A stretch of DNA of 64,000 bases, taken from contig NC_089459.1 of NCBI RefSeq assembly GCF_026210795.1, forward strand, positions 1,178,001-1,242,000, read 5' to 3'. The notes under the pieces were generated by a model. It ran no database searches. It was not told the origin of the DNA and saw only the letters and a list, made by a program, of their open reading frames with translations. Source of the DNA: Rhizophagus irregularis. Taxonomy: Eukaryota; Glomeromycota; Glomeromycetes; Glomerales; Glomeraceae. The translations under genes and the position numbers were made by a program. Positions 1-64,000 of the stretch are shown here, one piece after another (positions within the stretch are counted from its first letter, which is position 1; the number at the start of each line of letters is the position of its first letter).

Positions 1-2534
1 ATATTGGAAAATAAATTTGTTTTTTATTAAGTATTTTTTAAATTTTATAATTATTTTTTTTATTTAACTAAAACTTTTTTTTAGGATAATATACTTTAAG
101 TATAGCTAGAATTATTTTTTGAAAAAAATAACCTAATCTAAGTTTTCAAACTTTTTAATATGTCTCCTGTCATTTTTTACTCAGAGACTGAAAAGATAAT
201 ATGATAAACTAGATGATCAGATATGAAGGTGAAAATTATTTAATAGGTATTTAAAACTGTAATAAATATGTTATAAAAAATAATAAAAAGTTAACTTCAA
301 CTTTTAACAATGAAATAGCAAACTATCGAATGTAAAAAAAGTTAAAGAATACATTAATCAAAATTTTCATTATCATTAATGGCTAGAAAGCAGTTATTAT
401 GATTACTGGCATCAAAGTATTTTTTGTCTAAAATAAAAAACATACTTCCCATTGGAAAAGATAAGGAGAAAGGTATTGTAAACATGAGTTTATTCTGAAA
501 GGAATTTATAAAGACATACCTTATTTGTGATTATCATGCAGAAAAAAAGCTATATCTCTGTATTATCACATCCAATAAAGACCAAAAGTTTATTGCTCTC
601 AATATCATCTTAAACTACAATTCAAAGGTTGATCCTGAATGTAAAATAGAGATAGCTTTAGACGATACAGGTATAAAGTTATGAGAAAATATAGGGTACT
701 ACTTTTCAGGTAGGTTTATAAGCAATTATAAATATAATTACAGTGCACCTTATTATACAAGATTCTCATCACTGCCAACATACATTTTATGTCTATATTG
801 ATAACTTTCACTGTCCTCATATACTATATAAATTATTCTTTAAAATTTTAAAAAATTTCGGTTAAGTTATTTTTAAAATTAATATAATAAAATCCAATAT
901 TTTAATAAATAAACCAAAAGAAATATTAATTTTAAAAATAAAAGTATGTAGTTTAAAATTTTTGAAAATACTTTTAAAATAAGCTTTTTTTTTGAAAATT
1001 TATATAATTGATAACTTATATATTATAGATTATATAAGGTAGTGTTGTCATGGAACACGGACACGGACATTGGACAGTCCCGGACCGGATAGTTCATGTC
1101 CGGGACATTTTGTCAGCCGTTTTTCTTGTTAATTCCAGCCAAAATATTTGTCAACAGCTTGTCTGTGTCCGCAGAGTCCGCGGACTATGGACGCGGACAT
1201 AGATTTTTTGGACATCCGTATCCACAAAAAATCGCCGGTATCTAAAAAAATCCATAAAAATTTTCAACTAAAAATGAAATAACAAATTTATTGTATAAGT
1301 AAAGGTTAATCAATGGGGTGTATTGTTATATTTTTAAATAATGCTATCCTTTAAGCATTGACCATTGAATCATAGACTTACAAAAAGGGAGTCATTATTT
1401 TCATAAAAATAGTAACACAAGCTTTGGTATACAGGCACAATTACTGTTTTTTAACGAAGAAAGTTTACCAAGGTTACGTACAAGCTCAATATTTCAACAG
1501 GTATTCTTGTTAGTGGTTAGTTGACTACCTCCATCTAACCTTTGACATAATTCATCACTACAATTATTCGATGATATACTACAGATGACTTTGGATTTTT
1601 CAATCTTTATTATATAAACAAATCATAATTTACTTTGATAATTTCTTTGAGACATAGCTCTTTTAATATTATTATGTTGATATAAAATTCGGTAAAATGA
1701 TAGTAGCTTTAACTTATAGTTATTTATTACACGCTGAAAAAATTGCCTTTATTTCTTTTTGTAAATTGGTTATATTAAAACATCCGGAATTCCGGATGTC
1801 AATGAGGGATTATTTTTCAAAAATTTTTTTTTTATATATCCCAACCTCATTTGGATAATATTATAAATTAACACCCTTAATTATACATTGATCATCGACA
1901 TACACAGCATGTATTTTGATTTTGAAGTGCCTTAGCTGATAGGAATATATTCTTGAAGTTCTTCAATTGTATTTTGGTTGACTAGATTTTCTCATTGTTT
2001 TACCGTGAAAATATGAATTTGCTTCTGTAGCTGAAGTTTCTACATGAAAATTCTCCTTGTTCGTAACAATAGCCGAGGAGTTTGAACATTCATTACCTAT
2101 GAACTCTCGTCTTTAATATAGTTCAAAAAAGAAATATTATTTTAAGTATTATATTTGAATAAAATAGATTTATAAAGGGGGGATAAGAAAAATATACGTT
2201 TTCTGACAGACGCATAGGCATTAGTTGGTTTTCAGTTTCCGACGGGGCATTTCCACCTACCAGTTTCGTAAGAAGTTCCTGTTAGTATTTCGTTACAGTG
2301 ATTCTGCTATCACCGAATTTCGTATTTGAATCAGTGCCGATCATACCGGATCAGCAGTTAATAATTTACGTACAGTGTTCCGATTAGAAAAAATTTTCCT
2401 ATCTATTATGAATATCTTTTATATCTTTTCTTTTTTATCCCACTTTTCGTTCTTTCTTTTATAGGCTTTTAAATGCTAATAACAATCCAAGTTTTCTAAC
2501 CACAACTGATAGACAAAAAGAAATAACTAAGGTT
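1..2534. other. Gene-free AT-rich upstream region
   Basis: No open frame or recognisable domain was found. Two local features stand out. A GC-richer island at about 1040-1260 repeats the word GGACAC/GGACA on both strands and is partly self-complementary, so it may be the remains of a small transposon, although no matching terminal repeats were found. A perfect 20-bp palindrome lies at 1780-1799, centred on an EcoRI-like GGAATTCC core. The last ~100 bases before 2535 are the likely 5' region of the next gene. Confidence 0.5.
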
Positions 2535-4336
2535 ATGGCTTTCAAATTCAATTGGCCTGATTTTACTACTGAATTCGTTGAGCAAGCAAAGCAACTACTA
2601 ACGACAGCACTTAATAAGAGTAATAAACCAGCCAATATAGTAGATCATATTGTAGTGAAAGATTTAAACATGGGCACAAAGGTTAGGGCATGTTTTTTCA
2701 AAATAATATTTTAATATGTGATGGCATAAATTATTTACGAGAAATTTTATGTAGCCTCCTGAGTTGGAAATAATGGAAATTGGAGAATTGGCAGTTGATA
2801 AATTCAGAGGAATATTCAAACTGATATATAGCGGAGATGCCCATTTAACTTTGCAAACTAAAGTACAGGTATAAATAACATCATTTATTAATATTAAATA
2901 TAAATATAATAATTTACTTGATCATTTATATTTTATTTAAGGCAAATCCAATGAACAGTAATAAATCAGATGTAAGCATGTATACTCGGAGAGGAATTCT
3001 TGCAGCTGATCAACCTCTTGTTGTACCTATGCTACTTCGATTAAGTAATTTAAAATTACGTGGGATTATCGTATTAGTAGTCAGCAAGCAAAAAGGGATT
3101 ACACTTGTATTTAAAAATGATCCATTAGAAAAAGTAGATATTTCATCTACCTTTGATAGTATTTCTAGCATACAACGATTTTTGCAAACAGAGATTGAGA
3201 AAAGATTGAGGATAATGTTCCAGGAAGATTTACCTTCAATTGTTCATCAATTATCATTACGAAAATGGCTTAATTGTAATAAACAAAAAGAAGAAACAAC
3301 ATTTAAACAAGAACTATTAGAAAAAGATCACAACTATGACCATAGTCCTCTCCATAATTTACCTGAAAATACTCCTTATGATACAATGTCTATGCCAGAC
3401 CTTCGTTATCATACACCATTATCAACCCCAAGTTCGGAATTCTCAAGCATCTCTCCCGAATCTTCATTTTATGCGGAGGATGGTTATTCTAATATGGGAG
3501 ATCTTGACTCTCTGGATGGTTACCCAGGATGTTCTACATATTCAAATTTCGGTGATTTATTTGACCGTCAAAAGGAAGAAGGCTTAAAAGCAATATCTCA
3601 ACCGAACAAAGATCATTATTCAGATGTAAATCGTCCTCGAGTTTTTCATCGTCAACGATTTCTCGTATCTCCTAAACCTCAGAGAAGAGGTTCTTTACCA
3701 ACTTGGTTACCTTCTGTACAAGAGCAACAGTACGATGTTAGAAAACCATTAAGACGACATATACATAGTGAAGTAAAACACCCGTTATCACCAATAATAA
3801 CGGATCATTTTACTGAAACGGTCTCTCCGGCGTCAAGCTCGAATATTAATAAAGTGACAATGGCAAATCTTCAACGCCATAATCAATATCAAACTGCTGA
3901 AAGAACTCAATCTCTAGGGCATCAGAATTCTTTATTTTCATCTAATACATCAGATGACGTAACTTATAACGTTTCTTTAAGTGATTCTCATCAGCATATC
4001 AATCACAAAAGCGTTTCAGCTTCTACATTCTCATCGAATGAGCATGATGTTTTTTTACGTCAGCAAGAGATTGTTCTTCAGCCATCTGAAACATCAGTTG
4101 CTGCAAAACTTGCCACTTTGATGAATTCTAATCATACTATTTCTCCTTACACCCGTACTTTACAACATCTTACCTTTCGGTCTTTTCCACACCCAGCCAA
4201 CAAAACATTAACTAACAAACGGAAATTACCTGGTAAAGTTGTAGTTAAGAGAAATGTTTTGAGCTTTCCTAGTCTGACGACTGGGTTCGAACATTGTAAT
4301 AATAATGTTCATGATTCAAATAATAATAAAGATTAA
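2535..4336 (+). CDS. MDM34: ERMES subunit Mdm34 (mitochondrial distribution and morphology protein 34)
   Basis: This encodes the outer-membrane SMP-domain subunit of the ER-mitochondria encounter structure, which tethers the two organelles and moves phospholipids. Three exons give an open frame of 551 residues: 2535-2681, 2755-2868 and 2942-4336, with GT..AG introns of 73 bp each. The N-terminus [20 protein letters not shown], the segments [17 protein letters not shown] and [18 protein letters not shown], and then [20 protein letters not shown] are the SMP domain in the order known for Mdm34 (about residues 1-195). The remainder is a low-complexity Ser/His/Asn-rich tail, usual for this family. 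The first ATG of exon 1 is used because it matches the conserved Mdm34 start. It lies tail to tail with the bHLH gene. Family assignment is by recognition of conserved segments, not by a search. Confidence 0.93.
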
Positions 4337-4961
4337 TAGACCAAAAAAAAAATTTTAAAGGGATACAACCGATGAGATTGAATAAAAATAACGATTTGCG
4401 AGGAAGATGTTAATTTATTTAATATAATAAAAAAAGTGATGTGAGATTAACACAATTAACACATATTTCATCAATTAGAATTAGTGTATTCTAAATCTTT
4501 ATCCTACATTTTAAAACAAACTAATCTACGACAATTCAGTATACATACATATAACTCTTTGGTTAATGAATTTGTCAATGATTGCTACATTTGACAAAAC
4601 ATCTATTTTAGGTAATAATATAAGGTAAATATTTCTTTACAAAAAAAAATAAAATAAAGAAGCCTGAATCTTTATAAAAGAACGGTCGCGACTGAATCAA
4701 AGATAAAAATATTTCTAAATTGAGAATTCTCAATCAGAATAAATCTTCATATATAAAGAACCCCATGTCGGTATAAACCCAAGCTTAACCTCTAAATCAT
4801 GTTAATGATACTAATAAAAAAAGGGGAGAAATTATTATACAAAGAAATAGTAAAAGTGTAATAAAAAAAAAACCAAAAATAAATAAATCACCAATTTATT
4901 GGTTATGTTCAGGTTGATTTTGTTAGATGTTAATTGTTTTTCTTTTTTTTTCTCGCACTAG

Positions 4962-6493
4962 TCAGAAGATAAGGTCGAGTTCTCCGTCAGATGACTTATT
5001 ATATAAAGAAATGTGAAATAAGAATGTGCAATCACATGATCAAAAGTAATCAAATTTATCGTTTACATGATTACTTACCGAATCATCCACATGATCGGGT
5101 CTGTTAATTGTAAAAGTACGAATTGAATAATAATCAAATTTAAAAATTTAAATATTTGTAAATAAAGAAAGACGCAATTCAACTTACGCATCGCCTAATG
5201 TTGCCTGCAACGACTTGACTCGATCTTTTAATTCATTTTTTTGCATTAGGAGCTGTTGTATATATTCCACAGCTGAATAGTATATATATAAAAAAATCAT
5301 ATATTAGAGATAAAAGTATCAAAAAGAATCTGCAATATCCACAAATGTTAATCCTTTTGATATTACTACTATTCTATGAATATTTAAAATAAAATAAATT
5401 ACATTTTTGAAGAATCAATGCCTCGCTTCGATGACATTGACTAAGTGTTGGTACAATTTCAACTAATTGGTCAAAACCCAAACGAATGTTCTGTCGTCTT
5501 TTCTGTTCAGATGCGATATGATTTGCTTTTTTTTCTGCCTCAGTTAATAGTTCGTGATGTCCTTTTTTCCCTCTTCCTCCACGATTCGGTGCCGGTGTTG
5601 GAGGTTGAGTATTATTTGATTCTGATGTGGATGCTAATTTTGGCGATGCTGGTGTTGCTTCTGTTGTCGATGATGATCCAGTATTTAATCCAGACGGAGA
5701 AGAAGAAAGTGTAGGAATTACTGTAGATGTCGTTGAATTACTTCCTTCATCTGATTTGGATTCATTTAATGATGTATTTACGTCATTTGAATTTTTAATA
5801 GACTTTCGCCGAGAAGGAGTACGTTTTAAAGCTTGTTTTGCTACTAAATTTGATCTTGGCGGTGATTGCGATCTTTGTCTTCTATTATTAACTGTCGTTG
5901 GTTCAGTCTTTATATACAATGCTGAAGGATGGTTATTTGCGATGGATTTGACTTTTCCAGTACTATGAATATTTAATCCATTATTTAGCGATATTTGATG
6001 ATTTAAAGGATATTGCGGTTGTACATAATTATTATGAGCATGCGAAGATGTTTGATGAAAATTAGCTGTCTGAATATAGCCATGGTTTGCCGGTATGGTA
6101 ATGGAGGCGGAACCGATAGGTTGATATATATATCCACCAGTTCCAGCGTACCCAGCATTAGCATCAAAGTTAGAACCAAATCCTGCTTGAAATCCTCTTA
6201 CTGAAGTTTGAGCGTCTATGACGGTTTTCAATAACGAATTTTATAAAGGAATTGCATTAATTTTTTGCAAATTTCAAATATAAGTGATTTATACTAATTT
6301 TCAACATACCGTGAAATGAAAGACTCGCTTGACTGTGATGTGTGATATCCATCATATGATTTGGTGGTTCTTCGGTTGCGATTGTATTAAAAAATTCAGT
6401 AATAAATTTTTGATCTTGTTCAGTTAGAAGACCATCGTGTTGCATTTGTTCTGGGTATCTGAGCATACTTTCCGGGTTGGCCTGGAAGGACAT
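4962..6493 (-). CDS. bHLH transcription factor (five exons, one 22-nt microexon)
   Basis: The predicted protein of 373 residues has exons, in coding order, 6493-6310, 6200-5403, 5272-5188, 5100-5079 and 4994-4962. All junctions are GT..AG on the minus strand and phases agree throughout. The basic-helix-loop-helix domain is near the C-terminus: KKANHIASEQKRRQNIRLGF (basic region and helix 1), a loop around VPTLSQCHRS, and helix 2 EALILQKSVEYIQQLL followed by a short leucine-rich coiled segment. The rest is Gln/Asn/Ser/Thr-rich and probably disordered. The domain resembles Myc/Mlx-type and fungal Ino4-like bHLH proteins, so it should bind an E-box as a dimer, but the target is unknown. The start is the ATG at 6493, since the open frame further upstream has no ATG. 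The very short exon 4 and exon 5 add an acidic end (SSSDGELDLIF). A shorter alternative ends at a TAA directly after exon 3. It is head to head with MMM1. Confidence 0.82.
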
Positions 6494-6856
6494 TGCGTGC
6501 ACACGAGTAAAAACTGACAAAGTTCAATTTCAGCAAAAGGTTAATTAAAATTTTATGTCAGGAAGTTACCAATGTCCAATTGTTGTATAATTACAAGGTA
6601 AATGTAATTGATTTATTTGGTTTCGTAGACAATTATCGATTATTGATGTGAGGTGGGTTGATCTACTCCTAAATTAAGCTCTTCCTTCTTATGAATCTCA
6701 CGCCTTTGTACTACCAATGACAAGAAAAGTTGCTGTCATGCGTAAGTCCACGTACCAGGTAACGGGAGTATAAGCAATGTCACACCAATCAAAAAAGAGT
6801 ATATATGATTAACATTTACCAGATCAAATCTTTGCTTTCTTTCATAGCTAGTACAC
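6494..6856. promoter_or_regulatory. Shared divergent promoter region of the bHLH gene and MMM1
   Basis: These 363 bp separate the divergent start codons of the bHLH gene and MMM1 and hold no open frame. The placement means any regulatory sites here may serve both genes. No specific operator could be assigned by eye. Confidence 0.4.
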
Positions 6857-8293
6857 ATGTCTTGTGCACAATCAATTTCGCCAGAAGTGCAGAAGTATTT
6901 AGATCAAGTTGTTTCCAAACTTCCAGAAAGTAATTGGTCTTTTATGCAAGGGTTTTTTCTAGGCCAATTAACGGTTGTGATTTTGGTACTCGCTTTTATC
7001 AAATATATGTTATTAGAAGATGTTAAAAAAACCAATCTCAAGGTTGTTATTTAATATCATTAAATTTTATGTTTTTGAAAACTGATTAAGTGAAAATGTA
7101 ATCAGAATGAAAATAAAAGAGTAATGTTTTTTAGCGTCCTCTTCCTATCTCTACGCCTCTGAATACGAAAACAGCTTCATCTTCCCCAGCATCAATTATT
7201 TTATCTAAAACACTATATGATCCAGCCTCACCTGAATCGACAGCTTGGCTAAATGTCTTATTTGCACAGACTATATATCAATATAGAAATGATGCTAAAA
7301 CAGATAATCGTTTAGTGCACATAGTTGATAAAATATTGAATAGTGGAGTTAGGCCTAATTTCGTGGTGAGTCATTAAAAAAAGGGAAAAAATAGCGGATA
7401 AGATTTTAAATATATTACAAATAGGGACCCATAGAGGTTACGCGACTTGATATTGGAGAGGAATTTCCTATATTTAAAAATGCACGAATAAGACCAGCTG
7501 ATGCTCTTGGAAAAATGGTATTTAATCAAATGTGATAAAATTATATAGTTATTGTGTGTAATTGGGAAATTAATTAATTAAAAAATTATCTTATAATAAG
7601 AGAGTTGAAGTTGATTGTGATTATAGCGATCATATCACTCTTGGCATCGATACTCAAATACTTCTAAACTGGCCTAAACCAAAAATAGCCGTATTACCAA
7701 TTTCATTAGTTATATCCGTGATCAAATTTTCTGCTACGGTAAGGCAATTGAAAATAAATTTGACATAATTTGGGATACTACATTTGTAAATTTAATATAT
7801 TCAACTTATACTATACCAGAACATTGACAATGCCGCAACTAAATAATTTTAGATAACTTTGGAGATAGTGACTTCTCCGGAATCCTCATATATTTTAGTC
7901 TCGGTGTTACCAGACTTTATTCTCGAATTTAATGTCCAATCTTTAATAGGCTCACGATCCAAACTTGAGGATGTTCCTAAAATTACTCATATCATCATAT
8001 CTAAATTACGAAATGCGTTCTGCGAGAATTTTGTGTATCCTAATTTTAAAAAAATTAAGATGCCTGATTTATGGAGTCCAAATAAAAATCCCGAAAGCTC
8101 AGATGAAAATAATTTACAACAAAATTCTTATGGAGAAGAAATCAACGATACAACTAAAACCCCATCAACATTGACTGAAGGGTTAAGACAACGCAAGAAT
8201 GTTATTAAAGATTATCCGCTAGTACAAGATGCAGTGTTTCTTGCACACGATGTACAAAACACAACGCAGGCTCAGGTGTCTTCTTTTAATTAA
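6857..8293 (+). CDS. MMM1: ERMES subunit Mmm1 (maintenance of mitochondrial morphology protein 1)
   Basis: This is the ER-membrane SMP-domain anchor of the ERMES tether. Five exons (6857-7042, 7135-7365, 7425-7517, 7601-7738, 7853-8293) all break between codons and give 362 residues, a normal Mmm1 length. Residues ~25-55 contain the single membrane anchor (FMQGFFLGQLTVVILVLAFI). The SMP domain follows: SPESTAWLNVLFAQTIYQYR, GPIEVTRLDIGEEFPIF, VDCDYSDHITLGIDTQIL, EIVTSPESSYILVSVLPDF, then SLIGSRSKLEDVPKI and the conserved end FVYPNFKKIKMPDLW. The tail of ~65 residues is polar. Intron 1 has a weak donor (GTTGTT). The other donors are GTGAGT, GTATTT and GTAAGG. It is only 2.5 kb from MDM34, its partner in the same complex. 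Confidence 0.93.
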
Positions 8294-9257
8294 TGTTGAA
8301 AAACTAGGCTACTATTTATTTAAAAGTAATAAATTTTAGTTTATAATTGTTTATTATTACTATTATTGCTATTATTTTTTTTAAACATCTCTTGTATAGG
8401 TCACACTTGATATTTACTTATAACTTTCAAAATTTCGTCTATTTTTTTAAAATTTTTAATCCTCAGTTATTATTAATACAATAGAAGTTTAACTTTAGTT
8501 TATGAGATTTGGTTCGATAAGAAAATTTGCATTAAAGTAACATTTAAAAGGATTTTTTACTTAACATATATTAAAAATGTCTGGATTTTAAGTGTATTTT
8601 CAAAAGAGCTGTGTTTATTAAAACAAAAATATATCTCTGAAAAATTGCATACTGATAATATACAAATATACTGAATTTTAAGGATATTTAAAAGTTTATT
8701 AAAGTATTATTTATGGTAGTATTCATATCCAGAAAAGATTTATATAAAACCAAATGTGCAAAGGTTTATTTATATACCAATATTGCTGTTTTGGAAAAAA
8801 AGCATTAGTATATCAAATTATCAGTTTATAAAAAAAAATTTATATGATAATATAATATTATTATAAATAACATAATTAATATCAGTATAAAATATTTTAA
8901 CATATATAAACATGCAATTTTATTTTACATTTATAAAATTCAAAAAATTTATTAACAAAATTGTATTAATTATATCAATTATATATTATATTAGGGATTA
9001 GAAGTAAAATTGTATCATCAATTATATTATACATGCTGTCCAAATTATTTTGGAATGCTATAATTATAATTTGGAATGCTGCAATTATATGTAATTTATT
9101 ATGTAAAGTGCCAAAATAATTTGGAATGCCATAATTGAATTTAGAATTACAGCAGTTCAAAATAATTTGGGTAACATGTAAAAATTATATAATAATATCA
9201 GAAATTAACTATCTAATTTAGGTTACTTTAAATAATTTTTGTAATGTATTTAATTCA
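8294..9257. other. AT-rich intergenic region, no gene seen
   Basis: The sequence is very AT-rich and has only short frames. Short words such as AAAATAATTTGGAATGC recur around 9040-9170, suggesting a degraded small repeat. Nothing else could be assigned. Confidence 0.5.
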
Positions 9258-9912
9258 CTTTAATTCGTGATTTGCATAACAATCAGAGAAAATTTACGAA
9301 ATTACTATTCAATTTAGGGGAAAAAATAAAAAAGTTATTTGCGATTATATTATTTTACAGTGATTTAATTTTGATGAACATTTTTTTGTCGTGTAGCTCT
9401 CTACACCTTCTAAGGTTGCAGGCTAAACTGGTTTTTGAATTTGGCAAAACGTCTAAACCTCAGTTTTGTCAATTTTTTTATAAGAGTTTATTATAGTTTT
9501 GTCATTTCATATGATTTTTATAGTCAAGTTTCACCAAATTTTTATTAATATTTTAATATAGTTTTGTCAAGTTTTGCGTTTATTATGGAGTTTCGCCCGC
9601 AACCTTAACGCCTTCTATAAAATAAAAAAAGATCATTGAAATTGGACCAATAGAATGTGAGATAATTGCAAAATCAATTTTTTCTGGAATCTGATATGCT
9701 CTGGGAAAAATTGATTTTGTGATTATCTCACATTCTATTGTTCCAATTTTGATGATCTTTTTTTTATTTTATAGAAGATGTAAAGAATTACACGACATAA
9801 AACTTTTATCGAGATTGAATTACTGAATCACGAGATAATCGCAAAAAACGTTTTTATTTTCTTCCTAAATTTGAATAGTAATTTTCTCTGATTGTTACGT
9901 GAATCACAAATT
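9258..9912. mobile_element. Foldback (long inverted repeat) element
   Basis: The two arms of this segment are reverse complements over more than 150 bases. The outer arm (AACAATCAGAGAAAATT near 9279) pairs with AATTTTCTCTGATTGTT near 9880. An inner arm (GATCATTGAAATTGGACCAA near 9631) pairs with the stretch around 9735-9760. Such long terminal inverted repeats without an open frame mark a non-autonomous foldback transposon. A smaller hAT-type MITE (9411-9607) has inserted inside its left arm. The exact target duplication was not resolved. Confidence 0.65.
9411..9607. mobile_element. hAT-type MITE, TAAGGTTGC family, copy 1
   Basis: The element is 197 bp, with ends TAAGGTTGC and GCAACCTTA that are perfect inverted repeats. 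Its 8-bp flanks are ACACCTTC and ACGCCTTC (one mismatch), matching the 8-bp target duplication of hAT transposons. It belongs with the copies at 32166 and 36059 and interrupts the foldback element around it. Confidence 0.8.
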
Positions 9913-10403
9913 AATTAATAGAATTATTTAATGAAGATCATCCAAATTATTTAAGACCTAAATTTTTGAAATTACTTTTTTTGTTTAACCCAATACATTT
10001 GGAAGTTTATTAAATAAAGTATTAAAGGCTTAAAGCTAAATTAATTTATTTAATTATATAAGTAAAATAAAAAAACCCTCTAATATTATTAATAATCAAA
10101 CTACTTGTTATACATAAAAGCATGAATTTTTGCTCAGAAGGTAGGGTTCATTTAAAATAACCCATTCTTAACTATAATGCCCTCTTTTTTTATAAAGCAA
10201 CCATTATGACCAAAAAAGAAAAAAAATATTTAAGTTCCAGTAAAGCAAATGAGAAAAGTAATATTTCTTTAGATCACTTCTTTCACAAACTTCTAAAGAA
10301 AATAGGAATTAGGCAACCAAGTTATAGAATCTGATTAATATATAATTAAACTAAGACCAATCAGCTGTAAATCTTATATATACAAATAAACTTCAAGATC
10401 ATA

Positions 10404-10925
10404 CATCAGGAAATTTGTTTAGGCGTAATTTAATGTAATATTTCAAAGGTGGTGTAAAATTTCGAAATATTACACTAAAAACATAATATTACAAAAGTTT
10501 ATGCTCTTAAATTTGAATAATTATAGTAATTTAAGAATATCTCGCTATCTACTGATCCAATCAAGACGATCTATAGCTCATTGGAATCAGCTCATCAAGA
10601 CGGATCGAATGGTAGTAAAATCGCATTTCTACAGTTGATAGAACGCTCTATAGTATGCAGTAAAGTTTTAAATTAATAGAAAGTCATCTATCAAACGTAA
10701 AGATACGATTTTACTACCATTCGATCCGTCTTGATGAGCTGATTCCAATGAGCTATAGATCGTCTTGATTGGATCAGTAGATAGTGAGATATTCTTAAAT
10801 TACTATAATTATTCAAATTTAAGAGTATAAACTTTTGTAATATTATGTTTTTAGTGTAATATTTCGAAATTTTACACCACCTTCAAAATATTACACTAAA
10901 TTACGCCTAAACAAATTTCCTGATG
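10404..10925. mobile_element. Foldback MITE with ~220-bp arms, TA-flanked
   Basis: It begins CATCAGGAAATTTGTTTAGG and ends with its exact reverse complement. The arms pair for more than 200 bases with few mismatches around a short unpaired centre (about 10630-10700). It is flanked by TA on both sides, as expected for Tc1/mariner-type insertion. There is no open frame, so it would depend on a transposase elsewhere. Its arms contain a version of the ATTCGATCCGTCTTGATGAG module that also forms the tandem repeat at 11871-12376. Confidence 0.72.
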
Positions 10926-11051
10926 TAATTGTAGAAGATCCTATGAGAATCGTACATTGAAATAAATTTTGTTATTTATTATCAGATGTCTAGATATATA
11001 ATCAAAATAACTGGATACTAGTAGCTTTCTTAAAATACAAATAATATCCCA

Positions 11052-11186
11052 GGGTGTTTAGACCTGGTATTACAAAACTATATAAATTTTATATATGGGT
11101 GTTTGGACCCAGTGTTACAGAATAATAAAATTTTATACATGGGGTGTTTAGACCTAGTGTAACAGAATAATAAAAATTAATCTTTA
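11052..11186 (+). repeat. Three direct 45-bp repeats near the MULE left end
   Basis: Copies begin at 11052, 11097 and 11142 with GGGTGTTTAGACC or a close variant and continue into TTACAGAATAATAAAATTTT. Subterminal direct repeats of the terminal sequence are common in Mutator-like elements and may be transposase binding sites (inference). Confidence 0.6.
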
Positions 11187-11265
11187 TTTGTAGTACATTG
11201 TTTACAATTACAATTGTTTTTGCTTTTACTCTTTGATTTTTCGTTAAATTTTACATTCTGTAATA

Positions 11266-11709
11266 ATGTCTTATAACAACTGCATTAAAAACACTATGGA
11301 TGTTTTTGCATATGAACAAAATGCTACTTCAACGCATCATGTGATACACATCAGTTTTATATTCATTCTTCATTGAATTTTCGTTATCTAACTAAGTAAT
11401 AAGTGGTTTTATTTCTTTTTTAATAGTCTATTGATTCATACCTGTCAACATTTGATAACACTTTACAAGATAAAGTTCTAGATACAAATGAACAATATAC
11501 AAATCTCACATCATATGTACAATACACTACTCCAACACACTTCGCGTCATATATTGCTCCAGATGAACAGTATGCTGATGATGTTCTAACATACCTAACA
11601 TCATACACTCCAGATAAATATGCTGCTACTCTGGCACACTTCATATCAAATATTAATGATACTGCTTTGACACAAGTCACATCATTTGTTACTCCAGATG
11701 CTGATGATA
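11266..11709 (+). pseudogene. N-terminal part of FAR1/MULE transposase, split by insertion
   Basis: The open stretch starts at ATG 11266, has a probable intron at about 11340-11426 and then runs from 11427 to the end of this feature. The protein is rich in repeated motifs of the form QYxxPTxFxSYxxP (for example QYTTPTHFASYIAPDEQY). The frame stops where the pogo-like element enters after GATGATA. Joining 11709 to 21823 across the insertion restores the frame and adds another copy of the same motif (QYVSPTYFMSY), which shows that both parts were one exon. The intron phase at 11340 is uncertain. The remainder of the gene is at 21823-24545. Confidence 0.65.
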
Positions 11710-11870
11710 CAGTCAACTCTCTTTATAGTCACACATTTGGGACAGTCCATATTTGGTGATTATAAAGAGATGTGACTATATAAAAAATTCCTTATATTTG
11801 TATATCATAATTCCGGCCAAAAATTAATATAATTTTAGCCAGAATTATACTTAAAACTTTATTGTATCAT

Positions 11871-12376
11871 AACTTCGCCAATATTAATCGTAGAGAGATG
11901 ATCGTACCGCCATTCGATTCGTCTTGATGAGACGGTTCTAATGGTATAAAATACGTCGAAATCCAATCACTAGATTAATAATTTCCAAAATTAAAAATAT
12001 ATTAATGGTTTTTGTGTAATAACTCTGCCAATATTGATCCTAGAAAGGCGATCTTACTACCATTCGATTCGTCTTGATGAGACAAATCTAATGGTATAAG
12101 ATACATCGAAATCCAATCACTAGATCAATTTCCAAAATTAAAAAATATTAAATGGTTTTTAAGTAATAACTCCGTCAATATTGATCACAGAGAGATGAGC
12201 TTACCACCATTCGATTCGTCTCGATGAGGCGATTCCAACGAGCTATAAATCGTCTTTTTACAATCACTAGGTACCGAGAAATCTAGCAAAATGTTAAATG
12301 GTGCAGTAAACGTAAATCAAGAAATATTATAATGCCGATGCTTAACATTTTGTTGAATAACTCGTCAGCCAGTGAT
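11871..12376 (+). repeat. Tandem repeat of ~150-190 bp, four units
   Basis: Units start at 11871, 12021, 12168 and 12359, each with AACT followed by TCNGCCAATATTGATC or a close variant. Each complete unit contains CCATTCGATTCGTCTTGATG. The fourth unit breaks at 12377 and resumes at 21533 (ACCACCATTCGATTCGTCTC), so the retroelements between are a later insertion in this unit. Confidence 0.8.
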
Positions 12377-12394
12377 CGGAAAAGGATAAAACTG

Positions 12395-12484
12395 GGTTGG
12401 TCACCCTATCTCAGTGGTTAGTCACTGAGACCCTCATTAAGCCTGAGTATGGTGAGGTCGCAGGTTCGATTCCCATGACCACGG
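12395..12484 (+). other. tRNA-like module 1 (A-box and B-box)
   Basis: TATCTCAGTGGTTAG resembles an A-box, and 45 bases later GGTTCGATTCC is an excellent B-box. Together they could form an internal RNA polymerase III promoter. A folded cloverleaf with proper acceptor pairing and a clear anticodon was not established, so this is not called a tRNA gene. Confidence 0.5.
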
Positions 12485-12770
12485 AAATAAAAAGAATTTT
12501 ACTGCGACGCTACAACCAATAGCGTGAAGGTACAGGGATTAGTGTAGTTGGACTGCATCATGGTGAATTAGTGTGTACGGTTAGGCCGCACATTTCAACT
12601 AAGGGTCATGGTGTCCTTCTAACGTTCCCTATGAGGCCATTGGCATGCGCGCAGTCCTGTCCTGGGTCACTACTATACCTTGGGGGGACTTCCTGTCCGG
12701 GTGGTCACTCTACGATACCACTTGGGGTCAGTAATGGCTAGATGGTCGTTCTAGATAGTAAAGCTGAGGG

Positions 12771-12895
12771 TGCAATGTCTTAGTGGTAGTTAGACCTTCT
12801 GTTAGGTCTTAGACCAACCAAGGTGTTCGTGCACTGAACAGGTAGCATGGCTATGGGGTTCAATTCCCTACTCCTTGGGTCCCGGGTTGGTGATC
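12771..12895 (+). other. tRNA-like module 2 (A-box and B-box)
   Basis: TCTTAGTGGTAGTTAGA resembles an A-box and GGGTTCAATTCCC a B-box. Spacing is longer than in module 1. A second such module in the same segment suggests a composite SINE. Confidence 0.4.
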
Positions 12896-13368
12896 CCTGG
12901 TGGTTGATACCCACCATAAGGGGTGATCCTGGACAGATGCCTGCTACTTCCTGTCCGAGTGGTCACTACAAAGTATACCACTTGGGGTAAACAACTGTAC
13001 TATCGGTGCTAGGTAATCGCAGGCTGTAGTGGCCTTTGAGGTGAGACTTAGCACCTAAATGGTGGTATGGAAGGGTACTAGATGGTTGATGTTACCTGTC
13101 GAAAGTCCTCCATGAAAGTAGATGCTCTCTAAAGGTCGTTAAATAAATTGAGTATCAGTATCATGCAATGGGTATAGGATGAGTAGGCGGCGTGTACCTA
13201 GCTTCAGATCAGCCTAAAATGGCCCGATGGGGGATGTCTTCTATAGTGGTGCTGTTACCTGAGGAATTAAGTACTCGGTATAATGGTTGCCCATTGAAGA
13301 TGATAGGACACAGACCAGTTAGTCTCGCTAATGAGGCAATGGGTGGTCTGGCCGTAAACACTTGCAAA

Positions 13369-13384
13369 GGAAAAGGATAAAACT
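13369..13384 (+). repeat. Middle copy of the 16-bp target repeat
   Basis: GGAAAAGGATAAAACT occurs here, at 12378-12393 and at 21517-21532, exact in all three. The outer copies match the tandem-repeat unit in place, so the sequence was present in the target and was duplicated twice. Confidence 0.85.
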
Positions 13385-13524
13385 AAAAACTAAAACTAAA
13401 AAACTCTCTCCCGTTCTGCTCACTTGACAATATTTACGAAAAAATAAAAAATTTTTTTTCGGAGTTTTTTATTACTTTTTCTTTATAATTTCTTTATTTT
13501 AGATAACTACTCGACACTTTACAA

Positions 13525-15835
13525 ATGGGTAAAGATAACAAAAAGAAAAATAACCAGTCTAACAAAGATACTACATCTAAACGTCCTGCCTCTAGCTCTC
13601 CAACTGGCAACGTTTCTGGTCAAGGTTCCTCTGCTGTCCTGGCCCTTCGAACACTCCACCTTCGACCACCTCTACTAATAAACGTACCAGAGTCAGTGCT
13701 GACGACTCTGTCATGGATGTCGATAAACCTCTCACGCCTCCCTGGCCCTGTTGAGACAACTTCCGCCGAGATACCTTCTCAACCCGATACCTCCTCTCTC
13801 GACGCTTCGCAACACGCCCCTGCTAACAACAACGATAAAGGCAAAAGCCCTGAAATTACTCCCGCAGTCTCCTTCCCTGAACGTGCTGCCTCTCCGGACG
13901 CGTCCCAAGCTGCAGTACAATCTCAACCTACACTTTTCTACGCCTTGGCCGCTCCTAATGACGTCGATGGCTTTTGGAATCACTTCGCTTCAAACCGCGA
14001 CGCGTGCGACGCGGTTGATCGACAACTTTCCTTGTTCTCCTCTTATGGTAGTCGTGCCACGTGTAGTGGATCCAACGATTTGAAGAGGATCATCGTACAT
14101 TTCCGAAAAAAGGATGATCTAGACAAAGCCACAGCCTCCCCTATGGATTCTTTGTTTGGTTTGCATTTCCATGCATATGACCTCAGGCTATTAAGGCAGA
14201 TGAACACGCGCGTACCCTGGTGGTTACCGATATCCCCCTTTTTCTAACTGACGCTCTTTTGCGTGGTACCTTTTCTCGTTACGGCAATATTACTCGTTGC
14301 CATACCCGTTTATCTAAACTTTATCGTACTGCATACATTACCTTTGAATCTACTGGTGCTTTACAGAACCTCGACTCTACCTGGGGCGTCCTTTGTGGAG
14401 GACATTGTTTGCGAATCTGCCCCGCTACTTTCTTTCACCTGAACAACGCGCCGAAAGACGCGCTTATGTTGCTTTACTTGCCGGTCTGCCTCCGCGTGGC
14501 ACTATAGCGGTCGATCTTGCTGAAATTGCCGATGAAATTTCCGCTAAATCTATCAATGTTCCCTTCTCTATGAATTCTTACAATCCCAAACCTTACGCCT
14601 ATTGCCATTTTGCTTCTGAAACGGCTATGGAAAATGCTAAATCTATTTCATGTGCCCTCAAGAAAGTTGGCCTTACCTGGCATTCTCCGGATGAAGTCAC
14701 TTCTCTTTGTCATGATGTGGTCGCCCTAATTGTAACCCTGATCGATGTGGTTCTTCATCTAGACCTAATCGCCCTTCTCGCCCTTGGCAATCTAATGATA
14801 AATTACGTGCTTTATATAATAAGCATCTACCTCCTTCTCATCCTGCTAAACGACATAACCGTTTTGCCCGCCCTGATAACAATAATGATGGACAAAGCCG
14901 TACCAATGCTTCTCGCCATCGTTCTAAATCCAGACCTAACAACCGACAACAATCTCGTTCTCGTTCTCAACATCGACCATGGAATCGCGACAATCTTAAC
15001 AACAACAATAATAATCAACGTCGTGGTATTCCTGATGCAAATGAACTTGATCACTATGCTGATGGCATGGATGTTACATACCCTGCTCCTCCTACTGTGC
15101 TTACTGATTGGAAATCTATTGGTGCTGCTCTTGAAAAAGTAGTTGAAGAATTAGCCCTTCTTACCACACAATTTGCTACCATGAACAGCCGCATCACTAA
15201 TTTGGAATCTGCTATGGCTGCTCGTCACTGGTAAAAAAATGATTTATCCTACACATATCTTACACATATTGGGTACTCAAAATGTAGAAAATCATACACA
15301 AATAATACACATATCATACACATATCGGGTATTAATATATATATCATACATATATCAGGTACCTGATAGGTATACTATATATATAAGTACCCGATACGTG
15401 TATTGATATGTGTATTATTTGTGTATGATTTTCTACATTTTGAGTACCCGATATATGTAAGATATGTGTAGGATATGTGTAGGATAGACCATTTTTTTAC
15501 CAGTGCGTGCTCCTATTCCTGGCCCTTTTGTCACTAAACCTCCTTCCTACATCCCTTCCTCTATGCAAGGATGGGATGATACAGTGAATCGAAATGATAA
15601 TAATATCCTCGTTGATGTTAATTCTCCTCCTTTGCAATCAACAAGTGGTTTTTCCCCAATTCCTCATTTTGCTCCCATTCCACCTTCTAACGTCACCCCT
15701 TCCTCTCCTATTGATATGGAACAGCGACTCTCCTCTCTTTCTGACACTGTTGCCTCTTTGGCTGGCTCGATTAAAGAAGGAATCCAACAAAACAACCTCA
15801 TCATAGCTCGGCAACAAGGCCAAGCTAATCAATAA
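13525..15835 (+). pseudogene. LINE ORF1 (RRM and zinc-knuckle nucleic-acid-binding protein), broken
   Basis: The protein starts MGKDNKKKNNQSNKDTTSKR at 13525. It continues in shifting frames: frame change near 14180 (into KADEHARTLVVTDIPLF), near 14450 (into ERRAYVALLAGLPPRG) and near 14714 (into CHDCGRPNCNPDRC, a CCHC-like knuckle). Segments VVTDIPLF..FSRYGNI and PKPYAYCHF resemble an RRM fold. An Arg/Asn-rich basic stretch follows. The frame reaches MAARHW and is then interrupted by a MITE at 15226. Without the MITE, and with one copy of its CGT duplication, it continues in frame as MAARAPIPGPFVTK to the stop at 15835. Its role in a live element would be RNA binding and RNP assembly. Confidence 0.8.
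15226..15505. mobile_element. CACTG-ended MITE (CACTA/EnSpm type) inside LINE ORF1
   Basis: The element is 280 bp and begins CACTGGTAAAAAAATG. Its end is the exact complement, and its arms pair over most of the length (ATCCTACACATATC and complement, GGGTACTCAAAATGTAGAAA and complement). It is flanked by CGT on both sides (15223-15225 and 15506-15508). A CACT(A/G) terminus with a 3-bp duplication is the hallmark of CACTA elements. Removing it restores the ORF1 frame. Confidence 0.85.
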
Positions 15836-15884
15836 TTGTTCTCTTTTTCCCTCTTCTTTATTACCGATTTATCAGGGTGTAATA

Positions 15885-18800
15885 ATGATGGACAACAATA
15901 AATATAATTTTTCCCCTCACCCCTCTCCCCTTATTAAATTTGATCAATTAAATGTTAATGGTTTATGTTCCCCAGTTCGACAACAACATTTGCTTAATTT
16001 TTTTCTCCACTCCTCTTTTGGTGCTTTATCTATTAATGATACGCGTCTATCCCCTTCAAATGCTAAATTTATTTTTAAAAATGAACACTCCCAACATCAC
16101 TTTAAGTCCTATTGGGCTTGTTCATCTTCTTCTTCTCGCCCTCATGATGGTGTTGGTATTTTGTTACGTAATCCCCTTCATAAACATGTTCAAACAATTG
16201 ATCCTTGGAACGGTCGACTTCTTAAATTAGACTTGTTCTTTCATCAAACTAAAATTTCTATTATTTCTATATATTATCCCCCTTCTGGTTCTGTTCATCA
16301 ATCCATTTGCAATGATCTTATTGCCAAACTTCTTTCTTGGCTCGATTATGCCCGAGCTAATAATTATTTTGTAGTTATTCTTGGCGATTTCAATGCTGAT
16401 GTAATCGCTCATTCTAATTATTCACCTAATCATTTTAAGCTTCTTCGCTCGCTTTCTTCTCGGTTTTTTACCGATCATCAAGCTCACTCCTCTACAAATG
16501 GTCCTGATCCCACTTTCTTTCATGATAATGGATCTTCTAGACTGGATTATATTTGGTCTTCACCTGGTTTTCCTGCCCCTGGTCTTTTTTCGCAAGTGGT
16601 TACTTGCCCGGATCTTCTTGATCGTCCTTTTACAGATCACAAAGTTCTTTCAACTGTTTTTGACTTCAGTTCTTGCCTGGCTATTTTGGCTAAGTCCCGT
16701 CTTAAACAAAAAAAAGAAATGCGTACTATTTTCTCTTACGCTTCCACTTCAGTTGAACAATGGATTAATTTTACCACTGAAGTAGATGATTCTCTTGGAG
16801 TTTATTTAGATAGACAATATCACCCCAATTTTGATTTCTCCTTTCTCTTGATCGTATGTGGCATGCATTGAAAGCTGCCATACTTAGTGCTGCAATTGAA
16901 ACTTTACCCTTTCAAAAAGTCTCCAACACACACCGACATTCGTACTCTCCTGAATTAACTAAACTTATTGCTATTAACAAGTTTTTAGATCGATTTTTAT
17001 ATCGCCTTACTACTCGTCGTTCTAATCGGCTTACTCAGATTGCGCAAATGACTGCCGCTTTGCCCTCCCATCTTGATAATCTTGCATCCTTACTCCCTGA
17101 TTACTCAATTCCTACCTATTCTACAACCCCTGTATCTGTATTTAAATCGTTTTTACGATCACAGAAAAATTTAGTTTCTGCCTTTTTATCTACTAAATTC
17201 GCCCAACACTTTACGGACTCAGTGGAATATTATACCGCACTACGTGACGAACACTTTTCGAACTCGCTCGGCACCTTTATAGATTCTGCCTTATCAGTAG
17301 AAAAACGTTCAATTGTTCTTGACCGTGTTCTGGTCATTTTGGACTCAACTCCTACTTTATTAACGGATCCTTCGGATATTAAACAAGCTGCTGTTTCTCA
17401 TTTTCAATCGATTGTTTCTCCTCCGTTGGTCCGCTATTCTTCCATCACTTCATTTCCCGCCCGATGGCAACAAGCTTACACTCCTCTTACAAATGTGTCT
17501 GCTTCATTATATGATCCTGTTTTGGCGCCTATTTCCCTACAAGAATGGTCTACTGTGATTTCCTCCATGCCAAATAACAAAGCTTCCGGCCCTTCAAAAA
17601 TTTCTTATGAAATGATTAAACATCTGTCCGGGGAAGCCTTGGATTTCTCTCTTTTATTGGCCAATACCTGCCTTTCTCGCGGTGATATTCCTGCTGACTG
17701 GCGTGAAGCTGTGGTTTATCCTATTCCTAAACCTCACGAATTTGATGCTCAACTCAAAAACACTCGACCTATTACCCTTCTGGAAACAGTTCGAAAATGT
17801 GTTGTTAAGGTCGTCACAAATCGTCTCTCCAATATTCTTGCTGATAATAAAGTTCTTCAAGGAGGTAACTTTGCTGGCTTACCTGGTGGTTCTACTGATG
17901 TCCCTATCAAAATGCTTGATGCGATTATCCATCAACATAAACATGACTCTACTGATGATCAGGAACTATGGATCATTTCTCAAGATATCTCTAAAGCTTT
18001 TGATTCTATGGATTTAAATATGCTTAAACTAGCTTTAGATAGATTACATATCCCTGCACTTTTAGTGCGATTTATTTTGAATCTTTTTACACGCCAAAAT
18101 AATAAGATTATTACTTGTCATGGCGATACAGCTGCTTATAGAGTACGTGTTGGTATCGATCAAGGAGAAATCATTTCCCCTCTTCTTTGGGTTATTTATT
18201 TGGATCCCTTACTCACTGTTTTGAATCAAGAAGCACGAGATCCTTTTATTTTAAAATCTTCAGCTCTTTTAAATTATTCTCCACTTGAATTTGAACAACA
18301 TTCTTTAACAATTTCACATTTAACGTTTATGGATGATTCTACACTTATTGCTTCTTCAAAATCTGGAATAGAAGATCGTCTTTCTATTACTGCTGAATTT
18401 TATACTTTAAATAATGTTCAAGCTAATTCAGCTAAATATGTTCTTCTTTCATCTTCTTCCCCTTCTTCAAAGGTTATTTTTGATCTTACACCTTCCTTTT
18501 TAGTCTCTGATTTATCTCTTTCCCTTTTTTCTCTATCTTCGCATGCTTCCTTTCACTTTTTAGGCGTTTGGTTTTCTTTATCCGCCTCTTCTAATTTTGT
18601 TCTCAAACAAGCGCGCTCCATGGTTAAAGATATGGCAGCTCTCCTGGGACCGAAGAAATTATTAGCACAACATGTGGCCTATCTCTACAATGCTGTCCTT
18701 CTTCCGCGATTGGAATTTCGTCTTCAAACTACCCTTTTCTCTGAAAGTACTATTCAATCAATTGTCAAGCCTCTGTTTTCAGTACTTCGAAGAAAAGCTG

Positions 18801-21244
18801 GTCTTGCTACGACTACTCCGTTGCCCCTGTTATTTCTCAAACTTCCCTTTTCGATTCAAAATGCTTTCTATCGCTTTCTTTCTTCCCATATTGCATCTTG
18901 GCAAAAAATTTTCACTCATCCTGATTTCAAAGATTTTGCCCTTTATGCTATCTCCTATCTTCAAGGATATCTGGGTGCTGAAAGTTGCCCGACTACTATT
19001 AACTTAGAACCATGGTCACAGATCGTTTCTTTGCGAACGCACACTTTGTTTAATTCGTTATTGTTTTCTTCGCGATTGAACATCACGTGGTCTCTTTCCT
19101 TCCGGCCTCCGAGGCATGATCTACAACCTGCTCTGCCACTCCGATCTATTCTACCTCATTCCATTTTTCAATCGAGTTGGAAACTTTGGAAAAACTTGAA
19201 TATATTTGTGCTTGCTCAGTTGGTTTCTCCTTGTGAACGTTATCTTATGAATTGGCCTGACCTTCGTTATCTTGGCATCGTTGGTCGTAAAGGACGAATC
19301 CCTAATTGGTTTACTTTTATCAATAATAATTTTCTCTCTTCTTCTTCTTCTACTTTACTTTTATCTTCATATTTTATTAACTCTTCTTTTACTTTAGCTT
19401 CTCCTTGTTTATTAGATCATACTGTTAAAGATTATTCTTTTTATCCTCAATGGGCTATTAATCTTGACTCTGCTACTCAAACTTTATCTGTTGGTCGTGT
19501 GTGTATCACTTACAAGAAACAAAACTCGGCTATTATGTCTCATTGGCTTCCTGTATCTATTTCGGCTGATGAACGATCCTATGACCCTTGTCCCGGTTGT
19601 GCTCTTAATATTCCAGCACTATCCAAGAAATCTGCCATTAAACAACGCTGTAATAGCGAGAAGTGTTTTTTTAATGTAATCCTATCGGATACTATGGGCT
19701 ATCCTACCAGAAATGCCAAAGTTTTTGCGGCTTACCTTCCCATTACTCTATCTACTTCATGGAGCTATGCGACTTCCTTGGCTCTCGTTCATTTTTCAAA
19801 AGCGTCTCCTGCTCTTTCTCCTCTCTTTACGGATAGAATCGATAGAATTGAAGACACTATCTTACCACTTTCTGTGCAATCTTTGTACACAGATGGTTCG
19901 TTCCATCCTGCCAATGATTCTTCGCCTTCTTCCATGACTTCTGCTTGGATTGCTCTTGATGATGTTGGACTTGTTCTGGAATCTTCTTCCATGCATCTCC
20001 CTTCTTACTTTCCTTCCGCTTTGCGTTCCGAAATTTCTGCTGTTCTATTAGGATTGAACGCCCTTTCCCGTGATTCGTCAATCTCTATTCATACTGATTG
20101 TAGTCAGTTAATTTCACTATGGACACGGTTTGTTGATGCTCCTTTCTCACCGAAGTTGCTCCGAGAACCTAATCATCTTCTTTGGCTTTCTATTCGACAA
20201 CTTATCATGGATCGTAATCTTAATGTCGATTTGATTAAAGTCCCTGCTCATGGCGATGATATCTACAATATACAAGCAGATTCTTTGGCAAAAGATGCTC
20301 ATTCGTCTTTACAACCCACTACTTTACTTTCAACATTTTGTTATACTCCATGCTTGTTGACTTTTAACTCCTTGCCTATTGACGTGAATATTCGACATTT
20401 TCTCCGCTCTATTGCAGATGCTCGTGCTCTTTTATCTTTCTGTTCACTAGCGCGTTTTACTGCTCTTGGTTCTCCTTCACTTTTTGATTGGGCTGGTATA
20501 TATTTTTGCCTTTCACAAATTAAAGGTTTCGCTTCACATAGGAATGGTCGTCCTGAATTTTGGATCTTCCGCATTAAACTTCTTTTGGATATGTTGCCTA
20601 CCTTAACTACTCTTCAACAACGCAAACCTTACTTATATTCTCCTGACTGGCTCTGTCCGCAGTGTAATTCTGCTCCTGAAGATTTGAATCATCTTTGGAC
20701 TTGTCCTTATATTTTACCGGATTTAAATCCCTGTTTAACACACCGGTCTGAAGTCATTAAATTTAGAGATTCTTGTTTATCTTCTTTCCTATCCTTGAAA
20801 TCTTTGGATATTTCCTTTCATACCGAATTCTTTGCTTTGGATTGTTGGAACTATGAAGCTCCTTCTTCATCCTGTCTTTGGCTTACTCGTGGATTGTTGC
20901 CTGCGCATTTAACGGCATTTTTGAATCAACACTTTCCTCTCTCTGTTATATACAAGATTATTTCTCCCCTTCTTAATGACTTCCAAGTCGAATTGTATGG
21001 TGAAATTTGGCTGTGTCGGAATGTTCTTTTCCATGCTTGGGAAGAGTCGCAGGGTATCTCGGCTGCTTCCAAATTACATGGCCCATCTATAAATTCTTCT
21101 CCTATTGTTTCTTCTCCACATACAAATAACTCTTCTTTGGCGACAGTTTCTCAGGATTCCTGGATTTCTTGGATATCCTCTTCTATAATTCGGGGTGGAT
21201 CATGGATCTCGCACTTGGATTTTCTGCGCCGCTTAACAGTTTAA
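15885..21244 (+). pseudogene. LINE ORF2: AP-endonuclease, reverse transcriptase, RNase H, one frameshift
   Basis: Two overlapping frames form one protein. The first (15885-16871) is an apurinic-type endonuclease: FDQLNVNGL at its start, IISIYYPPSG, VVILGDFNAD and the end SRLDYIWSS...FTDHKVLSTV. A one-base shift just before 16856 moves to the second frame (16856-21244, 1462 residues). That frame has the reverse transcriptase (ITLLETVRKCVVK, SQDISKAFDSMDLNML, GIDQGEIISPLLWVIYLDPL, catalytic FMDD at about residue 491), an RNase H (LYTDGSFHP, SEISAVLLGLNAL, HTDCSQL, PAHGDDIYNIQADSLAKDA) and a Cys/His cluster CPQCNSAPEDLNHLWTC. The catalytic loop is FMDD instead of the usual F/YADD. The second LINE in the window has the same change, so it is a family trait. 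Only the frameshift breaks it. Confidence 0.9.
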
Positions 21245-21516
21245 CCTCTTAGGATTTCTTTCTGGTAACGGACTGGATTTTTGGATGTTGGATAGTTGAC
21301 TCACACTGGCCTTCGGGTAAAGTTGGGGTATGCGATTCTGTAATAGTCTAGTTTTTCTTTGCTTTAATTTTATTTTAGTTTAGATTTCTTTACTTGTATG
21401 AATCGTGAAGCTACTCTTTTTATTTTATTAGTTTATTTTCTTATTTTTGTAATATTGTTCGTTTGAATTTTCGATGTTAAAATATAAATAAAATAAAGTC
21501 ATAAGACTGTTTGCAC

Positions 21517-21709
21517 GGAAAAGGATAAAACTACCACCATTCGATTCGTCTCAGTGAGACGATTCTAACAAGCTATGATACATCTTTGTACAATTATTAG
21601 ATGCCAAGTTATTTAATATATTCTTTATATAACTGTGATTATGAACGGTTCTTTTTAATATAAGATTTTTGAGGATAGGTGTAAATGTGTAATAGTGACT
21701 ATAGATAGA
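21517..21709 (+). repeat. Right remainder of the fourth tandem unit and pogo-like end region
   Basis: The stretch starts with the third target copy and continues ACCACCATTCGATTCGTCTC, completing the unit interrupted at 12377. After about 21620 the sequence is the AT-rich interior of the pogo-like element with repeated TGACTATA words. Confidence 0.75.
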
Positions 21710-21822
21710 TTGTGACTATATAGGATAGATTTTAATAATAAAGTGTTTTGAACATTCAACTGGTGTGACTATATAGTAGAATGTGACTATAACAGGAGTG
21801 ACTATAGAAGGAGTTGACTATA

Positions 21823-24545
21823 CTCTAATACAATATGTTTCTCCAACATATTTCATGTCATATGTACGTTGATTATCCATTTATTTATCATAGCTTCTTG
21901 TTAATATTTCGACTGATTTATTCATGTTTCTAATAACCTTCTGAGCCAAGTTTGCCAACATCAGATAACACTTTACAAGACGATGAATCAGATGGAGACA
22001 GTGATAATCAACCTTTGGAATTGGTCTCTGGGTTCACCTTTGCAAGTTAGGATGGATTTAAGAATTAGTTGAATAGGTTTGCATTAAAAGAAGGATTTGA
22101 TCATAAGATTAGAACAAGTGAAAAAAAACAAGGATTTTTAAAAAGGGTTGCTTATGAATGCATCAAGTCTGGCTCACATAATCCACAAATTACTTCAGAT
22201 CCAACTAAGCGCTGTAATACTTTTTCTTCATGAGTACTCTGTTCTGGAAACTTAATGTCACCTGTCCAAAAAAAATGGTGTTGTAAAGATCAATTCATTT
22301 AACAATCATCATAATCACTCTCTTATTCCAATTATTCATGAAATAGCACTGCATTTTCATAAATTAACACCTAAAATGTTAGAAGATATAGAGAAGTATG
22401 TTAACCTATCTTTTGCTTAGATATGATTATCCAGACCAACCTATTCATAAAAAAGATTTATACAACACGGTATATCAATTTCGTCAAAAAAACAATCTAG
22501 GTGCCACTGATGCATTCCAGATACTCCAGTAATTACTAGAATGGAAGGATGATGAACCACTCTGGTTAGGCCTAGACTAGACCCAATTTCAAGGAAATTA
22601 AGCTCTCTTTTCTGGATGTTACCAGTACAAAGGGAGCTATATAGCAAATATAATGACATTATAATACTTGATACAACATATAACACGAATAGATTTCAAA
22701 TGATGCTATGCATCTTAACAGTAATTGATAATAATTATAAGACTAGGATTGTGGTAAGTGCTATTATTGAAGATGAAACATTAGACACCTATAGATAGAT
22801 CTTTGATACTATATTTACTGAAACAGGAGTTTGTCACAGAGTTATCTTCACAGATTCAGATCCTTCAATGATTCGTTCAATTAAAGAGATTTATCCCAAT
22901 ACCTAGCACTTGCTGTGCATTTTCCATATTGATCTGAATCTCAGAAAAAAGCTTAAAGGAAAATTGGGAGGAATTTCACCATAAGTTCTATGCATGTTAC
23001 AATTCTCTTTGTGAGGAACTATTTGAATGCAGATGGTCAAACAGCAACAAAATATCTATCTGAATCACTCTTTGTTAAAAAGAAATCATGGGCAATACCC
23101 TGGATATACAAATAATTCACTACTGGAGCCCAAAGTATACAATGAATTGAATCGATTAATAAACATATACATGATAAAGTTGATCAAGTTACCTCATTAT
23201 GTGATCTATTACAGAGTATTAAAGATTATGTTAAAAATGAAAAACATCTTGAAAAGTTTGAAATTAATGAATGAAATGCATTACCTAAAGTTGGAATGCC
23301 AATGTTGAATACGAGATTTTTTGGATAAATGGATGCTGTTATCAAAGACTTCTTAACACCGGTAATGCTTGGAAAATAGCGATCACAAATAAATCAATCA
23401 ATATGCTATGATGCATAAAATGGTAACAATTAATAGAGGCAAGTAATGTTGATTTTTGATATTGAGTTAGATTTCATTATACTTCATCCATATGTGATTT
23501 TGTGACTAAATCATATTTTCAACACTTCTAGATGATAGAAACTGATAATGAAAAAATAAGTACAGTTGGACCTCAATATATCGATGCTGTTAGTTTGGTA
23601 AAATATATCGTTACATTAAATTATCATTACATAGTGAATTATAATGCAGGCCAAAGTCTAATTTTTGGTGGAATTGTGCAAACTCTGAGTTTATTTAAAA
23701 ATTAAATTATAGCTTCTCATTAACATACATTTCATGAAACAAAAGTTGTTCACATTTTGTGTTGAAACAAGAGCTAAAAAATCTAATTACTTGGATAGAA
23801 TGATGGAAATCCTCTTGTTAATTTGGGCCAAATTTATAGTGCTGACCTGAATTAAATCAGTATAACCTAAAATATTGGTATACCTTACTATAGACTACTA
23901 TAAAGGGACAAGGGTAAGTATCAGTACATGTTACATCACGAAATTATATATAATATTGGTACAATGAGGTTTTTTTATTAATTGTGAAATGGAACAACAA
24001 AAATTTATTGGTACAGGTAATTATCGGTATATAGAATATTGGTACATCAAGATCTAACTGTATTGGCAGGAGCAAGATACATGACAAATCCTTTTCCAAT
24101 CACTAATTCATAATTCCAAACCAATGGTACTTGGATATTAATATTCATTCAAATGATCTTTTGCAACAACATCCTTCTATTCTGGTATATGGCATAACAT
24201 AAGAAAATGTGAAACAGAAACTTTCAGCACTTTTTTTTGTTTCAGGCTGATTCACATGGTTCCCAACCACCTGTAAAATCAAGTAAAACCATTTACGCAG
24301 AATTATTTGAGTTATCAAAGAAGGGTATTGATTATGCACTTAAAACATATATGCAATATGAGTTAGTGAGCTTACTCAAGGATTGAAGTAGAACCCTTTG
24401 CTAATGTTAATAACCCAGCTATTATTAAGTACAAAAAACAACCTCCAAAAAGGTTTAAATCAAATGTTGAATTGCCTTTGTCTAAGAGATTTAAATTTTA
24501 TATCAGAAAAGATAAGATACAGGTTAACATAATAGACAACTGGCG
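21823..24545 (+). pseudogene. FAR1/MULE-type transposase, main part, heavily decayed
   Basis: This continues the frame interrupted at 11709. After QYVSPTYFMSY and a probable intron (GTACGT donor) come acidic residues, and then a FAR1-like DNA-binding segment (FALKEGFDHKIRTSE, KRVAYECIKSGSHNPQ). The MULE catalytic core begins at about 22650 (DIIILDTTYNTNRFQMMLCI, VSAIIEDETLDTYR) and continues with FTDSDPSMIRSI and CIFHIDLNLRKKLKGKLGG-like sequence with shifts. The C-terminal tail KQPPKRFKSNVELPLSKR is at about 24430. Stops and frameshifts are frequent throughout, and a 498-bp pogo-like MITE interrupts it at 23563. It would have cut and pasted a Mutator-like element. Now it is dead. Confidence 0.75.
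23563..24060. mobile_element. Pogo/Tigger-like MITE inside the MULE pseudogene
   Basis: The ends are CAGTTGGACCTCAATATATC and the near complement of CAGTTAGATCTTGATGTACC. It is flanked by TA on both sides (23561-23562 and 24061-24062). The terminal CAGTTGGACCTC with TATACCGAT-like words is typical of pogo/Tigger ends (family knowledge). No open frame. Confidence 0.75.
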
Positions 24546-24969
24546 TTATAGATGAAACAAAGGAGTGAAGATGCGAAAAGTGGACATTACTCAAAGATAT
24601 GTCAAAATTAACACATTTATATAGCATATATAACATGTATGTTTAGCATTTATTGCATGTATGTATATGCTGCCTTTGTATGTGATTTATGTTACATGAT
24701 TTTACAATAAAAAACGCCACAGTTAAAAGTCACATGTTCTGTCTTAAAAATATTATAAATATTTATGTCACGTGATCTGAGTTCAAACACCCTGTATACA
24801 AATAGAAATTGCCAAAATAAAATATACAGTATAACAAAAAAAAATTAAAAAAACATAAAGTAAATAAAAACTGGCTTCATAAAAGTAATTTTATTTCTGT
24901 TTTTCTTTTTTTGAGATGTGTAAAAACAGTCAAAAGTAAGGTTCAAAGTCTTTATTGAGAGTTGTTTAA

Positions 24970-25446
24970 GGGGAGCGTGTAGTCACGTGATTTATAATAA
25001 GACTATCAATGGCGCAAATTTAAAATATGAAGCCCAAGAACAAAAGTACTTTAGTTTGAATAATTATGTATTATTTTATTATTATTTTTGTAAAGACATG
25101 TGAAAACATACCTATAGAATACAAATATATTAAATTAATTAATGATAAAATGCTTTTTGTTAAAAAAATAATATTATGTTTTCCAGTAGAGAGATTCTAA
25201 ACTTTCACTAAGCGATTTGCAACCTTTTTGGAACTTCTTTTGATATTTTCTCCAAAATATAATATTTAAGTCTAAATAAAAACTATACCTGGTGAACTTT
25301 CAGGTTCCAAAAGGTAAGAAAATAATATATTTTTTTTAATATTTAGTAATTTACAAATGTTTTATTAGACATGAACGTTCTGAATAGCACAAAAAAATTT
25401 TTGCGCCATGATAGTCAATTAAAAGTCACGTGATTACACTCTCCCC
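24970..25446. mobile_element. piggyBac-like MITE (TTAA-flanked), copy A
   Basis: The element is 477 bp with ends GGGGAGCGTGTAGTCACGTG and the near complement (CACGTGATTACACTCTCCCC). It is flanked exactly by TTAA (24966-24969 and 25447-25450), the piggyBac target. The arms continue with TATCAATGGCGCAAA / TTTGCGCCATGATA. No coding sequence. Confidence 0.8.
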
Positions 25447-25450
25447 TTAA

Positions 25451-27622
25451 AGATAAATATCAATTTGTTCTACAATTAGTATACCATTATGATATGGTGT
25501 AACTCTGATTACTTCCAAAAAGTAAAAATATATTTTGCAAATAACTTTTAATCTAGCAGTCTGATTTTAACAATTTTTTTTATTTTGATCAGAATAATAA
25601 AAGTTATCAATTAAAAAAGATCATTGAAATTGAATCATTAGATTTGGAAATAATTATTTTTGGAAGGTCAAATTTTAAGTTTGAATCAATCAAGTTTCAA
25701 AGGAAAAATTTGATTTATGCAGAATACTATTCATAATATTAGATAAAGGTTAAACATTAAATAAGCTATTGAAATTTCAAAAATAATTATCTGTTCCAAA
25801 GTTAAAACCAAAGTGGAATTCATCTTTCATATTTAAAATAATTTGTTAATGGGCTGGCAATTTGTGAAAAACATCTAAAAACACATCCAATTTAAGATGA
25901 GTTTTAGTCTAAAAGTTATTAGAGGGTATTCTAATCAGGAGTCTTGTAATTTAATGAATAGAAAAGGTCAGCAGTATAAAGTAAATAATAGGTAAAAAAA
26001 AAGGTATTGAAGAGTTATGTTTGAAGCATTCCAGTAGGCTAGTGAAAGTCTCTTAGAGATAATTTTTATATAGGTACTTAAGTCATTGTAAAGTTAATAT
26101 ATGCTTCTTAATAACATTATTTAATACATCAAAAAGCATCAGTCTGTTAGTATAAAGGTTGTTTTGTTGTAAATAAGTAATGAAATTTTTAATAATAAGA
26201 TCTTCATCAAAGTTTCTTTTCATGTTTAAAAAAATATATTAATTTTCATAACATTACTGTTTAAGGTAGTAGTTTTCTTTTTTATATTGTTATCCTGTCA
26301 ATTATTAAAGCTGACTGAAAAACTTTAATGCTTTAACAGTTAACTAGAATTTAACTTAATAGGAAAATCTTAAGTTGATTACAAATAATCACATAAAATG
26401 ATATTGAATATTCAGTTATGGTTGTGAAATTAACTATCTTGAATTATACTACTGGGAATAATGCTTTTTTTGTCAACTTAAATACTATAATACAATTCTT
26501 AATTATAAAACTATCTGTGGTAAAATCCTAATACTATTTATAATAAAATTAAAAAATAAAAATATATGATAAAATAAAGGGTATTGCTAATAAATATCAT
26601 TAGTGGTGATGGTCACCAGTAGTGGATTTATGATGTAATATTGGTTAGTATTTTATTAAATTTTAATTCAGGCCAAAAGTACATCTTAATGCTGGTATGG
26701 TGACAATTACCACTGGTAAGCTTTAGCAATTTTCTAAAATGAATAATAAATAAATAAAATAAAATAATTATAACAAATAAAATTAATAAAATAAATACAA
26801 ATTTATCAGATTTATCAAATAAATTAAGAAAATTAAGAAAATCAAAAAAATTAAATGATTTACAAAATGATCTACATAAAATTACTGTGCTTTTCTTTCC
26901 TTAAAAAATGAACTCCTGTAAGTCTTTAAATTTCCAATACCAATTGCTTAATTTTATTTTATCTCAAAAATCTTATCAAATTAACAGTAGTATTAACAGT
27001 ATAATAATTTAAGTAGGACTTGTTTTAAAAATATAATAAACACAAACTGAAATCCAATGAAATTATTTGTTTTACTTGTTTTTTCAATGATTCCTTTTGT
27101 TCAATAAATTGACTTAAGAAATATGCAAAAATTAAAGCTGGAATTCTTTATTTTAATCATTAAGCTCTTAATAAGCATTGATATGTCACATGAATTTTTG
27201 TTTTATCATTCATTTTATTTGCATTTTATTTGAATAAGGTTTGTCTTGTAATTCTTAAAAACTATTTCCTTCAATTAGTAAGTCTTGTAACACAATTTCG
27301 TAAGGCATTATGGTATATAAAGTAATACCATAAAAAAAAATAATAAAAATAAATTAAAGTTTAATCATTATTTATTATATATTTATATACATATTAAAAT
27401 TTTTTGATTCTTTAACATAACTCCTTCCATTAAAAGAGAATTTGCAGCATTAGTAAATATTCAATCAAGATTGTTTAAGCAAATCTGAGATTTATTAATT
27501 TTATTTTATTTCTACAAGAGTAGTCAGTAACAACCAATACAAATTAAAGACAATACATATGTGAATACGAGAGGCTAAAATGTGTGTATATGACTTGCTA
27601 AAGATCATCTAGCGCTAGGAGT
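25451..27622. other. AT-rich gene-free region with one small hairpin repeat
   Basis: No open frame of interest was seen. A palindromic stretch at about 26578-26740 pairs TTGCTAATAAATATCATTAG with TTACCACTGGTAAGCTTTAGCAA imperfectly and contains GGTGATGGTCACCA, so it may be an old MITE. A fragment of the recurring hairpin module (AAAAAAGATCATTGAAATTG) lies at 25614. The rest is low-complexity AT sequence. Confidence 0.5.
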
Positions 27623-27626
27623 TTAA

Positions 27627-28438
27627 GGGTAGAGTACACACTATAATTAATTTTAATAGTCACGTGATGGAATGTCAATTTCAAAATAATACAAGAGAAG
27701 ATCGGTCTAATAAAAAAATGGCAATTTGTGCCAAACCTTTTTCATATTTTTTGTGTAAGCTCTTTGGAATCAATAATATTCATGATATAAAAATTAAAGT
27801 TCGTTTAATTTTATCATGATTCTTTTATGTTCGTATGAAGTTGAGTAAAACTGCCAATTTTCTAAAAAGTCTGCCAATTTTCTAGTTTGTTTTAAGTAAC
27901 TATAACTAAAACTCTTATATTATATTAAAAAATTATTATAAAAACCAAAAAAAGTAAGTTTATTTTGTTGTTTATTTTCTCAGAAATGAAAAAAAAAAGA
28001 AAAAAAAGTTATTTATTATAATATGGTTTATATTATATATTATAATTACTATTTCTAAGTTAATAAAATATTTTTGTTTTTTTTAAACATAGGTTATAAA
28101 ATACATGAAACAAAAGACTATTTTAATGTACTATAACTGATAGATTAGTTGATATATTTAATCTTTATATTAGTTTCAGTTCTTTATTTTTATTACGTCA
28201 AAATTATTGATTGTAAATATTAGTTTACTATAAGATAGGTTCTCAACGAAGTAGTTAGTTTTTTGTGGTATTTTTTTAAAGGAAAATTAGCAATTTTACT
28301 TTATTCTTTATTAAATTTTATGTTTCTTTCGTTTAAATCAGTAAATTTTTTGTATATGCCGATCATTTTACATGTGATATAATTAGCCACGGTAATTAAT
28401 AAAAAATGATTATATAGGTGTACTCTACGTCTCTACCC
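27627..28438. mobile_element. piggyBac-like MITE (TTAA-flanked), copy B
   Basis: The element is 812 bp with ends GGGTAGAGTACACAC and GTGTACTCTACGTCTCTACCC. It is flanked by TTAA (27623-27626 and 28439-28442). About 30 bases inside its left end it carries AGTCACGTGAT, the same subterminal motif as copy A, although the termini differ (GGGTAG versus GGGGAG). No open frame. Confidence 0.72.
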
Positions 28439-28514
28439 TTAAATCCCTTGCCACCAGACCTCACCCTTGGATAAAGAGTAGAGCTATACTTAGGTGAAAT
28501 TACACCACCTAGTC

Positions 28515-30060
28515 TAACCCAAACACACTGGGTAAAAATAAAGGAATCAATTGGGACAAGCCCCCTCTATAGCCACAGGCGTATAGAGCAAAATAAAATA
28601 TAAAAATTTGGCAGCTAACAATGCACTATATTCTAATTAATACATGTGACTATAAATAGAAGCTATACTAATTTAATCTACGTAATAAAGTTAAAATCTC
28701 TGCTAAAACCTTACTGTTACCTTTATTACGTCCTTACTCTTTGAGGAATTCTTTGCCTTCAGGTTTTTCAACTGGTTATCATTATTAGCGGCTTTTGTTG
28801 AGGACTTCTTATCTTTCTTCTTAGGCTGATTACTATTTGAATTTTATCCAGTACTACCAGACTTCTTATTTGGAGTATTTTTAGGCTTCCTTATTAATAA
28901 TAGAGAAAACTTGAGAAGTATCTAAGGCCTTGAGTGTAGCTTCCCAATTCTCGAAATAGCCTACAAGTTTCCTCTTTTCTTTGCTTATTTGTATACACAT
29001 CATTAAAAATTGTAATGGTTTACGGTTGGCCCACAAGGTAGCCATCGTCATTTCTTCCAGAATGTCATGAATAATGGCTTGGAACTTTTCATGTTATTTC
29101 CTTTTTCATAAAGTCCAACTTGTGGGGAACCATCTCACAGGTATACCTCCCAGGTTAGTCGTCCAGAACTTAGTAAATTGGGGAAGGGTAAATGAGTTCA
29201 AAACTATTTTGACTCTAAGAGTCTGATATTTATGTTGCTGTTTAACTGACAACTTGATAGTATGACCCCATAACGTTAATTCTCCTAAGATTTTCTCAAC
29301 GTCCCAGGTATACGGAATATCATATACAATAATATCTCTGACTTGCTTTCGCTGGTCATCGGCTTCTTTGTATCCTGTTAGTATTTGAGTGGCCTCAGGT
29401 ACAGTAAATTCTTTTCCTACAGGATTTTTTAGCTGATGTTTATGCATCAGTATTTGCCGTTGTTGATTGATTTTTGACTTGTTTATCATCTGTAACACAC
29501 GCCTTTTGTTTATTTTTCTTCCAGGAAGTTTTGGGTATCACAGTTTGATCAACAGGGGTCATTTCCACATCTGGCAGTATTGGAGGCGTTTCAAGTACTA
29601 GATTTGGTGTAATTTTTGTATTTAATGAACTAGTAGATGTAAACAATTCATCATCTTCAGAGGGATATTCCAAATCTGTGTCATCACCCATATCACCATA
29701 TACCTGATAGGCGCGGGTGGCAAAAGAATCCCACAACCTGGACAAAATGTAAAGAGCTATCGAGAATATTAGTGAAAGGGTGATAGGTTGTATATTTGTC
29801 GCCTTCACCTGTGATGCAAAGTTGTTCAGGTTGGCACATTCGCCAAACGTATCTACTAGAAGCTGAGCTTTGTCCATAACCTGTGGACTCTTATCAAATA
29901 AAGTTTTTAGGAAACCATTTTCTACAAAAGAACTGAGCTGAGCGGTTACTGTATGTAAAAAAAGTCACTATTATAGAAATAAACTTTAAAAAGTCTTCTG
30001 CGTTATTTGGATTTCTAACTGAGTCTCCCATGTTTGACATTTTTATTTTATATAAAAAAT
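28515..30060 (-). mobile_element. Half-LINE (ORF1-only retroelement), copy 1
   Basis: This shares its order with the copy at 38699-40640: leader, ORF1 and a 3' region with AAACACACTGGGTAAAAATA. No reverse transcriptase is present, so it would need the enzymes of a LINE in trans. Target duplications were not resolved for this copy, so its limits are approximate. Confidence 0.65.
28740..30040 (-). pseudogene. Half-LINE ORF1 protein, decayed copy 1
   Basis: The start is MSNMGDSVRNPNNAEDFLKF at 30040, then frames change several times. Recognisable parts are KATNIQPITLSLIFSIALYI (29440-29877), EMTPVDQTVIPKTSWKKNKQ and the RRM-like stretch VRDIIVYDIPYTWDVEKIL followed by KHQYTLRVKI-type sequence and LGGIPVRWFPTSWTL (29106-29498). 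The Lys-rich C-terminus is only a remnant near 28740-28900. It is a diverged relative of the protein at 38810, with about the same length and order. Confidence 0.7.
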
Positions 30061-30558
30061 TTTAAATAAAGTGAAAAAATTTAAATAAATTTTTTGCAGA
30101 ATTTTTCGTAAAAATAAAGTTTTTGCAAATCTGAGATGATTATAATGAGTGAAAAATAAAAACTATTAAGAAAAAGTGAATTATAATAAAATAGAATGTG
30201 TCTTTTAATAAGATACTTAATTAATCTATGTTACTAGTGATTAATTACTAATTTCAGGACTATAGTATCCTGCCGCGATATACGGTAGTTTAATTGATTT
30301 TGTTCTTTAAATTAATTAATCATGTGCCTTATTCTAAAAATAACTTTTTCTTCTTCTTAAAATATTTTCATATATAATAATTATCAGCTGTTATTGAATT
30401 TTTCATGTTATTTTGATTTTTTAACTGAACGTATTTTTTTGCTCTTATTTAAGAACCTAATTTTTCCTTTTCACTTTTTCTTTACTTTTTTGCAAAATTC
30501 TTTGCATATACCAACCTTTTATTAAAACTTATATATTTCTTTTAATACTATAATTAAA
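30041..30558. other. AT-rich spacer, no gene seen
   Basis: Low-complexity AT sequence follows the leader of half-LINE copy 1. No frame, repeat or signal was recognised. Confidence 0.5.
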
Positions 30559-30895
30559 AATGATTTGTTGCTGTTTCAAGACATCCAACAAAAAATACAA
30601 AGTATTAAAGGCTGCTCGTAAATCAAAGGTTTGTTAACTTAAGAGTAAGTATTGTATGCAAGGTTTTTAAGATGTTTCTTAAATGGGGATAGCCTGTAGA
30701 CAGGATTTTGAGATATCTAAGTCTTAAATGAATTCCCCTGTAGAACTTTTTTGGACTATCGACTTTATTTATTTAGTCTTTAACTAACTTGGTGTTTCTA
30801 CTTTTCCATTTAATAATATAAGATCAAGTCCAAACATCACAATCTGAAAATAATTTCTTACAAGAAGAAGTTGCAACTTTCATAGAATTTGGAAT

Positions 30896-31982
30896 TAGAG
30901 CTCCGAACAGATCAGCCAAATTCAGGTAACCTGACCTGACCTGACCTGAAATTCAGGTCAGGTATGAGATTTTTGAAAAAAATTCAGGTCAGGTATGAAG
31001 ATTGATCTGACCTGATTGACCTGTTGACCTGAAACTATTGATTCTACTATATAATAAAAGTGAGTTGCAGTATTGCGATTCACTTTTTTATATTGATTTT
31101 ATATAATAAAAGTGAATTGCAGTATTGCGATTCACTTTTTTATATAGATTCTATATAAAAAAAGTGAGTTACGGTATTGCGATCCACTTTTTTATATAGA
31201 ATCTATATAAAAAAAGTGAGTTACGGTATTGCGATTCACTTTTTTATATAGATTCTATATAAAAAAAGAGAGTTACAGTATTGCGATTCACTTTTTTATA
31301 TAGATTCTATATAAAAAAAGTGAGTTACGGTATTGCAATTCACTTTTTTATATTGATTCTATATAATAAAAGTGAGTTGCGATATTGCGATTCACTTTTT
31401 TATATTAATTCTATATAAAAAAAAGTGAGTTGAAATATTGCGATTCACTTTTTTATATTGATTTTATATAATAAAAGTAAATTGCGATATTGCAACTCAC
31501 TTTTTTTATATTAATTCTTATAAAAAAAGTGAATTGCAATATTGGGATTCACTTTTTTATATAATTTTAATATAAAAATGTTGAATCGCAATATTTCGAG
31601 AAAAAATGTTGCGAAAACGTTTTTTTCATAATATTATATTAAAAAAATGTTTCGTAACATTTTTTTTTTGATATTTCAATAATAACGTTGCGAAAACATT
31701 TTTTTCATAATGTTATATTAAAAAAAACGTTTTGCAATATTTTTTTTTAATATTTTAATAAAAAACGTTGCAAAAACGTTTTTTTTTTATAATATTATAT
31801 TAAAAAAAAAGTTTTGTACCATTTTTTTTCAATACTTTAATAAAAATAGTTCTGAAATTTTTCAGGTTTCAGGTCAGGTCAAACAGACAACCTGATATAA
31901 CCTGACCTGACCTGACCTGAAAAAAAATTTTAGGTCAGGTTTATTAATTAACCTGACCTGACCTGACCCATTCGGAACTCTA
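30896..31982. mobile_element. hAT-type non-autonomous element with internal palindrome array
   Basis: The element is 1087 bp, with ends TAGAGCTCCGAAC and (complement of the right end) TAGAGTTCCGAAT. It is flanked by exact 8-bp repeats TTTGGAAT (30888-30895 and 31983-31990). Subterminal arrays of AGGTCAGGTC (CCTGACCTGA) lie inside each end, and a palindromic tandem array fills the middle. TAGRG-type ends plus the 8-bp duplication place it in hAT. Confidence 0.85.
31040..31570. repeat. Array of ~9 palindromic units of 50-58 bp
   Basis: Units of the form TATATAAAAAAAGTGAGTTACGG TATTGCGATTCACTTTTTTA repeat about nine times with small changes. Each unit is itself a near-perfect hairpin (AAAGTGAGTT pairing with a TTCACTTTT-type arm). 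A more diverged continuation with AACGTT-type hairpins runs to about 31850. Confidence 0.75.
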
Positions 31983-32165
31983 TTTGGAATTTTGCAATTT
32001 GGGCTAATTCATCAAAAATAAGAAGCCACATTTCTATAATGAACTTTGGACTATCACTCAAAAAGAATGCAAGGAAATAAGTCAACTAAAGAATGTTAAT
32101 AAAATAACTGAAAATAATTAGAAAGTTCTTGAAACCAAATTATACCAAATAATATCTATTCTAAC

Positions 32166-32409
32166 TAAGGTTGCTTGTCTAAACCTCTTCAAAATCCTAC
32201 GATTAGTTTCGTCAAAATTTTACTATAGATTTATTATAGTTTTGGCAGAGTTTCGGCAGTTTCGGCATTTATAATAAGTTTCAGCAGTTTCGTCTTTCTC
32301 CAAAGTTTCGCCAGTTTTTTAATATAACTTTAATATAGTTTCAGCAGAATTTCGCTTTTTGGCAAAACGCCATTTTGCCTAAACCCTTAGGTTTCGGCAA
32401 GTAACCTTA
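32166..32409. mobile_element. hAT-type MITE, TAAGGTTGC family, copy 2
   Basis: The element is 244 bp, with ends TAAGGTTGCTTGTCTAAACC and a near complement (one change: GTAACCTTA). It is flanked by exact 8-bp repeats ATTCTAAC (32158-32165 and 32410-32417). The interior repeats GTTTCGGCAG-like words. Confidence 0.85.
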
Positions 32410-32746
32410 ATTCTAACTAAGCATGGAATAATTTTCTCTATTTTTAATAAAATTATTTTTAAACTTTTTATTATTTTTAAATTATAATTATTGGTTCCAA
32501 TCTTCACTCATGATATTTCTTAAATTTATTCCTATGAATTATATATTTAACTAATTTTCCACCTAAATTTCTAAGTTTATAAACATTATTATTGAGTACT
32601 TCATAAATAAAATAAGGTCCTATTCATTTATTTTCTAATTTTGCTGAGAAATTATTTAAAACTTGATTTTCTAGTATTTTTAATTTTTCTGAAATTTCTT
32701 ATTGATCATAAACTTGTATTTACTTTACTTGTTCTTTTTTTATTCT

Positions 32747-33938
32747 TAATTGCTAATTCGGTTAAGATCAGCAGTGTCCTATGGTGCGGCGCATCTATAC
32801 TCATCAAATGAAAATTGGGTATTTTTAAACTTCAATAACTCATTAAAATTTTATGTTAAACTGAAAAAGTAAACTGATACAATTATAGATTAAAGGATTC
32901 TCTTTCATTCTATCGGATTTAATTTCCTCTAACTTTTATAGATTAAAAGTTATTAGCTTTTTAAGTTGGAGTATTTTTTATATAAGTCTATGTAAAATAG
33001 TGAAATTTCGGAATCAATTTTCCACGTGATTACGATTTGAGCCAATCAGGTAAATCTAATTTAATAAATCACGTAATGATCAATGGGGATGTTACCAAAT
33101 AAGGCTAAACTATTACTTAATTTGGTAAAGATCGGCCTAAAATAAATTTTTGGACTGTTGATGAGTATAGATGCGCCGCACCATACTATGTAAAATTGGG
33201 GAAATTGGTGCAAATAATAAAAATAATTATCATATGATCTAATAATCCAATTTTGATGAACTTTTTTTTGTTCTGTAAGACTGGATTACCTTTATAAAAT
33301 AAAAATAATTTCATTGAAATTGGACCATTAGGTTGTGAGATAATCACAAAAACATATTTTACTGACAACGATCAGATTTCATTAATAACAAAGCAGACAA
33401 TTATCTCCTGATTCAGTGATCCAATTTCGATAAACTTTTTTTTGTTATTTAGATCTCAATAATCTCTACATAATAAAAAAATTTTGTCAAAATTGGGCCT
33501 CTAGATCATGAGATAATTGCGAAAACATATTTTGCCAGACGATTTTTAGATTCGTGATATGGCAAAATATATCTTTGTGATTATCTTCCGATCTAGCAGT
33601 CCAATATTGACAAACTTTTTTTTATTGTGAAGAAGAGGTTAAGACCTAAAAGACAAAAAAAAATTATTGAAATTGGATCACTGAATTAGGAATCAATTCT
33701 TTTTTTATGATTTACTAAAATTTAGTCATAATGATAATATGAAATACTTTTTCACGATTTTCTTATAATTTAGTATTTCAATTTCAATAAATTTTTTATT
33801 TTATTGAGGAAATCAAGATCTATAAAACAAAAAAAAGTTCATTGAAATTGGATCATTGGATCAAGAGATAATTATTTTCTTTTTTTGCCCCGATTTTACA
33901 TAGTAAGACACTGTTGATCTTAACCGAATTAGCAATTA
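32747..33938. mobile_element. Long TIR element inserted in the Gypsy remains
   Basis: The ends TAATTGCTAATTCGGTTAAG and the complement at 33938 pair for ~50 bases (GGTTAAGATCAGCAGTGTC versus GGTTAAGATCAACAGTGTC on the complement). The interior is a series of hairpins built on TTGATGAACTTTTTTTT / AAAAGTTCATTGAAATTGG. No clear direct target duplication was found. A mariner-type MITE sits inside its left arm. Confidence 0.6.
32782..33183. mobile_element. Tc1/mariner-type MITE nested in the arm of the TIR element
   Basis: The element is 402 bp, with ends TGGTGCGGCGCATCTATACT and the exact complement. It is flanked by TA (32780-32781 and 33184-33185). Removing it makes the outer left arm (..CAGTGTCC TA CTATGTAAAATTGGGG) match the outer right arm, which confirms the insertion. 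Confidence 0.85.
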
Positions 33939-34270
33939 ATGAGACATCACTTTGTTATGGACAGGTATTTTTCCAATTTATATAATAATTTATTATAAAA
34001 GTATTAATAAATATTTATTAATTATAGGTTCTTTGGAATTTTTAAATCAATTGGTAAAGTTGCTTCTTATCCATGAGTTAAATAGAATAATATTTTTCCT
34101 GTAGTATTATATTTTTTTGTTTAATATGCTAAAAGTACTGTATCAATTAATTGATCTCATTCCTTATTATCATCTTAAACTAATTTTGCTATGCATTCAC
34201 CAATTGTTCAATTAAATCTTTCAACCATTCCATTTATTTGAAGTCTGTAAACTAAGATAAGACAATGCTT

Positions 34271-35923
34271 AGTTTGATAATTTTTATATAATAAAAGAAT
34301 TTTAGTTTAATATATATTTGCCATTAAAGATAAAAGTGGAGATGAAGAAAATGATGGAACATTTGCTTTCTTTACTCCTAAACTATAAGTTCAAAAAGTA
34401 ATCTACACAACTATTCCTGTGGAGTATCCAGACACCTTGCTAGAAGGAGTTGTGACAATATTTAATGTTACTGGTTAGAAGAACCACATAGATGCTTTTT
34501 CAGATGTAAGTATATGTTAAATTTATCTTTATCCTATTTGGTTTTATTTATTAGAAATAATAAAAAATTATCCTATCCTACACATTATTTACCTTATCTT
34601 TATTAACTATTTCTACAGGATCCATAAAATCTTCTGCATTATATTCTTCAATATCTGAAAGTTCAATAATAGAGGACATTATAATTTGTAGTTAAAAATT
34701 AATTTTTGAAAAATATAAAATTTGAGAGATTGATTTTCAAAAAAAAAATTTTACGCATTACATTATTGAGTACACGTTTTTGATTTGTGATCAAAAATAA
34801 GTTAACAACTACCTACTATATTAATTTAAAGTCATGTTGGATAATTGATTTATATGTAATATTGTAATTAAATCTTGATTTAAAAATAAAATCAAATTGC
34901 TACTTCTTACCATTTTAGACATTAAAAATTATGATTTTATTTAAAATAATCTCTAATAAATAAATTCCAATATTTTACAGTGATTCATGAAAAAAATTTC
35001 AATATAATTGTTCATAATTTAAGTATAGATCGGTAATCTAAAAAATTATGTAATTATAAATTAATATTCACATTCACTTAATTTGGTAAATAAATAATTA
35101 ACCATGGCATAAAATTTGCTTTAGGAAATACCTATCAAATAATAAATTCTCACACTTCTATTCAACTTGAAAATTACTGTAAAATACCTTTTTTCTGATC
35201 TTTTGCAAATTTTTTAGAAATTTTGGCTATTTATATGGAGTGATGTTGTAATCAGATGTACAATATATCACATTATCAATTGATTTAACTTGATTTTAAA
35301 AAATAGAACGTATATCAATTTTTTTTAAAAAATTATCTTAATTTATAATTCTATAAACAAAAATTATATTTATTCTATAACCAGTTTTTATTTTCTCATT
35401 ATAATATCTGGAAAATGTGTTAAAAAGTATGAGTTGTAGTCAATTGATTAAAGGAAAAATCTTTTTGAAAATATAAAAAAAGATGATCACAGAAAAAAAT
35501 TTAGTATTCACATACATGATAGTAGGTATATAATGGGATAAACTCAACAAGACACTAAAATGATTAATAGAAAAATTAAAAAAAATGCATCGCATAAAAT
35601 AAATTTTCATATAACAAAAAAAATCCATAAAATTACGTGCATACCTTCAGTTAGGTTTGTTTATAGATACCAAAAACTTAATTATTTAGTTTCTACTTCT
35701 TAGCAACTGTTTCCAGTTAATTTTTTTCAAGATTATTAACCTTACGTGCTCAGTTAATCTGTTTTGTTTATCTGGGTATTTTTTTTTGCAGTACTTTTCT
35801 TCAAAAATATTAGTTTGTATTTATTTGTTTTTGTTTCTAATGTACTTTATTTGCAATATATAAAGCACGTCAAAAAGTTTAAAAGAATTAAAAATATTGA
35901 GTTTAAGTTTTTTTTCTGTACGA
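34271..35923. other. AT-rich region with a short coding relic
   Basis: A fragment at 34324-34505 (+) reads TIPVEYPDTLLEGVVTIFNV, then a stop and KNHIDAFSDV, followed by a good GTAAGT donor. It looks like an old exon of an unidentified protein. The rest is low-complexity AT sequence with only shadow frames. Confidence 0.4.
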
Positions 35924-35936
35924 CTATACAGAATAT

Positions 35937-36659
35937 TATTATTTATTTATTTATTTATTTTATGTGAAGCCGGTAGAGAAACAAAGCAAAGGATGGATTA
36001 TAACTAGCACGATCTAAACGATTCCTACCATCGAATTCCAGACAAGCTGGAGCCCAACTAAGGTTGCTTGTCTAAACCTTTTCAAAATCCTACAATTAGT
36101 TTCATCAAAATTTTACTATAGATTTATTATAGTTTCGGCAGAGTTTCAGCAGTTTCGGCATTTATAATAAGTTTCGGCAGTTTTGCCTTTCTCCAAAGTT
36201 TTGCCAGTTTTTTAATATAACTTTAATATAGTTTCGGCAGAATTTTGCTTTTCGGCGAAACGCCACCTTGCCTAAACCCCTAGGTTTCGGCAAGCAACCT
36301 TAAGCCCAACCTGAACTTCTTGAAAAATAAAAGACCTGCACTACTACCACTACCGATAATAATTCAAGAGAACACACTGGGTAAAAAATAGGGAGGGAAA
36401 AAAAGTGGAGAGGACAAGTCCTCTTTCCAAGAAATTGTGGTGCGAACACATAAATCTATTCTATCCTAAAAAATAATACAATTCTGAAATTCGTAAAACC
36501 GCTAATTAAAGCGTAGGCTAAACTAGTTTCTATAAAAAAGTTAAAATCTCTGCTAAAACCGCCTTGTTATCTTTATTACCACCCTTAATCTTTGAGGTAT
36601 TCTTTGCCTTCTTCTGATTCTTCGGGTGTTTCTCCTCCTGGTTATTATTTTTCGGGACT
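35937..36659 (-). mobile_element. 5'-truncated half-LINE copy with 13-bp target duplication
   Basis: This contains only the 3' part of the half-LINE (end of ORF1, then the 3' region to a TTTATTTATTTATTTTATG tail, seen in reverse). It is flanked by exact repeats CTATACAGAATAT (35924-35936 and 36660-36672). A 5' truncation, a short-repeat tail and a 13-bp duplication together demonstrate target-primed reverse transcription. A hAT MITE later inserted into it. Confidence 0.88.
36059..36302. mobile_element. hAT-type MITE, TAAGGTTGC family, copy 3
   Basis: The element is 244 bp, the same length as copy 2, with ends TAAGGTTGCTTGTCTAAACC and GCAAGCAACCTTA. It is flanked by exact 8-bp repeats AGCCCAAC (36051-36058 and 36303-36310). 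It lies inside the truncated half-LINE. Confidence 0.9.
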
Positions 36660-36672
36660 CTATACAGAATAT

Positions 36673-38150
36673 CAATTTACTGATTAAACGTACATATATG
36701 GAATAAAACTGTTACATGTATAGTGCATATCACCATACGCTATGTACATAGGTGTCTATGCATAACATCTTTTCTATATAATCTTTGCAGGATGGTTATT
36801 TTGTTAGCATAGTTGCTTCTACTTTGGTTGGAATATATCAAGGGGGAAGATCTAGGAAGTGTTAGTATTAGCGATTTTTCTTTTGATTTGTTTTCTAATT
36901 TTAATTTCTTCTTAGGAGACTATATAGCTTTGTTTTTAGTTAGTTTTTTGTTTAATTTTTTTTTTCTTACATGTAAATTTGTAAAGTTAGATATTTAATT
37001 AATAAAAATAAAGGCTGTTATGCCAGGTTTGCTTGAAAATGTGACTTAGCGATCATCATACTTTCTCTTCCGTTAGGCTCTGCCCATTTTTTCTTAAGAC
37101 ATGGATGAAAAATATGAGGATTTTTTGCCTTAAATGATAGTAAAAGGACTTTTTGACATTATATGAAGTTATTACTGAGATTCTTGATTTTGCCCAAACT
37201 TCTTATGGCTTATATTGAGTTAGTACCGTTATCATGAGTCTTGAAGTTACCAACAATAACGTAAAATGGCAGTTCCATAAGAACGTTTTTCTGGGCTTTC
37301 TGAAAGGTTAAAAAGTAAGGGTTGGCTTTCGCCTACGCCTTTGTGTTTAACTGGCCAAGTTGGTTCACAGGCCAGACCGTTACTTTTAAGAAGCTTATTG
37401 ACCAACATATTTCTTGCTAGTTGATGTTGTTTAACAGGGAGTTAGTCTTCTAGAATATGGAGATGGAGTTGAGGAGCATGTTTGGTATTTTTTACTCAGG
37501 TTTTTCTCATTGCACTTCGAGTTTTCCTGAGGTTTAATGTTTTTATTTTTTGTTTTTTGTTTTTCTTGGTCACTTTTTTAATGTAACCTTATTTTCCTTG
37601 GGGGATGTCATCATGATGGCTTGGTGTTACTAATTTTCAAATTGATGATCATTCAGGTGATAAGGAGGGTGACAGGTTGGGTACTGCAGTTTTTGTAGTA
37701 TGCTTATCATAGTGGACTATCATTGAATTGACTTATCTAGGTAGATCTTAGGCTGATGGATCATTTGAAATGAGGTGAGTGTCCCTGTTGGGATTGCATA
37801 ACACTAAAAAGTTCCCTTAGCAGCTGGACTGCATGACACTAAAAAGTTCCCAGAGGTCTTTTTGAAGTAGGTTTGTTATCCATAGTATGTAGTCACATAG
37901 GGGAAATTGAATTTTGTGTGTTTGCATAGTTGACTTGAGGAGTAGCCATAGTAATTTATATAGAGAGGGTGTTGGATTATGTACTTTTTTATGGAAGATT
38001 ATTTGTTCTTGTATTAGTTAATTCTGCACTTTGTTGTGATTCTTTCTTGAATACTTGGTATTCTATAAAGTTACTCATGGCAAAAATTAATAAAATTCAA
38101 GCGATCATTGTACTTTCTCTTCCGTTAGGCTCTGCCCATTTTTTCTAAGA
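36673..38150. other. Region without a gene, with a ~48-bp direct repeat pair
   Basis: Near-identical ~48-base blocks (TACTTTCTCTTCCGTTAGGC followed by TCTGCCCATTTTTTCT) occur at about 37050-37098 and 38101-38148, 1.05 kb apart. Within the interval, CATGACACTAAAAAGTTCCC and a close variant occur twice (~37796 and ~37830). No open frame. The pair could be the ends of an unrecognised element or a simple duplication. Confidence 0.5.
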
Positions 38151-38698
38151 ATCAGGTGTAACCTTAAATTTGTTTACGTGTATCACATTTTTTGTTTATG
38201 ATCCTGATTCTAAAAATATCTTTTAAAATCACATGACATGACTTTAAAAATATTTTTTTTGTTCTCCCTTATTTAAAATTCTTTTAAGTTATTTCTTAAA
38301 AGTTTTTTACAGCATTCAAAAAATAGTAGTTAATTTTTTTGTTATTTATAATTTTTACAATGTATTTGGTTTTTTTAATTAAAAATTTTAAAAATTAAAA
38401 TAAAAATAAAAATAAATAAATAAATAAATAAAACAATTGAATTCATAAATATTATATAGCACTGAATTTTTTATTGCTGTGTTGTTGTTTTCGTTAAATA
38501 ACAAAAAAATTAATTACTATTTTTTGAATACCATAAAAAACTTTTAAGAAATAACTTAGAAGAATGTTAAATAAAGGTGGACAAAAAAAAAATCTTAAAA
38601 TTTTTTGGATATTTTAGATATTTTTAAAGTCATGTGTCATGTGATTTTAGAAGATATTTTTAGAATCAGGGCATAAACAAAAAATGTGATGCACGTAA

Positions 38699-40640
38699 GA
38701 TGAAAAAAAAAAAACTCTTTCCCGAATACATTTTTTACGAAAATTTCTGCGTAATAATTTTTTTTAAAAAATAATCCCCTTTATTAAATTTTATTACATA
38801 AATATAAAAATGTCTATGGATAAGAGCCGAACACCAAACGAAGAAGCTTTAGACTTCGTTTCTATGTTTAACGAAATTTATTTTCAAACTTTTACACACA
38901 ATTTAAGTTCTTTTGTTACAGACGGTTTTCTTAAGGACTTATTTGAAAAAAACCCTTCAGTACCTAAGGATAAAGCCCAGATACTGATAGAGAGGTTTGG
39001 CGAGACAGCCAACCCTGCGAACTTCACTACACAAGCTCAAGCTACAAATATACAACCCACCACCCTTTCGCTAATATTTTCTATAGCGCTATATGCTGCG
39101 TCCAGGTCTTGGGATAATTTTTCTACCCAATTCTATGGCAAATTTGGCGATACTGGTGATGATGATGATGACGAAGATAGGAATCTCAGGATACTGATGA
39201 TTACCTAATGGATGCGTCACCTTTTTTGATCAAGATGTAGATGATCTAATACGCCAAGGATTCCAAAAACCACCAAATCCAGTACCTATCAAGCTTCCAT
39301 CAATGCCTGATATAGTAATGACCCCTGTTGATCAAACTGTGATACCCGAAAATTCCCGGAAGAAAGATAAACAAAAGGCGTGTGTTACAGATGATAAACA
39401 AGTCGTGTACCAATCAACAAAGGCAAAACCTGATGTGAAAACATCAGCCAAAAATTCCCATAAGGGAAAGAAATCATCCGAACCGGAGGTTACGCAGATA
39501 CTGACAGGATACGAAGCTGTCGGAGAGGAGCAAGAGCGAATCTGAGACATAATAGTTTACGATATCCCGTATACCTGGAACCTGCAGAAAATAATAGCAG
39601 AGTTAAAATTTTGAGGGAACGCTATTAAATGTTCCGTTAAACGGCAACATAAGTATCAGACTCTTCGAGTCAAAATAGCACTTTCTTCATTTGCCCTTCC
39701 CCAGTTTAATAAATATTGGATGACAGACCTGGGAGGTATACCCGTTAGATGGTTCCCTGCAAGTTGGACTTTACGAGAAAGAAAACAACGTGAAAAGTTT
39801 CAAGCCGTTATTCATGACATTCCGGAGGAAATGACAATGGCTGCCTTGTGGATGGACCGTAAACCATGTGAATTTTTAATGAGGTGCGGTGCTAGCTCAT
39901 TTAAAATTATCCAAACAAGCAAAGGAAGGAGGAAACTTGTGGCCTATTTCGAGAATTGGGAGACCACACTAAGGGCTTTAGATATGCCACAGTTTTTCGT
40001 ACCTGACGGTAAGGAGTTGAAATGGTGTCGACACTCCATCCCCACCTTGAAGAAAGCACAAAACAAACCGAAGGCTAAAAATACACCAAATCTGAAAATA
40101 TCAGGTAAGTCTGATAAGAATTTGGAAAGTAATCAGCCTAAGAAGAAGGATAAACCTACATCCTTGAAGAAAGTCCCGATAAATAATAACCAGGAGGAGA
40201 AACACCCAAAGAATTAGAAGAAGGCAAAGAATACCTCGAAGAAAAAGGGTGGTAATAAAGATAACAAGGCGGTTTTAGCAGAGATTTTAACTTTATTGCA
40301 GAAACTAGTTTAGCCTATGCTTTGATTAGCGGTTTTACGAATTTCAGAATTGTATTATTTTTTAGGATAGAATAAATTTATGTTTAGTACCACAACTTCT
40401 TGGAAAGGGGACTTGTCCTTTTTACTTTTTTTCCCCTCCTTATTTTTACCCAGTGTGTTTGCCTGGCCTTTTACCGGACGTGGTAGTGGTTTAGGTCTTT
40501 TTTTTCGAGAAGCTCGGGTTGGCTTCCAGCTCCTCTGGAAATTGATGGTAGGATTCAGTTGGGCTGTATTATATAGGTTTTGTTACTTATTAATCTTGCT
40601 CATGTTTATAATTCCCGCCGGCTTTACATAAAATAAAATA
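38699..40640 (+). mobile_element. Half-LINE (ORF1-only retroelement), most complete copy
   Basis: The order is leader (AAAACTCTTTCCCG...TTTTTTACGAAAAT), ORF1, 3' region (TTACCCAGTGTGTTTGCCTG) and an AATAAAATAAAT tail. It is flanked by ATGTGATGCACGTAA (38684-38698) and ATGTGATGCACATAA (40642-40656), a ~15-bp target duplication with one change. There is no endonuclease or reverse transcriptase. It resembles in layout the HAL1-type 'half-L1' of mammals (analogy only). Confidence 0.8.
38810..40216 (+). pseudogene. Half-LINE ORF1 protein: two RRM-like parts and Lys-rich tail
   Basis: The start is MSMDKSRTPNEEALDFVSMF at 38810. The N-terminal helical part (ATNIQPTTLSLIFSIALYAA) is followed by an acidic run GDDDDDEDR. 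A frameshift occurs near 39190. The second frame has VMTPVDQTVIPENSRKKDKQ, then an RRM-like segment (DIIVYDIPYTWNLQKII..QHKYQTLRVKIALSSF) and a second one (FQAVIHDIPEEMTMAALW..GRRKLVAYFENWETTLRALD), and then a Lys-rich tail to 40216. Two in-frame TGA codons (39543-39545 and 39612-39614) fit CGA and TGG codons changed by C:G to T:A. The protein would bind RNA. It is dead in this copy. Confidence 0.78.
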
Positions 40641-40689
40641 AATGTGATGCACATAAACAAATTTAAGGTTACACCTGATCCTTGGATTT

Positions 40690-42030
40690 TATTGGCCATA
40701 CACACGTGCAGACAGACAACAACATGAAGTGTCCTACGCTTACGCTTCAGACAATAAAAAAGAGAACGCATAAAATGAGAAAAAGAATCTGCTAACAAAA
40801 ATAGATTAGTAAAATGACATTGTTATTAGTGAGCAAATAAATTAATTAAACCCAAAGTTTGTGTTAAATGCAAAATCGCAAATGAGACAACTTAGCCTTA
40901 TATTTAACCAAGTTACGGACAGAAGAGGTAACTGTAGAGCATTCAACCTCTGACAGATGGGTGACTTGCATGTGTAGGTAAACAACTTGTTAAAGGGTCA
41001 ACTTCGCAAGATGGAGAGTAGCAGCAAATAAATTGCATTCTTGTTTGATTTGTTTTTGAATGAAATCCTGAGAACTATTAATGTTAAACTATACTCCTAG
41101 AAAATGGAAAGATGAAGAAGTTTGTAAGGTGAAAGTGACAGGAGACAAATCTTGAACGGAAGAAATAGCATTAGTAGCTAAAACATATTTATTATTATTG
41201 GCAAAAGTATTGTTGAAGCAATAAAATTCTTCTGTAATTGATAACATATGTTTCATCCCAGCTTTCGAAGAGGAAATTAAAGTGGAATCGTCCATAAAGA
41301 CCAAATTATTAATTTGCAAACTATTTGTCAGAGATGGAGAGGAAGATAAAGAAGCAGGAGCCAAAGGAGAAGTCAAACAATAAGGATCTTGCATGTTGTT
41401 TTTGAGAGCCATAAGTGAAGGATCAATATAAATGACCCATAAAAGTGGAGAAATAACCTCGCCTTGATCTATGCTAATGCAGACCCTATAAGGAGGGTGG
41501 AGCCATGTGCAGTGATAACTCAATTGGAATGAACCATAAATAATGCTAGAAGAAATTGTATAGCATTATTCGGGAGACGCAGATGTTAAAGAGCGAATCG
41601 TAAGTCTACAGAATCGAAGGCCTTAGAAATATTTTGGGAAAGAACCCATAATGGTTGTTTAGTGATCACAGAGTCATGAATAATGGATTCAAGCATAATA
41701 ATGGGATCGCAACAAGCATCACCAGGAAGTCCAGCAAAATTTCCTTCTTGAAGAATATTGTTTGAGGCTAAAAGAGTAGCCAAGCGATTATAAAATAATT
41801 TGACTAAGGTCTTATCATGGATGACTTCTAACAAAGTGATAGGATGTGTATTTTTGAGTTGACACTTCCATTCAAAATAGAAAAACTAAAGCTTGTCACC
41901 ATAAATCAGGAATATTCGCATCGAAAAGGCAAGCGCTTACAAGGCTCAGAATAAGGGAAGAAGCACGAGGATGACCATTCATCAAGAGTGGGAGGATCCA
42001 TAAGGGTATTATAAATATCAGAAGGATAAC
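40690..42030 (-). pseudogene. Second LINE, reverse transcriptase part (3' side of the nest)
   Basis: Read from 42030 downwards, this begins DIYNTLMDPPTLDEW and HPRASSLILSLVSACLFDAN (RT entrance), then ITLLEVIHDKTLVKL, FAGLPGDACCDPIIMLES, SQNISKAFDSVDLRFAL, SIDQGEVISPLLWVIYIDPS, and the catalytic FMDDSTLISSSKAG at about 41290. After SFHFLGV the thumb region decays to about 40690. It is about 50% similar by eye to the RT of the LINE at 16856. The 5' half of the same LINE is at 61254-64000, separated by a 19-kb nest of insertions. Stops and shifts make it inactive. Confidence 0.82.
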
Positions 42031-42969
42031 ATTTATTTATTTATTTATTTATTTTATGTGAAGCAGGGAGAGAGATATACAAAGGCATGACATATAGTAC
42101 AACCTAAACGAAATCTACCATCGACAACCAGAGAAGCTGGAAACTGACCTGAACTTCTTGAAAAAAAAGACCTGCACTACTACCACGTCCGATAATAATC
42201 CAGGCGAACACACTGGGTAAAAAAGAAAAAAAAAGTGGAGAAGACAAGTCTTCTTTCCAAGAAATTGTGGTACAACACATAAACATATTCTATCCTAAAA
42301 ATAATACAATTCTGAAATTCGTAAAACTGCTAATTAAAGCGTAGGCTAAACTAGTTTCTGTAATAAAGTCAAAATTTCTGCTAAAACCGCCTTGTTATCT
42401 TTATTATTACCTTCTTCTTTGAGGATTTCTTTGCCTTCTTCTGAGTATTCGGGTATTTCTCCTCCCGGCCTGGTTATTATTTTTAGAGACTTTTTTTAAG
42501 GATGCAAGTTTATCCTTCTTCTTAGGCTGATTACGATCCAAATTTTTGTCAGACTTACCTGACTTTTTCGTATTCGGTGTATTTTTAGCCTTTGGTTTAC
42601 ATTGTGCTTTCTTCAAGGTAGAAATGGAGTGTTGACACCATTTCAACTCCTTACTACCATTAGGTACGAAAAACTGTGGCGTATCTAAGGCCCTTAGTGT
42701 GGTCTCCCAATTCTTGAAATAGGCCACAAGTTTTCTCCTTTCTTTACTTGTTTGAATTACTTTAAATGAGCTAACACCGCACTTCATTAAAAATTCACAT
42801 GGTTTATAATCCATCCACAAGATAGCCATTATCATATCCTCCGGAATGTCATGAATAACGGCTTAGAACTTTTCACGTTGTTTTCTTTCTCATAAAGTCC
42901 AACTTGCAGGGAACCATCTAATGGGTATATCTCCCAGGTCAAAGAGTCTGATACTTGTGCTGGCGTTTA

Positions 42970-43238
42970 GGCTGTTGCAACCTAATTGTTTGTTTAACGT
43001 CCAGGCCTTTTGAAAAAATTAAGGGGGGAGGGGGGCTTAAGTTAAACAAACTAAATAAATAAACATAGGAAAATTTGAAAATTTCAGAAGGGATTATTTA
43101 TCATTATATGTTTATTAGCTTTTAAATTTTTTCAAAAATAGAGGGGGTATTTAATAATAAGTGTTTATTAGATCTCAAATTTTTAAAAAAATAGAGGGGG
43201 GTGGTGGACGTTAAACAAATAATCAAGTTGGAATGGCC
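42970..43238. mobile_element. PIF/Harbinger-type MITE in the half-LINE ORF1
   Basis: The element is 269 bp with ends GGCTGTTGCAACC and GGTTGGAATGGCC (imperfect inverted repeats that continue through TTTGTTTAACGTCCA). It is flanked by TTA (42967-42969 and 43239-43241). A 3-bp TTA/TAA target and GGC ends are typical of Harbinger elements. Removing it restores similarity to the copy at 39640. Confidence 0.72.
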
Positions 43239-43567
43239 TTAACTGAACACTTTATAGTATTTCCCCATAGTTTTAACTCTGCTATAATTTTCTGCAGGTC
43301 CCAGGTATACGGATATCATAAACTATTATGTCTTGGATTTGCTCTTGCTCCTCTCTGACAGTTTCGTATTCTGTCAGTATCTGTGTAGCTTCCAGTTCGG
43401 ATGATTTCTTTCCCTTATGGGAATTTTTGGCTGATGTTTTCACATCAGGTTTTGCCTTTGTTGATTGGTTCATGGTTTGTTTATCATATGTAACATGTGC
43501 CTTTTGTTTATCATTCTTCCGGGAGTTTTCAGGTATTACAGTTTGATCAACAGGGGTCATTACTAGA

Positions 43568-43865
43568 AGGACCCCGGATATCTCCAAAACAGGTCATAAG
43601 TCACACTTTCGGCAGATTGGCCCATTTTTCGGGCATAACAAAAAATCGTTTTTTGTAAATATCTCGGCATCCAGTGGTCCAATTTTGATGAACTTTTTTT
43701 TAAATTGTAGAGCTAAATGAGGGCTACAAAATAAAAAAAAGTTCATTAAAATTGAATTACTGGATGCTGAGATATTTACAAAAAACGATTTTTTGAGTTT
43801 CAGCAAAAAGGGGTGTTTTTGGCCAAAAGTCCATTATGACCTTTATATTAGATATCCGGGGTCCT
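43568..43865. mobile_element. hAT-type foldback MITE in the half-LINE ORF1
   Basis: The element is 298 bp with ends AGGACCCCGGATATC and the exact complement. It is flanked by 8-bp repeats TTACTAGA (43560-43567 and 43866-43873). The arms carry the recurrent hairpin CCAATTTTGATGAACTTTTT / AAAAAAAGTTCATTAAAATT. ORF1 continues on both sides. Confidence 0.85.
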
Positions 43866-44129
43866 TTACTAGATCAGGCACTGATGAAAGCTTGATAGGT
43901 ACTGGATTTTGTGGTTTCTGGAATCCTTGGCGTATTAGATCATCTTCATCAAGCGTTAGCAAAGGTGACTCATCCATCAGATAATCATCAGTATTCCATA
44001 TGGGCCGATTTGGCTCACTTCAGTTATATCACCTGCGAAAATGATCAATGGTCGATCATTACCAGTTTAACTATTATACATATCACATTTGTCATTATTA
44101 CTTTACAGAAACCTTGAATTTTTAAACAA

Positions 44130-45290
44130 TACCGAATTGATATAATAATGATGTTAAATAAATATCGTGGCGATATCGATTTGCAAATGATATCATTATG
44201 ATATCGCAATGATATTATTTCAATATATCGAAATGATATCGTAAAGATATTTGTTTGAAAAAATATCAGATTGATATCATTTCGATATTGTTATAACAAC
44301 AATGAATTTTTTGAAAAATGGGAAGTAAATACGATATTAATATGATATCGTTCCAACATTAATTCAATATCAATATGATATCGTAAAGATATCACTTTAT
44401 AATTATCTAATCGACATCATAACGATATTGACGAAACATCAAATCGATATCACTTTACTAAAAATGGCCAATTTTTTGAAATGATTTTGTAATAATTTTG
44501 AAATACTACATAAATACATTTAATACATCAAAATGGTTTTATTATATTTTTGTTATTATTTTGTAATTATATTGTATCTAGGTCTATAAAAATAACTCAT
44601 AATAATATCACAATAATTTTTTAATGTTTTTGTTATTATTTTATTATTATAATATAATTAACTTTGATATTATTTTAATATTTTAATCTCAAAAATACCT
44701 CAAATATATCTTGATATATTTTAAAAATTTTACAAAATAATTGCACAATTGTTTTGAAAGCCATTGTATCTAGGTCTATAAAAATATTTCAAAAAATTGG
44801 CCATTTTTAGTAAAGCATTTCGATATTGTTATAACAATAATGAAAAATAGAAAGTAAATACGATATTAATATGATATCGTTCTAACATTAATCCAATATC
44901 AATATGATATCGTAAAGATATCACTTTATAATTATCTAATCGACATCATAACGATATTGACGAAACATCAAATCGATATCATTTCGATATTGTTATAACA
45001 ACAATGAAAAATAGAAAGTAAATACGATATTAATATGATATCGTTCTAACATTAATTCAATATCAATATGATATCGTAAAGATATCACTTTATAATTATC
45101 TAATCGATATTGACAAATAATGAAACGATATCATTTTGATATTGTTATAACAATAATGATTTTTTTTTAATAAATGCAATATCAATATAATATTATTTTA
45201 ATATTAATTCAGTATCAAAATAATATCAAAATGATATTATCTATAAAAATATCAAATCAATCAAATATCGTTAAATTCAATTTTATAATA
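44130..45290. repeat. GATATC-rich array, left side
   Basis: The words GATATC, CGATATT and AATGATATC recur every 15-40 bases in units such as CAATATCAATATGATATCGT AAAGATATCAC, with three longer near-repeats (~44330, ~44870, ~45030). A 363-bp MITE interrupts it. A similar array is at the other end of the Tnp2 element. Confidence 0.75.
44453..44815. mobile_element. 363-bp MITE, copy in the left array
   Basis: The ends are CTTTACTAAAAATGGCCAAT and the exact complement, with CA on each side. It is the same element and length as 55078-55440, in reverse orientation. Confidence 0.75.
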
Positions 45291-45299
45291 TTTTAATAA

Positions 45300-46930
45300 T
45301 TTGTAATCTAATTTAAAAGTTAATTTCAATAGATTTAAGTTACCGGTTATTTATTACAATAACAATTTTAATTACAGATAAAGTATACATTAGTTTAAAT
45401 ATTATATAACAGATAAAAAAAATATCAATAAATCTATAATAAACTAATTCAATAAATTAGAATTATGAGTTAAATTGGTGATGTAAGTCAAAACATTATG
45501 CCTTAATACTCCAGAATCATAACTCATCAACCCAAAGTTGAGGATTAACCGGGTACCTTGCTTTAGATTCAGCGACACTGCCCAAGTTGGATGGGGTGTC
45601 ACAGGTACGCTTTAAGAAGACTCGCTACGACTCTATTGCAAAAAGGATAAGTATATTCGAAAACACCAGACATAAATTCACCTCAGAAGTTTGGCGGGAA
45701 ACCCCTATAAACAACTGCAGTTTCATCATTACCAAAATCATTGAACTTAGGGATACAATGAAAAAGTTCATGAGAATGACGGCTTTAAAAAAAAAATACA
45801 AATATATTCTCAACTTTGACAATGCACCCTTATTCTTTGGCCTGGAATTCTCATATGACTAAATTATTGTTGTTTGTAATTTGATCCATTGAATCCACTA
45901 TAAATTGCCAGGCAAAGCGAACTTTTATTAGACAACCATAGCTTCATCAACAAACGTTGCAATGTGTTTGGACGGATGACATCCTGTTTAATAAATTTTA
46001 AATGGGCAAACGTGGACTTAAAACCCATTAGAAGATAGGCTGCAAGAAGTGCAAAGCAACCTACCTAACCCACGAGTGGGTCTAAGGGTTAGGGAATAAA
46101 TTAACGCCCAAACACACACAAGTTGGTATGGAGTTAAAGTCTTACAAACTAAAAATTATTTTTGCCACTTAATTCTCCAATAATCAATGTTATAAAAAAG
46201 TTACTTACGACTTAAGCCTACTTAATTATATATAAAATGACACTTCGAACAGACAGAGCTCATGATATATGAGAATATCCCATCATGCCTATTTTAACCC
46301 TTGATTAAAGGATTTTTGTTGCGTTATCAAACTGATTATATAAGTTTTACGCCTATATAACATAAGCTTATGCCCATATAATCAATCAAACAAGTCCGCC
46401 TTTTCCTATAACACACTATGCACGACAGCAAACGGTATAGGAGGAAGATTCTAATTTTCAGAAAGAAAGTTTTTTTTTTTCAAAAAAAAAAACGTACAAA
46501 TAAATAGCGGTTAAATAAAATGGTGGTTGAATTGACTTTTTAGGAATTAATAGGTCTTATACGTGATCATTTAATATACGCGATCATTTAATTACGCGAT
46601 CATTTAATCAGACAATTTTATAAATTTGGTATTATACGAACTTGATCAACCAATAATTGTTTAGGTAATGCACGGATGAGTTCTTTATAGGTGGATATTA
46701 TCAAAATAGAGCCAAATTAACTTTACACAGTTTATATAGATAATTGATTATTTAATGGTAATAACACAACAAGTTAAAGAAATTCAAATATGATTGAATC
46801 TCAACAGATATTCAAAACTTTTAAAACTTTTTGTGATTTTTCGATTGAAGCTAATTATTATTAAAGTCTATACCATTAAAAGAATATAATTAAATAAACT
46901 AAAAAGAAATACTCAATAAAACTCAATTTT
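45300..46930. other. No recognised gene; one short frame
   Basis: The open frame 45587-45862 (+, 91 codons) lacks recognisable motifs and is probably not a gene, although the nearby sequence is less AT-rich than average. Repeated ACGCGATCATTTAATNA words occur at ~46560-46610. Confidence 0.4.
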
Positions 46931-47179
46931 ATTTTTTTATTAAAATTTTATAAAATCATTTATTAATGATTCTTCTTCGTCATATAATTTTATAAGAATG
47001 CACCTAAATCTATAATTTAATTTTATTAATATATTATTATCAAAGGCGTGATGTGCGAAATAAATAAAATAACTTACTTGTTTTAGGGTATTTACTATAT
47101 CACTTCCACTTCGGGAAGGGATAATTATATTTTTAGTCATGGTATCCAACTCCTTTATACCAGGTAAGTTTTTACCGTC

Positions 47180-48274
47180 CTAAGAAACGCGGACGGCTTC
47201 CTTAACAAACTCAACTAACGTATCCATGCCTTTATTATTTGTCAATTCCAAAATATTGACAGCTGCGAGTTGACGGTTTAGAAGTTTCTGCACTACGTTT
47301 TCGTCAACGTAATCTTTAATTTCTTTTTGGGAAAGATTTCCAGTCGTACCCCTATAATTAATTAATTAATAATTATACAAATAGCACTATTTTGTTGACT
47401 ATAAAACAATAAAATAAACAAATACCTGCTCTTTCTGATTTCTTTGTATTCCCTCACTAAATTTAGAATATTTTGGTTGAATTTATTCCTGAAGTCTGTT
47501 AAAGACTTACGAGTTTTATCTAGATATCCTCTAGCTTCGCTAGTGTAAATTTTAAACCGAAAAATTTTCACAACCAAATTGTCGAGTGCTTCACTACTCG
47601 GATTCCTCACTCGTAAAAATAAGCACTTTACCGACTCATCCCATAGTCGTATTTTATCCTAAAATATTGAGATACGTTATTTGAGATTTAGACATAATAA
47701 ATATTATCATATTGTATTAATACTAACTTCAGTATTCTTTGAACTAACAACATAAGATGATTCGTTCATTTCATTCGCTAATCGTAAGATTTCTGGATTT
47801 TTTACAAGCCAGTTACATATGTCTAATTTGGTACAAAACTGAAACGGATCTGGAATTGTTTTAGCCGCGCCTAACTTGTCGTTATCATCATCATCATCTT
47901 CTTCTTCTTCCTCCTCTTCTTCTTCACTTTTATCCCTTACATCCTCTTCTACTATTACTTTCTTTTCACTTTCGTTATGTTTTTGCCTGGTATTCATATC
48001 TGTATGTAATATATTATTTCAATTATTTCAATTAAAAATTAATAGAATAATATTAAAGAGCTAAAGCCTATATAAATTAATATTTACCTAATAATAATTG
48101 ATTAGTTTCTTCAATATTTATTTCTCTCCTCTTTCTCGGTAAGGTCCTTTGATTTTTTTTCGATCCTATTATACATATTTCGGTTATTATTCTTACATAT
48201 AAGCAAAACTTTTACGGAAGAGTTACATATATACCTGTTTCGATTTCTATTTCTTTATTATTATGTTTAGTCAT
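47180..48274 (-). CDS. Uncharacterised acidic-run protein, five exons, possibly nonsense-truncated
   Basis: The exons are 48274-48235, 48165-48088, 47999-47728, 47658-47426 and 47351-47180, with GT..AG junctions and agreeing phases, giving 264 residues. It starts MTKHNNKEIEIETGSKKNQR with a basic, NLS-like RTLPRKRREI, then a run of nine Glu and five Asp (~residues 60-80), KLDICNWLVKNPEILRLANE and a helical, charged second half (LTDFRNKFNQNILNLVREYK). No family was recognised. The reading frame continues unbroken after the TAG (47180-47182) for 34 more codons (DGKNLPGIKELDTMTKNIII...) up to a strong GTAAGT donor at 47077. So the TAG may be a recent CAG to TAG mutation and the original protein longer. 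It is carried inside the Tnp2 element. Confidence 0.55.
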
Positions 48275-49585
48275 AATATCGTAATGAGAGAACAAGAGAA
48301 AATGAGAGAACGAGAAAAAAAGTGAAGTAAACTTCTCGCAAGATTGTCATGATATAAATGAGATCTCCTTGATCAAAAGAGCGAGATTGTCGATATAACC
48401 CCTTGATCAAATATATGATATAAAACGAGGTTGTCACGATATAAATGAGATCTTGGTTACTGTAATTTTAATTATAGAACGTAATTGGAAAGTATGCAGG
48501 ATCTCAATATCGTTGTGTACCGTATAAATTGAGGGGAATGCGGGATCAGTTGAAAATGTTGAAAGATGGAAAAAAACTATGATTTCTAGAGGATCGGAAA
48601 TTAAATTTAGTTTATATAAATAAATAATTACAATATCGAATTTCATTCAATGACATTTTTTTTTATATGGAAGATTACCTCAAATCGATTTTACGGTTCC
48701 AAATTTTATTATATTTTCAGGCTATACGTGGAATGAGAAGAAAAATAATGGAAAGGGGTGAGAAGAAAAATGATCGGTAGAAGAAAAAAGGAGTGAGAAG
48801 AAATTAATGGAATATTACGTTTTGAATTTCCATTTTTATGTGTGATACGATGACATGCAAGAAAAATTAAATTTTTAAATAATTATACTCTTGACGATAA
48901 AATATAAAATATGATCGGAAAAAAACCAATTAATAAAAAAGATCGATTATTTTTAAACTGAACCATGTGATGATCCTATCTAACTAAGCCATATCTAAGC
49001 CTTATTTAGTGTAAGCCCCTGGATTGATTACATAATAGAATTTTTTAAATAGATAGATGGGATCTACAGTAGTCAACTTACAACGATATTTGAAAAATAC
49101 CGATATATTGATATTTTATACTGTAGGAAAGAGTTTTAATACATATTGGTGTAATCAAATATCGGTATATAAAGTATCAACTATACAAATAATGCAAGTC
49201 ATGTGCAACTAATCATTTGTCTAATTGTTCGGTAATATTCTAAAACGGAGTAAATTAAGATCGAATTAAGTTCCTTACAGTGTAGATTAAGGTTAGCTTA
49301 AAATTCAGTATAATTGTAATATATCATCGCAAAGTGTAATATGAAATATAATCAAGGAAGGACATGCGTGGTTTAAAATATTACATTTTCTTTTACCTTA
49401 AATATAATTTGCAGATTACTTTCGTCTTCTTTATTGCTTTTTTTAATGTATAATTATAAATAACATTTTTAACTCACTTTTTATTAATAGAATTTGTTTA
49501 TTTATTTTTATTTATATATATTAATTAACGCCGTGATGCAGTATTACTGTAACTATATTTTTAAAATAAATTAATAAATCAAAAA
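48275..49585. other. Spacer inside the Tnp2 element, no gene seen
   Basis: Upstream of the acidic gene, blocks such as GATATAAATGAGATCT repeat near 48350-48450. A possible small pogo-like relic lies at 49066-49190 (CAGTAGTCAACTTACAACGA with TACCGATAT words at both sides), not well enough bounded to call. Confidence 0.4.
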
Positions 49586-49968
49586 ATTATGTGTGTATTC
49601 AATGTTAAATAAATTAATTAAAGATGATTGCATTAGAACTAAAAAATTTAGACAAGATCATAAAAATAAACTCAAAGAAATCAAAAAAAAATATGTGTGT
49701 ATTCAATGTTAAATAAATTAATTAAAGATGATTGCATTAGAACTAGACAAGATCGTAAAAATAAACTCAAAGAAATCAAAAAAAATTATGTGTGTATTCA
49801 ATGTTAAATAAATTAATTAAGGATGATTGCATTAGAACTAAAAAATTTAGACAAGATCGTAAAAATAAACTCAAAGAAATCAAAAAATATTTTTACGATC
49901 TTGTCTAAATTTTTTAGTTCTAATGCAATTCTTAATTAATTTATTTAACATTGAATACACACATAATT
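49586..49968. repeat. Three direct ~100-bp repeats followed by one inverted copy
   Basis: The unit ATTCAATGTTAAATAAATTA...GATTGCATTAGAACT...GACAAGATC..TAAAAATAAACTCAAAG occurs at about 49586, 49690 and 49790, then once in reverse complement at 49887-49968. The inverted copy can pair with any of the three and form a long hairpin. Confidence 0.8.
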
Positions 49969-50052
49969 AAACTCAAAGAAATCATAATAAATTTATTATA
50001 AATATAGAGCCTTTTCTTGACATTTTCCCTATCAAACTAATAATATTTAATA

Positions 50053-50424
50053 ATGGCAGCATTAAACTTAAACGCAAATTTTCCAGTATACATTCAATGG
50101 CCCGATGACGCTGCTTTGACCTTAATTCAGCGTCATCGGGCCTATCAGCCCTTATTCACCACAATGAGGTTACATGACCAAAAACAATTATGGCGTGGAA
50201 TTGCTCGTGATATACGAAACAACCACACATTCAGGCCAACTAGAAAACAATGCAGAGAGAAGTGGAATGCACTAAAGGCAGGGTACGAGAATCTAGAGAG
50301 GCTAATCAATAGAAATCCTGATGATTACCCTACTCGTACCCCGTCTTTGCACGATGAGAGGTTCCACCAAGAACTCTCAGACGAGTTCTGGAGAGTTGAG
50401 CGTAAGTATTTATTATTTAACTGA
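50053..50424 (+). CDS. Myb/SANT-like DNA-binding protein (exon 1 sure, 3' end unsure)
   Basis: Exon 1 encodes about 118 residues with a Myb/SANT-like (trihelix/MADF-like) domain: WPDDAALTLIQRHRAYQPLF, QKQLWRGIARDIRNNHTF, RPTRKQCREKWNALKAGYEN. The spaced tryptophans and the basic helix KQCREKWNALK are the hallmark. A GTAAGT donor at 50403 joins a second exon (from ~50476) reading SSRRNRVDRRTYEYRERR and then either GALILDFIVTD or, one frame over, RALSFSISSSPTS. Both run into a 23-bp minisatellite, so the C-terminus is uncertain. Myb/SANT genes often accompany DNA transposons as accessory proteins. It lies 0.7 kb upstream of the Tnp2 transposase in the same element and orientation. Confidence 0.6.
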   Translation: MAALNLNANFPVYIQWPDDAALTLIQRHRAYQPLFTTMRLHDQKQLWRGIARDIRNNHTFRPTRKQCREKWNALKAGYENLERLINRNPDDYPTRTPSLHDERFHQELSDEFWRVERKYLLFN

Positions 50425-50605
50425 TTTTTTCATTAATTCATTGCATTTATATTAATAATTGCTTTGTTTTAAGCATTAGTCCAGTCCTCCCGGAGAAATA
50501 GGGTGGATCGTAGGACATACGAGTATAGAGAGCGCAGGTGTGCGGGCGCTCTCATTCTCGATTTCATCGTCACCGACGTCATTAATATTTTTATTTCATT
50601 TTATT

Positions 50606-50765
50606 TTTTATTTTATTTTATTATTATGTTTTATTTTATTTTATTATTATGTTTTATTTTATTTTATTATTATGTTTTATTTTATTTTATTATTATGTTT
50701 TATTTTATTTTATTATTATGTTATATTTTATTTTATTATTATGTTTTATTTTATTTTATTATATA
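50606..50765 (+). repeat. 23-bp minisatellite, ~6-7 copies
   Basis: The unit is TTTTATTTTATTATTATG plus five further T/A bases. The ATTATG words recur at exact 23-base spacing (G at 50628, 50651, 50674, 50697, 50720, 50743). Because 23 is not divisible by three, all frames stay open and give a meaningless FYFIIM-type hydrophobic translation. Confidence 0.88.
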
Positions 50766-51173
50766 CTTATTATTTTATTCAATAAATGACATTATTCGAT
50801 AATATTATTTGTCATACCAATTGTTATTAACCATATACAGTATAATTGACCCTAAATTTTGTGTATCCATTAATAGCCAAATCGGCATTAATTTAACCGA
50901 AGTGATTACTTAATTGGCAATTGCATTTTTTTTTTTTTTTTTTGCCGACACGCTTAATAAATTTAAAGTTCTAATTGAATTAATAAAATTCTAGTTAAAT
51001 TTAAATTAATTTAAATTGTAATTGTTATAAAGATGAGGAGACGATATAGTCACGCCAAACCAATAAAACCAATTTGAATTCGAAATCGGTTTTCTTACAG
51101 CAATCTTGGTGAGACAACTACTTCCGGTGAGAGGCGTTCACCTGTACGTTCACCTGATAATGATGACGATAAC

Positions 51174-54100
51174 ATGGACTTTCAGTATAATCACGAAGAT
51201 AATGATTTAAGTTTTCAGGACATTAATGATGATGATAATGAATATGGATCAATTGGTCCTCAGTATTACAATGATGAGATGGAAGATGATGATCAATCAT
51301 TTGATAATGAAGAGGAAGAAGAAATTGACAATGAATACAATAGTGAAGAGGAAGAGGAAAATGACAATGAATACAATAGGGATGAGGAGGAAGATGATGA
51401 TAATGGAGACAATAATGAAGAGGAGGAAGAGGAAGGTAATAATGAAGAGGAAGAGGAACGTAACAATGACGAAGAGGAACGTAATGATAACGAAGAGGAA
51501 GAAATACATCAAATTGTTGAAGCTTTGGATGAAGACAAGATACCATCCTGCAATGGTGAATTTGCACCGTACTTTGATAATTATACAACTACGGCACTAT
51601 TTTGTTGGCTTCAGAAGCATAATGTTTCTACAAAAGCATATGAAGACCTTGTTGATATCATTCACAATCCTCAATTCGAACCTACTCATGTAGTAAAAAA
51701 TATCCGTAGATTCCAATCATGGAGAAAACGTCTTCCTCTCCTACCAATAATAACAAAGCCTATTCAAATTTACCAAAAAAAACTCCGTCAACTTCGTGAG
51801 ATTCGAAGCTTTCATATCAACTCTCAATTAGTGATATTATATTGCGTGTTCTCAACAATCCAATGCTGATGAAGCATATGTATTTCGGACACGGTGTTAA
51901 TTCTGAAACAAAGTCAGAATATTGGCATGGAACTTTATGGGGAGAATCACCACTTTTTGGACAACATGAAATAATAATATCAGAAGGTAATAGGACAATA
52001 TACTTTGGTATAATTATGATTTGTTAACATTAAAATATTTATTTTAATAAAATAGTAATATATCAATCTGGTGATTTTGTCTACTATCATGATAATGGTC
52101 TTAAAAAACTTTGAAGGTTGAGAGCAATTTTAAAAGATGAAAATGGAAACTATGAGTTACGAGTTCAACTAATTTTAAATTATGATGATTTACCTGGAAA
52201 TATAAAAGGGCTATCAAGACGACGTCGTTCTCTAACTGAGGAAGTATGGTTTCAGGATGAACCATTTATAATCATAATTACCTCTCAAATTTTAGAGAAA
52301 GTAACTATAATGATGACGTATAAACACCAAATTATTCCAGAAGGTTCATTACGAATTACTGAAATAATTTATAAATGTAATGACCGTTGGCACGTTCGTG
52401 ATGCAAAGCTTTCATACCAACATCCTTCAGATTACATTTCTGTCAGAAATCCACCGTCGTCTATGCCAGTTTATAAGCTGTTTTTAGATCTTTACTATGA
52501 TGATTTTGGTACATTTGGAAATGTATACCATTCCTTAGGTGGCGTCTATATACAGTTTGGTAACATGCCAACGCATCAGAGAAAGCTAATCAAGAACCAT
52601 TTTGTTCTTGGATTTATTCCTTTTGGTGGAAATTTTAACGAGTTTATGGTACCATTTGTTTCAGAAATAAAAAAATTTGAGAAAGGAAAGATTATGACTG
52701 TTCAAGGACAAGATGCATGGGTTATTGCTGGGTTGGGCCTTGTTACAGCAGATCTACCTCAAGGTAATGATATGGCAGGAGTACTGAGGTATTTTTCAAT
52801 TTAATTATTAATCTTAATAATATATTTTCGTAACAACTATTAAAATGATTTAAATTTAAAAATCAATTTAGACATAATGCAAATAAAGGTTGCCGTACTT
52901 GTACAACTAAAAAGGAATCATTGAGTACCTATAATCAGGATAGTGTGACAACATTACGTTATCATCATATCACAGATGAAGAAATTTCAAAAATTTCTCA
53001 AGAATCTGTAAGTTCAAAAAGAGGACAACTTTGTACAGAATATGGTTTAAGATCATTACCTAGTATTTTGGATAAATTAAAACGTGAGAGACATTTACAA
53101 ATGCCACAGGATATTTATCATGCCACCGCAGGAAAGATTGGGCGGCTACTAAAACTAACCTGTGAATTATTTTCACAAGAAGGAGAGGATGATTTTGTTA
53201 AAATTTGGAAAAATTTTGAAATTCCAAAAAAGTGGTCTCGTCTACCTAATCCAATTAGTCATTACAATAGCTTTATGATGTCTGATCTTCTTAGACTAGC
53301 TATGATTATGCCATTTTTATTAAATCGATTTTTAAAGGAATCAAGCCTCAAAAATAATGAAGCAGCCACTATTCGACAAAGGATTGATGTGGCTCGAATT
53401 AGCTTAGTGCTAAAAGCTATTATATCTTGTTGGGTACAAGTTGCAAAGACTATGAAAGCAGTTTTTAATAAGGAATTTACGTTAGATAGCTATGAGGAAT
53501 TACAGCTATGTCTTAAAGAAGAGTTTTTAATTCTTCCAAAGGTATAATTATAAATTTGAAATTCAGAACATGGAATAATTCAATAATTAACAATATTTTG
53601 TTTTTTTATAGGTTTTTGCAAGTTTTGTTAACTTACCAAATATACATATTAATATGCATCTTTTGATGCATGCTAAAACTTTTGGTACACTTGTCAACTC
53701 TCAGGTTGGTATAAAAGAGATGGTTCATCGTATCTTTAAAGGAATGGTACCAAAAACTAATTGCAAAACTATAGACCTGGATTTATTAAAACGTTACAAT
53801 ACTTTATTTGCAATTCGACATTTAGCAGATGGAGGTATAGATCCAAGATTAAATAGATCTTGTACTGGGTTCACAAGTTCAAATTTTGATCAATTATTTT
53901 CAAATTGGTATGTTACAGAAGATAAATATTTAATTGAGAAACAAATTCAAAATGATGACATAAAAGGTAAGATAGCAAAATATTATAGTACTTCATATTT
54001 ATTTTTTCACATATGCATAATATTTACTAATCTTTTAATTTAGTTACTTCACCAGTAAATTTTATTTCCAATATTTCCTTAAAAAAAAGAATATCAAAGC

Positions 54101-54615
54101 AGGAACATGATAAACTTCTCTTGACTTTGCATAATTTTAAAATTGAATTGTTTTTATCTTATGTGGATATGAAGTTTGAGGCGGCACTTATAAATTCTTC
54201 AATTAGTTGGTACAAATTAGCATCATATACAATTGAAGAAAAAAATGGTATTCTTTCAAAAGTTCACCTACATCTCAGTGATTTTATCACAATTTATGAA
54301 GAAGATCATGAAGAATCTTATGCAATAATCAAAGGTATCTTTCAACATAAGGGTAATAATAACAAATATTATGCATTTATTGTTGTAGATTGGTTTGAAG
54401 ATACTATGGTTGAACATTCAGTATTAAAATGTCCACTTTACCGTCTTCAAGCAACAGGAGATAAATGGAGACGTATTTTTCCAATTACTGTAATAGATAA
54501 TGTTCAAAAAGTACACTTTATTCATAATTGTAATTCAGAAAGGTGCCAACTACCAAATCATGATACTACAAATAGAATTTGGATAAAAAATAATTTTTAT
54601 TTTACAGCCATATAA
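51174..54615 (+). pseudogene. Tnp2/CMC (Plavaka-like) transposase, decayed
   Basis: The exon path is 51174-51986, 52056-52788, 52872-53541, 53612-53966 and 54044-54615, with consistent phases. A Glu/Asp/Asn-rich N-terminus (to ~residue 120) precedes LNNPMLMKHMYFGHGVNSET, WHGTLWGESPLFGQHEI, the core GNVYHSLGGVYIQFGNMPTH, FVLGFIPFGGNFNEFM, GLGLVTADLPQGNDMAGVLR and HNANKGCRTC, the arrangement seen in Tnp2-type transposases. The C-terminal half is helical (LMHAKTFGTLVNSQVGIKEM). It is inactive: one A is missing in the A-run at ~51780 (frameshift), with in-frame TGA at 51797-51799 and 52112-52114. An additional 5' exon may exist, since the frame is open back to an acceptor at ~51101. It probably once mobilised the surrounding 13-kb element. 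Confidence 0.75.
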
Positions 54616-55077
54616 TTATATTAATTATATAAATATAATAAAATAATTATTTAATTTGTATCGTATAAAATTTTGGTTAAAATTAACCAATAAAATCATA
54701 TGCATGATGTAATAATAAATTAAAATTAACCAATTAAAATCACTTTAATTACATGCATGTGATATCTAAAAATAGCTAAAATTCGCGTTTATTAATGAGA
54801 TTTTTTTTGTTTATTTTCAAAAATACACTTTTCTCTTGTCTTTTATATTAACACTTTACGGTATTTTGTTCGTCTCTTCTTTTCTCTTTTTAAAGTATAC
54901 TTTAATTATCTTTTTACAATATTAACAATACTTTGGGACACTTTAGTTTATATATTCAACATAGTAAAACACCCACATATGAAAAGCAAGAATAAAAAAA
55001 GAATAAAGAAAAGAAAATGTACCCACCACTCACATACGAAAGAAAAGAATAAAAGAAAGGAAAAATGTACCCACTTA
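54616..55077. other. Spacer with repeated host-like words
   Basis: AT-rich. The phrases AAAATTAACCAATTAAAATCA (54690-54750) and ACCCACCACTCACATACGAAA / AAGAATAAAAGAAAGG (54970-55070, again at ~56110) recur. No gene. Confidence 0.4.
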
Positions 55078-55440
55078 CTTTACTAAAAATGGCCAATTTT
55101 TTGAAATATTTTTATAGACCTAAATACAATGGCTTTCAAAACAATTGTGCAATTATTTTGTAAAATTTTTAAAATATATCAAGATATATTTAAGGTATTT
55201 TTGAGATTAAAATATTAAAATAATATCAAAGTTAATTATATTATAATAATAAAATAATAACAAAAATATTAAAAAATTATTGTGATATTATTTTGAGTTA
55301 TTTTTATAGACCTAGATACAATACAATTACAAAATAATAGCAAAAATATAATAAAAACATTTTGATGTATTAAATGTATTTTTGTAGTATTTTAAAATTA
55401 TTACAAAATCATTTCAAAAAATTGGCCATTTTTAGTAAAG
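55078..55440. mobile_element. 363-bp MITE, second copy
   Basis: The ends are CTTTACTAAAAATGGCCAAT and complement, flanked by TA on both sides. It has exactly the same length as the copy at 44453-44815 but is inverted relative to it. Confidence 0.75.
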
Positions 55441-55572
55441 TAACCACATACAAAAGAGAAAAAAGCCATTTTTTAAATAAATAGTGGAGCTGTTAAGCAA
55501 GGTATGAAAATAGGATATACGCGTATTTTTCATATTTTTTTTACAATATGTTGTGGTTTGAGTATTTTTTTG

Positions 55573-55745
55573 TTAGATTGTGGTATAAATGCGAATATAT
55601 TTTTCAACGGCCATGTATCTATTGCTTGTTAAATATATTTGCAATTTCTTTGTTAGACTGTGGTATTACAATATGAAGTGTGAATATATTTTTCAATGGC
55701 CATGTATCTATTGCTTGTTAAATATATTGGCAATTTCTTTTGTAA
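55573..55745 (+). repeat. Tandem duplication of ~85 bp
   Basis: TGTGGTAT..GCGAATATATTTTTCAACGG CCATGTATCTATTGCTTGTT is followed directly by a near-identical second copy (from ~55664). The frame through it (55589-55777) is therefore a duplication product, not a gene. Confidence 0.7.
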
Positions 55746-56229
55746 TATTTGCTTTAGCCTGGAAGAAAATGTTGTAAAATAGGGCTGGATATTTATGGCA
55801 TTTTCCGCCTTCCAATTACTTTGTCCGGGGGTAGCCTGACAATTTGTCGTTATCCGTCAGTCGTAGCAACCAGCATTTTTTTACAATATTATGATTTTAA
55901 GAAACAAAACACTCAAAAAAATTTAAAAAAAGAACTAACTTAAAAATATTATCATTTTTATTATTCTTTACAAAATCCCGGAATTACCTGCTCTAACTAT
56001 TATCCCAAGGTTATGTATTAAATTTTAAATATATTTTACAAAGAATACATTTTATTAATCATGATTGTTTTTTTTATATATATATATATTTTTTAAAATT
56101 GAAAATGACGTATTCATCCACTCACATACGAAAAGAAAAGAATAAAAAAGAGAAGAAAAAGGAAGAAAAGAAACGTACTCCACTCACCCATAATAATTCA
56201 CTAATAAAAAATTATTATTATTAATGTAT

Positions 56230-57060
56230 AATAAATAATAAACATATATTACAATAAAAATATTTTTGTGATGTTAATTCAGTGTTGATATAATATCATT
56301 ACGATGTAGTTACGATATTAAATAAATGTAAAACATTTTTTGTAATATTAATTTGATATTAATATGATATTATTATGATGTAGTTACGATATCAAATAAA
56401 ATTGTAATATTAATTCAATGTTAATACGACATCACTACGATGTGGCTACGATATCAAACAGATGTAAAATATTTTTGCAATATTAATTCGATATTAATAT
56501 GATATCACTACGATGTGGTTACGATATCAAATAAAATGTCAAATATTTTGTAATATTAATTCAATGTTAATACGACATCACTACGATGTGGTTACGATAT
56601 CAAATAGATGTAAAATATTTTTGCAATATTAATTCGATGTTAATATGATATCACTACGATGTGGTTACGATATCAAATAAAATGTCAAATATTTTGTAAT
56701 ATTAATTCAATGTTAATACAATATCACTACGACATGGTTACGATATCAAATAAAATGTCAAATATTTTGTAATATTAATTCAATATTAATATGACATTAC
56801 TACGATGTGGTTACGATATCAAATAAATGTCAAATATTTTTGTAATATTAATTCAATGTTAATATGACATCACTACGATGTGGTTACGTGATAATATTTA
56901 CATCGCATAATGATCGCAGCGATATCGCAGAGATATCGAACTAATCAATATCGAATAAATACAGTTACGACTAACTTAACGATGTCGAATCTATTTTTTA
57001 TCAAAATATCGTAATGATATCGTAATGATATCATTGCGATATCTAATCAATATCGATTGT
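56230..57060. repeat. GATATC / ATTACGATGTGGTTACG array, right side
   Basis: About nine units of ~95 bp run from 56280 to 56890, each containing ATTAATTCAATGTTAATA, then a (C/G)A(T/C)ATCACTACGATGTGGTT and ACGATATCAAATAAA. After 56890 the array changes to GATATCGTAATGATATCATT-type words like those of the left array. Confidence 0.8.
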
Positions 57061-57149
57061 AAACTTCAAGTTTCAGCAAAGTATTGTTTACCAATCACAA
57101 CTAAATAAAATTCACGCTGCGGCACAATTACGCGTTTACTGTATCCAAC

Positions 57150-57703
57150 ATGTCCTTTAAATGTTACCTTTGCCAAAAAACCTTTTCTTCCCGAAAACAA
57201 CTTTTAACTCATGAAAGAACTAAGCATAAAAACAATAAAACTATACCTCATCTCCATTCACTCCACCAGCCCACTTTTGAGCAGCTTGTGTCTTACCAAG
57301 ATGCGTTTATAGTCTTAATTTAAAAAACGTCTTGGTTTCAATAGACATTCTGTAGGATCTAAACGACTCTCAATAAGTGTCTTTCCTAAGAATGTATTTG
57401 TTTATTTATTTCAAAATGAACCTTCTTTTAGGTATAATTCAGTACTGCGAAAATATCATTATACATTTAAAGGTGAGGCGGGAGAAGGTAGATTAAAGCA
57501 AATTTTAAACTATGAATACTGGAATTGCCGACAAGATCCCAAAACAAAAACAACGGGATATGTACTATTTGTGAATAGTGAGGAAATTTATGAAGTTTCT
57601 TTCAGTTGGGCACAGAATGAATTGGTTGAAAACAACCGAATCTTTCAGTGTGGGACAGTTATCTGCACATTTATAACGGATTCAGGAGAGTTTATTAATG
57701 GGT
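57150..57703 (+). pseudogene. C2H2 zinc-finger protein gene of the outer element, one frameshift
   Basis: It starts at ATG 57150 with MSFKCYLCQKTFSSRKQLLT followed by HERTKH, a clear C2H2 zinc finger (C-x2-C-x12-H-x4-H). The first frame ends at a TAA (57321). One extra T in ATTTAAAAAA shifts the frame, and the continuation KKRLGFNRHSVGSKRLS is open to 57703. That continuation contains FVYLFQNEPSFRYNSVLRKY, HYTFKGEAGEGRLKQILNYE and CTFITDSGEFING. The last codon is followed by GTAAGG, so the TAA may instead be a splice donor. Function unknown: in the outer element it may be an accessory DNA-binding protein. It faces the large gene tail to tail, 199 bp apart, and starts ~70 bp outside the right end of the Tnp2 element. 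Confidence 0.65.
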
Positions 57704-57901
57704 AAGGTTTGGAATTTCACATACAAATCTTTTATAATTTTGAAGAATTAATAGTTTGATTTTTTTCTTTATTAGAAATGAAGTAACAAATGAAAATCAA
57801 TAAATAATTTATAGATATTTTAATAGAATTTTTTTTGGATTTCAACAGAATTCCAGAAATAAATAATTTATAAATTAGTAGTTTTGTGTGTAAAACATAA
57901 T

Positions 57902-60512
57902 TTAGATTGTATTTTCACCATTATAAATATTAATGTTTCTACATGTTATTTCATTAGGAATATTATTAATCAAATAAAAGATTTGACGATTTTCAAATAC
58001 TAGTATATCATAAACAACAGGAAGTTTTTTTTTACCACCTCCCATAGTTGTTCCTCCAAAAAACAATCTAACCTAATAAGTAATAAATGAATAAAATATT
58101 TATGCAAAATTTTATATCATACCTGATCGTGATTTTTTTTTTCAACACTACTTGTTGAAAATAATCTAAGCGAAAGTCCTTTTTCTTTTAATCGACGCAT
58201 AAAATAAGGGACATGCATTGTAAGCATATGCATGTAAGGTGTGACATCATCCTTCCTATAAAGTCCCGGAATTGCTGTTGCAGAATTCATTTGGCCTATA
58301 GTAGGTCGACAGAAAGTCCTTACCCAATTTTTTGCATCTTCCTCAAATTTTAAAATTTCTGCTTCAGTGTGAGATGGTTTTCTTAAAACCTCATACAACT
58401 GATAAAATTTACGCCACAAATTTTCAATATCCACTCCACGTACTCCAGGTATAAATTCACTTACAGGAAAATATTGTAGCATTTTTTTTTTTTCTGGTCC
58501 CATAAGAGATGTCCAATTCCAAGTACCTTGAGCAGAACTACGATAAAACTCAAAATGAATATTAATGTTATTCATTTTTTTTTCAATTTTTTCTTTAAAA
58601 TTTCGTTCAAAATCATTTTTCTTAAATAGATCTCTAAATAGACATTCCATCAATATATCAGATATCCGTAATAAGATATGAAGCTCATCAGGAATATAAT
58701 TAAGTAAATCAATCACAGGAAACAAAGATGCCCTTTTTTCCCTAATTAATGTAATTATAATGATTACTTACATATTATTATTTTTTACCAATTAACAATT
58801 TAGAAAAAAATTTTAACCTTTAGTATTTCCAGTAGGCATCCAAAAAAGATCCATATTATGCCGGGATTTAGCATCACATTCACAGAATAGATAAAAATAT
58901 TCAGAATTAGGTGCATTTAGACCTAAAATAATATAGGTAAACTTCCAATCACCAGAAAAATAAAATTCAACAGGCCAGTGAATGCCATCATCATCAATTA
59001 TTCCATTCTCCTTTAAATCAGCCAACTGTAAGGCAAATATTTTGCCAACTTTATCCAATGTCTCATATTTTTCTTTACCTATGTAAAGACATATACTAAA
59101 ACAGTAATGAATTTTATTTTATTTTTTATTAAAATTACAATTAAATTAATTTAACAACACAAAAAATATACCTATATTGATGGTTTGGTTTAAGTACGTC
59201 ATCCTTTTCATTTAATAAACAAAAAGTAACTATTACATGATTTTGTTTTCTCCTAACATTACGACCATCTCCACCAAGTTTTATATGAAGAATATCTCCT
59301 GGAATTATTACAGGATTTTCTCTTCCTTTCCAAACAGGTATTAATATTTTAAGTAAAGTTGAAAGTGAACAATAAGCCCCATTTCCTACTTCATAATTAT
59401 TTACTAAAGTATCACTAGCACGTTTATCAGAATTATTATCACCATTAAATTGATCAATATCTTCTATATTAAAAATTTCCACATGTATCTGAGTATTTAT
59501 TAATTTATTTATCTTATTTCAGCGATCAGCAACTAAATACTCACGAAAAAGTGATGGCACAACTGCTGCTAAATGCCGGTATCCATCACGACTTAAAAGT
59601 GCTTCATCACATACACGTACAATAGCATCAAGTTTTGTTTGAATTGTCATAGAATTCGAATTTTGAAGTTGATGCAAACTTGATTCTCTTTGCAATCGAA
59701 TCCAATATGCTGTAAATATAAAATTGGCTCTCCAGATAAATTTGTCAGCTTATGTTTAACAATCAATTCATCAACTGCTTTTTGCACATCCCTTCCGAAA
59801 CTGTTAAATCTTTTATTTTGCTGTGAACGGGAAGTGATATCTTCAAGTGGTCTTTTTCAGTTATTAACTTCTGTTGTAACAGCAGTAACAGGTCGAAACC
59901 CAATTTGTAAACGAGCATGATATAGTGGCTCAATATCAAATCCAAATAACCGAGGCCCAGATGATTTAGTTGATGATTTTAAGTTAATTTTCTATTAAAT
60001 ATAATATTAAAATTAATTATATGTTATTAAAATTTATCTAATATAAATATGAGTTAAATACCTGTAAAAATGTATTAACAACAGCTGTTGAAGATTGGGT
60101 ACTACTAACACTCCACTCTGCATGACCGATCTTCCAATTAATTGTATAGCATACCTTTGAAACTGAAATTTATTTAGTTTTGCATATAAGACTTCTTTCA
60201 GAAAACTTTGTTTCAACTATATAATCGTCAGGTATTGGATATTGAGACGCGTTGTTTTTAGATTTTTGTGTCAGTTTTGGTGTGGAAGGATAGGTTCCCA
60301 GAGAAATAATATTGTAATATGAAATATATAATCGTTCATTTGATTGAAAATGTGCTTCAATTTTAGAACTTCTTGGATAATCATGTATGAAAACACGATT
60401 AGAAAATGTAGCTATTGATAAAAGGGTGTTATTGAACGTTCCTACATTAAAAAAAATTATTGAAAAAAAAATTACTTTCAGCAATGGGAACGCGTATGGT
60501 TGTTCCAGCCAT
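57902..60512 (-). pseudogene. Large element-encoded protein, possible RAG1/Transib-like DDE transposase
   Basis: Seven or more exons start at MAGTTIRVPIAE (60512-60476) and continue at 60441-60062, from 59991 to ~59141, ~59058-58813, 58725-58117 and ~58100-57902. The conserved parts in order are LSRDGYRHLAAVVPSLFREY, GDILHIKLGGDGRNVRRKQN, WPVEFYFSGDWKFTYIILGL, YLFCECDAKSRHNMDLFW, IPDELHILLRISDILMECLF, WNWTSLMGPEKKKMLQYFP, TPYMHMLTMHVPYFMRRLKE and LFSTSSVEKKNHDQV. Candidate catalytic residues are D at ~59268 (GGDGRN), D at ~58688 (PDELH) and E at ~58142 (SSVEKKNH). This order recalls RAG1/Transib-type transposases (a judgement from memory, not a search). In-frame stops at 60170-60172, 59857-59859 and 59519-59521 and a one-base loss near 59720 make it a pseudogene here. 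Confidence 0.6.
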
Positions 60513-60825
60513 TTTTATTGTTTTAAAGCAAAAAAGGTTCGTTAAGTGAGTATAACAAATTTTTAATATACTACTTACCGTTTTCCAAAAAAAATAGTTC
60601 TTTCCAAATAAAACCAATTACAGACCAATTCCTGACAGGTTTCAAAGTTGCGAGAAACTAGTTTCGAGATACCAACGATTGGTTTAAATATGAAATCGTC
60701 ATGTATGTCATTGTGCATAATCTGTTATTATCACTTTTTTCAGGTTATTTTGATCAGCATGTTGATCATAATTCATATTTATCACTAAAAATTAATTAGT
60801 GATAAGAGACAAATCAGCCCATATG

Positions 60826-61253
60826 CTAAGATTCTGCATCGTCGTCATCATCATCATCACCCATATTGCCAAATTCGCAAAAGAATTGGGTTGAAAAATT
60901 ATCCCAAGACCTGGACGCAGCATATAGCGCTATAGAAAATATTAGCGAAAGGGTAGTGGGTTAGCCTGGGCTTGTGAAGTAAAGTTCGCAGGGTTAGCTG
61001 TATCGCCTAACTTCTCTATCAGTAACCGAGCTTTATCCTTAGTCACTGAAGGGTTTTTGTCAAATAAGTTTTTGAGGAAACCGTCCTGTACAAAAGAACT
61101 TAAGTGGTGTGTAAAAGTTTGAAAATAAATTTTGTTAAACTTGGAAACGAAGTCTAAAGCTGCTTCATAAAATTTAATAAAGGGGATTATTTTTTAAAAA
61201 AAATTATTATGCAGAAATTTTCGTAAAAAATGTATTTTAGGAAAGAGTTGATT
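60826..61253 (-). mobile_element. Half-LINE copy, 5' half (3' half at 42031-43996)
   Basis: This starts at the LINE junction (61253) with CAACTCTTTCCTAAAATACA, has the leader TTTTTTACGAAAATTTCTGC, then the ORF1 start (ALDFVSKFNKIYFQTFTHHL) and SLIFSIALYAASRSWDNFST, and stops at GCAGAATCTTAG (60826). The sequence continues at 43996. A small internal loss is present near 61160 (start of ORF1) and near 60962. Confidence 0.85.
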
Positions 61254-62363
61254 TCAGAAGGATAACATCAAACCATCTTGCTGGTAAGTCATGAATAGAG
61301 GAAGGAAGTATGGAGGTTATTGGCACAAAATTCTGATCAATTTTTGGCTGGGTAGGATGATCTACAAAAATTCTATCTGTCTTCTTGTTTGTGAAAGAGC
61401 AGATTCAATAAAGGTCAAAACATCATTGGTGAAATTATCATTTCAAGCTTCAATTTTTGATAGAATAGAGGAGCTTAAAAATCTTTTTCCTTAAGCAAAA
61501 GCAGGCCTCATAAAAGCAAAATCATTTGATCTAACGATTTCAGCAAATCTAAAAAATTATTTGATTTACATTCCTATAGGGAAGAAGGAAATGTTAAAGG
61601 TGCAGTAAACATAGTCCTATATATGGATAAAATAATATTGATATGTGATGAATACAGCAAAGGGTTTTGTGAAGAAGACGAATAGTTTTAGCCACTTTTG
61701 AAAGAAAGTGGTAGGATTGAATTAAATATTCCAGATCTTTAGGTTTCTTTGGAGTATAGGTATTCCCAACAGTGACAGAGGGCAGTTTGGCTTTAGCAGC
61801 CTTAATAATGTGAGAATGAAGATATTCACATTTTTGATTAAGATGCCAGGAATCGAAAACGAATTGTTCAGCAGAGCATAATGCATCTAGTCATCAGCAA
61901 ATTCAGTCCATTGAGCAGGAGAGATCGAGTCATATTTGAATACATGTCTTGTATTGTGGCCAAATTGACGAGCATGAGCAAGTTTGATGGTATCTGATAA
62001 TAAAGAAGCATCAAAATGTAATAACAGGGTTGTGATCAGAAATGTGCATGTCATAAGCATCAAAAATGGTAGCAGTTAACATGAATTGCCAAAGAAGTGG
62101 ACAAGACCAAATAAAGTTGATTCGGGTAATGGTGTCATTATGTTGGTAAGTACCTAAGGTTCAAAGGAGTGCAGTCTTCATAATTATGCGATAAAAGATA
62201 GTAAAATAACCAATGAATACGTTTAGAAGCAATTTGGGGTTGTAGGATAGTATTTATCTAAGTTCATATTAAAATCACCACAAATAGCGTGATGGAAATT
62301 TGAGAAACAGCAAGGGTAATAAGAGAAATCAAATGGTCAATTACTTCATTACGAAGTACTGGA

Positions 62364-62589
62364 TAGGGATTGGAATCAAAAATTGAATCTTTTTAAGATT
62401 TTTCTTATAGACGACCAACCTGACTTTGAACCAGTTTCTAATTTCAGCAAAAATAATCAGCACTTGGCCACCATGAAAAATTACTTTGGAGTCAGGTTAA
62501 CTTATATGTAAAAAATTGCTGAGAATCGATTCTCAAGAATCGATTTTACTATGTTTTGTCGATTTTCGATTAATCGATTCCAATCCCTA
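62364..62589. mobile_element. hAT-type MITE, TAGGGATTG family, copy 1
   Basis: The element is 226 bp with ends TAGGGATTGGAATC and GATTCCAATCCCTA. It is flanked by exact 8-bp repeats GTACTGGA (62356-62363 and 62590-62597). It lies in the LINE endonuclease. Confidence 0.85.
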
Positions 62590-62685
62590 GTACTGGATCA
62601 TTATTAGGTGAATATAAACAATGAAAATACGAAGTTTAAAATTGCCTTTAAAATATAAATTCACTGATAAAATACGAGAAGAGTG

Positions 62686-63004
62686 TAGGGATTGAAATTG
62701 ATTATCGAATCTTTGTAGATTCAATTTTTGTGATCAGTAAATATATAAATTCTGAATTAAAATCGTAAAATCTATTAAGAAATTATATATCATTACTAAT
62801 ACCCATACTATAACATCATTGCGATCATTGCCGATTATTTGCCAATCATTTCGTCATTTTTAAGTTTTTGAAGGCCATTATCAATCAATTTTTTCTTTTT
62901 GAAAATATTTTAAATAATGCATTTATTTTTTGGATGTAATGTTGAATTAATTTTTTTTGTTTAATTTTAATTTTCTCTTCAACGATTATCAATTCCAATT
63001 CCTA
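62686..63004. mobile_element. hAT-type MITE, TAGGGATTG family, copy 2
   Basis: The element is 319 bp with ends TAGGGATTGAAATTGATTAT and a near complement (ATAATCAATTCC-like, ending AATTCCTA). It is flanked by exact 8-bp repeats GAAGAGTG (62678-62685 and 63005-63012). It lies 96 bp from copy 1. Confidence 0.85.
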
Positions 63005-64000
63005 GAAGAGTGAGATTCATAATATTGAATATGAGTGGCTAAAGAATTATGGATGAATAACAAAAAACCACCAGAAGAACAGCCATGTTTCGTAGGGTCT
63101 AAATCAAAGTGAAACAAAGTGTAATCACTAACACATTTTGATAAAAATTTCATTTGTTTAGGAGAAAGATGAGTATCAATGATACCACCAAAGGAAATAT
63201 GTTTTTGAGAAAAAAGGTCAATTTTAAAAGGACCTTGACCAGGAGATTTAAGACCATTAACATTAAAAGATGAAATATTGAAAGAATTGGGAATAGGGGA
63301 ATCAGAAAATAGAGTATCAAATAAAGGATCATTAAAATTTTGACTAAAATTTTATGGGGTTGGAAGGGTTGCGCACAAAGGTGTCATAATCTGTAATATT
63401 GTCCATCTGAGAATGCTCCACCAGTGATGGTGTTAATGAATTTTCCAATAGTATCATTTAAATGGTCCATTTTGTTATCAAGGTTGTGCTGAAAGGTATA
63501 GACTTCAGCACACGTTCTTTATCAATAGTAGCTTTATCAGAAGTAGTTACAGAGATGAGAAGTGGGAGAGTGGTGGAGCGGGAGATAGGGATCAATGGTA
63601 GTTAACAGAAAAAGGAGTGCCGGTCAGATTGTATTGTGTGGGTGGTCATCAATTATCATACAGGAAGAGTCACTGGGATCAGGGGTGGTGACATCATCTT
63701 GTTTGTGACCAAATACTTGTTGTTCAAGTCTAGACATTCTTTGGTCGGCTAATTCAAGCGCATAAACTCTAGCATGAACATTGGTCATATCTTCTTGTAG
63801 GCTTTTAAGCAGAGTTAAAATCTCTTGAATTTGCGAGCAGTTCAGATCTACTAGGAGAGGTTTAGAACCCTCAGAACCAGAGGAAAGTGTCCCATCTGAC
63901 CGTAGGTTAGAGAAAGAGACAGAATGGTCTTTGCCTTTTCGTTTATTAGATTTAGGTCGCTGAGGAATTTAAGATGAATTGGTACCAGAAGAGGGAATTC

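Follow-up and report, generated by a model that had tools for sequence, protein, structure and literature searches.

The EnSpm/CACTA, Mirage, Chapaev, Transib, Plavaka, ESTA and Lanisha elements make up the CMCT clade, to the whole of which a D-D-CxxC-H-HxxxxH-E signature has been described as common and for which target-site duplications (TSDs) of 2-5 bp are given as a known range, not as a criterion (PMC12730594). An HMM-based survey of Rhizophagus irregularis from 2024 lists Transib and CMC families, and two-thirds of the AMF repeats are unclassified there (PMC11075540). The original prediction for the locus studied here was that of a RAG1/Transib-like transposase accompanied, as in ProtoRAG, by a convergent gene, a zinc-finger gene and not RAG2, which would amount to a RAG-like family in a mycorrhizal fungus. 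According to our analysis, the locus very probably represents a CMCT-type transposon family that is characterized by CATAT ends, two convergent genes, a protein with the D-D-CxxC-H-HxxxxH-E order of residues and the duplication of one base.

The window, a stretch of 64,000 nucleotides from contig NC_089459.1 of R. irregularis (positions 1,178,001 to 1,242,000), contains at positions 43997-60825 a single copy of this outer element, which has decayed and is cut in two by an insert of about 13 kb (Table 1). The nesting that had been proposed is borne out by the pair of terminal inverted repeats (TIRs, CATATGGGCYGATTTG) and by the limits of the insert relative to copy L008, which matches positions 43994-44100 at 99% and resumes beyond the insert. 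By itself, the TIR pair in the window is not above chance (2 matches with at most three mismatches vs 0.84 expected). The two tail-to-tail genes are also present as predicted, a C2H2 gene on the forward strand converging with a multi-exon large gene on the reverse strand, and both are broken, the zinc-finger gene being spread over two frames and the first alignable transposase exon containing an in-frame stop. Together with the nested insert, these lesions predict that the window copy is inactive.

Table 1. Features of the outer element and of an empty site in the window.
Feature	Position	Strand	Basis or remark
Left TSD copy, C	43996		Paralogous empty sites fit one base
Left end of outer element: TIR CATATGGGCCGATTTG (43997-44012) and subterminal DNA adjoining the nested insertion	43997-44100	+	Exact TIR
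Nested insertion of about 13 kb, a different mobile element	44101-57081		Gap between two L008 homology blocks
Right part of outer element, both genes inside	57082-60825		98% match to L008
Partner gene: C2H2 zinc finger, then conserved domain of about 150 aa	57150-57705 (ATG 57150)	+	Pfam; ORFs of other copies; alignment A3
Transposase, alignable part	57959-59665	-	Spliced P0002 alignment; single exons matched in other copies
Transposase, alignable exons	59665-59172, 59095-58818, 58766-58123, 58072-57959	-	Spliced alignment to P0002
Decayed upstream transposase exons	Beyond 59665, up to 60512	-	
Putative first catalytic Asp codon (GGDGRN)	59267-59269	-	Invariant column D364 of alignment A2; aligned to STDGY Asp of CACTA protein L056
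Putative second catalytic Asp codon (FSGDWKF), RAG1 D708 equivalent	58948-58950	-	Alignment
Zinc CxxC position	58882-58893	-	First Cys is Tyr here (58891-58893); second Cys 58882-58884
Conserved His of PDELH, RAG1 H795 equivalent	58678-58680	-	Alignment
Putative catalytic Glu codon (SSVEKKNH), opposite RAG1 E962	58141-58143	-	Order and spacing only
Right TIR CATATGGGCTGATTTG	60810-60825	-	Exact TIR
Right TSD copy, C	60826		Paralogous empty sites fit one base
Empty site, paralogue of the interrupted host gene family	39090-39287 (contig 1217090-1217287)	-	Aligned

Throughout the 147-Mb genome, the exact 16-base TIR ends occur 260 times (129 + 131), while a reversed control pattern is absent (0 + 0), and the transposase yields 152 matches, in some cases several from one locus. 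Judged by its sequences, the family is a high-copy cut-and-paste DNA transposon in R. irregularis. The copies that we read were picked from the best transposase matches and from TIR pairs among the first 100 places listed and are thus not a random sample. All 17 gene-bearing copies read (nearly) end to end, eleven of them close, counting the window copy, and six distant, contain the large gene together with the convergent C2H2 gene. In ten gene-bearing copies elsewhere, 3.7-4.8 kb in size, both genes lie between such ends. Transposases of subfamilies sharing the gene pair are 31-40% identical (alignment A2). Short copies bearing the same ends exist as well (0.9-1.2 kb for 11 of the 16 that were fetched, L036-L051). 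Intact copies devoid of the large gene would have spoken against the prediction; the candidates for this, L010 and L011, turned out to be elements of about 0.93 kb carrying a nested insert. Copy pairs that are 99.0-99.4% identical sit at different sites, which points to recent movement. The termini read CATAT...ATATG in 34 copies (end sequences CATATGGGC or CATATSSGC) and fit the 5'-CA..TG-3' ends of the CMCT clade; most of these copies were chosen or located by the CATAT motif, so that only the pairing of the ends and their flanks are independent. Scans with conserved peptides found no relatives in the IMG/VR and GTDB genomes.

The target duplications proved to be unusually short. Insertion duplicates one target base only: a 1-bp TSD is present in 29 of 34 copies overall and, among the distant subfamilies, in five out of five. 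The same base flanks both ends in 24 of 29 copies, with 10.9 expected (binomial P 8.5e-07), and differs in the other five; L017, for which no second end was detected, is not counted. A TSD of at least 2 bp was rejected, as agreement well above expectation is confined to the base adjoining the ends. Identical flanking bases alone would equally result if the element entered between two identical bases by target preference and duplicated nothing. We consider this very improbable, because the empty paralogues of the window locus and of L018 fit one base and not two. The one-base model was best in all 15 aligned empty sites (13/13 at the window locus, 2/2 at L018), even though four of them read CC and are separated between the models by a single score point. 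When 40 listed paralogues were compared with the 1-bp junction, 32 exhibited no net length change, eight lost 1-3 bases and none gained any, and the frame interrupted at L018 stays open under the 1-bp junction only. A search of the open literature with a limited set of phrases found no report of a 1-bp TSD.

The partner gene forms one open frame in L004, L006 and L009, and its product matches the Pfam family zf-C2H2_jaz (E 6.5e-06). A RAG2-like partner was rejected on the grounds that a C2H2 finger was found and that profile scans gave no match to a Kelch or PHD domain; the convergent two-gene arrangement, which the original prediction had likened to ProtoRAG, does hold and is conserved. Values of dN/dS are about 0.2 in little-saturated pairs, namely 0.176 for the partner gene (L009/L001), 0.172 for the transposase (L013/L016) and 0.231 for L001 against the window exon, while four of the 28 partner pairs gave no value because synonymous sites are saturated.

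All motifs that had been named by eye in the large protein (GGDGRN, FSGDWKF, PDELH, HVPYFM and SSVEKKNH) are present in the window sequence, and the order of its signature residues, D, D, CxxC, His, HxxxxH and E, is that of the CMCT clade. Some of the roles assigned to them had to be revised (residue numbers refer to relative P0002). The zinc pair is not FCEC but a conserved F-C-x-x-C, the first cysteine of which follows the DWKF Asp by 19 residues and is replaced by Tyr in the window copy. Among 36 loci scanned, both cysteines are present in 30 of the 31 in which the motif was found; L004, L009, L010, L011 and L012 did not match the strict DWKF pattern, and L004 reads LSSDWKF and has both cysteines. 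Nor does the Asp of PDELH appear to be the second catalytic residue, since the alignments with RAG1 and CACTA place the Asp of FSGDWKF there and leave PDELH to supply a conserved His. As to HVPYFM and the Glu thought to follow it, the HxxxxH motif does align with RAG1 (of the 19 sequences in A2, 17 have H667, while one is truncated and another has Tyr), while the Glu of SSVEKKNH is placed by order and spacing only.

How close this enzyme is to RAG1 itself was approached by profile comparison. RAG1 was the top match of two profiles in the PDB search, as the original prediction would have it, at E values that are not significant alone (0.054 and 0.083; unrelated chains reach 0.52, and amphioxus RAG1L appeared seventh at E 1). 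Pfam and NCBIfam scans of the family proteins returned no transposase family; RAG1 (PF12940) came up at E 0.26 in one of ten members, over the D708-C730 stretch. PF12940 had no match across the R. irregularis genome, and the same search was without a match in control genomes too. With hhalign, mouse RAG1 scored 35.7, exceeding all of 300 shuffles (best 28.4), reversed RAG1 (16.3) and ten other long ORFs of the window (15.4-21.1; an eleventh ORF on the list corresponds to the transposase exon). The colinear alignment spans 262 columns and equates RAG1 D708, C727, C730, H795, H937 and H942 with D444, C463, C466, H519, H667 and H672; D600 and E962 lie outside it and are paired with D364 and E694 by order only. 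The D-to-C spacing is 19 in both proteins; of seven CACTA proteins from the same genome, five show a spacing of 17. The two Asp residues, by contrast, are 108 residues apart in RAG1 vs 80 in the family. The PDB matches, the colinear alignment, the spacing of 19 and the PF12940 match of one member would favor a true RAG1/Transib member, a RAG-like transposon in which a zinc-finger gene substitutes for RAG2. This reading gains slightly from the fact that six of the seven single CACTA proteins do not rise above background and that their spacing mostly differs. We nevertheless regard it as unlikely. The TSD is 1 bp and not 5 bp, the CATAT ends differ from the CAC... of Transib-type termini and RSS heptamers, and the partner has no Kelch or PHD match. 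What stands of the RAG1 resemblance is the catalytic core, with motif order, spacing, CxxC, DxLH and HxxxxH aligned; the same signature is clade-wide and the CACTA profile aligns too, so kinship with RAG/Transib in particular is not established.

The CACTA comparators (L056-L058 and L079-L082) were found in the same genome with PF02992. L056 scored 39.5 (best of 60 shuffles 30.0, reversed 19.3), whereas the six others ranged from 18.2 to 26.6, within the shuffle range. A profile of six of these proteins, excluding L057, reached 46.9 (P 0.00015, without shuffle control), the highest score of all comparators tried, with DWKF, CxxC and DxLH aligned. The family may therefore be an aberrant branch of a CMCT lineage that has a name (EnSpm/CACTA, Plavaka, ESTA or Lanisha), and Repbase or the R. 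irregularis TE library may contain it already; this is a possibility to be taken seriously, albeit not the one we favor. The PlavakaB ends, CATCA..TGATG, also point this way, as do the Transib and CMC families reported from the species (PMC11075540) and the RAG1 similarity by HHpred and very short TSD (TA) described for ESTA (PMC12730594). On the other hand, PF02992 (Transposase_21) and PF18759 (Plavaka) match 155 and 123 places in the genome, respectively, and neither was returned in Pfam scans of the family proteins; most single CACTA proteins score within background, and so do all the Plavaka ORFs from four loci (13.9-21.4). A spacing of 19 common to all CACTA proteins was also rejected: L056 does have a CxxC at +19, yet the one paired by hhalign is the next, at +22, and the spacing is 17 in five further proteins. 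Finally, the 1-bp TSD lies outside the published range of the clade (2-5 bp; PMC12730594).

On balance, we lean slightly toward a new superfamily-level CMCT lineage between CACTA and RAG1, with a single-base stagger and a convergent C2H2 partner kept throughout its radiation, that is, an independent two-component RAG-like machine. The large protein would be an RNase-H-fold transposase acting through D364, D444 and E694, which would cut at the CATAT ends and transfer these to the two target strands at positions offset by one nucleotide, so that gap filling would leave the 1-bp duplication. Two strand transfers one nucleotide apart, as the duplication implies, are an unusual geometry for the CMCT clade. 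En/Spm has a second, DNA-binding product, TnpA, and by analogy the C2H2 partner may bind terminal DNA and be required for, or regulate, synapsis. The short copies with the same ends are presumably mobilized in trans.

Compared with the described systems, the family apparently is an undescribed CMCT lineage. ESTA, a fungal lineage from rust fungi that we compared by description only, has the TSD TA, and its three families presented in the text carry TET/JBP genes (PMC12730594), as opposed to any single base and a C2H2 partner here. Plavaka, also of the CMCT clade and abundant in the same genome, duplicates 2-3 bp. Fungal EnSpm has CAC..GTG termini and a 3-bp TSD (PMC12730594); EnSpm/CACTA shares with the family the CA...TG termini and a profile alignment around the second Asp, CxxC and DxxH, joined in L056 by the first Asp. 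ProtoRAG likewise has two convergent genes, the second one RAG2-like (Kelch, PHD). CATAT ends, a 1-bp TSD and a transposase next to a C2H2 gene provide a diagnostic for AMF repeats, and a lineage with a constant partner of its own allows the acquisition of, and dependence on, a second subunit in the CMCT clade to be studied outside animals. From its sequence, the enzyme seems distantly related to RAG1 and to CACTA transposases alike: it aligns with either, while the test that showed this gave no alignment between RAG1 and the CACTA profile.

When the exon that reaches from PDELH to the Glu was used as a query, the genome returned 152 matches, several loci being counted more than once. Twelve places, chosen from the best matches and not at random, were fetched, and ten of them (L001–L009 and L012) were gene-bearing and carried CATATGGGC at both ends; nine are 3.7–4.1 kb long and L012 is 4.8 kb long. 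The pairing of a large gene with a convergent zinc-finger gene, as stated in the original prediction, was found in all 11 close copies (the ten fetched and the window copy) and also in all six distant relatives (L013–L018), which share 37–43% identity over the exon and whose transposase frames are long and open. The zinc-finger gene sits in the same convergent position in all of these relatives and is frame-split in two, L013 and L014. For five of the six, the ends could be read, and they too begin CATAT; L017 yielded a single end. The two other fetched places, L010 and L011, have the family ends and no matching genes. They were rejected as intact copies without the large gene, because both are gene-less elements of ~0.93 kb carrying nested inserts; judged by eye, that of L010 contains a Tc1/mariner-like DDE fragment. 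Near-identical copies sit at different sites (L002/L003, 99.4%; L005/L006, 99.0%; L013/L014, 99.3%), which shows that the family moved recently. Little-saturated comparisons gave dN/dS values of 0.176 for the partner gene (L009 versus L001) and 0.172 for the transposase (L013 versus L016), and the exon common to L001 and the window copy gave 0.231; the remaining pairs, mostly near synonymous-site saturation, ranged from 0.09 to 0.87, and four partner pairs were not computable.

The partner protein has one C2H2 finger according to Pfam and, beyond it, a conserved tail of ~150 amino acids. Against Pfam, the tail gave sub-cut-off matches only (best DUF7953, E 0.0028, in two of ten members), and the best 60 of 179 PDB matches of the partner all concern the finger region. 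The partner alignment included five of the six distant relatives, L014 being left out. By analogy with TnpA of En/Spm, we think that the partner is a putative end-binding protein, which would bind the transposon ends.

Set against copy L008, which is 98% similar, the window copy bore out the predicted interruption of the outer TIR element by a ~13-kb nested insert. Allowing up to three mismatches, the TIR pattern matched twice in the window alone against 0.84 expected by chance, and the whole genome (146.7 Mb, 32 contigs) has 129 + 131 exact copies of the 16-mer, compared with 0 + 0 of its reversed control. The nested insert contains subterminal repeats rich in GATATC and short plus-strand ORFs at ~51.1–54.6 kb. 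The window copy can hardly be active because, besides carrying this insert, its transposase has an in-frame stop upstream of the first catalytic Asp and has lost the first zinc Cys to a Tyr, and its partner gene is split.

Features of the window copy, key residues of the transposase and DUF1280 matches
Feature	Position	Strand	Basis
Left TIR	43997-44012	+	pattern search
Right TIR	60810-60825	-	pattern search
Outer element, two blocks	43997-44100 + 57082-60825		comparison with L008
Nested insert	44101-57081		gap between L008-homologous blocks
Transposase key residues	D364, D444, C463, C466, H519, H667, H672, E694		numbering of relative P0002
Mouse RAG1 counterparts	D600, D708, C727, C730, H795, H937, H942, E962		counted on PDB sequence
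DUF1280 matches	L075:1321-1428, L076:545-679, L077:923-1030, L078:855-962, L035:1493-1600		Pfam PF06918

Target duplications at other copies, the reading of which had been proposed as a check, proved to be of a single base. The base flanking both ends is identical in 24 of 29 copies against 10.9 expected from composition (P 8.5e-07), other flank offsets being identical in at most 15 of the same 29, and it is identical in five of five distant copies. The five mismatches concern the gene-less L010 and L011 and three copies of 0.9–1.8 kb (L040, L045 and L048). Empty sites agree. The window copy interrupts a member of a host gene family: the matches listed for the sequence around 43996/60826 include 40 near-copies, one of them inside the window at 39090-39287. 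When the flanks of the window copy were joined with one C kept, 32 of these 40 paralogues had zero net length difference, eight a net loss of 1–3 bases and none a gain. The 1-bp model was best in all 13 aligned paralogues (12 fetched and the one inside the window), with a margin of one point in the four reading CC. For L018, two paralogues fit 1 bp best, and the interrupted reading frame stays open with the 1-bp junction only.

The transposase had been likened to RAG1/Transib by eye. In alignments of five proteins and of 19 rows, GDGRN, F-S-x-D-W-K-F, C-x2-C and D-x-L-H are invariant and H672 and E-x-K-N-H nearly so; H667 is kept in 17 of the 19 rows, the exceptions being one truncated row and one Tyr. 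HMMER profiles searched against 177,635 distinct PDB sequences placed zebrafish RAG1 first (E 0.054 and 0.083), matches that are not significant alone; in the former search RAG1 entries were the only three matches up to E 10, and in the latter unrelated chains appeared from E 0.52, with amphioxus RAG1L seventh (E 1). As a scale, mouse RAG1 as query reaches Transib (6pqn) only at E 0.006. The HMMER alignment sets the DWKF Asp opposite D708 and CxxC opposite C727/C730, with the two His in a sub-threshold second stretch. With hhalign, the 19-row alignment matched mouse RAG1 over 262 columns (21% identity, P 0.0011, score 35.7), a score reached by none of 300 shuffles (best 28.4); this stretch includes D708, C727, C730, H795, H937 and H942 and leaves out D600 and E962, whose putative pairing with D364 and E694 rests on order and spacing only.

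Of seven single CACTA proteins from the same genome one, L056, scored 39.5 over 110 columns against the family profile, with both Asp and a CxxC aligned (0 of 60 shuffles reached this, best 30.0), and the six others scored 18.2–26.6, inside the shuffle range. A profile of six CACTA proteins reached 46.9 against the family (P 0.00015, 142 columns; DWKF, CxxC and DxLH aligned) and 12.8, with no alignment of note, against RAG1. At four Plavaka loci, the longest ORFs scored 13.9–21.4 against the family profile. The family thus aligns with RAG1 and CACTA alike; its sequence is compatible with the RAG1/Transib branch, and no result of this analysis ties it to that branch in particular. The RAG1/Transib-like core stood as to motif order and an hhalign score above all shuffles. 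The family proteins were recognised by none of the RAG1, Transposase_21 and Plavaka models of Pfam, one member touching RAG1 at E 0.26, and a PF12940 profile search found no match in this genome or in any control genome. Plavaka and CACTA families are abundant genome-wide, and a Plavaka transposase (L054, G000:C31:1246823-1250572) lies just beyond the window. DUF1280 (PF06918), which we take to comprise nematode proteins, had five matches in the genome at E up to 10, all inside family transposases at the HYT-LYPG-E-Y segment (E 1.4–2.3); four share an identical peptide, leaving two independent cases. They may point to a remote animal relative.

A 2024 survey of R. irregularis transposable elements reports Transib and CMC families found via HMMs and two-thirds of the elements as unclassified (PMC11075540); the present family may be among them. 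A literature search on R. irregularis, TIRs and TSDs gave only papers judged unrelated from their listing alone. Another report (PMC9435367) describes 20 fungal Transib-like proteins and algal RAGL transposons that have 5-bp TSDs. Compared with mouse RAG1, the family has the same D-to-first-C (19) and H-to-H (5) spacings, whereas H-to-E is 22 (H672–E694) instead of 20 (H942–E962) and the Asp-Asp distance is 80 instead of 108; in five of seven CACTA proteins the D-to-C spacing is 17. The transposase has the signature D-D-CxxC-H-HxxxxH-E and the element CA..TG ends, as the CMCT clade, comprising EnSpm/CACTA, Mirage, Chapaev, Transib, Plavaka, ESTA and Lanisha, is defined by Kojima 2025 (PMC12730594).
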